Part shown: positions 1 through 64,000 of the stretch, piece after piece
Position numbering within the stretch: the stretch's first letter is position 1
Layout: the number at the start of each line of letters is the position of its first letter
Origin: Thioalkalivibrio sp. K90mix
Lineage (GTDB): Bacteria; Pseudomonadota; Gammaproteobacteria; Ectothiorhodospirales; Ectothiorhodospiraceae
Direction of reading: 5' to 3'
Assembly: GCF_000025545.1 (NCBI RefSeq)
Contig: NC_013889.1
Coordinates: 1,667,501 to 1,731,500 of the forward strand
Length of the DNA: 64,000 bases
Position numbers and translations under genes: made by a program
Notes under the pieces: generated by a model
Told to the model about the DNA's origin: nothing
What the model saw: only the letters and a program-made list of their open reading frames with translations
Databases searched by the model: none

Positions 1-1121
1 TCGCGGATGTCGTCGGTGATGCGGTTGGCGACGATGACGTCGGACACGCGCTTGAACTCGTCGAGATCGCGGATGACGCGGGAGCGGTAGAACTCGTCGT
101 CGGGCAGCTCCGGCTCGTACACGACAACCTCGATGCCCTTGGCCTTGATGCGCTTCATTACGCCCTGGATGGCGGAGGCGCGGAAGTTGTCGGAGCCGCT
201 CTTCATCACCAGGCGGTAGATGCCGACGACCTTGGGGTTGCGGCGGATGATGGCATCGGCGACGAAGTCCTTGCGGGTGCGGTTGGCATCGACGATGGCG
301 CCGATGATGTTGTTGGGGATCTCGTCGTAGTTGGCCAGCAGCTGCTTGGTGTCCTTCGGCAGGCAGTAGCCACCGTAGCCGAAGGACGGGTTGTTGTAGT
401 GGCTGCCGATGCGCGGGTCCAGGCACACACCGTCGATGATCTGGCGGGTATCCAGGCCGTGGATCTCGGCGTAGCTGTCCAGCTCGTTGAAGTAGGCCAC
501 GCGCATGGCCAGATACGTGTTGGCGAACAGCTTGATCGCCTCGGCCTCGGTGGAATTGGTGAACAGGATCGGGATGTCGTCGTCCACCGCCCCTTCGGCC
601 AGCAGGCCGGCGAAGGTCTCGGCCCGTTCGGACTGTTCGCCGACGATAATCCGCGAGGGGTGCAGGTTGTCGTACAGCGCCCTGCCCTCGCGCAGGAACT
701 CCGGCGAGAACAGGATGTTGTCGGTTTCCATCTGCGCCTTGATCTCGCGCGTGTAGCCGACCGGCACGGTGGACTTGATGACCATGGTGGCCTGTGGGTT
801 GGCCGCCAGTACGTCGCGGATGACCGACTCCACCGTGGAGGTGTTGAAGTAGTTGGTCTGCGGGTCGTAGTCCGTGGGAGTCGCGATGATGATGAAGTCC
901 GCGTCGGCGAACGCCTCCTGCTTGTCCAGCGTAGCCTTGAGGTTCAGCTCGCGGTTCTCGAGGAAATCCTGGATCTCGGCGTCGATGATCGGGGACTGCC
1001 TGCGGTTGATCTGCTCGACTTTCTCCGGCACCACGTCCAGCGCCACCACCTCGTGGTGCTGCGCGAGCAGGACGGCATTGGAGAGCCCGACATAGCCGGT
1101 TCCGGCGACTGCGATTTTCAT
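1..1121 (-). CDS. ugd: UDP-glucose 6-dehydrogenase (3' end outside window)
   Basis: Oxidises UDP-glucose to UDP-glucuronate with NAD+, supplying precursors for capsule, exopolysaccharide or lipid A modification in the cytoplasm. The protein starts [19 protein letters not shown], a Rossmann nucleotide-binding start, and carries the catalytic motif [11 protein letters not shown] with the active cysteine at about residue 253. The 373 residues present match the short E. coli-type Ugd (about 388 residues), so only some 15 C-terminal residues lie beyond the left edge. The ATG at 1121 is the natural start. It lies upstream of, and in the same direction as, nothing else in the window; the next gene on this strand (1347-3251) is also a nucleotide-sugar enzyme, which suggests a surface polysaccharide locus continuing to the left. 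Confidence 0.95.
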
Positions 1122-1178
1122 CCCTGGATCCTTCGGTTGTTCAGTGTTGATGTTTGGCCTGTGGACACCTGTTTGCCT

Positions 1179-1259
1179 GTAGGAGCGGGCCTGTCCGCGA
1201 AGCCTCCTGCCAAAGCTCCATACGCCGGCAGGAGGCTTCGCCTGCAAGCAGGCTCCTAC
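1179..1259. repeat. REP family A inverted pair
   Basis: Two ~24-bp palindromic units in inverted orientation (1179-1202 and 1236-1259) share the ends GTAGGAGC and CTTCGCCTGCAAGCAGGCTC. They fill the gap between ugd and the upstream dehydratase gene. The same unit flanks the RAYT transposase at 3598-4050, so this pair is probably a non-autonomous product of that enzyme. A pair of facing units can fold into a large hairpin and may act as a transcript boundary. Confidence 0.85.
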
Positions 1260-1346
1260 AAAGAAGGGGCCTGAGGGCGTTTGAGCGAAGAATACACAAG
1301 CGATTTCGCGTGTGTGAGGAACGGGTACTCAGGAATCGCACCCGTG

Positions 1347-3251
1347 CTACTCAGCGAAACGTTCTTGCGGCGGATGGTTGGCGGGCGCGTAGCCATGCAC
1401 GACATCGCGGATGGTCTGGCAGGCGATTTCGGTATCCATTTCACGGTCCGCACGGTCCAGGCGTTTCATTGCGGCGCGCAGGTCGCTCGAAGCGGCACAT
1501 TCCTCGCGGGCGCGCATGATCTTCACATGCGCGGTGGGCTCCACGTTGTCTCCGATCAACAGCTCTTCATAGAGCTTCTCGCCCGGGCGCAGCCCGGTGA
1601 ACACGATCTCGATCCCGTCCTCGGGGTATCCGTCCTCTTTTACCTGTCGGCCGTGTAGCCGAATCATGCGGCGCGCGAGGTCGACAATGCGTACCGGCTC
1701 TCCCATATCCAGCACATACACCTCGCCCCCCTGCGCCATCGCGCCCGCCTGGATCACCAGCTCGGCCGCCTCGGGGATGGACATAAAATAGCGGGTGATC
1801 TCGGGATGGGTGACGGTGACAGGCCCGCCATCGCGGATCTGCTGATGGAAAAGTGGCACCACGGAGCCCGAGGAACCGAGAACGTTGCCGAAGCGCACCA
1901 TGCTGAAGACCGTACCCCGGCCCTCCCGCGCCCGGTCCTGCAGCACCATCTCCGCCAGGCGCTTGGTGGCCCCCATCACGTTGGTCGGGCGCACGGCCTT
2001 GTCCGTGGAGATCAGAATGAACCGTTCGACGCCTGCCGCCTGCGCGGCTTCGGCCATCACGGCGGTACCGACCACGTTGTTGCGCACACCCTCAATGAGG
2101 TTGGCCTCGACGATCGGCACATGCTTGTAGGCCGCCGCATGGTACAGGGTCTGCACGCCATGCTCGGCCAGTACAGAGCGGACGCGACGCGGGTTCGCCA
2201 CGGACCCGAGTACGGCGTGTACCGCCGGGGACGGGTCCAGTTGCAGTGAGTAGTCCTGCATCTCGCGCTCGATGCTGTACAGCGCAAACTCGTTGCGCTC
2301 GTACAGAATCAGCGCTGCCGGCTGCAACCGGATGATTCGGCGGCACAGCTCAGAGCCAATGGAGCCCCCGGCGCCGGTCACCATGACGACGCGCCCGCGA
2401 ATGCTGCAGGCCAGCAGCTCGGGGTCGGGGGGTACCGGGTCCCGCCCCAGCAGGTCCGCCACATCAATGTCTTCCAGCTGTTCCAGGCTGGCCTGCCCGG
2501 AGACCACCGCCTCCATCGACGGGACCGACTGCACATACAGTGAGAACGGCTCGAGCTGTTCCAGGATGCGGCGCCGCTCCTGACGCGTAGCCGTGGGAAC
2601 GGCGAGCAGCACGCGCCGCACATGCCATTGGTCAATCAGCCGTTGCAGGCGCCGGGGGCTGTAGACCGGGACGCCGTCAATCGAGCTGCCCTGCAGGGCT
2701 CGATCCTCGTCCACGAAGGCCACCACGCGGAACATCCCGCCACCACCCTTCAGCGCGGACAGCAGCTGCACGCCCGCCTCGCCCGCTCCATACACCACCA
2801 CCGCTTCTGCACCCGGTGCCGCGGCCATCACCGATCGGTACCACGCCCGCACCAAGAAGCGACTACCACCGACATAGAGGAAGGCCACGATCGCAAAATT
2901 GATCGGGACCGAACGCGGAAAGCTCTCCACCTGGGCGATGGCGACCGCTGCCCAGACCGTCATCGCCAGGATGACCACACCAGAACCCACCGTCCAGATC
3001 GTGCGCGACCCCATAAAGCGCACCACGGCCCGATACAAGCCCAGACGCGCAAACAGCGGGATCCCCACGATCACCACCAGTGGGAATAGCCACCAGGTCT
3101 GCTGCATGATCGGGGGGAACGGCTCCGCGAGGCGGATCGCGAAGCCCGACCACAGCGCCAGCGGCAGCATGACCGCGTCCGCGGCAATCATCAGCCAGCG
3201 CTTCTTGCCGCGCGGCAAGCGCAGCAGACGTTCCAGCCCACGGTTCAGCAT
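1347..3251 (-). CDS. Membrane nucleotide-sugar 4,6-dehydratase (CapD/WbpM/PglF family)
   Basis: Predicted inner-membrane UDP-GlcNAc 4,6-dehydratase of the long, membrane-anchored type that makes deoxy-amino-sugar precursors for O-antigen, capsule or protein glycans. About four N-terminal membrane helices (residues ~18-140) precede a first Rossmann-like domain (GAGEAGVQLL, ~155) and the catalytic short-chain dehydrogenase domain with GAGGSIGSE (~295). The active-site stretch STDKAVRPTNVMGATKR has MxxxK where most SDR enzymes have YxxxK, as is known for WbpM/FlaA1 relatives. The length of 634 residues is typical of WbpM-type proteins. It lies 225 bp upstream of ugd on the same strand, consistent with polysaccharide biosynthesis. 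The exact sugar product cannot be read from the sequence. Confidence 0.88.
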   Translation of the reverse strand: MLNRGLERLLRLPRGKKRWLMIAADAVMLPLALWSGFAIRLAEPFPPIMQQTWWLFPLVVIVGIPLFARLGLYRAVVRFMGSRTIWTVGSGVVILAMTVWAAVAIAQVESFPRSVPINFAIVAFLYVGGSRFLVRAWYRSVMAAAPGAEAVVVYGAGEAGVQLLSALKGGGGMFRVVAFVDEDRALQGSSIDGVPVYSPRRLQRLIDQWHVRRVLLAVPTATRQERRRILEQLEPFSLYVQSVPSMEAVVSGQASLEQLEDIDVADLLGRDPVPPDPELLACSIRGRVVMVTGAGGSIGSELCRRIIRLQPAALILYERNEFALYSIEREMQDYSLQLDPSPAVHAVLGSVANPRRVRSVLAEHGVQTLYHAAAYKHVPIVEANLIEGVRNNVVGTAVMAEAAQAAGVERFILISTDKAVRPTNVMGATKRLAEMVLQDRAREGRGTVFSMVRFGNVLGSSGSVVPLFHQQIRDGGPVTVTHPEITRYFMSIPEAAELVIQAGAMAQGGEVYVLDMGEPVRIVDLARRMIRLHGRQVKEDGYPEDGIEIVFTGLRPGEKLYEELLIGDNVEPTAHVKIMRAREECAASSDLRAAMKRLDRADREMDTEIACQTIRDVVHGYAPANHPPQERFAE

Positions 3252-3459
3252 GGTGTGTTGTGCCCGCCTGGCATCTTCGCCTCAAGCCCTGTCGACTCAA
3301 TCATGCCCAGACCACACTACATCAAGTACCGGTCCCTGGCGCCCGCCGCGTTCCCTGAGCGGCGCGCGAAGCATAAGCAACCCCTGATAAAAATGCATCC
3401 ATGTGCCGGTCGCCGCGCGATAACCCTGGGCATTGCGGTCATCCAGCCCGGGCAGGAGC

Positions 3460-3590
3460 ATTCGCCTGCGAGCAGGCTCCTACGGGGGGCTGGTCGCGCG
3501 TTGCGAGGCCCCTGTAGGAGCCGCCTTGGCGGCGAAGCCCCTGCCAATGCCGGACCCGGGCAAGGGCTTCGCCTGCAAGCAGGCTCCCAC
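3460..3590. repeat. REP family A cluster, 3' side of the RAYT gene
   Basis: Three ~24-bp units occur here: 3460-3483, 3514-3537 (opposite orientation) and 3567-3590. The last one ends 8 bp from the stop codon of the RAYT transposase. Unit cores vary (CCTGCGAGCAGG, CCGCCTTGGCGG, CCTGCAAGCAGG) while the outer CTTCGC and GGCTCCTAC blocks are kept, so the stem pairing is preserved while the sequence changes. The rest of the 3252-3459 gap holds nothing I recognise. Confidence 0.85.
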
Positions 3591-3597
3591 AGGGGAT

Positions 3598-4050
3598 CTA
3601 CAACCAGAGCGCATCCCAGTGCGGATAATCACGCAGATTGCGAACGAGGCCCGCTCTTAGCGGGTTGGCAACCACATATCGAGCGACGGCCTGGAGGTCT
3701 TCTTCGCGGCGTAGTGCGCGGTCGTGGTAGCCCTTTTGCCAGATGTGGCACCGCGTACCCTCAAGCCGTCCAATGCGGCGGGTTGTGTTTGCCTTCACCT
3801 TTTGTACCGCCACCGGGAGTTCGCCGTGGTCCAGTTGCAACAACCAGTGCAGGTGGTCCGGCATGACCACGAAGCATAAAGTCGTGATGGCATCTTCAAC
3901 CTCTCGCAACGACTGCACACAGCAACGGGCCCGGGCAAACTCTGCAAACCATGGCCGCCGGCCCGCACACACCGTTGTAACGAGGTAGATGCGCCCCTGC
4001 TCACTGACCCGGCCGAGTCGCAGGCGATGCCCTTGTGCCTTCCGTGGCAT
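3598..4050 (-). CDS. REP-associated tyrosine transposase (RAYT)
   Basis: Y1-type HUH nuclease related to IS200/IS605 transposases and believed to mobilise REP palindromes as single-stranded DNA. The 150-residue protein has the metal-binding HUH motif MPDHLHWLL (His66, His68) and the C-terminal helix ARYVVANPLRAGLV, whose Tyr125 is the probable nucleophile. WQKGYHDRALR before it is also typical of the family. The gene sits between two clusters of three REP units each (3460-3590 and 4124-4255), the standard arrangement of a domesticated RAYT. The start ATG at 4050 is preceded by GGAGGTCCC. It appears intact, and no second gene or terminal inverted repeat is present, so this is a single-copy REP system rather than a conventional insertion sequence. 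Confidence 0.92.
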   Translation of the reverse strand: MPRKAQGHRLRLGRVSEQGRIYLVTTVCAGRRPWFAEFARARCCVQSLREVEDAITTLCFVVMPDHLHWLLQLDHGELPVAVQKVKANTTRRIGRLEGTRCHIWQKGYHDRALRREEDLQAVARYVVANPLRAGLVRNLRDYPHWDALWL

Positions 4051-4123
4051 GGGACCTCCTTCTGTATTCCGTTTGGTGTTCGAGGATATCAGGCGCTGAT
4101 GGCAAAGCTGAGGCTGGCAGGAG

Positions 4124-4255
4124 CTTCGCCGCCAAGGCGGCTCCTACAACGGGCAGCCCCGTGCACGAACACCCCCCGTAGGAGCCTGCTCGCAGGCGAA
4201 CGCCCCTGCCCGGGTCCGACTCTGGCAAGGGCTTCGCCGCCGAGGCGGCTCCTAC
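4124..4255. repeat. REP family A cluster, 5' side of the RAYT gene
   Basis: Three units occur at 4124-4147, 4178-4201 (inverted) and 4232-4255, mirroring the three units on the other side of the transposase. The cores are CCGCCAAGGCGG, CCTGCTCGCAGG and CCGCCGAGGCGG. The cluster ends 14 bp beyond the ligA stop codon and probably also serves as the 3' boundary of the smc-zipA-ligA transcript. Confidence 0.85.
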
Positions 4256-4269
4256 GGGGGCGGGGTTGA

Positions 4270-7556
<3,287 letters not shown>

Positions 7557-7610
7557 TCAATACCTCGTCAATCGTGTTGTGAAGCCACAGCGGCCGCTGG
7601 AAGCCACGGA

Positions 7611-10600
7611 TCAGGCCTCGGCCAGTTCCACGGCTTCGTCGATATCCACGCTCACCAGGCGCGAGACCCCCGGTTCGTGCATGGTAACGCCGATCAGCTG
7701 TTCCGCCATGGCCATCGTGGCCTTGTTATGGGTAATAAAGATGAACTGGATCTGCTCCGACATGTCCTCCAGCAGCTCACAGAAGCGCCCGACGTTGGCC
7801 TCGTCGAGCGGCGCATCCACCTCGTCCAGCATGCAGAAGGGTGCCGGATTCAATTCAAAGATAGCGAACACCAGCGCCGATGCTGTGAGCGCCTTCTCGC
7901 CCCCGGACATAAGATGGATGGTAGACAGCCGCTTCCCCGGCGGACGCGCCATGATGGTCACGCCGGTATCCAGCAAGTCGTCACCGGTCATCTCCAGGCG
8001 CGCCTCGCCGCCGCCGAACAGGCGCTGGAATTTCTGTCCCAGCCCGGCGTTCACCTGATCGAAGGTCTGCTTGAATAGCTGGCGCGTCTCGCGATCGATA
8101 CGGTGCATCGCCGCCTCCAGCGTCTCCAGGGCCTCGATCAGGTCCGCATGCTGTTCCTCCAGATAGCGTGAGCGCTCCTCCAGGCTGCGCGCCTCGTCGA
8201 TCGCGGCCAGGTTGATCGGACCGAGGCGTTCGATCTTGCGGTCGAGCTCCGCGATGGCCTGCTCCCAGGCCGGCACCGAGGCATCCTCCGCGAGCCCTTC
8301 GGCGAGCGTCTCAGTGGCAAAGCCCGACTCCTGAAACTGAGCCTTGAGCTGATCAATCTGTACCGAGCGTTCGCGCTGGTCCAGGCGCAACTCCTCGCAG
8401 GTGGAGCGCTGGCTCTCGACGCGACTGTCCAGCTCGCTGGCTCGGGTGGCCAGCTCGCGCAGGCGCGCATCGCAGGCCTCGAGATCCGAGCGCGCCCGCG
8501 TGAGGCGTTCCTCCGCCTGCTGACGCTGCTCCGCGGCCGCCTGCAGGTCACCGCGCCACTGTTCCAGCGGGCCCTCGCGCCCGGCGAGACCCTGTTGCAG
8601 CTTCTCGAAGCGCTCGCGGTCCTCCGCGCGCTGCCGTTCCAGACGCGTGTGTTCGCTTTGCTCGCGCTCCAGCCGGTGGCGCGCCTCCTGTTCCGCCATC
8701 CGCGCGCGGCCGGCCGCATCGCGCGCCTCGCGCACGGACTCGCGGGCGCGACCCTGGGTGCCACGCGCGGCCTCCAGCCGGTTTTCCAGCGCCTCGCCGT
8801 CGGCGTCGAGGGTCTCCAGCGTGGCGAGCGCCTGGTTACGCTCCTGCTCCGCTGTGGCGAACTGTTCGCGCGCGCGGGCCGTTTCTTCTTCCAGCTCGCC
8901 TGCCTCGTGGTCGATTCGCGCCTGCTGCTGTTCCAGCTGGCGTGCCTGATCGTGCAGGCGCTGAATGCGCCGATCCCGTTCGTCGATCTCGCCCTGCTGT
9001 TCGCGCAACTGCGCATCCAGCCGGTCGCGCTCGGCCTGCGCCGCCTCGATCGCCTCGCTACGTTCGGCGAGCGTCGCCTGGTGCTGCTCGATCTGCCCTT
9101 GCAGCGCCTGCTCGCGTTCGCGCAGCTCGCGGGCCAGGCGCACCCGGGCGACCGCGCCAGAGGCACCGCCTTCCAGCGTGCGATGGGCCACCCACCCGGG
9201 ACCCATCCAGGTGCCATCGGGTGTCATCACGCTCTCGTCCGGCGCCAGCGTGGCCATCCTGCGGCGGGCATCCTCCAGCTCGGTCGCACAATGGATGCGT
9301 GCCAGCCAGTGGCCCACCGGCGCCGAACCGCGCACACGCGCGGCGAGGGAGTCGCGCGGGATCTCGGCATCCGCGCCGGGCTCCGCGCTCACCAGGCGCA
9401 GCGCGGCATCCGGCCAGTCGCGTGTCGCCTCGGGCGCGTCCAGGACCGCCGCCTCGAGCCAGGCCCCGAGCGCTAGCTCCACGGCCGTATCCCAGCCCTC
9501 GTCGACCTCCAGCTGCTGCACCAGCGGCCGCGAGAGATCGAGCCCCTGCTCGCGTGCCCAGGCCTCGCGGCGCTCACGGGTCTCGGCCGGGTCATCCTCG
9601 CCGGCGAAGTGTTCCAGCCCCGCCAGGCGCCCGGCCACCTCGCGCGCCTCGCGCTCGGCCTCGTGCAGCGCGTCGCGGGCCTCGCGGCGGGCCTCGGTGA
9701 GCTGGTTCAGTTGCTCCTGCTGCTGCTCGCGTTCGTGGCGCAGCTCCTCCAGGCGTTCGGCCAGAGCATCGCGCTCGCGCTGCAGGCGCTCGGCCTCCTC
9801 GCCCGGATGGGTCTGTGGCAGAGCCGCGCGCTCGGCGTCGAGGCGCTCGCGGCGCTGGGCCAGACGCGCCAGCTGATGTTCGGCGTGATCCATGCGCGAG
9901 CGCGCCAGCTGGGCGTTCTGGCGCGGCTCGGCCAGCGCCCGCTCCCACTCGGACTGTGCCTCGCGCGCGGCCTGGAACTCGTTCTCGGCCTGCTCCGCAG
10001 CTGCCTCCAGACGTTCGCGTTCCGCCTCGGCAGTCTCCGCTTCCTGCTGGCGCTGATCACGCTCGCGTTCGGCCTCGACAATGCGCTGCTCGAGCGCCGC
10101 GAACTCGTCTCCCGCGGTCTGGATGCGTTGTTCGAGTTGCTGCAGTTCGGCGCGCTCACGTGCCAGCTCGTCCTCCGCGTGGCGGATCGACTGCTCCAGG
10201 CGCGAGACCTCGGCGGCCCGGTCGTAATAGGCGGACTGCGCCTCGGTGGTCGCCGCCTCCAGGTCCACGCGCGTCTGGCGCTGCTGTTCGGTCTCGGTGC
10301 GGACCTTCTGCGCCTCAGCCTGGGTGCCCGCCAGTTGCGTCTCGGCGTCCTGCAGGCGTTGGCGGCTCGCCTCCAATTCCTGTTCCTGGGCGCGCAGGCG
10401 CAGCAGGATGGCCTCGGCGCGCTTTTGCCGGCGCTCGGCAGCCAGGGTCTGGTATTTCTCGGCGGTGGCGGCCTGACGGTTAAGGCGCTCGGCCTGCTTG
10501 GCGACCTCGTCGCGCACATCGTCCAGACGCTCCAGGTTCTCGCGGGTGTGACGTACGCGGTTCTCGGTCTCGCGCCGGCGCTCCTTGTACTTGGAGATGC

Positions 10601-11105
10601 CGGCGGCCTCCTCCAGGTAAACGCGCAGTTCCTCCGGCCGGGCGTCGATCAGGCGCGCGATCATGCCCTGCTCGATGATGGCGTAGCTGCGCGGGCCCAG
10701 GCCGGTGCCAAGAAAGAGGTCCACGACGTCGCGCTTGCGCGCACGCTGGCCATTGAGGAAGTACTTGGACTGGCCGTCGCGCGTCAGCGCACGGCGTACG
10801 GCAATCTCGCCATAGGCGCTGTACTCGCCGCCCAGGCGACCGTCGGAGTTGTCGAAGATCAGCTCGATCGAGGCCTGCCCGACCGGCTTGCGGCTGGAGG
10901 AGCCGTTGAAGATCACGTCCTCGCTGGAGTCGCCGCGCAGGTGCTTGGCCGAGGACTCGCCCATCACCCAGCGCACGGCGTCGATGGTGTTCGACTTGCC
11001 ACAGCCGTTCGGCCCCACGATGCCCACGCGGTTTCCGGGCAGCACCAGTGTCGTCGGATCCACGAAGGACTTGAAGCCGGCCAGTTTGATTCGGGCGAGT
11101 CGCAC
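7611..11105 (-). CDS. smc: Chromosome partition protein SMC
   Basis: Structural-maintenance-of-chromosomes ATPase that forms the core of bacterial condensin and compacts and segregates the nucleoid. The 1164 residues show the family layout: Walker A GPNGCGKSN at residues 31-39, a long Gln/Glu/Arg-rich coiled coil, a hinge at roughly 500-670, a second coiled coil, then the signature LMSGGEKALTA (~1065) and Walker B CMLDEVDAPLD (~1090). The coiled coils explain the many long shadow reading frames on the other strand. The gene opens the smc-zipA-ligA cluster. ScpA/ScpB partners are not in the window. Confidence 0.97.
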   Translation of the reverse strand: MRLARIKLAGFKSFVDPTTLVLPGNRVGIVGPNGCGKSNTIDAVRWVMGESSAKHLRGDSSEDVIFNGSSSRKPVGQASIELIFDNSDGRLGGEYSAYGEIAVRRALTRDGQSKYFLNGQRARKRDVVDLFLGTGLGPRSYAIIEQGMIARLIDARPEELRVYLEEAAGISKYKERRRETENRVRHTRENLERLDDVRDEVAKQAERLNRQAATAEKYQTLAAERRQKRAEAILLRLRAQEQELEASRQRLQDAETQLAGTQAEAQKVRTETEQQRQTRVDLEAATTEAQSAYYDRAAEVSRLEQSIRHAEDELARERAELQQLEQRIQTAGDEFAALEQRIVEAERERDQRQQEAETAEAERERLEAAAEQAENEFQAAREAQSEWERALAEPRQNAQLARSRMDHAEHQLARLAQRRERLDAERAALPQTHPGEEAERLQRERDALAERLEELRHEREQQQEQLNQLTEARREARDALHEAEREAREVAGRLAGLEHFAGEDDPAETRERREAWAREQGLDLSRPLVQQLEVDEGWDTAVELALGAWLEAAVLDAPEATRDWPDAALRLVSAEPGADAEIPRDSLAARVRGSAPVGHWLARIHCATELEDARRRMATLAPDESVMTPDGTWMGPGWVAHRTLEGGASGAVARVRLARELREREQALQGQIEQHQATLAERSEAIEAAQAERDRLDAQLREQQGEIDERDRRIQRLHDQARQLEQQQARIDHEAGELEEETARAREQFATAEQERNQALATLETLDADGEALENRLEAARGTQGRARESVREARDAAGRARMAEQEARHRLEREQSEHTRLERQRAEDRERFEKLQQGLAGREGPLEQWRGDLQAAAEQRQQAEERLTRARSDLEACDARLRELATRASELDSRVESQRSTCEELRLDQRERSVQIDQLKAQFQESGFATETLAEGLAEDASVPAWEQAIAELDRKIERLGPINLAAIDEARSLEERSRYLEEQHADLIEALETLEAAMHRIDRETRQLFKQTFDQVNAGLGQKFQRLFGGGEARLEMTGDDLLDTGVTIMARPPGKRLSTIHLMSGGEKALTASALVFAIFELNPAPFCMLDEVDAPLDEANVGRFCELLEDMSEQIQFIFITHNKATMAMAEQLIGVTMHEPGVSRLVSVDIDEAVELAEA

Positions 11106-11203
11106 GTTCGGCGTGATCCACGGTCAGGGCATTCGCGGGTAGAATGGTACACGCTTACGGCCTGAGCGTGACCAGGCCCGAACAGCCCGTCACCGCCGTC
11201 CCT

Positions 11204-11282
11204 GTAGGCGCCTGCTCGCAGGCGAAGCCCCTGCCCACGCCGGCCCCTGGCAAAAGCCGTTCGCCTGCAAGCAGGCTCCTAC
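11204..11282. repeat. REP family A inverted pair upstream of queF
   Basis: Two facing units (11204-11227 and 11259-11282) with cores CCTGCTCGCAGG and CCTGCAAGCAGG lie in the divergent smc/queF gap. They end 49 bp before the queF start and are the same family as the units beside the RAYT gene. Confidence 0.8.
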
Positions 11283-11331
11283 GGTGGCACAGTCAACTGC
11301 GGGACCATTCATTCAACGAAGAGAGGCGTAG

Positions 11332-11754
11332 ATGCCCAGCCAGCCGAGCAAGACCCTGGACACCTTTGACAACCCGGCGCCGGAAAACGACTTCGCGATC
11401 TATATCCGCATCCCGGAGTTCACCTGCCTGTGTCCAGCCACCGGCCAGCCCGACTTCGCCGAACTGCACCTGGAATACGTGGCGGACCGGAAGTGCGTGG
11501 AGCTGAAGTCGCTGAAGAACTACATGTGGTCGTTCCGTGACGAGGGGGCCTTTCACGAGGCGGTGACCAACCGAATCCTGGCGGACCTGGTCGCGGCGAC
11601 CGAGCCGCGCTTCATGCGTCTGACCTCGTACTTCAACGTGCGCGGGGGTATCTACACCTCGGTCGTGGCCGAACATCGCCAGCCCGGGTGGACCCCACCG
11701 GAGCGCGTCACACTCCCACCCCCGGGGCGCAGCCCGCTGCATTCGGGCCTCTAG
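11332..11754 (+). CDS. queF: NADPH-dependent 7-cyano-7-deazaguanine (preQ0) reductase
   Basis: Reduces the nitrile preQ0 to the amine preQ1 in the queuosine tRNA modification pathway. The 140 residues correspond to the short, unimodular QueF type. The active-site block [18 protein letters not shown] contains the catalytic Cys34 and Asp41, and the family signature [21 protein letters not shown] follows. The ATG is preceded by AGAGAGG. Other queuosine genes (queC, queD, queE) are not in the window. The next gene starts 9 bp after the stop on the same strand, so the two may share a transcript without a clear functional link. Confidence 0.95.
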
Positions 11755-11763
11755 CCGATTTCC

Positions 11764-13062
11764 ATGCACACGATCGGGCTCGACCTCGGGACCTCCGGCA
11801 TCCGCCTGGCGCTTCTTGATCCGGACGGTGTACGGGTGCACTCGGCGACGCGGGATCTCCCGGAACCGGAGACGGACGGCGACGGCATCGCGGAACAGGA
11901 TCCCTCGCAGTGGTGGACCCTGGTACGCGAACTGCTGCGCGAGGCCGCGGAACACCTGAAGGGCGAACCCGTCGCGATCGCGGTGGACGGCACCTCGGCC
12001 ACGCTTTTGTTTCTGGATGCCGATGGCCGCCCGGTACGGCCGGCCATGATGTACAACGACGCCCGCGCCACTGACATGACGGCGATCCTCGCCGGGGTCG
12101 CGCCCAGCGATTCGGCCGTGCACAGCCCCAGCTCCTCGGCGGCGAAGCTGCTGTGGGTGCGCCGCCACGAGAGCCTCTCCGGGGTGCGGCGCGTTCTGCA
12201 TCAGGCCGACTGGATCGCCGGGCGGCTGCGCGGGCGCTTTGATGTGATGGACGAGAACAATGCGCTGAAGCTCGGCTACGACGCCCTCTGGCAGGGCTGG
12301 CCGGACTGGCTGGAGGACATCCTGACCACAGATGCCAACCTGCTGCCGGAGGTCGTGCCAGCGGGCACGAACCTGGGGCCGATTGCCCCCGAGATGGCGC
12401 AGCACCTGGGGCTGAACCCGGCCTCGCGGGTGATCGCCGGGACCACCGACAGCATTGCCGGCTTTCTCGCCTCGGGCGTGGAGGACGACCGCACCGGCGT
12501 CACCAGCCTGGGTTCGACCATGGTGATCAAGCAGCTATCGTCGGAACCCGTGTTTGCCCCCGAGCTGGGCATCTACAGCCATCACCTGTTCGGCCAGTGG
12601 CTGATCGGCGGCGCATCCAACAGCGGCGGCGCGGTACTGCGCCAGCACTTTGACGACGACTCGCTTCAACGGCTCAGTGAGCAGATGGACCCGGATGTGG
12701 ACACGGGTCTCGACTACCTGCCCCTGCCCCGACGGGGCGAGCGCTTTCCGGTGAGTGATCCGGAACTGGAACCTCGGCTTACGCCACGCCCGGATGACGA
12801 CGCGCACTTTCTCCAGGGGTTGTTCGAGGGCATCGCGCGCATCGAGCGCGACGGCTATCGACGCCTGACGGAGCTCGGGGCGCCGCGCGTGGAACGCGTG
12901 ATCACACTCGGCGGCGGTGCCGCGAACCCCACGTGGACACGCATCCGCAAGCGCATCCTGGAGATCCCGGTGATGGCCGCGGACAACGACGACGCCGCAC
13001 ACGGCGCGGCGCGCCTGGTGCGCATCGGCCTCGGGCTTGAGTCCTTTTCGCCTTCTCGCTGA
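11764..13062 (+). CDS. FGGY-family carbohydrate kinase (ribulose/xylulose kinase-like)
   Basis: Predicted ATP-dependent sugar kinase of the FGGY family. The N-terminal phosphate-binding motif IGLDLGTSGIRLALLD and the second conserved block VDGTSATLLFLD are clear. The C-terminal ATPase half contains SLGSTMVIK and ITLGGGAANPTWTRIRKRIL. At 432 residues it is shorter than classical xylulokinases (about 490) and looks closer to the D-ribulose kinase subgroup found in cyanobacteria and plants; that substrate assignment is inference. It follows queF by 9 bp. No sugar transporter or isomerase is adjacent. Confidence 0.8.
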   Translation: MHTIGLDLGTSGIRLALLDPDGVRVHSATRDLPEPETDGDGIAEQDPSQWWTLVRELLREAAEHLKGEPVAIAVDGTSATLLFLDADGRPVRPAMMYNDARATDMTAILAGVAPSDSAVHSPSSSAAKLLWVRRHESLSGVRRVLHQADWIAGRLRGRFDVMDENNALKLGYDALWQGWPDWLEDILTTDANLLPEVVPAGTNLGPIAPEMAQHLGLNPASRVIAGTTDSIAGFLASGVEDDRTGVTSLGSTMVIKQLSSEPVFAPELGIYSHHLFGQWLIGGASNSGGAVLRQHFDDDSLQRLSEQMDPDVDTGLDYLPLPRRGERFPVSDPELEPRLTPRPDDDAHFLQGLFEGIARIERDGYRRLTELGAPRVERVITLGGGAANPTWTRIRKRILEIPVMAADNDDAAHGAARLVRIGLGLESFSPSR

Positions 13063-13073
13063 ATTCAACGGCG

Positions 13074-13270
13074 ATCGGCCAGGGGGGGCTGGCCTCCTAC
13101 GCATGACACACCCCTGTAGGAGCGCAGCCCCCTGCGCGATACGATGCTGGACAGACCCCATCGGCCAGGGGGCTGGCCTCCTACGCATGACACACCCCTG
13201 TAGGAGCGCAGCCCCCTGCGCGATACGATGCTGGACAGACCCCATCGGCCAGGGGGCTGGCCTCCTACGC
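13074..13270. repeat. 84-bp tandem repeat made of REP family B palindromes
   Basis: Two full copies and a partial third copy of an 84-bp unit are present (period 84 from 13101 to 13185). The first copy has two extra G residues. Each unit holds an inverted pair: ATCGGCCAGGGGGCTGGCC followed by TCCTACGC, then TGTAGGAGCGCAGCC followed by CCCTGCGCGAT. The same palindromes recur at 55717-55875, in the reverse order, so this is a dispersed family that has also duplicated in tandem here. Confidence 0.9.
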
Positions 13271-13368
13271 AACCGGGGAAACTCGCGTTTCTCTGGATAG
13301 GTCACCACCGGCGCCGGAGATCGGTGCTACATTCAGGCAGAGAACCACAACAACAAAGGGACGTAGAC

Positions 13369-13578
13369 ATGCACTGGAGCCGTATTCTCGGAATCGCCCT
13401 GCTGGTCGGTGGCGTCATCCTGCTGGTCATGGGTTACAACGCCACCGAAAGCCTGGGTGAAGAGCTGCACGAGACCTTCACCGGGCGCTACACGGACGAC
13501 ACGCGCCTGTACCTGATCGGTGGCGGCATCATGGCCGCGGTGGGTCTGGTTCTGACGTTGTTCGGGGCCCGCCGCTGA
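13369..13578 (+). CDS. DUF3185 family small membrane protein
   Basis: A 69-residue protein of unknown function with two predicted membrane helices (residues ~5-22, ILGIALLVGGVILLVMG, and ~48-66, LIGGGIMAAVGLVLTLFG) joined by a polar loop. The pattern and length match the DUF3185 family. Longer reading frames begin upstream, but the ATG at 13369 with AAAGGGACG before it gives the expected N-terminus. Its stop codon is immediately followed by coding sequence for the CysZ-like protein in another frame. Confidence 0.8.
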   Translation: MHWSRILGIALLVGGVILLVMGYNATESLGEELHETFTGRYTDDTRLYLIGGGIMAAVGLVLTLFGARR

Positions 13579-13670
13579 ACCAGCGGACAAGACCCCTCTC
13601 GCCGCTTTACGCGTTCCTCGCCCCGTTCCGGGGCCTGACACGCGTCCGCGAGCCCGCCCTGCGCGGGCTC

Positions 13671-14309
13671 GTGATCATTCCGCTGATCATCAATGTCCTG
13701 CTGGTGGGTGCGCTGATCGCAGCCGCGGCCGTGGGCTTTGATGCCCTGCTTGCCGCCTGGCTGCCGCAGACCCTGGACTGGCTGGCCTGGCTGCTGTGGC
13801 CGCTGTTCGCCCTGTTCCTGCTGCTGGTGATCGGGATATCCGCCGTGGCCCTGGCCGCGATCGTGGCAAGCCCCTTCTCCGGGCCGCTGGCCTATCGCAC
13901 GGCCGAAGGCCTGGGCCATCCGCCCCTGGCCGCCCCCCGCTCGTTGACCGCGGAATCCGTACATGCACTGGCCACCGCAGCGCGCAAGCTCGGGTATTAC
14001 GCCCTGCTGCTGATACCGGTGCTGATCATCACCTTCGTGCCCGGACTCAACCTGCTCGCACCCGCTGCCTGGTTCCTTTATGGCAGCTGGGTGCTGGCGG
14101 TGGAGTTCATGGAGGTCCCGCTGGCCAACGACGGCCTCAAGTTCGCAGCGGTACGTCAGCGGCTACGGGGGCGCCGCCTGCAGACCCTCGCGTTCGGCGC
14201 CGGAACGACGCTGCTGGCAATGGTGCCCCTGGTGAACCTGCTACTGGTGCCGGCCGCGGTGATCGGCGCCACGCACCTGCGTACCCGCCAGCTGGACGCA
14301 ACTCCGTAA
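13671..14309 (+). CDS. CysZ/EI24-like membrane protein
   Basis: Polytopic membrane protein resembling CysZ, which in enterobacteria supports sulfate uptake. It has about four hydrophobic segments and the family-like C-terminus FGAGTTLLAMVPLVNLLLVP followed by AAVIGATH. The first ordinary start codon is the GTG at 13671, but the 32 codons upstream (from 13575) remain open and encode PFRGLTRVREPALRGL, which resembles the N-terminus of CysZ. The real start is therefore probably upstream, although that stretch has no ATG, GTG or TTG in frame. No cys genes are nearby, so sulfate transport is only a family-level inference. Confidence 0.8.
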   Translation: MIIPLIINVLLVGALIAAAAVGFDALLAAWLPQTLDWLAWLLWPLFALFLLLVIGISAVALAAIVASPFSGPLAYRTAEGLGHPPLAAPRSLTAESVHALATAARKLGYYALLLIPVLIITFVPGLNLLAPAAWFLYGSWVLAVEFMEVPLANDGLKFAAVRQRLRGRRLQTLAFGAGTTLLAMVPLVNLLLVPAAVIGATHLRTRQLDATP

Positions 14310-14325
14310 ACCACCGACCAGGCGA

Positions 14326-16752
14326 TCAGCCGGCGCGCAGGAATCGCCTCTGCAGTGCACGCCGATCACCCTGAACCGGGCTCACCGTCGGTTCCAGCCG
14401 CCGATCCGCGTACTCGGCCAGCATCCAGAGCATGCGCTCCACGCGGTGGGTGCGCTGCAGCACCCGGTCCAGCGCACCTCCAGGCTGGAAATGATCGGGG
14501 TCGAGGTAGCGGGCGCGCAGGGCATCGAAGCGGCTGCGCTGATTGGCCGTCATGTCGCGTAGCCAGGCCAGGTCTTCGCGATCCCTGGAGTACACGGCCA
14601 TGGTCGCGGCATCCAGCAATCCGCGCAGGGCCTCGAGCACGCGGCCCTCCAGGGCCCGCGCTACCTCGTCGGCCGCGGTCTCCATATCCGTCACAGTCGC
14701 GCGCAGGTGGTCATACATCTGCTGCTCCAGGCGGGCGACCAGCCGGAAGCGATCACGCAGGGCCTCGTGCCGCCGCGCGGCGGCCTCCAGCAGGGGCTCG
14801 CCCGCCAGCCGGCCCAGCTCGGCAAACACCGGCTGCAGCAGGTATTCGAAGTCCTTGTGCAGGCGTTCCAACTCACCGGGATCGACCGGGCGGGCACGCC
14901 CCTCGTCATCCTCGGTAAGGTAGCCGGTCAGACTGGACCAGGCCTCCGGTTCGCGCCGCGCCAGTGCCTCGAGGCGCCGTTCCGGCAGGGTATGCGGGTC
15001 GCCCATCTGCAACGGGTTGGGCCGGCCCCAGTAGAGAACCCCGAGGCGCGCCAGGAACAGCAGCACGATCACTGCATGGGTGGTGATCAGGATGAATCCG
15101 AGGCTCAGCTCGACCGGGGGCCAAAGCAGGATCAGCGAATAGAGAATGCCGCCCAGGACGGAGATCTCGGCGAAGGAGTCGCGCTTGAGCATGTCGATGT
15201 TGAAGTCCGAGCGCACCACATCGCGCATGATCACGCCGAACGAGGCGGTCACCACGGCCATTACCGGGCCCCAGAGCCACAACGGGCTGGCCTGCGACTC
15301 GACGGCCACCCCGACGCCGATCACGGTGAACGAGGCCACCGCCCAGGCATCCAGTCCACGCTGCAGATTCCCCACCACGCGCCCGCCCAATCCCGCCTGC
15401 TGCCGCGTCAGGAGTTCCTGGACGACATGCCAGCGCACCAGTACATGATCGTGCAGCTTGTACAGCACGAAGCCGACGCCCACGACCACGATCGGGACCA
15501 GAAGAAACTCCGGCGTCTCGAAGATAAAGATCGGGTCGCGGCCCAGCAGGAGATCGCGCAGCACGCCGCCGCCGATCGCCGGCAACGAGGCCAGGACCAG
15601 CGCGCCGAACAGGTTGTAACGTTCGCGCCGGGCGAGGATCAGCCCGGAGGCGGAAAAAGCGAGGATCCCCAGCAGGGTGAGCGTATTGAACCAGGCCTCG
15701 CTAGTGGCCATCGAGAGAAACGCGGGCAGCACATGCTCGACTTCCAGCGCGGCCATCCGCCGGCTGTCCTCCAGCGCCTGCAACTGCGCGTTGAACTGCT
15801 CGACGAACGCCGCGGGGACCGTGGCGCGGGAGAACATCACCCGCACGCCAACGGTCCCCAGGTCCAGCGGATGCGTCTGGATCGCACGGGCACGATCGGT
15901 CCGCGCCAGCAGCAGGTCCACAATCACGGGGTCCGCGACAAAGCCGTCGATCCGGCCCTTGATCAGCGCCTGGATATGGGCCTCGTCACCGGCGGCGGGG
16001 TACAGGCGCGCGGCCTCCCCCGGATCCGCGACCAGGTCCGCGAGCTCGCTGGAGGCGTAGGCATAGCCCGTTGTCACCCCCAGCCGGAACTCTCCGTCGC
16101 GAACCGCCTGGACCAGGGCCGCGCGGTCCTGGAATGAATAGTCACCGTGCTCGCCGGCGCGCACATAGAGGGCGTTACGTTCCTGACGGTAGGGCTGCGA
16201 GTAATGCGCATAGTCGAGTCGACCGGAATCAAAATAGGTGCCGATGACAAAATCGATCGCGCCGTGGCGCAGCGCGGCGAGTTGGTCGTTCCAGGAAAGC
16301 GGCGTGAACTCGGCACCCCGCCCGACACCGGCCAGTGCCTCCTGCGCGACCCGCACGTCGAGCCCGGCCGGGGATGCCCGGGATGCGCTGTCGGAACCGG
16401 CCTGATACGGGGGACGTTCGAACCAGCCAGAGCGCAACGTTTCGGGCGCCGATTGCTGCGCGATCGGGATCGGGGTGCCGATATCGGCCGCGGACGGGGG
16501 CGAGGACGCACCGGCCGTGAACGGCGCGAGGATGGCCAGCGCCAACCCCACCCACAGCCCCCCCAGCCAACGCGCAACCCGCGAACGTCGGCCCCGCGGC
16601 CGCTCCCAACCGCTTCTCTGGCGCCACCGCGACGCCCGAATAACGCCCGCCTGACGGCTAGCGCGCGACTGGATGCGCCCGCAGGAACACCTCGGTATGC
16701 TGTCGCCGTCTAAGATCCCCCACGGCCGACTCCCTCCCCATGGACGCTGCAT
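14326..16752 (-). CDS. Fusion: periplasmic solute-binding domain (SBP family 3) + TRIC/UPF0126 channel domain + helical C-terminus
   Basis: A ~808-residue protein with an unusual domain order. A hydrophobic signal or anchor segment (~63-83) is followed by a family-3 solute-binding domain (~105-345; DFVIGTYFDSGRLDYAHYS is a typical stretch). A membrane domain (~355-575) contains two UPF0126/TRIC repeats, marked by IGGGVLRDLLLGRDP (~395) and SFGVIMRDVVRSD (~507). A charged, helical cytoplasmic tail of about 220 residues follows, vaguely PhoU-like. TRIC proteins are known cation channels, so this may be a ligand-gated channel or a receptor; that is inference. The start is uncertain: ATG 16752 or GTG 16758 both leave some 60 residues before the signal segment and both overlap the divergent gene at 16740. 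Confidence 0.75.
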   Translation of the reverse strand: MQRPWGGSRPWGILDGDSIPRCSCGRIQSRASRQAGVIRASRWRQRSGWERPRGRRSRVARWLGGLWVGLALAILAPFTAGASSPPSAADIGTPIPIAQQSAPETLRSGWFERPPYQAGSDSASRASPAGLDVRVAQEALAGVGRGAEFTPLSWNDQLAALRHGAIDFVIGTYFDSGRLDYAHYSQPYRQERNALYVRAGEHGDYSFQDRAALVQAVRDGEFRLGVTTGYAYASSELADLVADPGEAARLYPAAGDEAHIQALIKGRIDGFVADPVIVDLLLARTDRARAIQTHPLDLGTVGVRVMFSRATVPAAFVEQFNAQLQALEDSRRMAALEVEHVLPAFLSMATSEAWFNTLTLLGILAFSASGLILARRERYNLFGALVLASLPAIGGGVLRDLLLGRDPIFIFETPEFLLVPIVVVGVGFVLYKLHDHVLVRWHVVQELLTRQQAGLGGRVVGNLQRGLDAWAVASFTVIGVGVAVESQASPLWLWGPVMAVVTASFGVIMRDVVRSDFNIDMLKRDSFAEISVLGGILYSLILLWPPVELSLGFILITTHAVIVLLFLARLGVLYWGRPNPLQMGDPHTLPERRLEALARREPEAWSSLTGYLTEDDEGRARPVDPGELERLHKDFEYLLQPVFAELGRLAGEPLLEAAARRHEALRDRFRLVARLEQQMYDHLRATVTDMETAADEVARALEGRVLEALRGLLDAATMAVYSRDREDLAWLRDMTANQRSRFDALRARYLDPDHFQPGGALDRVLQRTHRVERMLWMLAEYADRRLEPTVSPVQGDRRALQRRFLRAG

Positions 16753-17756
16753 ACGCACGATTCCCCAACTCTGCGGCCCATGGTCTGGGTTCCAACCTGC
16801 GCCGTGTAGTCGCCCTGGCGGCTGTCCTGCTTCTGTGCGCCAGCACTGCGATGGCCGACACGCAGACCCTGCGCTTTCAGCCCCATTGGGTCCCCCAGGC
16901 GCAGTTCGCCGGCTTTTACCTGGCCAAGGAGATGGGGTGGTACCAGGACGCCGGACTGGAACTGGAAATCCTCCCGCACGGCGCGGAGCACCCCGCCCCC
17001 GCGACGCTGGCCCGCCAGGAGGCCGATGTGGCTTTGCTCTACCTCACCCAGGCCCTGGAATTGCGTGAACAGGGCGTGGACGTGGTCAACGTAGCACAAC
17101 TGATCCAGGACTCCTCTCTAGTGCTGGTATCGCTGGCGGAGTCCGGGATCCTGGTGCCCGAAGACCTGGACGGGCAGCGCGTCTCGCGCTGGGCCAGCTT
17201 CAGCCTTCAGCCGGAGGCGTTGTTCCGCACCTACGGGGTGCACCCCGACACGGTCGACCAGGGGGCGACGATGGCCGCATTGCGCACCGGTGCGGTCGCG
17301 GCCGCCACCGCCACGCGCTACAACGAACTGGTCGAGCTGTATCTCAGCGGTCTGGATCCGGACGAGATCGAGGTGATGCCGCTAGAGGATCACGGCGTGG
17401 GCCTGGCCGAGGACGGGATCTATGTCCTGGAGTCGACATTGCGCGAACGCCCCGAAGCCGTCCGCACGTTCGTCGAGGTCTCACTGCGGGGCTGGGAGTA
17501 CGCGTTTGCCCATCCGGACGCCGCAGTGGACGCGGTGATGGATCGCGTCATCCAGGCCGGCGAGCCGACCAATCGGGCGCACCAGCGTCTGATGCTGGAG
17601 GCGCTGCGCCCGCTGTATCTGGAAGACGAGGCGCTCCGCGGTCCGCACCTGGATCGGCAGGACTACCAGCTGGCCGTCAGTCTGATGCGCAACCTGGGGC
17701 ACCTGGAATGGGAGCCGGTGCCGTACGAACAGTTTCACCAGGACGTGACGCAATGA
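16740..17756 (+). CDS. NMT1/THI5-like periplasmic substrate-binding protein
   Basis: A 338-residue binding protein of the family that includes SsuA, TauA and ThiY. A signal peptide at ~22-40 (VVALAAVLLLCASTAMA) is followed by the typical opening FQPHWVPQAQFAGFYLAKEMGWYQ with the first residues split by the family pattern of ligand-contacting aromatic residues. No ABC permease or ATPase is nearby. Its stop overlaps the start of a Cache-HAMP-SpoIIE phosphatase gene as ATGA, so it may serve as the periplasmic receptor of that sensor rather than as a transporter component. The ligand is unknown; pyrimidines, sulfonates or nitriles are typical of the family. Confidence 0.88.
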   Translation: MDAAYARFPNSAAHGLGSNLRRVVALAAVLLLCASTAMADTQTLRFQPHWVPQAQFAGFYLAKEMGWYQDAGLELEILPHGAEHPAPATLARQEADVALLYLTQALELREQGVDVVNVAQLIQDSSLVLVSLAESGILVPEDLDGQRVSRWASFSLQPEALFRTYGVHPDTVDQGATMAALRTGAVAAATATRYNELVELYLSGLDPDEIEVMPLEDHGVGLAEDGIYVLESTLRERPEAVRTFVEVSLRGWEYAFAHPDAAVDAVMDRVIQAGEPTNRAHQRLMLEALRPLYLEDEALRGPHLDRQDYQLAVSLMRNLGHLEWEPVPYEQFHQDVTQ

Positions 17757-19702
17757 ACGGCCGCAAGAGCCTCGCCGTCCGCCTCGCCCTGGTCACCCTG
17801 CTGACGACCGGGTCGATCTTCTTCATCTCCTCCGGCGCGCTGTACCTGATGGTGCGCGATATCATGCTGGAGCACGCCGAGGACCAGGCGCGCGAGCTGA
17901 CCCACGCGACGGCCAACCGCATCCGCTCGTCACTGAACGAGGTGGCCGGGTCGGCACAAGGCCTCGCCAGCGCCCTGAATTCGGGACAGATTCGACCCGA
18001 CGGCCTGTTTCCCGTGCTGGACAACGTGACGCTCCAGTCGGACGCGGTCCAGGGCGCCGCCGTGACCTACGAGCCCTATGCCGCCGACCCCGACGAGCGC
18101 TACTACGGCCCATTCTCCTACGAGACGCTCAACGGCATCGCGCGCATGCACCTGGGCGGCGACGACTTCGACTACTTTACCCGGGACTGGTACCAGATCC
18201 CGGCACTCACGCGCAGCGGCTTCTGGACCGAGCCCTTTCCATCGGCCGCCGACCCCAACCGCCTGATCACCACCTACTCGCGCCCGTTCTTCGACCCCGA
18301 CGACGCCGAGGCACTGCGCGGGATCGTGACCATGGACATCGAACTGCCGGCCCTGACCGCGCGCGTGGACGAGGTGGAGATCTTCGACAGCGGCTTTGCG
18401 TTTCTGGTCAGCCCGCGTACGCGCTTTATCACCTATCCACAGCGCGACTGGATCATGCGCGAGAGCCTGTTCAGCCTGGCCGAAACCCTGGGCGAGCCGG
18501 AACTGCGCGAACTCGGACGGCGCATCCAGCAAACCGACGAAGGCTTCTCCCGCGTGCCGGAGGCCCTGCTGGAGGAACCCGCCCGGCTCTATCACGTGCG
18601 CCTGCCCGAGGCGAACTGGGCGGTGGGCGTGATCATCCCCGAGCGCGAACTGTTCGGGGATATCCTGCGGGTGATGCACTGGGTGCTGATCATCGCCGCG
18701 ATCGGCTTCTTCATCCTGCTCGGCACCATCATCGGTATCTCGCGCGGCATCACCCGCCCGCTGAAGGGCCTGGCGAGCAGCGCCGGCGAGATCGCCCGCG
18801 GCAATCTGGACCGCCCGCTGCCGCCGATCCGCACCGGCGACGAGGTGGGCCAGCTCGCCCACTCGCTGGACGAGATGCGCCTGTCGCTGAAGGACTACAT
18901 CAACGACCTGACCGCGACCACCGCCGCCAAGGAGCGCATGGAGAGCGAGCTGAAGATCGCGCGCAACATCCAGATGAGCTTCCTGCCCAAGCGACTGGAC
19001 CTGTCCGACCTGGATGTGGGTATCGACCTCGCGGCCCGCCTGATCCCGGCCAAGGAGGTCGGCGGTGATCTCTACGACTTCTTCCCCCTGCGCGAGCACA
19101 ACGCCCTGTTCTTCGCGGTCGGCGATGTCTCCGACAAGGGCGTTCCCGCCGCGCTGTTCATGGCCGTGACCAAGACCCTGGTCAAGGGTATCGCCGAGCA
19201 GGACCCGCGCGACCCGGGCGAGATCCTGACCCGAGTCAACAACGAGCTGTGCCTGAACAACGACAACGGCATGTTCGTGACCTACCTGTGCGGGGTGCTG
19301 GACCTGGGCACCGGCGAGGTCCGCTTTGCCAACGCCGGCCACAACCCGCCGTTGATCCACCGCGCCGATGGCACCTACGACTGGCTGAAGCTGCCGCCTG
19401 GGCTGGTGCTGGGGGCGATGGAAGACATGGAGTACCCGGTGCAGACCGTCCGCCTGGCGCCCGGTGATGCGTTGCTGCTGTATACCGACGGGGTGACCGA
19501 GGCAGCGGACGGGGAGCAGAAGCTGTATGACGAGGATCGGCTGTTCGCCTTGTACGGGGAGATCGCATCCCAGCCAGCACGACAGCAAGTCGACGCGGTG
19601 CTGGAGTCCGTCGAGCGTTTCGCGGATGGTGCTACACAGGCGGATGACATTACCGTGCTGGCGCTGCGTTACTGCCCGGGGGATGGGGAATGCGCCAGAT
19701 GA
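17753..19702 (+). CDS. Membrane sensor phosphatase: Cache-like domain, HAMP, SpoIIE/PP2C (RsbU-like)
   Basis: A 649-residue membrane protein. An N-terminal helix (~10-32), a periplasmic Cache-type sensor region (~35-300), a second helix (~307-329), a HAMP domain (~330-385) and a C-terminal SpoIIE-type PP2C serine phosphatase (~400-645) follow in order. Phosphatase motifs include AKEVGGDLYDFF, AVGDVSDKG, FANAGHNPPL, LLLYTDGVTEA and QADDITVLALR, with the metal-binding Asp residues in place. Such proteins usually dephosphorylate a STAS anti-sigma-factor antagonist, but none is encoded nearby. The ATG at 17753 overlaps the stop of the binding-protein gene by four bases, implying coupled translation. 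A longer frame from 17708 is less likely. Confidence 0.9.
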   Translation: MNGRKSLAVRLALVTLLTTGSIFFISSGALYLMVRDIMLEHAEDQARELTHATANRIRSSLNEVAGSAQGLASALNSGQIRPDGLFPVLDNVTLQSDAVQGAAVTYEPYAADPDERYYGPFSYETLNGIARMHLGGDDFDYFTRDWYQIPALTRSGFWTEPFPSAADPNRLITTYSRPFFDPDDAEALRGIVTMDIELPALTARVDEVEIFDSGFAFLVSPRTRFITYPQRDWIMRESLFSLAETLGEPELRELGRRIQQTDEGFSRVPEALLEEPARLYHVRLPEANWAVGVIIPERELFGDILRVMHWVLIIAAIGFFILLGTIIGISRGITRPLKGLASSAGEIARGNLDRPLPPIRTGDEVGQLAHSLDEMRLSLKDYINDLTATTAAKERMESELKIARNIQMSFLPKRLDLSDLDVGIDLAARLIPAKEVGGDLYDFFPLREHNALFFAVGDVSDKGVPAALFMAVTKTLVKGIAEQDPRDPGEILTRVNNELCLNNDNGMFVTYLCGVLDLGTGEVRFANAGHNPPLIHRADGTYDWLKLPPGLVLGAMEDMEYPVQTVRLAPGDALLLYTDGVTEAADGEQKLYDEDRLFALYGEIASQPARQQVDAVLESVERFADGATQADDITVLALRYCPGDGECAR

Positions 19703-19717
19703 AGGCGTGGACCGAGG

Positions 19718-19741
19718 CTTCGCGGGCGAGCCCGCTCCCAC
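19718..19741. repeat. Single REP family A unit
   Basis: One unit, GCTTCGCGGGCGAGCCCGCT plus CCCAC, lies in the 64-bp gap between two convergent genes. It may work as a shared transcript end for the phosphatase and the DUF1631 gene. The core CGGGCGAGCCCG differs from the CCTGC/CCGCC cores elsewhere but keeps the stem. Confidence 0.65.
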
Positions 19742-19766
19742 AACCCGCCCGAAGGCCCTGCTGGCG

Positions 19767-21866
19767 CTAGCGGATCATCGCGTCGAGGGGGTTGTCTCGG
19801 GGTAGCGCGCGCATGCGGCCCTCGCGCATCTCGTGGGCCACACCCTGCAGGCTGTGGCGACGGCTGGTCACGCCATCCAGCGACAGGAACAGGAAGCGGC
19901 GCGTGGCCTCCCCGCGCCAGACCAGCGCCATGCGCTGGGTCTCGCCGGTCGCCTTGTCGATGAACTCGAACCAGTCCCCGACCTGTACCCGCGAGGCCTC
20001 GAAAACATAGGGGTCGTCCTGGTCTGCCAGCAGGTCCGGATCGTCGTCCTCGAAGCGTATGGAACGCCGGGCCCGGATGCGCTCCTGCGGGTCGAAACGG
20101 GGCTCGTCCCCGGAGGCCCGGATCCGCTGCAGGTGGGCCTGCCCCAGGTGCTGCACCACGGCCTTCACGCGCTCCTCGGAGACCCCGGCCTCGCGCGCGG
20201 TCGCCACAATGCGCTGCACCATCGGGTTGACCTCCTTCGGGGTCGCGCGGTTGCAGATGGCCTTGGCCACGTCCTTGACCACCTGGTCCAGCCGTTCGGC
20301 CGAGTCACCATCGGCGGCCAGCAGGTCTTCCCAGGCCTCGGCGATCTGCTCAGCCGAACGTTCCGGCAGCTCCGCGCCGGTCTCCAGCACGCAGATGGTC
20401 AGGCTGCGCCGCGCGCGCGCCGCGCGCTCCTCCTGGCGCAGTGGATCGATATGGGGATCCTGCAGCTCCTGCCAGCGCGCATCCTCTTCCTCGATCGCCG
20501 CCAGCCAGTCGTCCACCAGGGCCTGCGCGGCATCACGGTCCATGCTGTCGGCTTCGTGGCGCAGCCGATTGACCGACTGCTGGATATGCTGCAGATAGGC
20601 CTCGATGGCATCGTTGCCCTCGGCCTGGTCATCCGGGCTGACGCGCACGCCGGTATTGATCAGGCTGCCGATCCACAGGCGTAACGGGTGCGAGCGATCG
20701 CGGAAGAACGAGAGATCGCGGATGACCACGCGCGCCAGCGAGAACTGCATGTCGGCAATGGCCGCACGCACACGCGAGTTGAACCCGACCTGCCGGAAGA
20801 TGTGATCAAACATCCCCTGCAAGAGATCAAGGATGAATGGCGTCAAGGACTCGCGCGAGAATTCCGCGGATTCCGGGTCCGCCCGCTCACCGCCTGCGCC
20901 CCCGGCCCCGCTCCCATCGGCCACGCCGGCCGCATGCGGCGAACTGGCGGGCAACCCCTGGGCCTGCACCAGGGCGCGTGCCCACTGTGCCCAGGCGGTG
21001 GGGTCGGCATCCGGCGGGGGCATTTCGTGTTTCCCGGCGGAGCCCGCAGCGCCCAACCCGAGCGCCGCCGGGTCTCCGCCGGCGGTTGATTCGGAGGCGG
21101 ATCGCGGCGGGCTGCCCGCGGTGTAATGGGCCCAGCTCGCGCGTTGCTGGGGCACGCTTTCGGACTCGTGCGCCTCCGGACTACGAGGCGGCTCGGTCAC
21201 CAGCCCGCACTCGTCAATTGTCTCCACCACGAAGGCCAGCATCGGGGCGCCTGTGCGCCCCATGCACTTCACGTAGGCCCGCATCAGGTCCAGGGTCATG
21301 GCCGTGCGGCCGAACTGCCGTTCGGCGGCCTCGATCACCCGTTCGTACCAGTGCAGCGGAGACCAGGGCGCCCAGCCCGGGTGCTCGAAGCGGTGCTCCT
21401 CGCGCGCGGCCTGCTGGAACATGTAGTAGGAGTAGCGGTTGTGCTCGCGGATCACGCCCTCGAGCTTGTGCCGCAGGGAGCGCCGGGTGGACTGGTAGTC
21501 GTCGAGCACTTGCAGCCCGGAATCACCACCCGCATAGCGCGTGCCGGAGAAATCGTATTCGGGCGGATAGGTGGTGGTGCGCAGGTCGCGGTTCAGTGCC
21601 TCCTCGAACTCACGCCGCAGGACGTACTGATAGCCATGCAACTGGTTGGCCCATTCGACCGCATCACTTTCCTGGTCGCCCCAGACGCGTCCGGCGCTCC
21701 ATTCGGTCGCGACCCACTCCATGCATTGATCCAGGTGATCGACCACGCGCGGGGCGACACCGGCGGCCAGCTCGGAACGCTGTGCCTCGGACAGCCCCGA
21801 CAGACCGCTCCAGATCGCCGTGTCGTCCTGGTAGTTTCCCTGTTCTCTGGAGTCCTTTCCCGCCAT
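19767..21866 (-). CDS. DUF1631 family protein
   Basis: A 699-residue protein recognised as DUF1631 by its central part, FILDLLQGMFDHIFRQVG and VRAAIADMQFSLARVVIRDL followed by SFFRDRSHPLRLWIGSL, and by its C-terminal segment (~615-690), which looks like a PilZ-type beta-barrel (VQVGDWFEFIDKATGETQRM). The N-terminal half is acidic and includes a low-complexity, Gly/Ala/Pro-rich linker around residues 220-310. The family is sometimes mislabelled as thymidine phosphorylase. Its function is unknown; co-occurrence with c-di-GMP genes (this window holds several) is suggestive only. No signal peptide is visible. Confidence 0.8.
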   Translation of the reverse strand: MAGKDSREQGNYQDDTAIWSGLSGLSEAQRSELAAGVAPRVVDHLDQCMEWVATEWSAGRVWGDQESDAVEWANQLHGYQYVLRREFEEALNRDLRTTTYPPEYDFSGTRYAGGDSGLQVLDDYQSTRRSLRHKLEGVIREHNRYSYYMFQQAAREEHRFEHPGWAPWSPLHWYERVIEAAERQFGRTAMTLDLMRAYVKCMGRTGAPMLAFVVETIDECGLVTEPPRSPEAHESESVPQQRASWAHYTAGSPPRSASESTAGGDPAALGLGAAGSAGKHEMPPPDADPTAWAQWARALVQAQGLPASSPHAAGVADGSGAGGAGGERADPESAEFSRESLTPFILDLLQGMFDHIFRQVGFNSRVRAAIADMQFSLARVVIRDLSFFRDRSHPLRLWIGSLINTGVRVSPDDQAEGNDAIEAYLQHIQQSVNRLRHEADSMDRDAAQALVDDWLAAIEEEDARWQELQDPHIDPLRQEERAARARRSLTICVLETGAELPERSAEQIAEAWEDLLAADGDSAERLDQVVKDVAKAICNRATPKEVNPMVQRIVATAREAGVSEERVKAVVQHLGQAHLQRIRASGDEPRFDPQERIRARRSIRFEDDDPDLLADQDDPYVFEASRVQVGDWFEFIDKATGETQRMALVWRGEATRRFLFLSLDGVTSRRHSLQGVAHEMREGRMRALPRDNPLDAMIR

Positions 21867-21942
21867 GCGCCCTGCCTTCGCGACCGGCCGCGGCGCGGCC
21901 GTTAGCCCAGTGTTAATCGGCCAGTGTACAGGTCAGAAAGCG

Positions 21943-21970
21943 GCAAAACAGCCACAAGTTGCTATTTTGC
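21943..21970. other. Imperfect inverted repeat in AT-rich pocket
   Basis: GCAAAACAGC and GCTATTTTGC form a 10-bp stem with one mismatch and an 8-base loop. It lies 30 bp beyond the end of the Rieske gene and upstream of the DUF1631 gene, in unusually AT-rich sequence for this genome. It may be a terminator for the Rieske-gene transcript or part of the DUF1631 promoter; I cannot decide which. Confidence 0.35.
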
Positions 21971-21999
21971 ACCGTAGCGCGGGAGGTTAACTGGAGAGC

Positions 22000-22323
22000 T
22001 TAGTCGTCCAGCGGCTCGGAACCCACCTGAACCATGCCGCCATGCACGCGAGTCGGGAAACGGGTCAGCGGGTCCTCCGCCGGGGGCTCCATCACCTCGC
22101 CGGTGCGCAGGCAGAACTGGGCCTCGTGCAATGGGCAGGTGATACAGTCATCGTCGAGCTCGCCATCGGCGATGGGCACTTCTTCGTGCGTGCAGAGGTT
22201 TTCGACCGCGAAGAACTCGCCGTCGAGGTTGAAGATCGCAACCTCGGTTCCCGCCGTGTCTACCAGACGATGTTCACCGTCCGCGATACTGTCGACCGGT
22301 GCCACGTCGATCCACTCGCTCAT
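22000..22323 (-). CDS. Rieske-type [2Fe-2S] ferredoxin
   Basis: A soluble 107-residue electron carrier of the kind that serves dioxygenases or, as NirD-like proteins, other reductases. The two cluster-binding motifs are present: Cys44-x-His46 in NLCTHEEVPIADGEL and Cys63-x2-His66 in CITCPLHEAQF. There is no membrane anchor and no fused catalytic domain. The start ATG has an excellent ribosome-binding site, GGAGGAGAG. No oxygenase or reductase is adjacent; the gene upstream on the same strand encodes a small lipoprotein, so its redox partner cannot be named. Confidence 0.93.
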   Translation of the reverse strand: MSEWIDVAPVDSIADGEHRLVDTAGTEVAIFNLDGEFFAVENLCTHEEVPIADGELDDDCITCPLHEAQFCLRTGEVMEPPAEDPLTRFPTRVHGGMVQVGSEPLDD

Positions 22324-22395
22324 CTCTCCTCCAGGGCCTTGTGGTTGGGCTTCAACTTGCCGCCCAGCGAATCTCCATCTTGGGAAACACTGTCC

Positions 22396-22761
22396 CTAAG
22401 GCGTCGCATCCAGGGCTGCCGTTGCGGCCGGGTCGATCTCGATCAGGCGGCCTTCTTCCGGGTGGTAGCTGAAGCGCCCGACCACGCGGATATGTTCCCC
22501 CAGCCGATCCGATACCTCGTCGTGAGGCTCGACCGCCACGCGGTTCACATCCTCGTCTTCCAGCCAGTAGTGGTAGCGTTCGGGGTCCTCGTCAAAGCGC
22601 TTGACCACACCCTCGGTCTGCACCAGCTCACCGTTGAATTCGCCCGCCGCACCCGCCAACTGGGCCAGCGTTACCTCGGACACACGCTCACCACCCCCGC
22701 AGGCGGCAAGCCCCACCACCAGGATGGGCGTCAGGAGCAGGGGGCGCAGCGAATGTCTCAT
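22396..22761 (-). CDS. Small OB-fold-like lipoprotein
   Basis: A 121-residue protein with a clear lipoprotein signal: MRHSLRPLLLTPILVVGLAAC, cleaved before the lipobox cysteine. The mature part (AGEFNGELVQTEGVVKRFDE to EHIRVVGRFSYHPEEGRLIEID) has the alternating pattern of an OB-fold beta-barrel, with the phrase VQTEGVV typical of small OB-like lipoproteins. The ATG at 22761 is preferred over an upstream in-frame start because it places the signal peptide at the N-terminus. Located 72 bp upstream of the Rieske gene on the same strand. Function unknown. Confidence 0.7.
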   Translation of the reverse strand: MRHSLRPLLLTPILVVGLAACGGGERVSEVTLAQLAGAAGEFNGELVQTEGVVKRFDEDPERYHYWLEDEDVNRVAVEPHDEVSDRLGEHIRVVGRFSYHPEEGRLIEIDPAATAALDATP

Positions 22762-22814
22762 GTGAATCTCCGGGCCGAAGCAACGTTGTAGTACGCTCGC
22801 GAGGGTACCGAAAC

Positions 22815-23408
22815 ATGCCTTCAACGTCTCGATTCACCCCAATCAAGCCGGTAATGCCAATGGCCAAGACCTTCCCTGCCCTCGACGAACGACTCACGGG
22901 CTTCATCCTCGAACAGCCGGTTTATTTCGTGGGCTCCGCCCCGCTCGCGGCCGACGGCCACGTCAACCTGTCTCCCAAGGGGCTGGACACCCTGCGCGTC
23001 CTGGGTCCTCGCCGCGCGGCCTATCTCGACCTGACCGGCTCCGGCAACGAGACCTCCGCCCATCTCGCGGAGAACGGCCGCATCACGCTGATGTTCTGCG
23101 CCTTTTCCGGAAAACCGAAGATTCTCCGGCTATACGGCCGCGGGCGGACCGTGCTCCCGACCGATGGCGACTGGGAATCCCTGTACAGCGCGTTCCCTGC
23201 TCATCCAGGAATGCGGCAGATCATCGACATCGAGATCCACCGCATTCAGACCTCCTGTGGCTTCGGTGTACCCGAAGGCGAACTCCAGCCACGCCCCACC
23301 CTGACCGAGTGGAGCGAACGCAAGGGCCCCGAGGGCCTGGAACGCTACTGGGAGGAAAAGAATGCGGTCAGCATCGACGACCTGCCGACCCCACTTGGGA
23401 AACGCTGA
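22815..23408 (+). CDS. Pyridoxamine 5'-phosphate oxidase-fold (PPOX) protein
   Basis: A 197-residue flavin-binding-type split-barrel protein. The opening FILEQPVYFVGSAPLAADGH with NLSPKGLDTLRVLG is characteristic of the PPOX-related family whose members lack full PdxH signatures, so the substrate is unknown. It probably binds FMN or F420-like cofactors. GAGG lies ten bases before the ATG at 22815; a second ATG at 22860 would give a slightly shorter protein that also fits the family. It is transcribed divergently from the lipoprotein gene. Confidence 0.85.
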   Translation: MPSTSRFTPIKPVMPMAKTFPALDERLTGFILEQPVYFVGSAPLAADGHVNLSPKGLDTLRVLGPRRAAYLDLTGSGNETSAHLAENGRITLMFCAFSGKPKILRLYGRGRTVLPTDGDWESLYSAFPAHPGMRQIIDIEIHRIQTSCGFGVPEGELQPRPTLTEWSERKGPEGLERYWEEKNAVSIDDLPTPLGKR

Positions 23409-23417
23409 ACGAGCCGC

Positions 23418-23873
23418 CTACCGGGTTTTTGCCTGACGGGTCAGCAAGCGGTCGAGCTGGTTGGCGAAGGCCTGGCGATCGGCCTGGCTGAAGGCGGCGG
23501 GACCGCCCGTATCCACGCCGCTGGAGCGCAGGGTCTCCATGAAGTCGCGCATGCTGAGGCGCTCGCGGATCGTCCCCTCGGTATACAGCTCGCCGCGCGG
23601 ATTCAGGGCCTGGGCGCCCTTGGCAATGGCCTCGGCCGCCAGCGGGATGTCGGCGGTGATCACCAGGTCCCCCGACTCCAGCCGCCGCACGATCTCGTTG
23701 TCGGCCACGTCGAAGCCGGCACCCACCTGAATGGCATCGATCCATTTCGACGGTGGGGTGCGCAGCGGCTGATTGGCCACCAGGGTCAGCGGCACCTGAG
23801 TGCGGTTGGCCGCCCGGAAAAGAATCTCCTTGATCACCGCGGGACAGGCGTCCGCGTCTACCCATATCTTCAT
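23418..23873 (-). CDS. YaiI/YqxD family protein (DUF188)
   Basis: A 151-residue protein starting [20 protein letters not shown], the signature of the YaiI/YqxD family. The conserved Asp residues of DADACP and the [12 protein letters not shown] stretch resemble the metal-binding site of PIN/NYN-like nucleases, but activity has not been established for the family, to my knowledge. The ATG at 23873 is chosen over longer frames because it gives the canonical N-terminus. The gene converges on the PPOX gene with only nine bases between stops. Confidence 0.88.
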
Positions 23874-24026
23874 GCTCACCGATCGTCGATTCGAGAGAAG
23901 TTCCGCAGCATAGCCGGTTCGGCGAAGCGCAACACACTCCACCGCTTTTCGATTGGCCCTGCCCCCGGCCGCATGCCATGGTGCTACGCTCAACGGACAC
24001 GGCACTCGCGCCGACAAGGAGCCCCC

Positions 24027-24203
24027 ATGGGTATCGAAGTCACCGGAATTCTCGGTCTGATCTGGCTGATCATCGTGATCTGGGCCATCGTCCGCACCGC
24101 GCAAAGCCCGGCTGGGCCGATGGTCAAGCTACTGTGGATTCTGATCCTGCTGTTCCTGCCAGTGGCGGGGCTGATCGCCTGGCTCCTCCTCGGGCCCAAG
24201 TAG
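24027..24203 (+). CDS. Small PLDc_N-like membrane protein
   Basis: A 58-residue protein with two hydrophobic helices ([17 protein letters not shown] and [20 protein letters not shown]). The pattern resembles the N-terminal membrane module of cardiolipin synthases (PLDc_N), here as a stand-alone protein without the phospholipase D domain. AAGGA lies six bases before the ATG. Its last 75 bp overlap the 3' end of the MinD-like gene on the other strand. Function unknown. Confidence 0.7.
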
Positions 24204-25688
24204 CCCGGAAGACGGATCGGTCGAATCATCGCCGTTCGGGTTGCCGATGGGCGGGGACGGGGCTACACCGTCCCCGCGCCGTTCGAGCTGCTCGATCAGT
24301 AGCTGTCCCTCGTCGCGGGAATCGCGCAACCACTGCAACAGGTCCTGCTGCGAGCCGAACACCGCCACATCCACCCGGTGTATGGCATCGGGTTTCGGGA
24401 TCGGCGTTGGGCGCTCGCTCGCCGCCAGCGGGCCGTAGCGGCCAAAGTCGGGCGTCACCACGTTTTCGGGCGGCTCCGGGCAAGCGGCATCCTCTCCGCG
24501 GGTTGCCTGTTCCAGACGCACGCCGATGCGCTCGAGTACGTCTTCGGAGGTCTCAGGGTGCTCGAGCAGCCATTCGATCAGCGCCTCCGGATCCACCGCG
24601 GGGATGCCAAAGCGATCGCGATAATCGGCCTCCAGCGTCTGGATCCACTCGGCCAGCGCGCAGGGCTCGTCGACCGCGCTCGCCAGGGCACGGAACTCCC
24701 GCCGCAGGGCCTCGAACCGCTTCTTCACCTCACTGCCGGACTCCGGTGCCGGGACTTCCACATCCGGAGTGCCACCCCGTTCGGCAAGCAGCCGCTCCGA
24801 CGGGGTGTCATCCGCCCCGGCGTCAACCGCCACTGGCTCGCTCGATGCGGGTTTGCGCAATAGATGCCGGAACCAGAAACGGCTGAACGAGGCCTGGCTC
24901 GAGGGGTCCCAGGAGAGATCGTTCAAGGCCTGTGCCAGCCGCTGAAACGGACGTACTGACGGATCATGCTCCGAGAACATCGCTACGGGGTGCTGCAGGG
25001 TCACCGCCGCACGCAGGCTCTCGTCGCGCTGAATGAACCCGAGAAAGCCCACCGAGATCTTCAGATACTTCTCCACCGCACCACTGAAGCGCTGATACAC
25101 CGCCCGCGCCTCACTGATGTCGGCCACCATGTTCACGACCACCTGACAGGTGAGCGGATATCGCCGTAGCGCGACCTTCAGCAACGAAAAGGCATCGGTG
25201 AGCGAGGTCGGCTCCGGCGTAATGACCAGCAGCACTTGATGTCCGGCGGCGACGAAATCCAGGGTGGTATCGCCAATCCCCGCAGCGGTATCCAGGATCA
25301 GGTCATCGAAATGCTGCTCGATCCGCGCCAGCTCGGTCACCAGCCGCCGCTGTCGGGCCGCCGACAACTCCACGCAATCGCGGATACCCGAGGCCCCCGG
25401 GATGACTTTCAGGCCATGGGGGCCCTCGAGAAGGACATCCTCGACCGGACACTCCCCCGTCAGGACCTCGGCCAGCCCCTTTTGCGGGTGCAGCCCCAGC
25501 AGGATGTTCACGTTGGCAAGCCCCGTGTCGGCATCCAGGATGCAGACCCGGCGCCCCGCCCGGGCCAGGGTAATCCCGAGGTTGACCGCGATACTGGACT
25601 TGCCCACCCCGCCCTTGCCGCTGGTCACTGTCAGGACACGCGGCTGAGCTGACTGGACGCGAGCCGTGCCAGACTGCCTGTCGATCAT
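24129..25688 (-). CDS. MinD/ParA-family ATPase (FlhG/FleN-like) with long C-terminal extension
   Basis: A deviant Walker ATPase. The first ~270 residues contain VTSGKGGVGKSSIAVNLGI (Walker A with the signature Lys), ILDADTGLANVNILLGLHP and LILDTAAGIGDTTLDFV, closest to the FlhG/FleN group that controls flagellar number. No flagellar gene is nearby. A further ~220 residues, acidic and partly low complexity, extend the C-terminus well beyond the usual 270-300. The ATG at 25688 is preferred; an upstream extension to 26039 would run into the divergent HDOD gene. The C-terminal 75 bp overlap the small membrane-protein gene. It may localise a polar complex; the neighbouring c-di-GMP and HDOD genes make a motility or surface role plausible. 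Confidence 0.82.
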   Translation of the reverse strand: MIDRQSGTARVQSAQPRVLTVTSGKGGVGKSSIAVNLGITLARAGRRVCILDADTGLANVNILLGLHPQKGLAEVLTGECPVEDVLLEGPHGLKVIPGASGIRDCVELSAARQRRLVTELARIEQHFDDLILDTAAGIGDTTLDFVAAGHQVLLVITPEPTSLTDAFSLLKVALRRYPLTCQVVVNMVADISEARAVYQRFSGAVEKYLKISVGFLGFIQRDESLRAAVTLQHPVAMFSEHDPSVRPFQRLAQALNDLSWDPSSQASFSRFWFRHLLRKPASSEPVAVDAGADDTPSERLLAERGGTPDVEVPAPESGSEVKKRFEALRREFRALASAVDEPCALAEWIQTLEADYRDRFGIPAVDPEALIEWLLEHPETSEDVLERIGVRLEQATRGEDAACPEPPENVVTPDFGRYGPLAASERPTPIPKPDAIHRVDVAVFGSQQDLLQWLRDSRDEGQLLIEQLERRGDGVAPSPPIGNPNGDDSTDPSSGLLGPEEEPGDQPRHWQEQQDQNPQ

Positions 25689-25878
25689 GGGCTTCAAAGC
25701 TTCCTGCCTCCGAAGTGGCCTCACGGGATAGGCCTCACGCACGCCTAACGTCTCGTCTACTGGAATCGCTGGCGCAACGCAAGTCCCAGCAGTATAGTCG
25801 GGAACCAGGGCGAGAAGCCGCGACGCAGCAACGGATCGGGGCAATACAAGGGCACCCTCTCGGGTCCCGGGGAGAAGC

Positions 25879-27990
25879 ATGGCCACGGCGCATACGGCAA
25901 CCGAAACCATCCCCAGCCTGCCACAGGCCCTGACGTCCGTTCTCGATGCGGGCCAGGCGGCGGAGGCCGATTTCGAGGCCCTCAGCCGTGCCATTCTGCG
26001 CGACACCGGCATGACCACACGCCTCCTCGCGGCAGCCAACTCCCCGTTCTATTACCGCGGCTCGCCGTGTCGCACCATCGATAGAGCCCTTTTCAGCCTG
26101 GGGCTGGACACCGTGCGCAGCCTCGCCCTGACCGCCGCGATCCAGCAGCTTTTCGGCCGCTACCAGCCCAAGCGCACCAGCACGCTTCGGACCATCTGGC
26201 GCCGTGCGCTGACCACCGCCATGCTCGGCCAGGTCCTCGCCTCCCTGACACGCCACCCACGGCCCGAAGAGGCGTATCTGTCAGGGCTTCTGGTTGATCT
26301 CGGCAAGCTGATGCGACTGGCGTCCGACGAAGCGCGCTACTGGCCGCTGCTCGAGGCCAGCAGCGACCACCGCGAACTGGTCTCCCGTGAACAGGCGACC
26401 TACGGTCAACACCATGCAGAACTGGCCGCCGAACACCTGGACCAATGGGGCCTGGACGGCTTCGTCACCGATGCGGTGCGTTTCCACCTCGAACCCACGG
26501 CACAAGTGCGCGATGCACACCACCTAGTGAAGATTGTCCATCTCGCCAGCCGACTTGGCGACGAACCACCCGACGCCATCGGCGACCCGGCCCTGGCAGC
26601 CGCCCACGACCTGTTTGGGCTCAATGACGGCCTGACCCGGGAACTGCGCAACCGCATCGAAGACGATGTCACCCGGGTTGCCGGTTCCCTGGGTATTGAG
26701 CTGGACGCGGGAGCCGAAACCGCGAATATCGAGGCACATCACCCCGATCAGGCGGCGCGCGAGGCGCTGGGGATGCGTGTCCGCGACCTCACCGAGCTGG
26801 AGCGGCTGTCCGGCGAGCTTCGCGCCTCGCGGACCCCCCGAGAACATTGTCTGGCCGCCCAGCGAACGCTGTTTCTCACCCTGGGTGTCGAACACAGCCT
26901 GATGTTCCTGACAGACGCGGACGGTGCATCGGTCTCCGCCTGGCTCGGCGAGGAAGACGAGCCCGACTTCACCCTGCCCCTGCTGCCGGGACGGAGCCTT
27001 GTGACCGACACCCTGCTGGACCGCGAGATGCGCCAGCACAAACCCGATGGCGAGACACCTACACCGGTCATCGACCAGCAGTTGTTCCGGCTCTGCGGTG
27101 CCGAGGTGATCTGGGCATTCCCTCTGCTGGCGGATGCCAACTCCTCGCCCGCAGGGGTGCTGATCCTGGGACTGGACCGAGAACGTGCCCAGACCCTGGA
27201 ACCCCGAACCGGATTTGTCCGGGCCCTGGCGCGAGAGATTGCACGCGTGCTGTGCACCTCGCAGTCCGACCCGCCCGAGCAAGCGCACACCGACGATACG
27301 ACGCAAGAGCGAATCCGCGAGACGCTGCACGAGGCGGGCAACCCCCTCAGCATCATCCAGAATTATCTGGGTGTGTTGAACACAAAGCTGGGCGATGAGC
27401 ACGAGGCCAGCCAGGAACTGGCCCTGATCAAGGAGGAGATTGATCGCGTCGGCCGCATCCTGCTGCGTCTAAAGGAACCCGACCAGGCAGTGGACGGGCC
27501 GCCATCCTCGCTTAATCGGCTGGTCCAGGACGTGGCCGACATCGTGGACCGCTCTCTTTGCCACACGCGGGGCATCCGCCTGGAACTGGATCTGGCACCC
27601 GGCGATCCGCCCTTGTCTGTCTCCAGCGACCATGTGCGCCAGATTCTGACGAACCTGCTCAAAAACGCCGCCGAGGCCCTGCAGCCGGGGGGCGTCATTC
27701 GGCTGCAGACCCGCGACCCCGAGAGCTTCAATGGGACCAGCGTGGTGGCACTGGTGGTCGCCGACGACGGCCCCGGGCTTCCACCGGAGGTCCGCGCGGC
27801 CCATTATCGCCCGGTAGAATCCGCCAAGGGCGGGGGGCACGCCGGGCTAGGCCTGAGTATTGTCCGCCGCCTGGCGGACGAGATCGGCGCTCACATCCAG
27901 TGCGACAGCGACCGCGAAGGAACGCGGTTCGAGATTCGGCTCCCCCATCGCGAGGCCGAAACCGGAGCCCTCGGGGCGGGACAGGGATAG
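25879..27990 (+). CDS. HDOD-GAF hybrid histidine kinase
   Basis: A 703-residue soluble signalling protein. An N-terminal HDOD domain (~10-215; PSLPQALTSVL, YLSGLLVDLGKLM) is followed by a GAF-like region (~310-455) and a histidine kinase core. The H-box HEAGNPLSIIQNYL carries the probable phospho-acceptor His484. The ATPase domain shows the N box NLLKNAAEAL, G1 DDGPGL and G2 HAGLGLSIV. No membrane segment is present, so the signal is cytoplasmic. Its stop is 37 bp before a REC-PAS-GGDEF-EAL gene, the likely cognate response regulator. The start ATG at 25879 follows GGGGAGAAGC. Confidence 0.92.
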   Translation: MATAHTATETIPSLPQALTSVLDAGQAAEADFEALSRAILRDTGMTTRLLAAANSPFYYRGSPCRTIDRALFSLGLDTVRSLALTAAIQQLFGRYQPKRTSTLRTIWRRALTTAMLGQVLASLTRHPRPEEAYLSGLLVDLGKLMRLASDEARYWPLLEASSDHRELVSREQATYGQHHAELAAEHLDQWGLDGFVTDAVRFHLEPTAQVRDAHHLVKIVHLASRLGDEPPDAIGDPALAAAHDLFGLNDGLTRELRNRIEDDVTRVAGSLGIELDAGAETANIEAHHPDQAAREALGMRVRDLTELERLSGELRASRTPREHCLAAQRTLFLTLGVEHSLMFLTDADGASVSAWLGEEDEPDFTLPLLPGRSLVTDTLLDREMRQHKPDGETPTPVIDQQLFRLCGAEVIWAFPLLADANSSPAGVLILGLDRERAQTLEPRTGFVRALAREIARVLCTSQSDPPEQAHTDDTTQERIRETLHEAGNPLSIIQNYLGVLNTKLGDEHEASQELALIKEEIDRVGRILLRLKEPDQAVDGPPSSLNRLVQDVADIVDRSLCHTRGIRLELDLAPGDPPLSVSSDHVRQILTNLLKNAAEALQPGGVIRLQTRDPESFNGTSVVALVVADDGPGLPPEVRAAHYRPVESAKGGGHAGLGLSIVRRLADEIGAHIQCDSDREGTRFEIRLPHREAETGALGAGQG

Positions 27991-28027
27991 CCCCCGCGAT
28001 GATGCGAGACCACGGCGGGAGCCGCAC

Positions 28028-30148
28028 ATGAACGAACCCGGCACACCACAGACCCCTCGCATCCTCGTCGTCGACGACGACCCGCGCCTTCTGGAAAGCG
28101 TGCGCCAGCTGCTGGAACTGCAAACGTTCAACGTGGAAACCGCGCCGGGCGGCGGCAGCGCCATCGAGGCCCTGCGGCGGGATCCGCCCGATCTCCTGCT
28201 GCTCGATCTGTGCATGCCGGAACTGGGGGGGCGTGATGTCCTGCGCTTCATCCAGGCCGCCGGGCTCGCGGTCCCTGTGGTGGTCATCAGCGGCAACACC
28301 TCGGTGGACGATGTCGCCGGCGCCCTGCGCGACGGGGCCTCCGACTACCTGAAAAAGCCCTACCAGCCCGACGAGCTGCTGGCGACCGTCCGCAATGCCC
28401 TGCACAAAAAAGACCTGGAAGACGCCAACCGCCACATGCGGGCACGCCTGGAGCGTTCCGAGCGCCTGCACCGGCTGATCGTCAACAACTCGCCGGACAT
28501 CGTGTTCATCCTGGACCGCGACGGTCGGTTTCGTTTCGTGAATTCGCGCGTCCACGAGTTGCTCGGCTATTCCCGTCAGGACCTGCTGGACACCCGTGTC
28601 CTGGATCTGGTCGAAACCGACGACCACGAGAAGGCGGAGTACTTCTTCGAGCAGGCCGGGCGCAGCCATGCCCACATCCGCTCCGTGGAGCTCGCGCTCA
28701 AGCCGCGGGAGATGGCCCGCACCCGGCGCTATTTCGAGGTCGCGGTCTGGCCGACAGCGGCCAGCGACGATACAGGCGAGACCCTGGTCTACGGGACTGC
28801 CCGCGACATCACCGACCGCAAAGAGTCAGAAGCCTTCATCAACTTTCAGGCCTACCACGACCTGCTTACGCGCCTGCCCAATCGTGCCCTGTTCCGCGAC
28901 CGGGTCGATGTGGCCATCGCCCAGGCACAGCGCCAGGGTCACCCCCTGGCCGTGATGTTCATCGACCTCAACCGCTTCAAGGTCATCAACGATTCGCTGG
29001 GGCACACCATCGGCGACCGCCTGCTGCAGGCCGTCGCCCAGCGCCTGCTGGGCTGCATTCGCAAAGGGGATACGCTGTCGCGCTTCGGCGGCGACGAATT
29101 TACCCTGCTGCTCCCTCAGATCAGCCGCCAGGAGGCCGCGGTTGATGTAGCCGAAAAGATCCTCGAAAGCCTCAATGAACCGTTCCACCTGGGGGGCGAC
29201 CACGAGTTGTATGTCGGGGCCAGCATCGGGATCGCGATCTACCCCGAGGGGGGCGACACGCTCGAGACCCTGATCCGGCATGCCGACATCGCGATGTACC
29301 GGGAAAAGAACACGGGCAAGAATGGCATCCGCCTGTTCGCACCGGAGATGCACGGCAACACGCCACACCGCCTGCAATTGGAGCAGGACCTGCGCAAGGC
29401 CCTGGAGCGCGAAGAGTTCCACATCCTCTACCAGCCGCAGGTCGATGGCGAGACAGGACAGCTCCTGGGCGTCGAGGCGTTGGTTCGCTGGAATCACCCC
29501 GATCGCGGCATGCTGGGCCCAGCCGAATTCATCCCGGTCGCCGAAGACACACGTCTGATCGTCGACCTCGATCGCGCGACCCTGCGCAACGCCCTCGGCG
29601 ACATACGCAAAGCCCATCAACACGTACCCAACCTGCGCCTGGCGGTGAACCTGTCACCGGTGCTGATCGAGCGCGACGACTTTGTCGACGGCGTGCTGGG
29701 ATTGCTGGTCGAGACCGGCTTCCCCGCAGAACTGCTGGAGATCGAGATCACCGAAAGCCTGTTGATGAGCGACACCCACGATACCGTGGCCAAACTCAAC
29801 CGCCTGTGCGAAGCCGGCGTCCAGGTGGCGGTGGATGACTTCGGCACCGGTTATTCGTCGCTGAGCTATCTGCAGAAGCTGCCGGTCCACACCCTGAAGA
29901 TTGATCGCAGCTTCACCCTCACCATCTGTACTGACGGGGAGGCCTGTATCGTTAACGCGATCGTATCGATGGCGCGCGGCCTGCAGATGAACATCGTCGC
30001 GGAGGGCGTGGAGACCGCAGCCCAGCAGGAGTATCTGCGCCGCCTTGGCTGCCCGATGATGCAGGGCTTCCTGTTCGGGCACCCCTCCCCCCTCGCGGAC
30101 CTGCTACAGGCGGAATCCGACTTCGGGCGTCGAACTGCCCGATCCTGA
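28028..30148 (+). CDS. Response regulator with PAS, GGDEF and EAL domains
   Basis: A 706-residue c-di-GMP enzyme under two-component control. The receiver domain (~10-125) has the acidic pair in VVDDDP, phospho-acceptor Asp60 (LLLLDLCMPE) and Lys in LKKPY. A PAS domain (~150-270) follows, then an intact GGDEF at 354-358 (RFGGDEFTLL) and an EAL domain with EAL at 483-485 and the catalytic patches NLSPVLI, EITES, DDFGTGYSSL, KIDRSF and AEGVET. Both cyclase and phosphodiesterase activities are therefore possible. The ATG at 28028 after GGGAG is chosen; a longer frame from 27860 overlaps the kinase gene in another frame. Confidence 0.93.
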   Translation: MNEPGTPQTPRILVVDDDPRLLESVRQLLELQTFNVETAPGGGSAIEALRRDPPDLLLLDLCMPELGGRDVLRFIQAAGLAVPVVVISGNTSVDDVAGALRDGASDYLKKPYQPDELLATVRNALHKKDLEDANRHMRARLERSERLHRLIVNNSPDIVFILDRDGRFRFVNSRVHELLGYSRQDLLDTRVLDLVETDDHEKAEYFFEQAGRSHAHIRSVELALKPREMARTRRYFEVAVWPTAASDDTGETLVYGTARDITDRKESEAFINFQAYHDLLTRLPNRALFRDRVDVAIAQAQRQGHPLAVMFIDLNRFKVINDSLGHTIGDRLLQAVAQRLLGCIRKGDTLSRFGGDEFTLLLPQISRQEAAVDVAEKILESLNEPFHLGGDHELYVGASIGIAIYPEGGDTLETLIRHADIAMYREKNTGKNGIRLFAPEMHGNTPHRLQLEQDLRKALEREEFHILYQPQVDGETGQLLGVEALVRWNHPDRGMLGPAEFIPVAEDTRLIVDLDRATLRNALGDIRKAHQHVPNLRLAVNLSPVLIERDDFVDGVLGLLVETGFPAELLEIEITESLLMSDTHDTVAKLNRLCEAGVQVAVDDFGTGYSSLSYLQKLPVHTLKIDRSFTLTICTDGEACIVNAIVSMARGLQMNIVAEGVETAAQQEYLRRLGCPMMQGFLFGHPSPLADLLQAESDFGRRTARS

Positions 30149-30184
30149 ATCCGGTTTACGGTCCCGTCCCGCCCTCGCAGCAGA

Positions 30185-32770
30185 CTATGCGCCAATGCCT
30201 TGCAAGGCATTATCGGCCGGGGCCGGGCGGCCCAGCAGGTAGCCCTGCCCGAAACGGCAGCCCTCGCGTAGCAGGAACGCTTGCTGGCCCGCCTCTTCCA
30301 CACCCTCGGCAATCAGGTCCAGCCCCAGTGCGTCGGCCAGGGCAATGATGGCGCGGATAATCGATTCGTTGTTGCGCGAGTGCCCGATATCGCGGACCAG
30401 TGACTGGTCGATCTTCAGCCGCCGCAGCGGCAAGCGACGCAGATGCGCCAGGTTGGAATAGCCCGCACCGAAGTCATCCATGGCCAGCGTCACGCCGAGC
30501 GTTTCCAGGCGGTGCAGCACGGCCAGCGCCCGCTCTGGCTGCTCCATCATCATGGTCTCGGTCAGTTCCAGCTCCAGCCGGTCGGGCTCCAGACCGTGGT
30601 GCTCCAGGATCTCCTGGATCGCCGCCACCAGAGTTTCGTCATGCAGCTCGCGCGCGGACAGGTTCACGGCCACGGTCGGCACGCCTCGGCCGTCCTGGTC
30701 CCAATGCGCCAGCTGGGCACAGGCCGCGTTCAACACCCAGCGATCAATGGCCTGGATCATCCCGGTTTCTTCCGCCAGCGGGATAAACTCCGCGGGGGAC
30801 ACCATTCCGCGAACGGGATGACGCCAGCGCACCAGCGCCTCCATCCCCACCAGCCGGCCCGACTGCATCTCCAGCTGCGGCTGAAAGTAGAGCAGCAGCT
30901 CGTCGTTGGCGATGGCGCTACGCAGGTCGTTTTCCAGGAACAGACGATGTTCCGTCTGCGCCCCCATTCCGGGCTCGTAGACATGCCAGGTGTCCCCGCC
31001 AACGCTGCGCGAGGCCGCCATTGCGAGTTCCGCGGCGGTCAACAATTCGTCACGCGTGTTGCCATGTTCGGGGAACGTCGCCAGCCCGACGCTCGCCGTG
31101 GTGACCAGCGCACGCCCACCGATAGCGCAGGGTTCGCGCAAGGTTTCCAGCAGCTGCTCGAGGAAGGCCTCGGCGCCGCCATCCATCGGCGGGTTTTCGA
31201 TAATCAGGCAGAACTCGTCTGCTCCTACGCGAGACACCGTATCCTGCGGCCCCAGTAACCCCCCAAGCCGTTCCGCCAAACCTTCCAGCACGCGGTCGCC
31301 CGCCGATGTTCCCAGGGTCTCGTTGACATTGCGGAAGCGATCCAGGTCGATCAGCACCACCCAGCGCGCAAGACCATCGGCCATCGCGCGTTCCAGGGTG
31401 TGTCCCAGCCGGTCGTGCAACAGCACGCGGTTCGGGAGGCCGGTACGCGCGTCGTAATGGGCCATCTGCCGCAGCGCTTCTTTCTGCTCCATGCTGGCGG
31501 TGAGATCCGTCCAGCTGCCGACCACCTCGGCCCCGCGCTGTCCCTGATTGCCGCCGGGAATGATCCGCATCTCGTCGCGAATATGGCGCAGCTTGCCCCA
31601 GCCATCGAACAGGCGCAGTTCACGGACCATGTGGCGTTCCTCCTGCAAACGCCGGTTCTCGCGCATGGCCGTGGCCCGGTCCTCCGGATGGACTTGCTGC
31701 TCCCACCAGCCCGGCTGCAGCGCCACCCTGGAATTGAATCCAAACAGCCGCGCGAAGTTGCCACTCACCCAAAGCGGCTTGAAATCCAGCGCATTGAGTT
31801 GATAGAGCACGACCGGTCCACTCTCGAGCAGGTGTTCGAGACGCTGATTGGCCTCGCGCAGGGCACGTGTCTGCGCGCGCACGGTGCGTCGCAACCAGAC
31901 CGCCATCAGCCCCAGGACGAGTGCGATCACGGCGGCGGACGCCAGCGCCGACCAGGCCCACGTCGGGATTTCCCCCTCCCCGAGGGGTGGTTCCAGTGCC
32001 TGCTCCATCGCGTGCTGATAGGGCGACCCCGCGTCGCCCTTCCAGCGCTGGAGGTAGGCGTCGATAACCTCCAGTCGGTCATCCTGCCGCCCAGGAGCAG
32101 CGGCGTAGTAAAGACCGACCTGGTCGAAGGTGACGGGGGTTTCCACCAGCATATGCTGGCGTGCATGACGCCGCGCATAGAAGTTGTTTGTGATGGCCAC
32201 GTCGGCATCGCCCGACGCGACAGCAGCCAGCACGGATTCCATGTCGCCACGGGTCACAAGGGTCCAGTCCAGGCCGGTGTCCAGTGCGTACTCGCGCAGG
32301 TAGTCGTATTGAATCGATCCATCGAGCACCGCAAGGCGGAGGCCTTCCAGCGCTTCGATGCGATCCAGCCCCGAATCGATCGGCGCCAGCACCTGGCTCC
32401 ATGCCTGAGCCACCGGGATCGAGTGAAACGCGAGGCTCTCGCGCCGCTCCGGCGTCAGCGCGACATCCGGCATCAGGTCGATCTCGCCCGCCTCCAGGGC
32501 CTCCAGACAGGCCGACCACTCGCACGAGACATACTCCAGCCGCCAGTGCTCGCGTCGCGCGATGGCGTCCAGCAACTCGACGAACACGCCCCCTGCCGCC
32601 CCATCGTCACCCGTGCCGACCTTGGGCACGTTCTCGTACAGCCCTATGCGCAGGGGATCATCCGCGCCGGCCCCGGCGGGCAGGCACAGGGACACCGCCA
32701 GCAGGACAGGCATGACCGCACGGCGCCATCGCGTCCATTTGCTCCTGGTTCTGGGTTTCCAATCAGGCAC
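30185..32770 (-). CDS. Transmembrane sensor: solute-binding domain, PAS, degenerate GGDEF, EAL
   Basis: An 861-residue protein. After a signal peptide (~20-40) comes a family-3 periplasmic binding domain (~42-285; LRIGLYENVPKVG, LEAGEIDLMPDVALTPERR), a membrane helix (~298-320), a PAS domain and the GGDEF-EAL pair. The cyclase motif reads RVGADEF instead of GGDEF, so cyclase activity is doubtful, while the EAL motifs (MEALVRWRHP, NLSARE, ELTETMM, DDFGAGYSN, KIDQS, AEGVEE) are intact. It is probably a ligand-controlled c-di-GMP phosphodiesterase. The GTG at 32770 with AGGGG six bases upstream is preferred; longer upstream frames give no sensible N-terminus. It converges on the REC-GGDEF-EAL gene. 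Confidence 0.9.
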   Translation of the reverse strand: MPDWKPRTRSKWTRWRRAVMPVLLAVSLCLPAGAGADDPLRIGLYENVPKVGTGDDGAAGGVFVELLDAIARREHWRLEYVSCEWSACLEALEAGEIDLMPDVALTPERRESLAFHSIPVAQAWSQVLAPIDSGLDRIEALEGLRLAVLDGSIQYDYLREYALDTGLDWTLVTRGDMESVLAAVASGDADVAITNNFYARRHARQHMLVETPVTFDQVGLYYAAAPGRQDDRLEVIDAYLQRWKGDAGSPYQHAMEQALEPPLGEGEIPTWAWSALASAAVIALVLGLMAVWLRRTVRAQTRALREANQRLEHLLESGPVVLYQLNALDFKPLWVSGNFARLFGFNSRVALQPGWWEQQVHPEDRATAMRENRRLQEERHMVRELRLFDGWGKLRHIRDEMRIIPGGNQGQRGAEVVGSWTDLTASMEQKEALRQMAHYDARTGLPNRVLLHDRLGHTLERAMADGLARWVVLIDLDRFRNVNETLGTSAGDRVLEGLAERLGGLLGPQDTVSRVGADEFCLIIENPPMDGGAEAFLEQLLETLREPCAIGGRALVTTASVGLATFPEHGNTRDELLTAAELAMAASRSVGGDTWHVYEPGMGAQTEHRLFLENDLRSAIANDELLLYFQPQLEMQSGRLVGMEALVRWRHPVRGMVSPAEFIPLAEETGMIQAIDRWVLNAACAQLAHWDQDGRGVPTVAVNLSARELHDETLVAAIQEILEHHGLEPDRLELELTETMMMEQPERALAVLHRLETLGVTLAMDDFGAGYSNLAHLRRLPLRRLKIDQSLVRDIGHSRNNESIIRAIIALADALGLDLIAEGVEEAGQQAFLLREGCRFGQGYLLGRPAPADNALQGIGA

Positions 32771-32846
32771 GACGCGCCCCTGTGCGTTCGGTACCGCATA
32801 GTGCCATGGATGGCCAGGCCACGGACCGCCCGTTGTTATCCGTTCG

Positions 32847-33998
32847 TTAGACCGATCGCGCCCCTCGCGCCTCCACCAGTGCGCGCGTACGCTCCATGAT
32901 CCAGCGCCCGGGCTCGCCCATCGCCTGCTCCAGCGTGATCGTGCCATCACAAAGGGCGCGCGCGTCGGCGAGCCCCACCGCCTCGAGTTCCTCCGGGGTA
33001 GCATCGATCGAACCGGCCACGGCGACGACCGGCACACAGCAGCGCCGTGCCCGCCGAACCACCTCGGCCACGACCTTGCCATGCGCGGTCTGGCCGTCGA
33101 CCTGCCCCTCGCCCGTGATCACCAGATCGCTCCCGGCGATCGCCGCATCGAGATCGATCAGATCCGCCAGGTACACCGCCCCCATGCGTGACTGCCCGCG
33201 CAGGACACAGGCCAGTGCAAAGCCCAGTCCGCCGGCAGCCCCCGCCCCGGGCATGGCGCCCGGGCGGCGCAACTCCCCCGCCTCGTCAATCGCGCGTTCC
33301 AGCCGCTCCATGTAGGCATCCATGCGTGGCACGTCTTTCGTGGCCAGGCCCTTTTGCGGGCCGAACACCGCCGCAGCACCCCGGTTGCCCGTCAACGGGT
33401 TGTCGACATCGTTCAGCACCGTGATGCGGAGTCCCGCAAGCCGTGGCTCCAGACCAGAGAAATCGGCACTTTCCAGGTGCTCCAGCCGGTCCGGGACAGG
33501 ATCCAGCTCGGCCCCTTCTCGGTCCCGAAAGCGGACCCCCAGTGCGTGCAGCATCCCGGCACCGCCATCCACCGTGCCGCTGCCCCCGAGGCCGATCAGC
33601 ACATGCCGGGCACCGGCATCCAGGGCGGCAAGGATCAGGTGCCCCACGCCGCGGGTATCGAGCCTCCACGGATCGCGCTCGGCCTCGGGCACCAGGCCCA
33701 GCCCACAGGCCGAGGCGACATCAATCACCGCGCGTCGGGTGACGGCATCGCACCCCCAGCCCGCCGAGACATGCTGCCCACGCGGATCACGGACATCGGA
33801 CAAATGCCAGGCCCAACCCATGGTATGGCTGACCAGTTCCGCCGTCCCTTCTCCCCCATCCGCCATCGGCAACGCCCGGATGCGGGTGGATGGACTCGCG
33901 GCATGTACACCGCGAGCCATCGCCTGGGCCACGTCTGCCGCATCCAGACTGCCCTTGAAGCTGTCCGGACACAGCACGACCCGCCTCAGCTCAGACAA
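32847..33998 (-). CDS. Glycerate kinase (GlxK/GarK family)
   Basis: Phosphorylates D-glycerate with ATP; enzymes of this family usually make 2-phosphoglycerate. The 383 residues start VVLCPDSFKGSLDAADVAQAM and contain LPMADGGEGTAE, LIGLGGSGTVDGGAGMLHALG and LVITGEGQVDGQTAHGK, all diagnostic. It overlaps the upstream GntP-type permease gene by 8 bp, so uptake and phosphorylation of glycerate (or a related acid) are coupled. Glycerate is central to photorespiration-like salvage of glycolate, which would suit an autotroph; that link is inference. Confidence 0.92.
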   Translation of the reverse strand: MSELRRVVLCPDSFKGSLDAADVAQAMARGVHAASPSTRIRALPMADGGEGTAELVSHTMGWAWHLSDVRDPRGQHVSAGWGCDAVTRRAVIDVASACGLGLVPEAERDPWRLDTRGVGHLILAALDAGARHVLIGLGGSGTVDGGAGMLHALGVRFRDREGAELDPVPDRLEHLESADFSGLEPRLAGLRITVLNDVDNPLTGNRGAAAVFGPQKGLATKDVPRMDAYMERLERAIDEAGELRRPGAMPGAGAAGGLGFALACVLRGQSRMGAVYLADLIDLDAAIAGSDLVITGEGQVDGQTAHGKVVAEVVRRARRCCVPVVAVAGSIDATPEELEAVGLADARALCDGTITLEQAMGEPGRWIMERTRALVEARGARSV

Positions 33999-35352
33999 AG
34001 ACGAGCCCCAGCAGGTAGATCACGATCATCGCGCTCACACCCTGCAACAGCGTGGCGGTCGTATAGGCCTTGTAGGCGGTCGACACCTTCATGCGGCTGA
34101 ACTGGGTCACCACCCAGAAGAAGCTGTCGTTGGCATGCGACACGGTCATCGCGCCCGCACCCACGGCCATCACGGCCAGCACCATGCCCATGTCGGAATC
34201 CAGGCCCAGCGCTGGCAGCAGCGGCGCCACCATACTGGAAGCGGCCACCAGTGCCACCGTCGACGAACCCTGCGCCGACTTGAGCGCAGCCGCCAGCAGG
34301 AACGGCACCAACAGGCCCAGGCCCAGCCCTGTCAGCATGTCGCCGAGCTGGTCACCGATCGGTGTTTCCTGTAGCACCGAGCCAAACGCGCCGCCCGCCC
34401 CGGTGATCAGCAGGATCGGGGCCGCGAGCAGAACCGCATCGACCGTCATCTGGTGGAAACGGCCGCGCTTGTCGCCGCCCTTGACCAGCAGCAGGGCGAA
34501 CACCACGCCAATGGCCAGCGCGACGACCGGCTGGCCGAGGAAGATCAGTGCCGCCGCGAACATGCCGGGATCGACATCGCGGGTGGCGAGGGACGCGATC
34601 GAGCCGATGGAGATCAGGATGATCGGTGCCAGGATCGGCATGAACGCGGCCAGGGTCGTGGGCGGATTGGCCAGGTCGGGCTCCGGCTTCTTCACCTCCT
34701 GACCGGTCGCCTCCTCAATCGGGTCCGGCTCCAGCAGCTCGTCGTCGTTCGCGTGGGTATAGCGGCTGGCCCAGAGCCAGCCAACCGCGGCCGCCACGGC
34801 GGCCACCACGAGACCGAACAGGATCACCAGCCCCAGCGCATCGGCAATCCCGATGTTGCTGGCTGCGGCGATCGGGCCCGGCGTCGGCGGAACAAAGTTG
34901 TGCGTGGCGAACAGGCCCGTCGCCAGCGCGACACTCATCGCCACCATGGACACGCCGGCCTTCTTCGCCAGCGCGTTCTTCAGGGAGTTCAGGATCACGT
35001 AGCCCGAGTCGCAGAACACCGGGATCGACACGATGTAGCCGATGATTGTGGCCGTGAGGTTCGGGAATCGATCCGACAACGCGCGGATGATTGCCTCCGC
35101 CATCACGATCGCCGCCCCGGTGCGATCCAGGATCACCCCGATGATCGTGCCCAGCGCGATCACGATCCCGATATAGCCCAGCGTCCCGCCAAAACCGTCG
35201 TTGATGACGCTGATCGCCTCTTTCGGGGCAATACCCCCGATCAGCGCCATCACAAAGGCCGCCAGCAACAGGGCAAGGAAGGGGTGGACTCGCAGCTTCA
35301 CGGTGGCGAACACCAGCGCCGCCACGACGATAATCAGGCCAATAATCAGCAT
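33991..35352 (-). CDS. GntP-family sugar-acid:H+ symporter
   Basis: A 453-residue polytopic inner-membrane permease of the gluconate permease family. About twelve hydrophobic segments are visible, with the family motifs SIPVFCDSGYVILNSL and ATHNFVPPTPGP. The partner gene, a glycerate kinase overlapping its 3' end by 8 bp, points to glycerate as the transported acid rather than gluconate. It is the first gene of the pair, and two tRNA genes lie upstream with a terminator between. Confidence 0.92.
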   Translation of the reverse strand: MLIIGLIIVVAALVFATVKLRVHPFLALLLAAFVMALIGGIAPKEAISVINDGFGGTLGYIGIVIALGTIIGVILDRTGAAIVMAEAIIRALSDRFPNLTATIIGYIVSIPVFCDSGYVILNSLKNALAKKAGVSMVAMSVALATGLFATHNFVPPTPGPIAAASNIGIADALGLVILFGLVVAAVAAAVGWLWASRYTHANDDELLEPDPIEEATGQEVKKPEPDLANPPTTLAAFMPILAPIILISIGSIASLATRDVDPGMFAAALIFLGQPVVALAIGVVFALLLVKGGDKRGRFHQMTVDAVLLAAPILLITGAGGAFGSVLQETPIGDQLGDMLTGLGLGLLVPFLLAAALKSAQGSSTVALVAASSMVAPLLPALGLDSDMGMVLAVMAVGAGAMTVSHANDSFFWVVTQFSRMKVSTAYKAYTTATLLQGVSAMIVIYLLGLVFV

Positions 35353-35464
35353 CTCGCGTCCTCGTCTTGTTGTGGTTATCGAGTTAAGAGCATAGACCCT
35401 GTAACCCGTCTTGGGACGAGAAATTCCATACTGGATTCAATCCGCGCTCGCACGACAGACCGAC

Positions 35465-35491
35465 AAAAGAAAAGGCCGCCCGAAGGCGGCC
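35465..35491 (-). terminator. Rho-independent terminator after tRNA-Cys
   Basis: A perfect 7-bp stem GGCCGCC/GGCGGCC with a TTCG tetraloop (minus-strand sense) is followed by a T-rich run (TTTTCTTTTG). It closes the pgsA-tRNA-Gly-tRNA-Cys transcript and separates it from the permease gene. Confidence 0.88.
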
Positions 35492-35510
35492 CTGGCGTGA
35501 AGCACGATGA

Positions 35511-35584
35511 TGGAGGCTGGGGTCGGAATCGAACCGGCGTACACGGATTTGCAGTCCGCTGCATAACCACTCTGCCACCCAGCC
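35511..35584 (-). tRNA. tRNA-Cys (anticodon GCA)
   Basis: A 74-nt cloverleaf can be folded on the minus strand: acceptor GGCUGGG paired with CCCAGCC, D-arm, anticodon loop CUGCAAA, T-arm CCGGUUCGAUUCCGG-like, U discriminator and an encoded CCA. Pairing with pgsA and tRNA-Gly matches the pgsA-glyW-cysT order of E. coli. Confidence 0.95.
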
Positions 35585-35643
35585 TGTATCGGGTGGGTCC
35601 CGGCCCGCATGATGCCCGCGTGATGCGACAGGCGGCAGCCGAA

Positions 35644-35672
35644 ACAGAAAACCCCGGCCGAACCGGGGTTTC
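35644..35672 (-). terminator. Hairpin with T-run between the two tRNA genes
   Basis: ACCCCGG and CCGGGGT form a 7-bp stem with a 5-base loop, flanked by A/T runs on both sides so that the minus-strand transcript ends GGGGTTTTC. It could terminate after tRNA-Gly or be a processing hairpin between the two tRNAs. Confidence 0.6.
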
Positions 35673-35682
35673 ACGAATCTGT

Positions 35683-35758
35683 TGGAGCGGGAAACGAGAT
35701 TCGAACTCGCGACCCCAACCTTGGCAAGGTTGTGCTCTACCAGCTGAGCTATTCCCGC
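35683..35758 (-). tRNA. tRNA-Gly (anticodon GCC)
   Basis: A 76-nt cloverleaf on the minus strand: acceptor GCGGGAA/UUCCCGC, D-arm AGCUCAGCUGGUAGAGC, anticodon loop UUGCCAA, T-arm with GUUCGAAUC, discriminator U and an encoded CCA. It lies 74 bp downstream of pgsA, as glyW does in E. coli. Confidence 0.95.
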
Positions 35759-35832
35759 TCTTCGTTAACGGCGCGTATTCTACCGCACCGGGGGTGAACG
35801 TCAATACCCCACCGGCGTTTCCGTGCGGCCGA

Positions 35833-36384
35833 TCAGCGCCCGCGCGCGGCCGCCAGCATGTACTGCACCATCGAGACCAGCGTCAGGACGGCCGCCAGAT
35901 ACAGCAGCCATTCACCGATCGCGAAAATCGGCAACCCGGCGACCGGCTCCGCCCACAGCAGCAGGAAGATTGCCACCATCTGGGCGGTGGTCTTGACCTT
36001 GCCGACCCAGGATACGGCCACCTTCGCGCTGGCGCCCACCTCGGCCATCCATTCGCGCAGGGCCGAGATCGCGATCTCGCGCCCGATGATCACGACGGCC
36101 GCCAGTGCCAGACCCACACCCGGGTTGTGATCCACAACCAGGACCAGCGCGGCGGCCACAATCAGCTTGTCCGCCACGGGATCCAGGAAGGCCCCGAAGC
36201 GGGTGGTCACCTCCCAGCGCCGGGCCAGGTAGCCGTCCGCCCAGTCGGTGATCGCGGCGAGCGCAAAGACAATGGCGGCCACGATGCCGGCCGTAGGCAT
36301 CGGCAGGGCATAGAACACGACGATCAGCAGCGGGATCATCACGATCCGCGACCAGGTCAGCCAGTTGGGGAGTTCACGGATCAT
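35833..36384 (-). CDS. pgsA: CDP-diacylglycerol-glycerol-3-phosphate 3-phosphatidyltransferase
   Basis: Inner-membrane enzyme that makes phosphatidylglycerol phosphate, the committed step to phosphatidylglycerol and cardiolipin. The CDP-alcohol phosphotransferase motif is complete: DWADGYLARRWEVTTRFGAF followed by LDPVADK. The 183-residue length with about five membrane segments is normal. The ATG at 36384 (MIRELPNWLTWSRI) is chosen; a longer frame runs into the inverted-repeat element immediately upstream, which therefore separates pgsA from its usual partner uvrC by nearly 300 bp. Confidence 0.95.
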   Translation of the reverse strand: MIRELPNWLTWSRIVMIPLLIVVFYALPMPTAGIVAAIVFALAAITDWADGYLARRWEVTTRFGAFLDPVADKLIVAAALVLVVDHNPGVGLALAAVVIIGREIAISALREWMAEVGASAKVAVSWVGKVKTTAQMVAIFLLLWAEPVAGLPIFAIGEWLLYLAAVLTLVSMVQYMLAAARGR

Positions 36385-36400
36385 CTGCTGGTCAGCCCCA

Positions 36401-36683
36401 GGGAAACACTGATTAATGTACACGCTCGTGCTCGAGTCGCTTTTGCGTGCGAACAAGGCGCGGTGACTGCCGTGCAGTCATTCTGCACAAGGGAACCGCA
36501 ACGCCGTTCCCACGCCCGTTTTTGATAACAACGGGAGGCCGAGCCCCTTCGGGGTTGGCACCCCAGGTTCCCCGATCCGGCGTTGCGGCACTTGCCGGTA
36601 GAACCACTACCGGCTGCGCACCGCGCCTTGTCTCGGAAAACCTGGGGTGCCAACACGAGTGTGTACATTAATCAGTGTTTCCC
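36401..36683. mobile_element. MITE-like element, copy 1 (283 bp)
   Basis: The two ends are perfect 23-bp inverted repeats: GGGAAACACTGATTAATGTA plus CAC at 36401-36423, and its complement at 36661-36683. The interior contains further nested inverted repeats (CAAGGCGCGG with CCGCGCCTTG, GCAACGCCG with CGGCGTTGC, GGCACCCCAGGTT with AACCTGGGGTGCC), so a single strand could fold into one long imperfect hairpin. No transposase is encoded. A related copy lies at 58491-58757 in the opposite orientation. This copy sits exactly between uvrC and pgsA: the last base of the uvrC stop codon belongs to the terminal repeat. No clear target-site duplication is visible. Confidence 0.85.
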
Positions 36684-38506
36684 TAGTGAAACTGGTCGTA
36701 AATCGCCTGCGCGAGCCGCCGGTGGATACCCGGCACCTTGGTCAGCTCGTCGACGCCGGCCCGGGCCACCCCGCGCAGCCCCCCGAAGTGGCGCAGCAAC
36801 GCACTGCGGCGCTTCGGCCCCAGCCCCGGGATCGCCTCCAGGGTCGATTCCTTCCGGGCCTTGGCCCGGCGCGCACGGTGCCCGGTAATCGCGAATCGAT
36901 GGGCCTCGTCGCGGATCTGCTGGATCAGGTGCAGGGCACCCGAGTGCGCCGGGAGTATAGAGGGGGCCTCGACCCCGCTCAATATCAGAGTTTCCATACC
37001 CGGCCGGCGTTCCTCGCCCTTGGCGACGCCGATCACGCGGATGTGATCGAGCCCGAGGTCCGCCAGCACATTGAGCGCCTGCGTGACCTGCCCCTTGCCA
37101 CCATCGATGAACAGGATGTCCGGCTCCTGACCTTCCCCCTTCTTCAGGCGGGCGAAGCGCCGGCTCAGCGCCTGATGCATTGCGGCGTAATCGTCGCCGG
37201 GCTCGATGCCGTCGATATTGAACCGCCGATAGTCGGATTTGATCGGCCCGTCAGGCCCGAACACCACGCAGGAGGCCACCGTGCGTTCGCCCCCGGTGTG
37301 CGAGATATCAAAGCATTCCATGCGCTTGGGCGGACTCTCCAGGTTCAGTTCGGCGGTGAGCGCGTCCAGGCGCGCGGTCTGCCCGGCCTGACTGGCGATG
37401 CGTGTCTTCAGGGCCAGTTCGGCATTGCGCCGCGCCATGTCCAGCCAGCGCGCGCGGTCGCCGCGCAGCGACCAGGCAAGCTGGACCTTGCGGCCCCCGC
37501 GCCGCTCCGACAGGAAGGCCTCCAGCGCCGACGCACCTTCCGGCTCGTGCGACAGCAACACGCGCGCCGGCGGGTCGCGTTCGGCGTAGTACTGCGCCAG
37601 CACTGCCGCCATGATCTCGCCGGTGTCAGTGGCCTCCGGCACGTTCGGGAACAGTTCGCGGTTGCCCAGGTTCTGCCCCCCGCGCACAAAGAAGATCTCC
37701 ACGGCCACCACGCCCGCCTCCTGTGCCAGCGCAATCACGTCGGCATCGCCCTCGCCGCCGGAGACAAACTGCTGCTCGGAGATCTGGCGCAGCCGCGCAA
37801 TCTGGTCCCGCAGCCGCGCCGCATGCTCGAAGTCGAGACGTTCGGAGGCCGCCTCCATGCGCTGCATCAGGTCGGCGATCACCACCTCACTCTTGCCCTG
37901 CAGGAACTGCACGGAAGACTCGACGTCGCGGGCATACTCTTCGGGCGTGATGTAGCCCACGCAGGGCGCCGTACAACGCCCGATCTGATACTGCAGACAG
38001 GGCCGGGAGCGGTGCGCGAACACGCTGTCCTCGCACTGACGCACCTGAAACAGCTTCTGCAGCAGCGCCAGGCTCTCGCGCACCGCCCCGGCCGAGGGAT
38101 AGGGCCCGAAGTACCGCACCCCCTTCTTCTTCGCGCCCCGGTGAAACCCGAGCCGCGGATAATCCTGATTCGACACGAAGATGTAGGGGTAGCTCTTGTC
38201 GTCCCGCAGCAATACGTTGTAACGCGGCCGGTGGCGCTTGATCAGGTTGGCCTCGAGCAGCAGGGCCTCGGCTTCGGTATGCGTGACCGCGACACGAATG
38301 TCCGCGATCTGACGCACCATCGACCGGATCCGCGGCCCGCGATCGTCCGAACCGCGAAAGTAGCTGGCCACACGACTCCTGAGATTGCGCGCCTTGCCGA
38401 CGTACAGCACGCCGCCGCTGGCATCCAGCATCTGATAGACACCGGGCGACTGCGTCAGCGTCTTCAGGAAGGCCTTGGAATCGAATCCGGTCTCGGGCGT
38501 GCTCAT
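36683..38506 (-). CDS. uvrC: Excinuclease ABC subunit C
   Basis: Nuclease subunit of nucleotide excision repair that incises on both sides of a lesion. The N-terminal GIY-YIG domain (SPGVYQMLDASGGVLYVGKA), the central UVR/UvrB-binding segment (~205-240), the RNase-H-like endonuclease domain (ECFDISHTGG, FIDGGKGQ) and the C-terminal helix-hairpin-helix pair (LEAIPGLGPKRRSALLRHFG) are all present. The 607 residues match E. coli UvrC (610). The ATG at 38506 is preferred over a TTG at 38530. The stop codon TAG abuts and shares one base with the MITE-like element, so the gene survived insertion intact. Confidence 0.96.
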   Translation of the reverse strand: MSTPETGFDSKAFLKTLTQSPGVYQMLDASGGVLYVGKARNLRSRVASYFRGSDDRGPRIRSMVRQIADIRVAVTHTEAEALLLEANLIKRHRPRYNVLLRDDKSYPYIFVSNQDYPRLGFHRGAKKKGVRYFGPYPSAGAVRESLALLQKLFQVRQCEDSVFAHRSRPCLQYQIGRCTAPCVGYITPEEYARDVESSVQFLQGKSEVVIADLMQRMEAASERLDFEHAARLRDQIARLRQISEQQFVSGGEGDADVIALAQEAGVVAVEIFFVRGGQNLGNRELFPNVPEATDTGEIMAAVLAQYYAERDPPARVLLSHEPEGASALEAFLSERRGGRKVQLAWSLRGDRARWLDMARRNAELALKTRIASQAGQTARLDALTAELNLESPPKRMECFDISHTGGERTVASCVVFGPDGPIKSDYRRFNIDGIEPGDDYAAMHQALSRRFARLKKGEGQEPDILFIDGGKGQVTQALNVLADLGLDHIRVIGVAKGEERRPGMETLILSGVEAPSILPAHSGALHLIQQIRDEAHRFAITGHRARRAKARKESTLEAIPGLGPKRRSALLRHFGGLRGVARAGVDELTKVPGIHRRLAQAIYDQFH

Positions 38507-38664
38507 CACAGCGTCAGGATACCGGATCAACCAGCGAAATCGGCCAGTACCCTTATGGCCAAGGGCGCGCTATCCACCAAATGCGCCACCCATTCGCGTT
38601 CCTGGCTCGGGGATGACCCGTTGCGCTCCCCCTTCAATGAAGGGTCCCCCGGCCCCAGCCAGTT

Positions 38665-39303
38665 CTACTCGAGATGGGCGCGAATGCGGGCGAAGAGTTC
38701 GCCGAACATGGCCGGGGTGAGGCGGCGGGTCTGGGTGTTGTAGCGCGAGCAGTGGTAGGAATCGATCAGCCGCATGCCGTCCAGCGCATGCTCGGCGCCG
38801 TGGGCAAAACGCAGGCTGGACAGGGGCAGACCCCGGGCCCGCAGCACCGCGTCATGGGCGATCTTGCCGAGCGCCAGGATCACCCGGGGCTGCATCGCAT
38901 CCATCTCGGATGCCAGGAAGCCGTTACAGGTGCGGATCTCCTCGGTGGTCGGCTTGTTCTGCGGCGGCAGGCACTTGACCGCATTGGTGATGCGGCAGTC
39001 CAGCAGTTGCAGCCCGTCGTCCGCACTCACGCTCTCGGGTGCGGTGGCGAAGCCGTACTGGTGCAGGGTCTCGTAGAGCAGCACCCCGGCGTAGTCCCCG
39101 GTGAAGGGGCGCCCCGTGGCGTTGGCCCCGTGCATCCCGGGGGCCAGCCCGACGATCAGCAGCCGCGCATCCAGTGGCCCAAACGATGCCACGGGCGCGG
39201 CGTGGTAGTCCGGGTGCTTCGCCCGCACGTCGTCCAGGAAGCCCGCCAGGCGCGGACAGCGCCGGCAGTGCGGATCGAACACCGGAAACGACTCAGCTTG
39301 CAT
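38665..39303 (-). CDS. Uracil-DNA glycosylase, family 5 (UDGb-type)
   Basis: Removes uracil, and often hypoxanthine or other deaminated bases, from DNA. The 212-residue protein has the motif LIVGLAPGMHGANATGRPFT followed by GDYAG and the C-terminal SYHCSRYNTQTRRLTP, which fit family 5 rather than the UNG family. Cysteines in HCRRCPRLAGF and later in the protein (C in LLDCRITN, VKCLPP) could bind a 4Fe-4S cluster. The ATG at 39303 overlaps the end of the CYTH gene by 11 bp. It lies just upstream of uvrC on the same strand, giving a small repair cluster. Confidence 0.88.
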   Translation of the reverse strand: MQAESFPVFDPHCRRCPRLAGFLDDVRAKHPDYHAAPVASFGPLDARLLIVGLAPGMHGANATGRPFTGDYAGVLLYETLHQYGFATAPESVSADDGLQLLDCRITNAVKCLPPQNKPTTEEIRTCNGFLASEMDAMQPRVILALGKIAHDAVLRARGLPLSSLRFAHGAEHALDGMRLIDSYHCSRYNTQTRRLTPAMFGELFARIRAHLE

Positions 39304-39769
39304 CGGGCCAGTCGCGGTAGGGATTCCGGGCCAGCTCGGTGTTGTAGTAGCGCGGGTCGTGCGAGACCTCCTCGCCCAGCCACTCGGGCCGCGGGAACTC
39401 GGCATCGCTTGCGGGCAGCTCCAGCTCGGCCACGATCAGGCCGGTATTGGCGCCCTCGAACACGTCGATCTCGTATTCCCAGCCGTCGACGTCCACCCAG
39501 TAGCGTGTCTTCTCGACCTGCGGGCCGGCGAGGGTGTCGAGCAGGCGGTGCGCCTCTTCGACCGGGATCGCGTACTGGTACTCGTCGCGTTCGACACCGA
39601 GGGTCGCGCTCTTGATGTTCAGGTTCGCGCCCTCCTCGTCCACGCGTACGCGGATCGAGGCGCGGTCGTTGCCGCACAGATAGCCCTGGCGCATGCGCTG
39701 CGAGCGCGCCACGTGGCTGCGCCAGGCATCACTGGCCAGCAGAAACTTGCGTTCGATCTCGCGACCCAT
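39293..39769 (-). CDS. CYTH domain protein (triphosphate-tunnel family)
   Basis: A 158-residue stand-alone CYTH protein. The signature ExExK is seen in MGREIERKFLLASD, and the alternating charged strands (RIRVRVDEEGANLNIKS-like, YEIDVFEG, IVAELEL) are those of the triphosphate tunnel metalloenzyme fold. Bacterial members hydrolyse inorganic triphosphate or are of unknown role. There is no CHAD domain. It precedes the uracil glycosylase gene, overlapping it by 11 bp. Confidence 0.9.
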   Translation of the reverse strand: MGREIERKFLLASDAWRSHVARSQRMRQGYLCGNDRASIRVRVDEEGANLNIKSATLGVERDEYQYAIPVEEAHRLLDTLAGPQVEKTRYWVDVDGWEYEIDVFEGANTGLIVAELELPASDAEFPRPEWLGEEVSHDPRYYNTELARNPYRDWPDAS

Positions 39770-39822
39770 GTCGTCGACTCCCGTCTTTCGGCGAACCGCT
39801 TCGTATCAGGCTTTGGCAGGGG

Positions 39823-39846
39823 CTTCGCCTGCAAGCAGGCTCCCAC
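39823..39846. repeat. Single REP family A unit
   Basis: CTTCGCCTGCAAGCAGGCTC plus CCAC lies in the gap between fabH and the CYTH gene, identical to the unit at 3567-3590 beside the RAYT gene 36 kb away. Confidence 0.75.
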
Positions 39847-39873
39847 AGGAATGGAATCGCGAAGTGGCGCGCG

Positions 39874-40836
39874 CTACATGCGGATCAGCGCGGAGCCCCA
39901 GGTAAAGCCGCCGCCAAAGGCCTCGGTCAGGATCAGGTCGCCCTTCTTGATACGCCCGTCGCGCACGGCAGTATCCAGCGCCAGCGGGATGGACGCGGCG
40001 GAGGTGTTGCCGTGCCGGTCGACCGTGACCACAACGTTGTCCATGGACATGTTCAGCTTCTTGGCGGTGGCCTGGATAATGCGGATGTTGGCCTGGTGCG
40101 GGACCAGCCAGTCCAGCTCGGACTTGTCGATCCCGTTGTACTCCAGCGTCTCGTCGACGATCTGATCCAGCGTATTGACGGCAACGCGGAAGACCGCGCG
40201 GCCCTCCATGCGGATGAACTCGAGATCCGGGTTGTCGCCGGGCTGCGAGACCCCGCCCGGGACCTCCAGCAGGCCCTTGTGGTGGCCATCCGCGTGCAGG
40301 TGGGTCGAGATGATGCCCGGGTCCGGCGAGCGCGACAGCACCACCGCGCCGGCACCATCGCCCCACAGGATGCAGTTGCCGCGGTCGGTGTAGTCGGTGA
40401 TGCGCGAGAGCGTCTCGGCCCCGACGACCAGCACATGCCGGATCTCGTCGCTCTGCATGAAGCGATCGGCCGTGGCGAGTGCATAGACAAAACCGGAACA
40501 CACCGCCTGCACGTCGAAGGCCGGGCAGCCGCCAATCCCCAGCTTGGCCTGCAGGATGCACGCGGTACTGGGAAAGATCTGGTCCGGGGTCGTGGTGGCG
40601 ACGATGATCAGGTCCAGGTCGGCGGGGCGGATGCCCGCGGCGTCCAGCGCGCGTTCGGCGGCCTTCAGCGCCAGGTCGGAGGTCACCTGATTCTCGGCCA
40701 CGATGTGGCGCTCGCGAATCCCGGTGCGCTCCTGGATCCAGGCATCCGATGTATCCACCATGGCCTCGAGATCGGCGTTGGTCAGGATGCGCTCGGGCAG
40801 GTAGCTCCCGGTCCCGCTGATGCGTGCATGCTTCAT
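39874..40836 (-). CDS. fabH: 3-oxoacyl-ACP synthase III
   Basis: Condenses acetyl-CoA with malonyl-ACP to start fatty-acid synthesis. The 320 residues contain the catalytic triad: Cys113 in [13 protein letters not shown], His in [11 protein letters not shown] and Asn in [14 protein letters not shown]. It overlaps the plsX stop by four bases (ATGA), the usual arrangement in rpmF-plsX-fabH. The downstream fabD-fabG-acpP genes normally found next are absent here; a REP unit and the CYTH gene follow instead. Confidence 0.96.
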
Positions 40837-41861
40837 TGCGCGTGCTCCTGCCCCAGTAACTGTCCCAGCTGCTTGTCGATGCGGCTGGAGATGTTGGCCT
40901 CGGCCTCGACCCGGGCAATGCGGATCGCGTATTCGAATGCCAGGGCATCGGCACTGCCGTGGCTCTTGATCACCACGCCCTGCAACCCCAGCAGCGAGGC
41001 CCCGTTGTAACGCCGGTGGTCAAAGCGGTGGCGCAACCGGCGCAGCACGGGCAGCGCGAACAGACCGGCCAGCCGCGAGTACAGCGAGGCGCGGAACTCG
41101 GCCTTCATGTTCGTGGAGATCATCTTGGCCACGCCCTCGCTGACCTTCAGCGCCACGTTGCCGACAAAGCCGTCGCAGACCACCACGTCGACATCGCTGC
41201 AGTAGACGTCGTTGCCCTCGACGAAGCCGACATAGTTCAGGCTGGATTCCTCCAGCATGCGGCCCGCCTCGCGTACCCGGTCGTTACCCTTGATGGCCTC
41301 CGACCCGATATTGAGCAGCCCCACCTTGGGGGCCTCGAGCCCGTCCACCGCATTCGCCAGCACCGAGCCCATGACCGCGAACTGGTACAGGTGTGCCGCC
41401 TCGACGTCCACGTTGGCGCCGAGATCCAGCATGTGGGTATGACCGTACAAAGACGGCAGCGCAGTCGCGATCGCCGGACGGTCAATCCCCGGCAGGGTCT
41501 TCAGCACATAACGCGCGGTGGCCATCAGCCCGCCGGTGTTACCGGCCGACACGCAGGCCTGGGCCGTGCCTTTCTTGACCTGGTCGATGGCCACCCGCAT
41601 CGAGGAGTCACGCTTGGTACGCAGGGCGACGGCCGGCGACTCCTCCATGCCGACCACCTGGCTGGCATGCACGATTTCAACGCGATCGCGCTCGGTCGCC
41701 GTCCATTCGGCAAGACCGGATTCGATCGTCGCCTCGTCCCCCACCAGCAGCAAGCGGAAGTCGTCTGCCACCTTCAGCGAACGGCGGGCAGCCGGGAGCA
41801 CCACGGGGGCCCCGTGGTCGCCGCCCATCACATCCAGGGCGATGGTGAATTCACGGCTCAT
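40833..41861 (-). CDS. plsX: Phosphate acyltransferase PlsX
   Basis: Converts acyl-ACP to acyl-phosphate for phospholipid synthesis. The 342 residues start [20 protein letters not shown], the PlsX signature, and contain [19 protein letters not shown] and [16 protein letters not shown]. It follows rpmF by 75 bp and overlaps fabH by four bases, consistent with coordinated control of lipid and ribosome synthesis in this cluster. Confidence 0.96.
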
Positions 41862-41936
41862 GCGCGGGCCCGATTAAACGCGGAAAGGCCACGGTGCAGC
41901 CGCAGCCGTGGCCCCAGCAAGGTCATCACGCCGAGC

Positions 41937-42134
41937 TTAGTCTTCGTCGTCTTCGACTTCGACGTCCTGCTGGATCACCTGACGACCACGGTAAAACCCG
42001 TCCGGGGTCACGTGGTGCCGGCGATGGACCTCTCCGGTGGTCGGATCGGTGGACAGGGTCGCGCCCTTCAGCCCGTCGTGGGAGCGGCGCATATCGCGCT
42101 TGGAACGGGTCTTGCGGCGTTGTTGCACAGCCAT
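41937..42134 (-). CDS. rpmF: 50S ribosomal protein L32
   Basis: A 65-residue basic protein starting [20 protein letters not shown], the L32 signature, with the [13 protein letters not shown]-terminal part. It lies between yceD and plsX in the conserved yceD-rpmF-plsX-fabH order. It lacks the zinc-binding cysteines that some L32 proteins carry, so it is of the zinc-free type. TCTGGAG precedes the ATG. Confidence 0.97.
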
Positions 42135-42213
42135 GATGAATCTCCAGATTAATCAAATCCCGCCTGTGCGGGGTTAGCCCGAATCAAAAACGGGCGCAAG
42201 TATAGCGTTTCGA

Positions 42214-42240
42214 GCCGGGCGGCGCCCTGCTCCGCCCGGC
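42214..42240 (-). other. Strong hairpin between yceD and rpmF
   Basis: GCCGGGCGG and CCGCCCGGC form a perfect 9-bp stem with a 9-base loop, directly after the yceD stop codon. No T-run follows, so it is more likely an RNA processing or stability element than a terminator. Confidence 0.5.
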
Positions 42241-42762
42241 CTACCGATCGTTGCCGTGGCTCGAACTGCCCTTTAGCTGCTCGAGCACCGCAAACGGGTT
42301 GTCCTCGCGCTGCCCGGGAACAAACTCGGGCTCCACCGCCGGCTCGCAGTCCGCGTGGCGCGGCACCAGCGGCCAGGCCAGCAGCACCTCGTCCTCGGCC
42401 CACACGGCCGGGTGCAGCCGTCCGTCGTCCGCGAGTTCGAGGATGTCCTCGTCCGCGCCCAGGCCTTCTACGGAGCCGCCCGCCGGCAGGATCACCGCAT
42501 CGGTCTCCAGCCGGAATTCCCAGGCCATCGGCTGCAGGCAGCGCTGGCAGGTCTGCCACAGCTCGCCGGTGATCACACCGGTCAGCCGCACCTCGTCCAG
42601 CGCCCCGCGCTCCAGCCCGAAACGGACATGGACTCGCAGCGGGTGCTCGGCCAGCGACTCGTCCCGCAGGCGCGGCAGGTCCTCCGCAGACAAATCGCCT
42701 TCGAATTCCTGGTGCCGGGCTCGTGGCTGCCACGGGTCGAGAGATACGGGAATACGACTCAT
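42241..42762 (-). CDS. yceD: YceD family protein (DUF177), 23S rRNA accumulation factor
   Basis: A 173-residue protein of the DUF177 family, which in other species is needed for normal 23S rRNA accumulation. The conserved cysteine pair in GELWQTCQRCLQPMAWEF and the acidic C-terminal part with the terminal REDNPFAVLEQLK phrase are diagnostic. It is the first gene of the yceD-rpmF-plsX-fabH run. In many gammaproteobacteria yceF lies just upstream and divergent; here two carboxylase genes stand between them. Confidence 0.93.
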   Translation of the reverse strand: MSRIPVSLDPWQPRARHQEFEGDLSAEDLPRLRDESLAEHPLRVHVRFGLERGALDEVRLTGVITGELWQTCQRCLQPMAWEFRLETDAVILPAGGSVEGLGADEDILELADDGRLHPAVWAEDEVLLAWPLVPRHADCEPAVEPEFVPGQREDNPFAVLEQLKGSSSHGNDR

Positions 42763-42893
42763 AGAACACTCAAATACAAGGGCGCGGAATATACGCGCGC
42801 GAGGGCTGTTCTGTCAAAGCGAAACAGAAACTTGCAGCCCTTCGACTGCATGCCGATACTCGGGTTGTCACTGACCTTCCCGGGACCTTCCGT

Positions 42894-44312
42894 TTGATCC
42901 GCAAGCTGCTCATAGCCAACCGGGGCGAGATTGCCGTGCGCCTGATCCGGGCCTGCGCGGAGATGGGAATTACCTCGGTCGCGGTGCATACCGATGCCGA
43001 CCGCCACGCCCTGCACGTAAAAAAGGCGGACGAGGCCTATGCGATCGGGCCCGACAGCATGGGTGGGTATCTCAGCATCCACCGGCTGATCAGCGTCGCT
43101 CGGGCCGCCGGCTGTGATGCCGTGCACCCCGGATACGGTTTTCTCTCGGAGAACGCGGATTTCGCGGCGGCCTGCGCGGCGCGCGGGCTCATCTGGGTCG
43201 GCCCGGACGCCAGCGTCATCCGCCGCATGGGCGACAAGGTGGCCGCGCGACAGGCGATGATCGAGGCCGGGGTGCCGGTCACCCCCGGATCGGAGGGCAA
43301 CCTGGAGACCCTGGAGGCCGCACTGGAGGCCGCCGAGGCCATCGGGTATCCGGTAATGCTCAAGGCCACCAGTGGCGGCGGCGGGCGCGGCATCCGGCTG
43401 TGCGAAGACCCGGACGCCCTGCGGCGCAACTTCGACCGCGTGCGCTCGGAGGCCACGCGTGCATTCGGCAGTACCGAAATCTTCCTGGAAAAGGCCGTGG
43501 TCAACCCACGCCACATCGAGGTCCAGATCCTCGCCGACACCCATGGCAATGCCGTTCACCTGTACGAGCGTGACTGCTCCGTGCAGCGGCGCCATCAGAA
43601 ACTGATCGAAATCGCCCCTTCACCGCAATTGAACGAGGCACAACGCGAGCGCCTGGGCGCGCTGGCCGTCACGGCCGCACAGACGGTCGGGTACCAGAAT
43701 GCCGGGACTGTCGAGTTCCTGATGGACGGCGACGATACGTTTTATTTCATGGAGATGAACACGCGTCTTCAAGTAGAACATCCAGCTACCGAGATGATCA
43801 CGGGAGTGGACATCGTCCAGGAGCAGCTGCGCATCGCCAGTGGCGAACCCCTGCGTTACGACCAGTCGCAGATCTCCCGCCGTGGCTTCGCCATGGAGTT
43901 CCGGATCAACGCGGAAGACCCGACCAATGACTTTCTGCCGAGCTTTGGTCGCATTACGCGCTACTTTGCCCCGGGCGGGCCGGGCGTGCGCACCGACGGC
44001 GCGATCTACACCGGCTACGAGATCCCGCCGCACTACGATTCGATGTGCGCCAAGCTGATCTGCTGGGCGCTGGAATGGGACGACCTGCTGACGCGCAGCA
44101 ACCGCGCCCTGCGCGACATGGGCGTATTCGGGGTCAAAACCACCATCCCGTATCACCTGGCGATCGTGAATCACCCGGACTTTCGCCGCGCGGATTTCAA
44201 TACCGGCTTCATTGCCGAGCACCCTGAACTGACCAATCTTCCGGCCAAGCGCTCCGACCGCCAGCTGGCCGTCGCAATCGCCGCCGCTATCGCCGCCCAC
44301 CACGGGCTCTAG
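42894..44312 (+). CDS. pycA: Biotin carboxylase subunit (pyruvate carboxylase subunit A)
   Basis: ATP-dependent biotin carboxylase. The 472 residues start MIRKLLIANRGEIAVRLIRA and contain the ATP-grasp block KATSGGGGRGIRLCED, the catalytic CSVQRRHQKLIEIAPSP and the motif EMNTRLQVEHPATEMITGVD. Because the next gene encodes a carboxyltransferase fused to a biotin carrier, this is probably the A subunit of a two-subunit pyruvate carboxylase rather than acetyl-CoA carboxylase AccC. The start is a TTG at 42894 with only weak upstream pairing; no better start gives the conserved N-terminus. It would serve anaplerotic CO2 fixation. Confidence 0.88.
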   Translation: MIRKLLIANRGEIAVRLIRACAEMGITSVAVHTDADRHALHVKKADEAYAIGPDSMGGYLSIHRLISVARAAGCDAVHPGYGFLSENADFAAACAARGLIWVGPDASVIRRMGDKVAARQAMIEAGVPVTPGSEGNLETLEAALEAAEAIGYPVMLKATSGGGGRGIRLCEDPDALRRNFDRVRSEATRAFGSTEIFLEKAVVNPRHIEVQILADTHGNAVHLYERDCSVQRRHQKLIEIAPSPQLNEAQRERLGALAVTAAQTVGYQNAGTVEFLMDGDDTFYFMEMNTRLQVEHPATEMITGVDIVQEQLRIASGEPLRYDQSQISRRGFAMEFRINAEDPTNDFLPSFGRITRYFAPGGPGVRTDGAIYTGYEIPPHYDSMCAKLICWALEWDDLLTRSNRALRDMGVFGVKTTIPYHLAIVNHPDFRRADFNTGFIAEHPELTNLPAKRSDRQLAVAIAAAIAAHHGL

Positions 44313-44338
44313 AAAGTCACTGCCCCACCGGACTAGCC

Positions 44339-46165
44339 ATGGATCGAGTTCACATTACGGATGTCACCCTGCGCGACGGCCACCAAAGCCTGATCGCCAC
44401 GCGCATGCGCACCGAGGACATGCTGCCGATCTGCGAGCAGATGGACGCGATCGGCTTCCACTCCCTCGAGGCCTGGGGCGGGGCCACGTTCGACGCCTGC
44501 GTGCGCTTTCTGAAGGAAGACCCGTGGGAGCGCCTGCACCAGCTCAAGGGCGCACTGCCCAATACCCCGCTGCAGATGCTGCTGCGCGGGCAGAACCTGC
44601 TCGGCTACCGCCACTATGCCGACGACGTCGTTCGCGCCTTCGTCGAGCGCTCGGTGGCCGGCGGCATCGACATCATCCGCATCTTCGACGCGATGAACGA
44701 TGCACGGAACCTGCGCACCGCGATCGAGGCCACACGCAAAGCCGGCGGCCATGCCCAGGGCACGCTGTGCTACACCACCGGACCGGTACACTCCGCCGCC
44801 CAGTTCGTCGCCCTCGCCCGCGAGCTGGTGGCAATGGGGGCGCAGAGCATTGCCATCAAGGACATGGCCGGGTTGCTGACCCCCACCGCCACCCGCGAAC
44901 TGGTGACCGAGCTGGTCGACGCGCTGGATGTCCCGATCCACCTGCATGCGCATGCCACCTCGGGTCTATCCGAGCTGTGCCACTGGCAGGCGATCGAGGC
45001 TGGCTGCCGCCACATCGAGACGGCGATCTCCGCCTTCGCCGGGGGCACCAGCCATCCCCCAACGGAAAGCCTGGTCGCGGCCCTGTCCAGCACAGAACAC
45101 GACACGGGGCTGGATCTCGTGGCCCTGCAGAAAATCGGCCTGTATTTCCACGAGGTGCGCAAGAAGTACCAGCGTTTCGAGAGCGAATACACCGGCGTCG
45201 ACACCCGCGTGCAGGTGAACCAGGTCCCGGGCGGCATGATCTCCAACCTGGCCAATCAGCTGCGCGACCAGAACGCGCTGGACCGCTTTGATGCCGTGCT
45301 GGAGGAAATCCCGCGCGTGCGCGAGGATCTCGGCTACCCGCCCCTGGTCACGCCGACGTCGCAGATCGTCGGGACCCAGGCGGTGATGAACGTACTCGCC
45401 GGGGAGCGCTACAAGACCATCACCAACGAGGTGAAGCAGTACCTGACCGGGCACTACGGCCGTGCACCGGGGCCCATCAACCGTGTCATTCAGCGCAAGG
45501 CGATCGGCAACGCCGAGGTCATCGACGTGCGCCCGGCGGACCTGCTGAAGCCGGAGATGGACCATCTGACCCGGGAGATCGGCGATTTGGCCCAGGGGCC
45601 CGAAGACGTCCTGACCTTCGCGCTGTTTCCCGAGGTCGGCCGGTCCTTCCTCGAGCAACGACGCAACGGCACGCTCGAACCGGAACCATTGAACCTGCCC
45701 GAGAACACACAGGCCGGCTGCCCGGCACCGGTGGAGTTCAACGTCACCTTCCACGGGGAGTCGTACCACATCCGCGTGAATGGCAGCGGCCATCACCGCG
45801 AGGATACGCGGCCGATGTACGTCACCATCGACGGTATGCCGGAAGATGTCCTGATCGAGACGCTGGACACGATCGACACGGCCGGTGGCGGTGGTGCCGA
45901 ATCACCGCGCACAGGCAAGAAATCCCGCCGCGCCACCCGCCCGGGCGATGTGACCACGTCCATGCCCGGAACCGTCATCGACGTACTAGTGGCCGAGGGC
46001 GACACCGTGGAGGCCGGCCAGCCGGTGCTGGTGCTCGAGGCGATGAAGATGGAGTCCGAGATCGCCGCACCCATCGCCGGCACGGTACGCGCGGTGAACG
46101 TGGCCAAAGGTGCGGCCGCCAATCCGGACGATGCCCTGATCGAGATCGATTCTCCCGATGGGTAA
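44339..46165 (+). CDS. pycB: Pyruvate carboxylase subunit B / oxaloacetate decarboxylase alpha-type, with biotinyl domain
   Basis: A 608-residue carboxyltransferase. The N-terminal TIM barrel opens VHITDVTLRDGHQSLIATRM and has the metal-binding HLHAHATSGLSE motif; a conserved PYC/OAD domain follows, then a Pro/Gly/Arg-rich linker (~515-535) and a C-terminal biotinyl domain with EAMKMES, whose Lys570 is biotinylated. The membrane beta and gamma subunits of the Na+-pumping oxaloacetate decarboxylase are absent, and pycA is immediately upstream, so carboxylation of pyruvate is the more likely direction. The stop overlaps the yceF start by 8 bp. Confidence 0.88.
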   Translation: MDRVHITDVTLRDGHQSLIATRMRTEDMLPICEQMDAIGFHSLEAWGGATFDACVRFLKEDPWERLHQLKGALPNTPLQMLLRGQNLLGYRHYADDVVRAFVERSVAGGIDIIRIFDAMNDARNLRTAIEATRKAGGHAQGTLCYTTGPVHSAAQFVALARELVAMGAQSIAIKDMAGLLTPTATRELVTELVDALDVPIHLHAHATSGLSELCHWQAIEAGCRHIETAISAFAGGTSHPPTESLVAALSSTEHDTGLDLVALQKIGLYFHEVRKKYQRFESEYTGVDTRVQVNQVPGGMISNLANQLRDQNALDRFDAVLEEIPRVREDLGYPPLVTPTSQIVGTQAVMNVLAGERYKTITNEVKQYLTGHYGRAPGPINRVIQRKAIGNAEVIDVRPADLLKPEMDHLTREIGDLAQGPEDVLTFALFPEVGRSFLEQRRNGTLEPEPLNLPENTQAGCPAPVEFNVTFHGESYHIRVNGSGHHREDTRPMYVTIDGMPEDVLIETLDTIDTAGGGGAESPRTGKKSRRATRPGDVTTSMPGTVIDVLVAEGDTVEAGQPVLVLEAMKMESEIAAPIAGTVRAVNVAKGAAANPDDALIEIDSPDG

Positions 46166-46766
46166 GCCCGTGCGCGAGATCGTCCTTGCCTCGACCTCGC
46201 CCTATCGCGCCCAGCTATTGCAGCGGCTGCATCTGCCGTTCACGACGGCCGCGCCGCAGGTCGACGAGACGCGGCTTCCGGACGAAGACGCAGCGGCCCT
46301 CGTGCGGCGCCTCGCCGAGGCCAAGGCACGAGCGGTCACCGGCGGCACCCACCCGGACGCATTGATCATTGGTTCCGACCAAAGCGCCAGCCATGGGGGC
46401 CGTATCCTCGGCAAACCGGGCAATGCCGAGCGCGCACGCGAACAGCTGGCCTCGCTGTCCGGCGGCACGGTCACCTTTCACACCGGGCTGTGCCTGCTGG
46501 ATGCCTCCAGCGGCGAGGCACGGGTGGAGGACGTTGAATACACCGTCACCTTTCGCCGGCTGTCGGACGCGGAGATTCGAGCCTATGTCGCGCTGGACAA
46601 TCCCGTGGACTGCGCCGGCAGCTTCAAGTCGGAGGGACTGGGGGTCAGTCTGTTCGAGCGCATGGAGGGTTCGGACCCTACCGCCCTGGTGGGTCTGCCG
46701 CTGATCCGCCTGTGCCACTGGCTGCGGGAAGCCGGTATTGCCATGCCCCCCACCGAGGAGCGCTGA
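46158..46766 (+). CDS. yceF: Maf-family nucleotide pyrophosphatase (YceF type)
   Basis: House-cleaning pyrophosphatase; the YceF subgroup prefers 7-methyl-GTP. The 202 residues start EIVLASTSPYRAQLLQRL and include the catalytic block PDALIIGSDQSASHGG and the CAGSFKSEGLGVSLFERMEG segment. It overlaps the carboxylase gene by 8 bp and ends exactly next to the stop of the convergent ArsR gene: the two stop codons together read TGATCA. Its normal neighbour yceD lies 3.4 kb away, separated by the pyc pair. Confidence 0.92.
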   Translation: MGKPVREIVLASTSPYRAQLLQRLHLPFTTAAPQVDETRLPDEDAAALVRRLAEAKARAVTGGTHPDALIIGSDQSASHGGRILGKPGNAERAREQLASLSGGTVTFHTGLCLLDASSGEARVEDVEYTVTFRRLSDAEIRAYVALDNPVDCAGSFKSEGLGVSLFERMEGSDPTALVGLPLIRLCHWLREAGIAMPPTEER

Positions 46767-47141
46767 TCAGGTCTCCGGCGAGCGCCGGGAAACCGGAAGA
46801 TCCAGGTCGGCATCACGCCACATCGCCTGCAGGCGCGCATGATCCTCGCGCAGCGTGCCGTCCACGCGCGAAGCCCCGGCGGTCGATGCCAGTACCTCGC
46901 GGGCCCACTCCGGCAATTGCGGGTGCAACCGATAGTAGATCCAGTTGCTTTCGCGTCGGGTCGTCACCACGTCCTGCTGACGCAGCGCGGCCAGATGACG
47001 CGAGACCTTCGGCTGCGAGATCTCCAGCGCGGTCATCAGCTCGCATACACAGAGCTCGCACTCCATTTGAATCAGCAGCATCGAACGCAAGCGGGTGTCG
47101 TCCGACAGCAAGCTGAAGAAAACGGAGGGGGTCAGAGACAT
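46767..47141 (-). CDS. ArsR/SmtB-family metal-responsive repressor
   Basis: A 124-residue winged-helix repressor. The helix-turn-helix reads LEISQPKVSRHLAALRQQ, and the metal-sensing site is visible as ECELCVCEL (Cys28, Cys31, Cys33), the arrangement of arsenite-sensing ArsR of E. coli. A 12-bp palindrome lies in the gap upstream and could be the operator. It is the last gene of a run that includes an ankyrin protein and two multicopper oxidases on the same strand; no arsenite pump or reductase is nearby, so the true inducer could be arsenite, antimonite or copper-related stress. Annotating the gene itself as arsR would go beyond the evidence. Confidence 0.88.
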   Translation of the reverse strand: MSLTPSVFFSLLSDDTRLRSMLLIQMECELCVCELMTALEISQPKVSRHLAALRQQDVVTTRRESNWIYYRLHPQLPEWAREVLASTAGASRVDGTLREDHARLQAMWRDADLDLPVSRRSPET

Positions 47142-47179
47142 AGCAAATCCACTTCGGCCGATCCGGCCACTATAACTCG

Positions 47180-47191
47180 GCCTTTAAAGGC
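47180..47191. promoter_or_regulatory. Perfect 12-bp palindrome upstream of the ArsR-type gene
   Basis: GCCTTTAAAGGC sits 39-50 bp before the repressor start codon, in the 109-bp gap after the ankyrin gene. A TATAGT hexamer lies nearby on the minus strand. The position suits an operator for autoregulation, but ArsR operators are usually longer (12-2-12), so this is tentative. Confidence 0.4.
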
Positions 47192-47250
47192 AAGATTAGC
47201 ACGCACGGGCACCCAAGGACCCCAGTGCGTGCGGGTATGCAGCAAAACCA

Positions 47251-48018
47251 TTAGTGATGACGGTGGTGAGGCGGGCGCTGACTGGCGTCGGAGGCTTCCG
47301 GGTCACCTGCGCGGTTGTGATGGCACTGCTCGCCCGAGTCTTCGCTGGCCGGAGCGGCATCCAGTAACGCCACGATCCGGTCATACGAGGCCACCGCCTC
47401 GTTGCGCGAACGGTAGTGATCATGCGGCCCCTCGTCCGCCCCATGGTCATGCTCGCCGTGGTGACCACCCGCATCTTCTTCCGGCATCGCCAGCGCCAGT
47501 TCATGCATGTGCTCGGCCAGGGACACCGGCGTGGTACCGTTGTATCGCACGTGCTGCGGGTCGGCACCCGCGCCCAACAGGGCCTCCACCATGGTGGGAT
47601 ACCCGTAGAGCGTCGCGTAAGCCAGGGCAGTGGTGCCGCGCGGACCCGCCGCATCGACCTCCAGGTCGTCCTCCCGCAACAGGCGCTCCACCACATCCGG
47701 CTGTCCGCCGTGCACGGCCTTCATCAGCACCGTCACCCCTTCACGTTCACGGGCATTCACATCGGCACCCGCCTCGATCAGGCGATCCACGATCTCGACA
47801 TCCCCGGCAACTGCCACCAGCAACGGCGTGAGTTCCCAGGGTCGCTGGGCAACATTGGGGTCAGCCCCCTGGCCAAGCCAGTGCGAGACCTTCTCCTGGT
47901 CGCCCGCGACGACCGCCTGCATTAACGCCGCGTCGGCCTCGTCGTTCGCCTGCACTAGCCCCCAGGAAACACCCAGCAGCATGACGACGACCCCGACAAA
48001 AGCCTTGGACTTGTTCAT
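47251..48018 (-). CDS. Periplasmic ankyrin-repeat protein with His-rich tail
   Basis: A 255-residue exported protein. A signal peptide (~1-25, VVVMLLGVSWGLVQA) is followed by about five ankyrin repeats (~28-170; LIEAGADVNAREREGVTVLM, ALLGAGADPQHVRYNGTTPV). The last ~70 residues are rich in His and acidic residues (GGHHGEHDHGADEGPHDHYR and the terminal PPHHRHH), a likely metal-binding tail. The ATG at 48018 gives the signal peptide at the N-terminus. It lies between the multicopper-oxidase pair and an ArsR-type gene on the same strand, so a role in copper or other metal handling is plausible but unproven. Confidence 0.8.
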   Translation of the reverse strand: MNKSKAFVGVVVMLLGVSWGLVQANDEADAALMQAVVAGDQEKVSHWLGQGADPNVAQRPWELTPLLVAVAGDVEIVDRLIEAGADVNAREREGVTVLMKAVHGGQPDVVERLLREDDLEVDAAGPRGTTALAYATLYGYPTMVEALLGAGADPQHVRYNGTTPVSLAEHMHELALAMPEEDAGGHHGEHDHGADEGPHDHYRSRNEAVASYDRIVALLDAAPASEDSGEQCHHNRAGDPEASDASQRPPHHRHH

Positions 48019-48088
48019 GTCCTTCCTCCTGACAGCTGGCATCCGCAGGACCCGGTGACACCCCGGCCCCGCGGACAACCAGTCAGCC

Positions 48089-49153
48089 CTAACTGATATT
48101 GAACCGGCTGCGGATATGCCCGATCGGCCGCAACGTGCCATCCGCGGCGCGGAAATCGAAGAAATCGATATCCACCGGGAAAGATCCCGCTTCCTTCGGC
48201 TCGAAGATCAGGTCATAGCGCTCGGCCGCGGTCATCAGGATCTCGCCACCCGCCGGAATGGTTTCGATCTCCGGCAGAGGACGACCATCCTCGGCCACGA
48301 TCTGGATCGGTCCCAACTCGGCGGGGAAGCGAACCCGCTGTGGCACGTAACCTGCCATGATGTAGCGCAGCAGCACGCGATCCACGCGCGAGGCATTGAC
48401 CACCACCGAGGGATCCGTCTCGGACAGATCCTCGCCAACACCATTGATGCAGAAGATCTCCGGATTGAAGTCGTTCAGCCCGGCGTCACCCCCGCACAGC
48501 GCCGCATCCCACGGCAGGCAGTGCCAGTTCATGTCGATATCATCCACGGCCCAGATCGCCTCGACGGTGTAGCTGGGCCCACCCTCATAGACGGTACCCG
48601 GGCCACTGGGCGGATCGACGATCAATGCCCCGTACATGCCCATCTCCGCATGCAGCACCGTATTGGTGTGGCAGTGATAGAAGTACGTCCCGGCCTGCGA
48701 GGCGCGCCACTGGTAGGTGTACTCGCCCAGCACATCGAACGAGTAGTGACCTACACCATCGTTGAAGGTGTCCGGCTCGATACCGTGGTGATGAATGGTA
48801 TGGGGCGCCATCATCGCCATCGCGTTCAGGTGCGTATGCACGATCTGGCCCTGACGCACCCGGATCGGCGGCGAGGGCATGGCACCACCCATGCCGCCGC
48901 CACCGCCGCCACCTCCTCCACCGCCCATGCCGCCACCCCCCATGCCATCCATGTTGAAGCCCCAGATCGGGACCTCGACACCATTGATGACCTGGCTGCC
49001 CTGCATGAACGTCTGCAAAAAGAACTCCACATCCGGGGTTACTCGATTCGGCGTATTTGGTGCATCGATATGCAGACCACAATTCCCGGTAATACCGGCA
49101 TCGCAGCCGCCCATGCCACCACCCATACCGCCGCCATCTCGGTTTCTGCTCAT
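48089..49153 (-). CDS. Multicopper-oxidase-like protein B, no signal peptide, Gly/Met-rich insert
   Basis: A 354-residue cupredoxin-type protein. Copper motifs cluster in the first half: HTH (106-108), HTIHHHG (118-124) and YHCHTNTVLHAEMGMYG, in which Cys161, His168 and Met173 have the spacing of a type-1 copper site like that of copper nitrite reductase domain 1. The N-terminus (GGGMGGGMGGC) and an insert at ~70-91 (a run of glycines broken by Met) are low complexity. The second half looks like a copper-free cupredoxin domain. No signal peptide is visible. It follows the Tat-signal-bearing oxidase-like gene at 49197-50237 by 43 bp, and the two may form one enzyme. Confidence 0.8.
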   Translation of the reverse strand: MSRNRDGGGMGGGMGGCDAGITGNCGLHIDAPNTPNRVTPDVEFFLQTFMQGSQVINGVEVPIWGFNMDGMGGGGMGGGGGGGGGGGMGGAMPSPPIRVRQGQIVHTHLNAMAMMAPHTIHHHGIEPDTFNDGVGHYSFDVLGEYTYQWRASQAGTYFYHCHTNTVLHAEMGMYGALIVDPPSGPGTVYEGGPSYTVEAIWAVDDIDMNWHCLPWDAALCGGDAGLNDFNPEIFCINGVGEDLSETDPSVVVNASRVDRVLLRYIMAGYVPQRVRFPAELGPIQIVAEDGRPLPEIETIPAGGEILMTAAERYDLIFEPKEAGSFPVDIDFFDFRAADGTLRPIGHIRSRFNIS

Positions 49154-49196
49154 CTCTCAAACTCCCTGTTCCGTTCTTGGTCAACGCACGCGCCCC

Positions 49197-50237
49197 TCAG
49201 GGCAGATCGTTCGCGTCGCGGGTCAAATCCGGCTCGTTCGGTGGCGTCTGCCCCATGATGATGGGCGCGTGAGCCCCGTGCGGATAAAGGCCGCCACCGG
49301 CGGTCTGCGACATCTCGACATGGCAGTGCATCGGGAAATGCTGGATTTGCTGACTGGAGACCGGGGGATAGGCGTCCGGCGGTGTCTTGAACGGATACAC
49401 GACCTCGCGCACATCAAGCGGGAACATCGATACCGCGTCCTTGTTCTTGTAAGGCGCGTTGAAGCGTTCGTAGTTAATCACGACCATCTCGACGTGATTG
49501 CCGTGAAAGTGCGGCGCATGCACGATGCCGCCGGCATTGAGCATGCGTACATAGGCGGGCTCGCCGTACTGCCCCATGAGTTCGGTGTTGTACTCGTGGG
49601 TGTTCTCGTACGCGTTGCCGTTGATCATGAAATAGCGCGGGTTGAACGACTCCGGGTTGATCGAGCCCACGTGGTAATCGCCCAGGTTGCGCACCGCCTG
49701 GCCCCAGGCCGGGTCGACGTTACTGAACAGCCACTTGTACTGCCGCACGAACTGCGGGCCGCCCGAAAACGGACGATCGCTGACGCCGGCAGGCATCACC
49801 ACCAACGCCCCGTGCAGGCCCATGATGCGATTCACGCCGTTGTTCTGGTCGTCGTAATAGAGGTAGGTGCCGGCCGGCGGTGCCGAGAAGCTGAACTCGA
49901 TCTCGTCGTTGGCGTTGACCGGGTAGCGAACGTTCGTTGCACCCACATGGAACACCACGGGCGTCGACAGCTCGTTCTTCAGTTGAACCGTGATCGTGTC
50001 GCCTTCCTGGCACAGCAAGGTCGGCCCCGGCGTGCTGATCCCGCTGCCCTGGACAAACCCGAACATCAGCGCCGTCGTGCCATCAATCATGGTCACGTCA
50101 CCGCGTCGGGCCGTCAGGTCCACACTCAGTTCGGCCGCATGGGCACGCGGCGACCAAGCCAGCAACCCTGCCGCTCCAGGCACCACCATTCCGGCCGAAA
50201 GCGCCATGCCGGCCTTGAGAAAATTCCTACGATGCAT
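49197..50237 (-). CDS. Multicopper-oxidase-like protein A with Tat signal
   Basis: A 346-residue protein with a twin-arginine signal, MHRRNFLKAGMALSAGMVVP, cleaved near AHA (~34). Two cupredoxin-like domains follow. The C-terminal part has domain-3 motifs HAPHFHG (His240, 243, 245) and HFPMHCHVEMS (His300, His304-Cys305-His306). The usual second type-1 histidine after HCH is a serine, and the N-terminal domain lacks the HWHG and HSH ligands of a normal domain 1. On its own it would not hold a complete trinuclear plus type-1 site. The ATG at 50237 with GGAGG nine bases upstream is preferred to the longer frame. It heads the MCO-ankyrin-ArsR run. Confidence 0.82.
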   Translation of the reverse strand: MHRRNFLKAGMALSAGMVVPGAAGLLAWSPRAHAAELSVDLTARRGDVTMIDGTTALMFGFVQGSGISTPGPTLLCQEGDTITVQLKNELSTPVVFHVGATNVRYPVNANDEIEFSFSAPPAGTYLYYDDQNNGVNRIMGLHGALVVMPAGVSDRPFSGGPQFVRQYKWLFSNVDPAWGQAVRNLGDYHVGSINPESFNPRYFMINGNAYENTHEYNTELMGQYGEPAYVRMLNAGGIVHAPHFHGNHVEMVVINYERFNAPYKNKDAVSMFPLDVREVVYPFKTPPDAYPPVSSQQIQHFPMHCHVEMSQTAGGGLYPHGAHAPIIMGQTPPNEPDLTRDANDLP

Positions 50238-50680
50238 ACGCGTCGTCCTCCGTTCCTTCGGGGGAAGCGAAAACGCGGGACTGGCAACCGTCTTGTTGAT
50301 TTTGTTATCCGGATCCGGACCGAGGTCATGGTTCCGTGACGATCGCGGGAACACCGTCGCCCGCCCCCAGTGTCGCGGCGCAACGTTCGTTCCCGGGGGT
50401 ACTGGGGTCTGTCCGACCCAAGCTTCCCTGTACCCGCTCGCATTTGCGGCCCTTCACCCGCAGAACCGGACAAGGGCCGACCGGAACGGAACATAGACCA
50501 AAGTAGGAGTTTTTCCAGTCTTTCTGCGGACCGGTTTCACAAAGTGACATTTTCCAGCCTGCTTTCAGGCCAGGAGGTCAACGGGGACAGGCATTACGCG
50601 GGAGACTCCGCCCTTACGGCGGCTTCATTGAATCGGACGGAGGGACCGGATGATCGCTCGCAGGCGCGTTCTGACTTCGG
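50238..50680. other. Intergenic region upstream of the multicopper-oxidase genes
   Basis: About 440 bp between the MCO start and the tRNA-Ser fragment array hold no supported gene. Frames here lack family resemblance and run through repeats. The segment probably contains the promoter of the copper locus, but I see no convincing -10/-35 pair or operator. Base composition is somewhat lower in GC around 50500-50560. Confidence 0.5.
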
Positions 50681-51147
50681 CCGTCGAACCATCGTTTTCG
50701 ACGGACCCCGAAGCCTCGGGGGCCAGACGTGCGAAAGGGGCCACTCGGACCCCTTTGCAGGATTTGGCGGAGAGTGAGGATTACGCGGCGCTTTGCGCCT
50801 CGCCCTTCGGGCCGTCACCTGCGGTGACGTTCGGGTGCCGCTGCGCGTCACCCGTCGAACCATCGTTTTCTATATCTCGGGTTCGAATCCCGATACCTCG
50901 GGGGCCAGACGTGCGAAAGGGGCCACTCGGACCCCTTTGCAGGATTTGGCGGAGAGTGAGGATTACGCGGCGCTTTGCGCCTCGCCCTTCGGGCCGTCAC
51001 CTGCGGTGACGTTCGGGTGCCGCTGCGCGTCACCCGTCGAACCATCGTTTTCTATATCTCGGGTTCGAATCCCGATACCTCGGGGGCCAGACGTGCGAAA
51101 GGGGCCACTCGGACCCCTTTGCAGGATTTGGCGGAGAGTGAGGGATT
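50681..51147. repeat. 182-bp tandem repeat containing tRNA-Ser 3'-end fragments
   Basis: Two complete units (50851-51032 and 51033 onward, period 182) and a shorter, diverged unit (50681-50850, about 171 bp) are arranged head to tail. Each unit carries the minus-strand end of tRNA-Ser (TGGCGGAGAGTGAGG, i.e. CCA, discriminator and acceptor strand) plus the tRNA terminator hairpin. The last unit runs into the intact tRNA-Ser. The full units also hold a T-arm-like stretch on the plus strand (TCGGGTTCGAATCCCGA) and several small hairpins (GGCGCTTTGCGCC, GCCCTTCGGGC, GTCACCTGCGGTGAC). Reading frames across the array encode repeats of the same nonsense peptide and are not genes. Confidence 0.92.
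51098..51120 (-). terminator. Rho-independent terminator of tRNA-Ser (duplicated in the array)
   Basis: In minus-strand sense AAAGGGG and CCCCTTT form a stem about nine bases downstream of the tRNA 3' end. Copies of the same hairpin occur in each upstream repeat unit at roughly 50734-50756 and 50916-50938. Confidence 0.75.
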
Positions 51148-51219
51148 CGAACCCTCGATGGGCTTTTGACCCATACTCCCTTAGCAGGGGAGCGCCTTCG
51201 ACCACTCGGCCAACTCTCC
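51129..51219 (-). tRNA. tRNA-Ser (anticodon GCU)
   Basis: A 91-nt class II tRNA on the minus strand: acceptor GGAGAGU/ACUCUCC, D-arm GGCCGAGUGGUCGAAGGC, anticodon loop CUGCUAA, long variable arm AUGGGUCAAAAGCCCAU, T-arm GGGUUCGAAUCCC, G discriminator and an encoded CCA. It follows csrA, as serV does in E. coli, but the arg tRNAs expected next are replaced by the fragment array. Confidence 0.96.
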
Positions 51220-51253
51220 GGAAACGCGGCACAGGATACGGGCTTGGGCCCAT

Positions 51254-51291
51254 AAAGAAAAGGCCCGGCGGCCACTGGGACCGCCGGGCCT
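51254..51291 (-). terminator. Rho-independent terminator after csrA
   Basis: AGGCCCGGCGG and CCGCCGGGCCT form a perfect 11-bp stem with a 9-base loop, followed on the minus strand by TTTTCTTTAT. It ends 11 bp before the csrA stop codon's downstream side and isolates csrA from tRNA-Ser, which must have its own promoter in the short remaining gap. Confidence 0.9.
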
Positions 51292-51302
51292 GGCAACCTC
51301 TG

Positions 51303-51551
51303 TCAGTCGTCGCGCGAGGAAGCGGCCACGCTCCCCCCTGGGGCAGACCCACCGCCGGACGAGCCCTGATCGTCGCCCGCTACGTTGGATTCGCGCTGGA
51401 TGCGCTGGAAAATCTCCTCGCGGTGGACAGCAACGTCCTGAGGCGCGTTGATCCCGATACGAACCTGATTGCCCTTGACCCCCAGGACGGTGACGGAAAC
51501 GTCCTCGCCGATCATGAGGGTCTCGCCCACACGTCGAGTCAAAATGAGCAT
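51303..51551 (-). CDS. csrA: Carbon storage regulator CsrA
   Basis: RNA-binding post-transcriptional regulator of carbon metabolism, motility and biofilm genes. The protein starts [20 protein letters not shown] and keeps the core [13 protein letters not shown], including the RNA-contacting Arg44 equivalent. The 82 residues include an unusual Ser/Gly-rich tail of some 25 residues not needed for RNA binding. The ATG at 51551 with GGAG at the right distance is chosen over the longer frame. Order alaS-lysC-csrA-tRNA-Ser is as in many gammaproteobacteria. Confidence 0.95.
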
Positions 51552-51619
51552 GCTCTTCTCCGCAGTGCCTGTGTCGGACGCAGTCGGTCGTCCGGTAACC
51601 GTTTTACGGTCTGTCATCC

Positions 51620-52864
51620 TTAACCGTCCTCCTGTTGACCGACAGGTTCATGCTCAAGTTCAAAGGCATCATGGAGAGCGCGTACTGCAAGTTCGAGGTA
51701 CTTCTCATCCACGACCACCGAGATCTTGATCTCGGAGGTCGAAATCATCCGAATGTTGATCGTCTCGCGCGACAGGGCCTCGAACATCTTGCTGGCAATC
51801 CCGGCGTGCGAACGCATCCCGACGCCGACCACCGAGATCTTCACGATGTGGGTATCCCCGGAGACCTCACGTGCATTCAAGGCCTTGCAGGCATCCTGCA
51901 GAATCGTCAGCGCCTTGTCATAGTCGTTGCGATGCACCGTAAAGGTGAAGTCGGTGGTCTGATCCGCGCCCACGTTCTGCACGATCATGTCCACCTCGAT
52001 GTTGGCGTCCGCGATCGGCCCGAGGATACGATGCGCGACCCCCGGCTGATCGGGGACGCCCTGAACCGTCAGCTGGGCCTCGTTCTGATTGAACGCGATA
52101 CCCGCAACCAGCGCCTGTTCCACCTGCGCATCCTCCTCCGTGGTAATCAGTGTCCCTTGTCCTTCCTCAAACGAGGACAGGACTCTTAGAGGGACGTTGT
52201 ACTTGCCCGCAAATTCCACCGCGCGAATCTGCAGCACCTTGGAGCCGAGGCTCGCCATCTCCAGCATCTCCTCGAAGGTGATGCTGTGCAGGCGTCGCGC
52301 ATTCGGCACCAGGCGCGGGTCAGTGGTGTACACACCGTCGACATCCGTATAGATCCGGCACTCATCGGCCTTCAGCGCGGCCGCCAGCGCGACCGCCGTT
52401 GTATCCGACCCGCCGCGGCCCAGTGTGGTGATTGCGCCGTGCTCGTCCACACCCTGGAATCCGGCCACAACGACCACTCGGCCGGCCTCCAGATCCGCGC
52501 GCACACGGGCATCGTCGATACTGCGGATACGCGCCTTGTTATGTGCGCTGTCCGTGCGAATCGTGACCTGGGCGCCGGTATAGGAGCGCGCCGGGCAACC
52601 ATGCGCCTCCAGCGCCATCGACAGCAGGGCAATCGTCACCTGCTCGCCGGTGGAGAGAAGTACATCCAGCTCGCGACCATCGGCCCGCGGGTTCAGGGCG
52701 TGCGCAAGCCCCAGCAGACGATCCGTCTCGCCGCTCATCGCGGAGACGACGATCACCAATTGATGGCCCTCCTCGCGTAGCTTCAGCGCCCGCTCCGCGA
52801 CCGCCTGGATGCGCTCGGTGGTGCCCACCGAAGTGCCCCCGAATTTCAGTACCAGCAACGCCAT
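51620..52864 (-). CDS. lysC: Aspartate kinase
   Basis: First enzyme of the Lys/Met/Thr/Ile branch, phosphorylating aspartate. The 414 residues start [18 protein letters not shown] and contain [18 protein letters not shown] and [13 protein letters not shown]. Two C-terminal ACT domains (~265-400; [19 protein letters not shown]) imply feedback control by lysine or threonine. It lies between alaS and csrA on the same strand, 68 bp upstream of csrA. Confidence 0.96.
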
Positions 52865-52933
52865 TGCACGATTCCATTCACCGCCACCCGGAAAGGCGGC
52901 GCATTAAACATCATTCAGTTCTTCATTGCGAGA

Positions 52934-52967
52934 ACCCTCGAGCACGCGCAGCAAGCGTCCCGAGGGT
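52934..52967 (-). other. Hairpin between alaS and lysC
   Basis: ACCCTCG and CGAGGGT pair across about 20 bases in the 151-bp gap, but no T-run follows on the minus strand. It may be a weak terminator, attenuator or processing site between alaS and lysC. Confidence 0.4.
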
Positions 52968-53015
52968 GGCGGACAGACATCGCCGCGGCGCTGGCCACGC
53001 GATGACGGATGGTCT

Positions 53016-55625
53016 TCAGGCGCGTTCGCGTACCCAGTCCGCGACCGAGGCCAGCGCGGCATCCAGCTTGTCCGGGCTCTGGCCGCCGGCCATCGCCATG
53101 TCCGGGCGACCGCCGCCCTTGCCGTCCACCTGCGCGGCGACATGACCGACCAGGTCGCCGGCCTTGAACTGGCCGGTCTCGGCCTTGGTAACGCCGGCCA
53201 CCAGGCTGACCTTGCCCTCGCCGGTCGCGGTTCCCAGGACCACGACCGCCTTGCCAAGTTTCTGCTTGAGCTGGTCGACCATGTCGCGCAGGGCCTTGGG
53301 CTCCACGCCGTCGATCTTCGCGGCCAGCACCTGCACGCCGCCGACCTCCTGCGCCTGCGAGGCCAGGTCGCTGCCGGCCTGGCTGGCCAGCTTGCCCTTG
53401 AGCTGTTCGATCTGCTTTTCCAGTTCGCGCGAGCGCTCCTGCAACTGGGCGACCTTGTCGGCCGCCTCGCCACGCCCGGCACGCAGGCGGTCGGCGATCG
53501 CATCCAGATACCCGAGCTGCTCGTCCACCCAGCGTAGCGCCACCTCGCCGGCCACCGCCTCAATACGGCGGATCCCGGCAGCCACCCCACCCTCGGAGGT
53601 AATGCGGAACAGTCCGATGTCGCCGGTACGATCCACATGCGTGCCGCCGCACAGCTCCACGGAGGTGCCGATCTTCAGCACGCGCACCTGGTCGCCGTAC
53701 TTCTCGCCGAACAGGGCGACCGCGCCGGACTCCATCGCCGATTCGATGTCCATCACGCGGGTGTCTGTGGCCTCATTGGCCAGGATCTCGGCGTTCACCT
53801 GGGCCTCGATGGCGCGTAGCTGTTCGTCGGTCAGCGGCTCCATGTGGGTGAAGTCGAAACGCAGGCGATCGGGGTCCACCAGCGAGCCCTTCTGCTGGAC
53901 GTGGTCGCCCAGCTGGTCGCGCAGGGCCTTGTGCAGCAGGTGGGTCGCCGAGTGGTGGCGACGGATATTCTCGCGGCGCGGGCCTTCGACCGCGGCCTGC
54001 AGCGTCTGGCCAACCTCCAGCGTGCCGGCACGGACCTGGCCGACATGGATATGCGCCGCGCCCTGCTTGCGCGTATCGGCGACCTGGAAGCGCACGCCGG
54101 AGCCGCTCAGCGTGCCGACATCGCCCACCTGGCCGCCGGACTCGCCGTAGAACGGCGTACGGTCCAGCACCACCAGACCTTCGGCGCCGACCTCGAGTCG
54201 TTCGACCGGCTCGCCGTTCTGGTACAGCGCGACCACGCGACCCTCGTCGTCGACGGTCTCGTAGCCGGAGAATGTGGTCTCGAGATCGATCTGCGGCAGG
54301 CCGCCGTCGTCCATGGAGAAGTGGCTGGCGGCGCGGGCCCGGGCGCGCTGGTCGGCCATCGCGGACTCGAAGCCCGCCATGTCCAGCTCCAGGCCACGCT
54401 CGCGCGCGATGTCCCCGGTCAGGTCCACCGGGAAGCCGTAGGTGTCATACAGCAGGAAGATGGTCTCGCCCGGGATCACCTTGCCCTCGAGATCGCGCAG
54501 GTCGTCCTCGAGGATCTTCATGCCCTTGTCGAGCGTCTCCAGGAACTTGCGTTCCTCCTTCTCCAGTACCTGCTCGACCCGGGCCTGCGCCTCGGCCAGC
54601 TCCGGGAAGGCCTCGCCCATTACGCGCACCAGATCGCCGACCATCTGGTAGAGGAAGGCGTCCTGCGCGCCCACCTTGAAGCCATGGCGCGCGGCGCGGC
54701 GGATGATGCGGCGCAGCACATAGCCGCGGCCCTCATTCGACGGCAGCACGCCGTCGGTAATCAGGAAGGCGATGGAACGGATGTGGTCGGCGATCACGCG
54801 CAGCGAGGCGGAGTCCTGCTCCTTCGCCCCGGTCACGCGTGCGGCGGCCGCGATCAGGTCCTGGAACAGGTCGATCTCGTAATTGGAGTGCACGCCCTGC
54901 AGCACCGCGGCCAGGCGTTCGAGGCCCATGCCGGTATCCACCGACGGACGCGGCAGCGGGTTCAGCGTGCCGTCCGCGTCGCGGTCGTACTGCATGAACA
55001 CCAGATTCCAAATCTCGATGTAGCGATCACCGTCTTCGTCCGGGGATCCGGGCGGGCCACCCTCGACCTCCGGCCCGTGGTCATAGAAGACCTCGGTGCA
55101 GGGGCCGCAGGGGCCGGTGTCGCCCATCTGCCAGAAGTTGTCGGAGCCGCCGTCCGGCTTGTCACCGATGCGCACGATGCGCTCGGCCGGGACCTGGATC
55201 TCGTTCGCCCAGACGTTATAGGCGTCGTCGTCGGTCTCGTAGACCGTGACCCACAGCTTTTCCGGCGGCAGACCAATGGTCTCGGTCAGGAACTGCCAGG
55301 CGTAGTGGATCGCATCGCGCTTGAAGTAGTCGCCAAAGCTGAAGTTGCCCAGCATCTCGAAGAAGGTGTGATGCCGCGCGGTGTAACCGACGTTTTCCAG
55401 GTCGTTGTGCTTGCCGCCCGCGCGCACGCAGCGCTGGCTGGATACCGCGCGGTTGTACGAACGCTTCTCGCGACCGAGGAACACATCCTTGAACTGCACC
55501 ATCCCCGCGTTGGTGAACAACAGCGTGGGATCGTTGCCCGGTACCAGCGGGCTGGAGGACACGATCGTATGGCCATGCCCTTCAAAGAATTCGAGGAAAC
55601 TCCGGCGAATGTCGGCGCTTTTCAT
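53016..55625 (-). CDS. alaS: Alanyl-tRNA synthetase
   Basis: Class II synthetase that charges tRNA-Ala and edits Ser/Gly mischarging. The 869 residues show motif 1-3 of the catalytic core, the editing-site [17 protein letters not shown] and [13 protein letters not shown] (zinc ligands His, His, Cys, His), and the C-terminal oligomerisation/C-Ala domain starting near 700 with a coiled coil ([20 protein letters not shown]). Start at ATG 55625 ([19 protein letters not shown]) is canonical. It stands between recX and lysC, separated from recX by REP family B units. Confidence 0.97.
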
Positions 55626-55716
55626 GCGGTTCCGATTGAATATGGGGTCAAAACCGGAATCCTATCACGCAAGCCCCCAACCCGCGTATTGCCGGGCCCG
55701 CCTTCGGGCCATGATG

Positions 55717-55875
55717 CAGGAGGCCAGCCCTCTGGCCGATCGGGCCTGTCCAGCACCCCATCGCGCAGAGGGCTGCGCTCCTACAGCGACAGAGCCACCA
55801 ACCGGTAGGAGGCCAGACCACTGGCCGATCGGGGCATCACCAAACGTCGTATCGCGCAGAGGGTTGCGCTCCTAC
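55717..55875. repeat. REP family B, two inverted pairs
   Basis: Four units: 55717-55740, 55760-55784, 55805-55829 and 55851-55875, alternating between GGAGGCCAGCCCTCTGGCC-type and ATCGCGCAGAGGGCTGCGCT-type halves, each ending in or starting from CTCCTAC/GTAGGAG. They occupy the alaS-recX gap. The same two half-sequences, in mirror order, form the 84-bp tandem repeat at 13074-13270. The rest of the 274-bp gap holds no gene. Confidence 0.85.
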
Positions 55876-55899
55876 AGTGGGGACCATGCCTCCTGCGTC

Positions 55900-56356
55900 C
55901 TACGGGGTCTCGTCCTTCCAGGCCGCGAGGGCCTGGTGGGCAACGCCGCCGGAGAAGCCGCGGCCGGCGAGGTGGCGGAGCATGCGGGCCTCGTCTTCGC
56001 GGGTATCGGGGGGGTAGCGGAAGTGGCGTTCGAGCTGGCCGCGGGCCTGGTCGGTCCAGTTGACCTCCAGGGCGTCGATGGCGGCGTTGACGGTGTCGTT
56101 GCTGATGCCGTTGTGGGCAAGTTCGGCACGGATGCGCTGTTCGCCGTAGCCCTGCTCGGTGCGGTGGCGGGCGATGAAGTCCGCGTAACGGGTGTCGCTC
56201 AGGTAGTCGAGTTCCCGCGCGCGTTCCAGCGCGGCATCCACCGCGTCGCGCTCGAACCCGCGCTCGGCCAGCTTGCGCGCGAGCTCCAGCGCGGAATGCT
56301 CGCGCCGCACCAGCAGCCGGAGCCCGGCCTCCAGTGCGGCGTCCGGGTCGGCCGGG

Positions 56357-56382
<26 letters not shown>
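55900..56382 (-). CDS. recX: Regulatory protein RecX
   Basis: Modulator that caps and limits RecA filaments. The 160 residues contain three-helix RecX repeats, with [20 protein letters not shown] and [19 protein letters not shown]-like stretches (here [19 protein letters not shown]) and [13 protein letters not shown]. It overlaps the recA 3' end by 26 bp, so translation is probably coupled. Start at ATG 56382. Confidence 0.93.
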
Positions 56383-57403
<1,021 letters not shown>

Positions 57404-57518
57404 GGTATGCCTCCCGATGCTTGCAGCGATGGTTTCCGATCCGTTGCGGGGCGGATACGGGGCCGCAGTATCCCACAGGGCGGGGAGCGACCCAACCCGG
57501 GTTCACGGTTCGAAGGGG

Positions 57519-57548
57519 ATCCCCGGAGGCACCGGTGCCTCCGGGGAT
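57519..57548. other. 30-bp perfect palindrome between pncC/cinA-type gene and recA
   Basis: ATCCCCGGAGGCACC is followed directly by its reverse complement, giving 15+15 bp without a spacer. It lies 10 bp after the stop codon of the CinA-type gene and about 115 bp before recA. No T-run follows, so it may be a transcript-stabilising hairpin, a weak terminator, or a protein-binding site. Confidence 0.6.
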
Positions 57549-57558
57549 GGTCATGGGG

Positions 57559-58089
57559 TCAGGCCGCCTCGTGCACCAGCAATGCACTCAGTGCGTGCAG
57601 CATCGCCTGCAGGCGTACATCGTGGCGTTCGCCATCGAAATGGCAGGTCTCGACGCGCGCATCCTGCCCGCGCTCCTGCCAGCCAAAGCAGACCGTGCCC
57701 ACCGGCTTGTCCACGCTGCCGCCGCCAGGCCCGGCGATCCCGGTCACCGAGAGCGCCAGGTCGGCATCGCAGTGGGCAAGCCCGCCCTCGACCATTGCCC
57801 GCGCCACGGCCTCGCTGACCGCGCCGTGCTGCTCGATCAGCTCGGCCGGCACCCCGACCATCCGCGTCTTGGCCGCGTTGGAATACGCCACCCAGCCGCA
57901 CTCGAACCAGCCCGAACTGCCGGGAACATCGGTAATCGCCTGGGCGATCCCGCCCCCGGTACAGGACTCGATGGTGCAAAGCTTGCGCTCGCTGGCGAGC
58001 AGCCGCTCGCCGAGGTCGTAGACCAGCGCCGAGAGCCCGGCCAGATCGGGCTCGTGCGGGCTCACAATCACAGTCGATTCCGCTTCCAT
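57559..58089 (-). CDS. pncC: CinA C-terminal-type nicotinamide-nucleotide amidase
   Basis: Deamidates NMN in the pyridine nucleotide cycle. The 176 residues correspond to the C-terminal domain of CinA only: LCTIESCTGGGIAQAITDVP, SNAAKTRMVGVP, VARAMVEGGLAHCDADLALS and VTGIAGPGGGSVDKPVGTVC. The ATG at 58089 is preferred to a TTG at 58119 that would overlap the PilZ gene. The gene commonly precedes recA, as here (gap 155 bp). Confidence 0.92.
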   Translation of the reverse strand: MEAESTVIVSPHEPDLAGLSALVYDLGERLLASERKLCTIESCTGGGIAQAITDVPGSSGWFECGWVAYSNAAKTRMVGVPAELIEQHGAVSEAVARAMVEGGLAHCDADLALSVTGIAGPGGGSVDKPVGTVCFGWQERGQDARVETCHFDGERHDVRLQAMLHALSALLVHEAA

Positions 58090-58096
58090 GTCCGCA

Positions 58097-58396
58097 TCAT
58101 CCCTCGCTATCAAAGACAATGGCCACGCGCCAGATCACCCGATCTTCGCCCAGGGGATCGCTGCGCACGACCTCGCCGGCACGCTCCAGGGCGGGCACTC
58201 GCCCGTCCGGGCTGTGAACCGCGATACTCACACGCTCGCCCGCCTGTGGCGCATGCGGCCAGCGAAAGGCACAGCCGCTGGCCGAAAGGTCCTCCAGCCG
58301 CACATCGTCCACCGCACCGGTCGCCGTCCAGGTCACTTGTGCGGGGGTATCGACCTGCATGCGCCGGAAGCCCCGGCGATCATCTTCTCCCAGCAT
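58097..58396 (-). CDS. PilZ-domain protein
   Basis: A 99-residue single-domain PilZ protein, probably a c-di-GMP receptor. The binding motif is RRGFRR near the N-terminus (residues ~7-12) plus DLSASGCAF (the D/NxSxxG element, ~39-47). ATG 58396 is chosen because GGAGG stands six bases before it; a longer frame would extend through the inverted-repeat element. It ends 7 bp before the amidase gene. It links to the c-di-GMP enzymes at 28-32.8 kb only by shared second messenger. Confidence 0.85.
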   Translation of the reverse strand: MLGEDDRRGFRRMQVDTPAQVTWTATGAVDDVRLEDLSASGCAFRWPHAPQAGERVSIAVHSPDGRVPALERAGEVVRSDPLGEDRVIWRVAIVFDSEG

Positions 58397-58490
58397 GCGC
58401 ATCCTCCATGACTCCACCCGAGTGTGGCACATCACGTCTCGTGATGGTGCACCTGCCACACGAGGCCGCGCATCCGTATACTGCGCGGCA

Positions 58491-58757
58491 GGGAAATACT
58501 GATTAATGTACACGCTCGCGTTGGTACCCCAGGTTTTCCGAGACAAGGCGCGTCGTGCAGCGGGTAGTGGTTCTACCCGCAAGCGGCGCAACGCCGAATC
58601 GGGGAACCTGGGGTGCCAACCCCAAGGGGCTCGGCCGCTTTTGCGCGCGAACGGCGTTGCGGCTCCCTTGTGCAGAATGACTGCACGGCAGTCACCGCGC
58701 CTTGTTCGCACGCAAAAGCGACTCGAGCGCGAACGTGTACATTAATCAGTGTTTCCC
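58491..58757. mobile_element. MITE-like element, copy 2 (267 bp)
   Basis: The terminal inverted repeats are 23 bp with one mismatch (GGGAAATACTGATTAATGTA on the left, GGGAAACACTGATTAATGTA as the complement on the right, each followed by CAC). Read on the minus strand, the interior aligns with copy 1 (36401-36683) over its whole length, apart from substitutions and a ~16-bp length difference near the middle. It encodes no transposase. It lies between the divergent PilZ and mutS genes and ends 28 bp before the mutS start, so it must carry or border the mutS promoter. The dinucleotide CA flanks both sides, which could be a minimal duplication. Confidence 0.85.
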
Positions 58758-58785
58758 CAAGCCCGGATCGACCGCAGCCGAACCG

Positions 58786-61428
58786 ATGAGCACCGCCGAG
58801 CCCCTCTCCGCCCACACCCCGATGATGCAACAGTACCTGGCCATCAAGGCCGAGTACCCGGATACGTTGCTGCTCTACCGCATGGGGGACTTCTACGAAC
58901 TGTTCTACGACGACGCCGAGCGCGCCGCGGGGCTGCTCGACATCACCCTGACCCGGCGCGGCGAATCGGCCGGGGCGCCCATCCCGATGGCCGGGATCCC
59001 CGTGCACACGCTGGAGAGCTACCTGGCCCGCCTGCTGAAGATGGGCGAGAGCGTCGCCATCTGCGAGCAGACGGGTGCGGTGGGCGCCCAGAAGGGCCCG
59101 GTCAAGCGCGAGGTCGTGCGCATCGTGACTCCGGGCACGGTTACCGAGGAAGCCCTGCTGGATGCCCGCCAGGTGAATCGGCTGGTCGCGGTCTGCCCGG
59201 CCGCTTCCGCCGCCGTGAAGGGCCGCAAGACGGGCTACGGCATCGCCAGCCTGGAGTTCGCCAGCGGCCAGTTCCGCGTACTGGAGGTCGGCGACGAAAC
59301 CGAGCTGGCCGCCGAACTGGCGCGGCTCGACCCGGTGGAACTGCTCGTACCCGATCTGACCGGCGCGATCCCGGGCACCGAGTCCTTCACTCCCCAGCGC
59401 CACGCCGACTGGCATTTCGACGCGGTCTCCGCCCATCGCCTGCTGATCACCCATTTCGGTACCCGCGACCTGTCCGGCTTTGGCTGCGAGGGGCTGGACC
59501 TCGGCATCGCCGCCGCCGGCGCCCTGCTCGCCTACGTGCAGAACCGCCATCGCGGCGATCTCGCACACATCACCAGCCTGGCGCACGAGCAGCGCAGCCA
59601 GATGCTGGTGCTGGACCCGGCCACCCGCCGCAATCTGGAACTCACGCGCACCCTGACGGGCGAGCGCCGCGGTTCTCTGCTCGCCCTGTTGGACACAACG
59701 CAGTCGGCGATGGGTGCCCGCCGCCTGATGCAGTGGCTGCACCAGCCGCTGCGCGAGCGCGCGATCATCCGCGAGCGCCAGACCGCGATCACCGCCCTGC
59801 TGGAACAGGAGGCCGTCACCCCGATCCGCGACGCCCTGGCCGGCTCCGCCGACAGCGAACGCATCCTCTCGCGCATCGTGCTGGGCAGCGCACGCCCGCG
59901 CGACCTGACGGCCCTGCTCGCCAGTCTGGAACGCCTGCCGGCCCTGCACGCGGCCCTGACACCGCTGGCCAATGTCGCCGAACGCCTGTCCGCCCTGCAT
60001 GCCGCACTCGCGCCGGAGGATGACCTGACCGCCCGGCTCGGCGCCGCCCTGGTGGAGGAGCCACCGCTGCGGGTGACCGACGGCGGCATGATCCGCGCGG
60101 GTTACGACCCCGAGCTGGATCGCCTGCGCGCGCTGGAAAGCGACGGCGACACCTTCCTGCGGGAGATCGAGGCCCGCGAGCGCGAGGCCACCGGCATCCC
60201 CACGCTCAAGGTCGCCTACAACCGCGTGCACGGCTATTACATCGAGGTCTCGCGCAGCCGCTCGGCCGAGCTCCCCGGCCGCTTCATGCGCCGTCAGACA
60301 CTGAAGAACACCGAGCGCTACACCACCGAGGAACTCAAGCGCTTCGAGGACGAGATCCTCTCCGCCCGCGAGCAGGCCATGCTCCGCGAGCGCGCGCTGT
60401 TCGACGACCTGATCGCCGACCTGCAGGCCCGCGCCCCGCGCCTGCGCACCCTCGCCGACGCCGTAGCCGAGCTGGACGTGCTCGCCTGCCTGGCCGAGCG
60501 CGCCGCCCGCCTCGACTGGCACTGCCCGGAGCTGGTCCAGGATCCCGGCATCCATATCGAGCAGGGCCGGCATCCGGTGGTCGAGGCCGGGCTCGATACC
60601 CCGTTCGTCGCCAATGACACCGAGCTGGACCCGGAGGCGCGCCGCCTGCTGGTGATCACCGGTCCCAACATGGGTGGCAAATCCACCTACATGCGTCAGA
60701 CGGCATTGATCGTGCTGCTCGCGTGCATGGGAAGCTTCGTGCCGGCCGCGCGGGCGCAGATCGGGCCGGTGGACCGCATCTTCACCCGCATCGGCGCCTC
60801 CGACGACCTGACATCCGGGCGTTCGACCTTCATGGTGGAGATGACCGAGGCCGCGAACATCCTGCACAACGCGGGCCCCGAAAGCCTGGTGCTGATGGAC
60901 GAGATCGGCCGCGGCACCAGCACCTTCGACGGGCTGGCACTCGCCCTGGCCTGCGCCGAGCGCCTGACGCGCCACAACCGCGCGCTGACCCTGTTCGCCA
61001 CGCATTACTTCGAACTGACCGCGCTGGCCGAGCGCGAGCCGGCCGTGGCCAACGTGCACACGGACGCCATGGAGCACGAACACAGCATCGTGTTCCTGCA
61101 CCAGGTCCGCGAGGGTCCGGCGAATCAGAGTTACGGGTTGCAGGTGGCGCAGCTGGCCGGCGTCCCGGCCGATGTACTCAAGCTCGCGCGGGAACACCTG
61201 CGCGAACTGGAGGACCGGGCCGCAGCGACGGACTCGCCGCAACTCGGCCTGTTCGCCTCCGCGCCGGACGCAACGACCACGGCCCCCGAGCCGGTTGCCG
61301 AGGAGCGGTCTTCGGAAGAACGGGCCCTGAAGGCCCTGTTCGACACCCTGGACCCGGACGAAATGAGCCCGCGCGAGGCCCTGGATGCCCTCTACCGCAT
61401 GAAGGACGCCCTGCGCGATCGGCAATAG
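58786..61428 (+). CDS. mutS: DNA mismatch repair protein MutS
   Basis: Recognises mispairs and short loops and recruits MutL. The 880 residues start with the mismatch-binding domain ([30 protein letters not shown] with the intercalating Phe) and end with the ATPase domain: Walker [10 protein letters not shown] at 626-634, Walker [21 protein letters not shown] and the signature helix. The ATG at 58786 gives the same N-terminal spacing as E. coli MutS; no strong ribosome-binding site is visible. A longer frame begins inside the MITE-like element. The C-terminal ~60 residues form the tetramerisation region ([17 protein letters not shown]). Confidence 0.96.
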
Positions 61429-61440
61429 GCGTCCTGTTGG

Positions 61441-62928
61441 TCAGTCTTCCGAATCGGCCGGGACGATGATTTGCTCCTCAGCTTCCGCCTCGGCGGCATC
61501 CGGGTCATCGTCCTCCAGCACATCATGCGGAATCGCGGCGCTGTCCCAGCCACCGCCCAGGGCGCGGAACAGCGTCGCGGTGGCCGCCAGACGATCACGC
61601 GAGGCCTCGGTCAGCGTCAGGCGCGCATCCAGCAGGGCCCGCCGCGCATCCAGCACCTCCAGATAGCCCACGAACCCGCCCAGATAGCGGCGCTCCGCCA
61701 GGTCCAGCACCTCGACCCGGGCCCCGACTTCGCGCTGGCGCACCTCCACCCGCTCATGCGCCGCGTTCAGCACGCTCCAGGTATTGGCGACCTCTTCCAG
61801 GGCCTCCTGAATCGCCGCGCGGTATTCCAGTTCGGCGATATCGCGCTCGGCCTCCACGCCTTCGATCGTGGCGCGCCGCCGCCCGAAATCGAGGATCGGC
61901 ACCGTGGACTCCGCCAGGAACTCCCAGAAGAACGAATCACTGGAGGAAAACTGGCTGACCCGGCTGACCTCCTGCCCGAACAGCGCGGCCAGGTTCAGGC
62001 TCGGCAGCCATTCCGCGCGGGCCACGCCGATATCGGCATTGGCCGCAATCAGGCTGGCCTCCGCCGCCCGGATATCCGGCCGGCGGATCATCAGGTCCGA
62101 CGGTACTGAATGCGGGAGTCCGGAGATCGTATCCGGCAGGTCTTCCAGACCCTCGTCGCCGAGCCCCTCCAGGCCCTCGACCACCGCCTCGGTATCCCCG
62201 ACCAGGACTGCCAGCGCCCGGCGCTGCTGTGCGGCATCGGCGCGCAGATCGGGCAGGCCCGCGCGGCTGGTCTCCAGCTCGGCCTGGGCCTGGCGCACGG
62301 TGAGATCGGTAGTGGCACCACTCTGGCGGCGCGAGCGCTCCAGTTCCAGCGCCTCGATCTGGGAAAGGATCGTCGCCTCGGTGGTCTCGATCTGCTCCCG
62401 CGTGGCGCGGTAGTCGAAATAGGTGCTGACCACATCGCTCACAACCGCCAGGCGGGTGGCATCACGGGTAAACGCCGTGTTCAGCAGTTGCGCCCGCGCT
62501 CCCTCCTCTGCGCGCGACAGCCGCCCCCATAGATCGACCTCGTAGCTCAGCAGCGTCCCGATCGCAATCTCGGTTTCCGGGTCATCGTCCCCCGCTGGAT
62601 ACTCGCGTTCGAACTCGGCGAACCCGTCCAACTGAGGAAACTGCTCGGCACGACTCAGGCCCAGCACCGCCCGCGCCTGCACCACCCGCGCCGCGGCGAT
62701 TTCCGCCTCGATATTGTTCTCCAGCGCCTCGCGCACCAGGCGATCCAGCAGCGGGTCCTCGAACATCTCCCACCAGAACTCGGCGTCGGCGTAGTCGGTG
62801 TCCATCTGGTCACCGATCTCCTCCGGCCACTCGTCCGGGAGCGTGACCTCCGGGCGCTCGTAGTCCGGCCCGACCGCACACCCGGCCAGCAGCGCGGCCG
62901 CAGAAACCCCCAACAGCGTCCTACGCAT
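61441..62928 (-). CDS. RND efflux outer-membrane lipoprotein (NodT/OprM family)
   Basis: Outer-membrane channel of a tripartite efflux pump. A lipoprotein signal MRRTLLGVSAAALLAGC places the acylated cysteine at residue 17, followed by the family opening AVGPDYERPEVTLPDEW. Two coiled TolC-like repeats follow, and the conserved RPDIRAAEASLIAANADIGV is present at mid-protein. The last ~30 residues are strongly acidic. It overlaps the end of the RND transporter gene by 8 bp. It converges on mutS with 12 bp between stops. Confidence 0.93.
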   Translation of the reverse strand: MRRTLLGVSAAALLAGCAVGPDYERPEVTLPDEWPEEIGDQMDTDYADAEFWWEMFEDPLLDRLVREALENNIEAEIAAARVVQARAVLGLSRAEQFPQLDGFAEFEREYPAGDDDPETEIAIGTLLSYEVDLWGRLSRAEEGARAQLLNTAFTRDATRLAVVSDVVSTYFDYRATREQIETTEATILSQIEALELERSRRQSGATTDLTVRQAQAELETSRAGLPDLRADAAQQRRALAVLVGDTEAVVEGLEGLGDEGLEDLPDTISGLPHSVPSDLMIRRPDIRAAEASLIAANADIGVARAEWLPSLNLAALFGQEVSRVSQFSSSDSFFWEFLAESTVPILDFGRRRATIEGVEAERDIAELEYRAAIQEALEEVANTWSVLNAAHERVEVRQREVGARVEVLDLAERRYLGGFVGYLEVLDARRALLDARLTLTEASRDRLAATATLFRALGGGWDSAAIPHDVLEDDDPDAAEAEAEEQIIVPADSED

Positions 62929-64000
62929 GCGTTCCGGCCTCCTTCGGGTCGTCCGTGTCGCGCGGGCGCTTGCTCAGGCGCTCCATGCCACTGGAAATGA
63001 CAAAATAGAACAGGGGCACGAACAGCAGCGCGAGGAAGGTCGCGCTCAGCATGCCGCCAATGATGCCGATGCCGATCGCGTGCTGACTGTTCGCACCCGC
63101 GCCGGTTGCCAGTACCAGCGGAACCACGCCCAGGATGAACGACATCGCCGTCATCATGATCGGCCGGAAACGCAGGCGGGCCGCCTCCACCGAGGCATCG
63201 AACAGGCTCAGGCCCTCGTTGCGCTTGTTCTGCGCGAATTCGACGATCAGGATCGCGTTCTTGGCCGCCAGCGAGACCAGCACCAGCAGACCGATCTGGA
63301 AGTAGATCCCGTTCTCCTGCCCGGTCAGCCAGACCGCGACCAGGGCCCCGAAGATTGCGAACGGAACGGCCATCAGCACGGCCAATGGCAGCGTCCATCG
63401 CTCGTACTGGGCGGCCAGGATCAACACCACGAAGACCACCCCCAGAACGAAAGCGAGCACCGAGGTCCCCGCCGCCTGCTGCTCCAGGTACTCGGCACCG
63501 GTCCAGCTCAGCAGGTAGTCGTCCGACAGGGTCTCGTCGACCACTTCCTCCAGTGCCTGTATTGCATCCCCCGAGCTGTAGCCGGGTGCGGGCTCGCCCA
63601 TGATCCGCGCGGCGGGGAACACGTTGAAGCGCTCCACCTCGTCCGGTCCCTGTACCCGCTCGACCGACACCAGGCTGGACAGCGGCACCAGGTCGCCACC
63701 ATCCGAGCGCACGAAGATGCGATCGAGATCATCCGGGCTCCGGCGGTAATCGGCCTCGGCCTGCATCTGCACCTGCATCACCCGGCCGAACAGCGAGAAG
63801 TCGTTGATGTAGACCGCACCGAAGGTGCTCTGCATCGCGTCGAACACGTCCGCGATCGGCACCCCGGCGGCAAAGGCCCGTTCGCGATCCACATCGGCGT
63901 CGTAACGCGGCACCTCGATATTGAGCGAGGTGCGCACATCCGCCAGCTCCGGGCGCTCCGCGGCCGCCGCAATAATCTCCTCGGCGCGCTCGCGCATGGT
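62921..64000 (-). CDS. RND-family inner-membrane efflux transporter (5' part outside window)
   Basis: The C-terminal ~360 residues of an AcrB/MexB-type (HAE1) proton-driven multidrug transporter. The periplasmic part (DVFDAMQSTFGAVYINDFSL, GRVMQVQMQAEADYR) leads to the last six membrane helices, with LVLVSLAAKNAILIVEFAQN and PIMMTAMSFILGVVPLVLATG matching the conserved HAE1 blocks. The frame is open to the right edge, so the start and the first ~680 residues are missing. It overlaps the outer-membrane lipoprotein gene by 8 bp, so channel and pump are co-expressed; the membrane-fusion protein gene probably lies further right. Confidence 0.94.
   Translation of the reverse strand, partial: TMRERAEEIIAAAAERPELADVRTSLNIEVPRYDADVDRERAFAAGVPIADVFDAMQSTFGAVYINDFSLFGRVMQVQMQAEADYRRSPDDLDRIFVRSDGGDLVPLSSLVSVERVQGPDEVERFNVFPAARIMGEPAPGYSSGDAIQALEEVVDETLSDDYLLSWTGAEYLEQQAAGTSVLAFVLGVVFVVLILAAQYERWTLPLAVLMAVPFAIFGALVAVWLTGQENGIYFQIGLLVLVSLAAKNAILIVEFAQNKRNEGLSLFDASVEAARLRFRPIMMTAMSFILGVVPLVLATGAGANSQHAIGIGIIGGMLSATFLALLFVPLFYFVISSGMERLSKRPRDTDDPKEAGTHA

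Follow-up and report, generated by a model that had tools for sequence, protein, structure and literature searches.

The window analysed here, a 64,000-nucleotide stretch of the 2.99 Mb genome of Thioalkalivibrio sp. K90mix, encodes an NMT1/THI5-family binding protein whose gene overlaps that of a membrane phosphatase receptor (Table 1). The nearest named relatives of the binding protein are from Thioalkalivibrio strains. The start codon of the binding-protein gene is not settled, because the divergent ORF 14326-16758 overlaps it on paper, and the reading frame of the phosphatase opens earlier than its ATG, at 17708. The best solved folds for the model of the binding protein are thiamin- and aminopyrimidine-binding proteins. 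Those for the phosphatase model are, after one integrative chemoreceptor model, dCache domains and the PP2C domains of SiaA and RssB, although the pTM of this model leaves the placement of its domains unsure. An HMM of the permease class found beside the nearest transporter relatives and one ABC ATPase query retrieved nothing in the window, other permease classes not having been sought there. None of the 6 STAS matches of the genome lies in the window.

Table 1. Features of the gene pair and of its candidate partner genes. Positions are those of the window unless contig C1 of the genome is given.
Feature	Position	Strand	Size or residues	Supporting data
NMT1/THI5-fold periplasmic binding protein, first gene of the pair	16740-17756	+	338 aa	PF09084 E=1.6e-41, 143 bits against a cut-off of 20.5; AlphaFold2 model mean pLDDT 93.7; fold matches 4nmy (thiamin-bound), 3ix1 (formyl-aminopyrimidine-binding) and THI5
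Probable signal peptide, cleavage after AMA	16740-16856	+	residues 1-39	Inferred by eye from the sequence; helix 17-35 in the model
ATGA start/stop overlap	17753-17756	+		Sequence
Membrane phosphatase receptor, TM-dCache-TM-HAMP-SpoIIE/PP2C	17753-19702	+	649 aa	AlphaFold2 model pLDDT 84.3, pTM 0.50; fold matches to dCache domains (3lib, 3li9) and PP2C domains (6k4e SiaA, 3f79 RssB, 3ke6); TM helices inferred from long helices of the model
Periplasmic dCache sensor domain	17858-18667	+	residues about 36-305	MCP-like_PDC_1 E=2.3e-19; dCache_1 39 bits, below its cut-off of 45; Foldseek 3lib TMt 0.81-0.84
HAMP domain	18737-18892	+	residues 329-380	PF00672 E=1.4e-14
SpoIIE phosphatase domain	19100-19669	+	Pfam residues 450-639	PF07228 E=1.5e-55; Asp458, Asp579 and, just before the Pfam stretch, Asp439 invariant and Asp631/Asp632 nearly invariant in 49 homologues
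RsbV-like STAS protein	C1:1990673-1991005		111 aa	PF01740 E=4.9e-19
RsbW-like kinase	C1:1991076-1991489			HATPase_c_2, PF13581 E=4.1e-26

The pairing of these two genes does not reflect chance. In 77 genomes (including K90mix), the binding protein retrieved 20 matches at E<=1e-10 in 17 genomes. The ten strongest (139 bits or more, 35-100% identity, one each in ten genomes) lie directly before a phosphatase homologue, while the other ten (111 bits or less, 27-38%) do not, one of the latter being a 97-residue piece at a contig end. Of the 134 NMT1 matches in these genomes (E<=1e-5), 10 have a SpoIIE domain within about 3 kb and, compared by eye, these are the same ten.

A wider scan, of contigs from 84,980 species, found 189 relatives, of which the best 80 were analysed. 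HMMs built from the related set showed that in 80 of these 80 loci the binding-protein ORF is followed on the same strand by a dCache ORF, with an estimated median gap of 1.5 nt (range -8 to 76, measured to the start of the HMM match). Six of the 80 are strains also present among the 77 genomes. Record titles and tree labels name a dozen or more phyla, many of the records being metagenome bins. It is noticeable that the input is maintained while the outputs change: 61 receptors carry SpoIIE, 10 a class III cyclase, 3 HisKA and 3 MCP (in one of these the MCP domain is in the next ORF, in another frame), and 3 are cut by contig ends. All 16 readable non-SpoIIE receptors were checked in Pfam. The 61 SpoIIE assignments rest on our HMM, with one also checked in Pfam; 5 of the 61 are cut by contig ends, and in one locus (L130) the assignment is carried by only 31 residues at E=5e-5. 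By parsimony, the output label requires 6 changes on the binding-protein tree and, for the SpoIIE label, the well-supported branches force 3, although the bootstrap had not settled.

The paired binding proteins form one group (79 rows, SH-aLRT 96) in a tree of 117 rows, apart from a second group (SH-aLRT 98) containing 29 transporter-linked proteins. This tree was obtained with a quick method without bootstrap and shows several long branches among the remaining rows; it contains the window protein, 76 of the 80 loci and two relatives, four loci having been dropped. The 29 proteins come from 398 genomes of the phylum, in which the A2 model matched 116 at E<=1e-25; the 29 best after that of K90mix, the only ones examined, are permease-linked and none is paired. 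NMT1 domains in long signalling-type frames of other relatives (loci L026-L029 and L032-L034), several of whose ends look like GGDEF by eye, are a likely sensor input as well, but fall on separate branches of the tree and share fewer invariant residues with the paired group (9 of 27 columns, eight rows with L025 included).

The permease class of the nearest transporter relatives was detected in 29 of 29 of their loci and in 0 of 80 paired loci, with an HMM built from ten proteins, confirmed by Pfam, of nine of those 29 loci. It was also absent at E<=1e-20 from 47 of 47 genomes of the family of K90mix. Only this permease class was sought. ABC ATPase-like ORFs lie somewhere in 7 of the 80 paired loci by one query, and in an eighth by clustering. 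Six were read in Pfam: two are exporter types (L103 and L123), one is a Wzt type (L094), two are ATPases whose neighbours were judged only by eye (L063 and L067), and in L130 a whole importer, with its own PF04392 binding protein and a STAS-bearing protein, stands before the pair.

The earlier note had proposed that the target of the phosphatase would be encoded elsewhere, and this is right: the STAS protein and the kinase are encoded next to each other about 303 kb from the pair. In relatives, these genes are clustered with the pair. In two genomes (G025 and G011) they lie just downstream of the phosphatase and convergent with it. In two others all four genes are on one strand, in the order kinase, STAS, binding protein, phosphatase (G033) or STAS, binding protein, phosphatase, kinase (G042). 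In 30 genomes of the genus, both genes occur in 7 of the 8 with the pair, the eighth being 66% complete, and in 0 of the 22 without it, 6 of these 22 being 80% complete or less. Among the 80 loci, STAS and/or kinase lie within 1.5 kb or are fused in 42 of 61 SpoIIE loci (27 both, 9 STAS only and 6 kinase only) and in 1 of 19 others, whose receptor is cut by a contig end. Four receptors carry the kinase as a C-terminal fusion, one of which was confirmed in Pfam. Ser54, presumably the phosphorylated residue by analogy with SpoIIAA, is present in 38 of 38 STAS rows. The N-box Asn (Asn48) is present in 30 of 31 kinase rows, the other being a gap, and Gly-Gly-Leu-Gly is mostly kept. In contrast, 12 of the 61 SpoIIE loci with at least 1.5 kb on both sides have neither gene nearby, although 3 of the 12 are strains that have both elsewhere. 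Moreover, two genomes (G030 and G032) have the STAS protein, the kinase and SpoIIE proteins but no paired binding protein, and the switch core is therefore not exclusive to this sensor.

For 50 of the 80 loci, in which the three domains were readable, the rank correlation of distances was 0.84 for binding protein and Cache, 0.57 for binding protein and SpoIIE, and 0.55 for Cache and SpoIIE on the same chain; 0 of 2000 permutations reached any of these values. This fits contact between the binding protein and the Cache domain but is not proof, since shared ancestry and rates are not corrected.

Regarding the ligand, 23 of the 27 columns at least 95% conserved in the paired group hold the same residue in at least 90% of the 29 transporter relatives, against 115 of 287 columns with the same commonest residue overall; the window protein is 28-34% identical to them. 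Among the 23 are Trp50, Gln53, Gln55, Phe56, Gln120, Trp151, Tyr194, Asn195, Glu196, Glu224, Asp225, Trp252 and His281; that the shared residues line the pocket is inferred from conservation and fold. In stretches of 10 to 15 kb around the 29 transporter relatives, 24 hold a dihydropyrimidinase-like protein, 24 a hydantoinase/carbamoylase-type amidase and 11 a TetR-type protein. One representative of each was compared with NCBIfam: the dihydropyrimidinase and the amidase scored over their cut-offs, and RutR below its cut-off. However, 22 of the 29 belong to one family, in which 20 of 22 have dihydropyrimidinase; it is found in 4 of 7 of the others, and the two earliest branches of the group lack it. 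A pyrimidine-type ligand, although the best guess, is therefore only a guess and not a result.

Taken together, the data support the interpretation of the earlier note, in which the loaded binding protein docks on the Cache domain and switches the phosphatase, although this physical step is unproven. We consider it probable that the two genes encode one receptor in two polypeptides: the binding protein is secreted to the periplasm, captures a small ligand and, when loaded, docks on the dCache domain, and the change passes through the HAMP domain and switches the cytoplasmic SpoIIE domain. This domain, whose conserved aspartates are probably metal-binding, would dephosphorylate Ser54 of the STAS protein, which would then change its binding to the RsbW-like kinase and free or capture that kinase's own target. 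The gene pair, its wide conservation, the absence of the relatives' permease class and the genomic association with STAS and kinase are established, but docking is inferred from genomic coupling alone, and the sign of the effect, the ligand and the final output are likewise inferred. If correct, this arrangement would add phosphatases to the receptors switched by binding proteins and give SpoIIE phosphatases a way to read small molecules outside the cell through a partner, while the swap of four outputs onto one conserved input pair would offer natural chimeras for building sensors.

Reverse logic, in which the empty binding protein holds the phosphatase in one state and ligand binding releases it, seems unlikely, but there is no direct evidence against it and nothing in the sequence fixes the sign. 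In the LuxP-LuxQ pair, AI-2-bound LuxP turns the partner kinase to its phosphatase mode (PMC7584622), so a ligand can lower a partner's forward activity. We cannot exclude either that the dCache domain senses its ligand directly and the binding protein only supplies, buffers or removes that ligand, the two proteins not needing to touch. In an alignment of 49 phosphatases (the window protein and 48 of 53 loci with a long SpoIIE receptor), the dCache keeps Trp146 (49 of 49), Tyr147 (45) and Asp195 (46), which we matched by eye to pocket residues of amino-acid and amine dCache domains (PMC10104139). Many solved dCache domains bind ligands, one of them uracil (9hvj), and direct ligand binding by the periplasmic domain of an RsbU has been reported for Chlamydia (cited in PMC8256260). 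Nevertheless, the Arg126-equivalent, likewise matched by eye, is Arg in only 8 of 49, among them the window protein (Arg144), which has Phe at the position of Tyr121. The constant pairing of this one binding-protein group with dCache and the correlated divergence also fit contact better than mere supply, and we regard this alternative as unlikely. That the binding protein is a transporter subunit lending ligand to a permease encoded elsewhere, and is placed next to the phosphatase only for co-regulation, is very unlikely given the absence of the permease class, the only one sought, from the 80 paired loci and from 47 genomes of the family, even though the nearest non-paired relatives do serve importers.

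Binding proteins are known to activate chemoreceptors, sensor kinases, diguanylate cyclases/phosphodiesterases and Ser/Thr kinases (PMC9602780), but no Ser/Thr phosphatase appears in the lists consulted, whereas here the commonest output is a SpoIIE phosphatase and the binding protein belongs to a group without the relatives' permease. dCache_1 domains on SpoIIE serine phosphatases have already been described (PMC7584622), in terms of direct ligand binding and with no binding-protein partner mentioned in the text consulted. No paper titled on a binding protein paired with a SpoIIE phosphatase was listed in literature searches, which did not cover most subscription journals. In comparison with RsbU-RsbV-RsbW partner switching, which likewise involves a SpoIIE phosphatase, a STAS protein with a conserved serine and a HATPase_c_2 kinase, the input is here a periplasmic binding protein plus dCache, and no cognate sigma factor was identified. 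SiaA of Pseudomonas aeruginosa (SiaABCD) is also a membrane phosphatase with HAMP and PP2C, but the window protein scores 85.4 bits against a cut-off of 700 in NCBIfam NF038263 and is not assigned to SiaA. No SiaB/SiaC gene was found beside it among the neighbours read, and the genome has a separate SiaBC-type operon.

More speculatively, the pair may represent a dedicated pyrimidine-sensing binding protein gating a Ser/Thr phosphatase receptor: an old, exchangeable input unit (binding protein plus dCache-HAMP) plugged into phosphatase, cyclase, histidine kinase and chemotaxis outputs across a dozen or more phyla, sister to a pyrimidine importer, with a second, unrelated binding-protein/phosphatase operon (SBP_bac_3 with SiaB-SiaC-GGDEF-SpoIIE) in the same genus. 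This remains a possibility that we hold as somewhat less likely than not.

A fixed fifth gene as output was sought by clustering 469 neighbour ORFs, but no cluster spans more than 8 of the 80 loci. The largest comprises ABC ATPases, and an ECF-like cluster occurs in 4 loci, 3 of them Bacteroidota. The divergent SBP_bac_3/Gly_transporter gene is present in 7 of the 8 loci of the genus and in one of the 80 loci (L059), but not in G033 or G042, and was thus left out of the proposed mechanism.

A second orphan binding protein with a SpoIIE phosphatase was detected in the own genome (G000), where SBP_bac_3, SiaB-like DUF6272, SiaC, GGDEF and SpoIIE are encoded in one run of overlapping genes. The five-gene order is kept in 8 of the 9 same-genus loci read (L182-L189). 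The ninth, L190 (genome G012), has only distant SpoIIE, SBP_bac_3 and GGDEF matches (30-38%) and no SiaB or SiaC, while L191-L193, loci of other genera, have SiaB, SiaC and SpoIIE without it. An SBP_bac_3 domain is also found in the divergent neighbour of the NMT1-type binding protein/phosphatase pair, fused to two Gly_transporter units and to a C-terminal part with 27% identity to that of a Na/Pi cotransporter encoded next to the pair in genome G033. This neighbour is present in 7 of the 8 genus loci and beside the same module in L059, a locus from Opitutales.

Coordinates of additional features near the pair, in the own genome and in related loci
Feature	Location	Strand
SBP_bac_3, SiaB-like DUF6272, SiaC, GGDEF and SpoIIE gene run	L045:5623-9940 (G000:C1 about 1565.6-1569.9 kb)	
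Divergent SBP_bac_3/Gly_transporter gene	window 14326-16758	-
Importer genes with PF04392 units, directly before the pair in L130	L130:1-5870	
PAS-GGDEF-EAL protein gene	L046:517-4065	-

In seven loci of relatives (L026-L029 and L032-L034), NMT1 domains were retrieved in long open frames (500-778 aa read in the loci), several of which appear, by eye, to end in GGDEF-like sequence. In another locus, L130, the binding-protein/phosphatase pair is directly preceded by importer genes with PF04392 units in one ORF, a STAS domain on another protein, a permease-like ORF (judged by eye) and an ABC ATPase.

A cluster of ORFs of 178-197 aa, which look like ECF sigma factors by eye, was found near the module in L097, L123, L127 and L129, three of the four in Bacteroidota, and represents a possible output. 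An ORF of 315-338 aa that looks like a metallo-hydrolase by eye recurs within 4 kb of the module in five loci (L062, L084, L086, L088 and L116). In the own genome, a PAS-GGDEF-EAL protein is encoded downstream of the STAS and kinase genes and is a candidate output.
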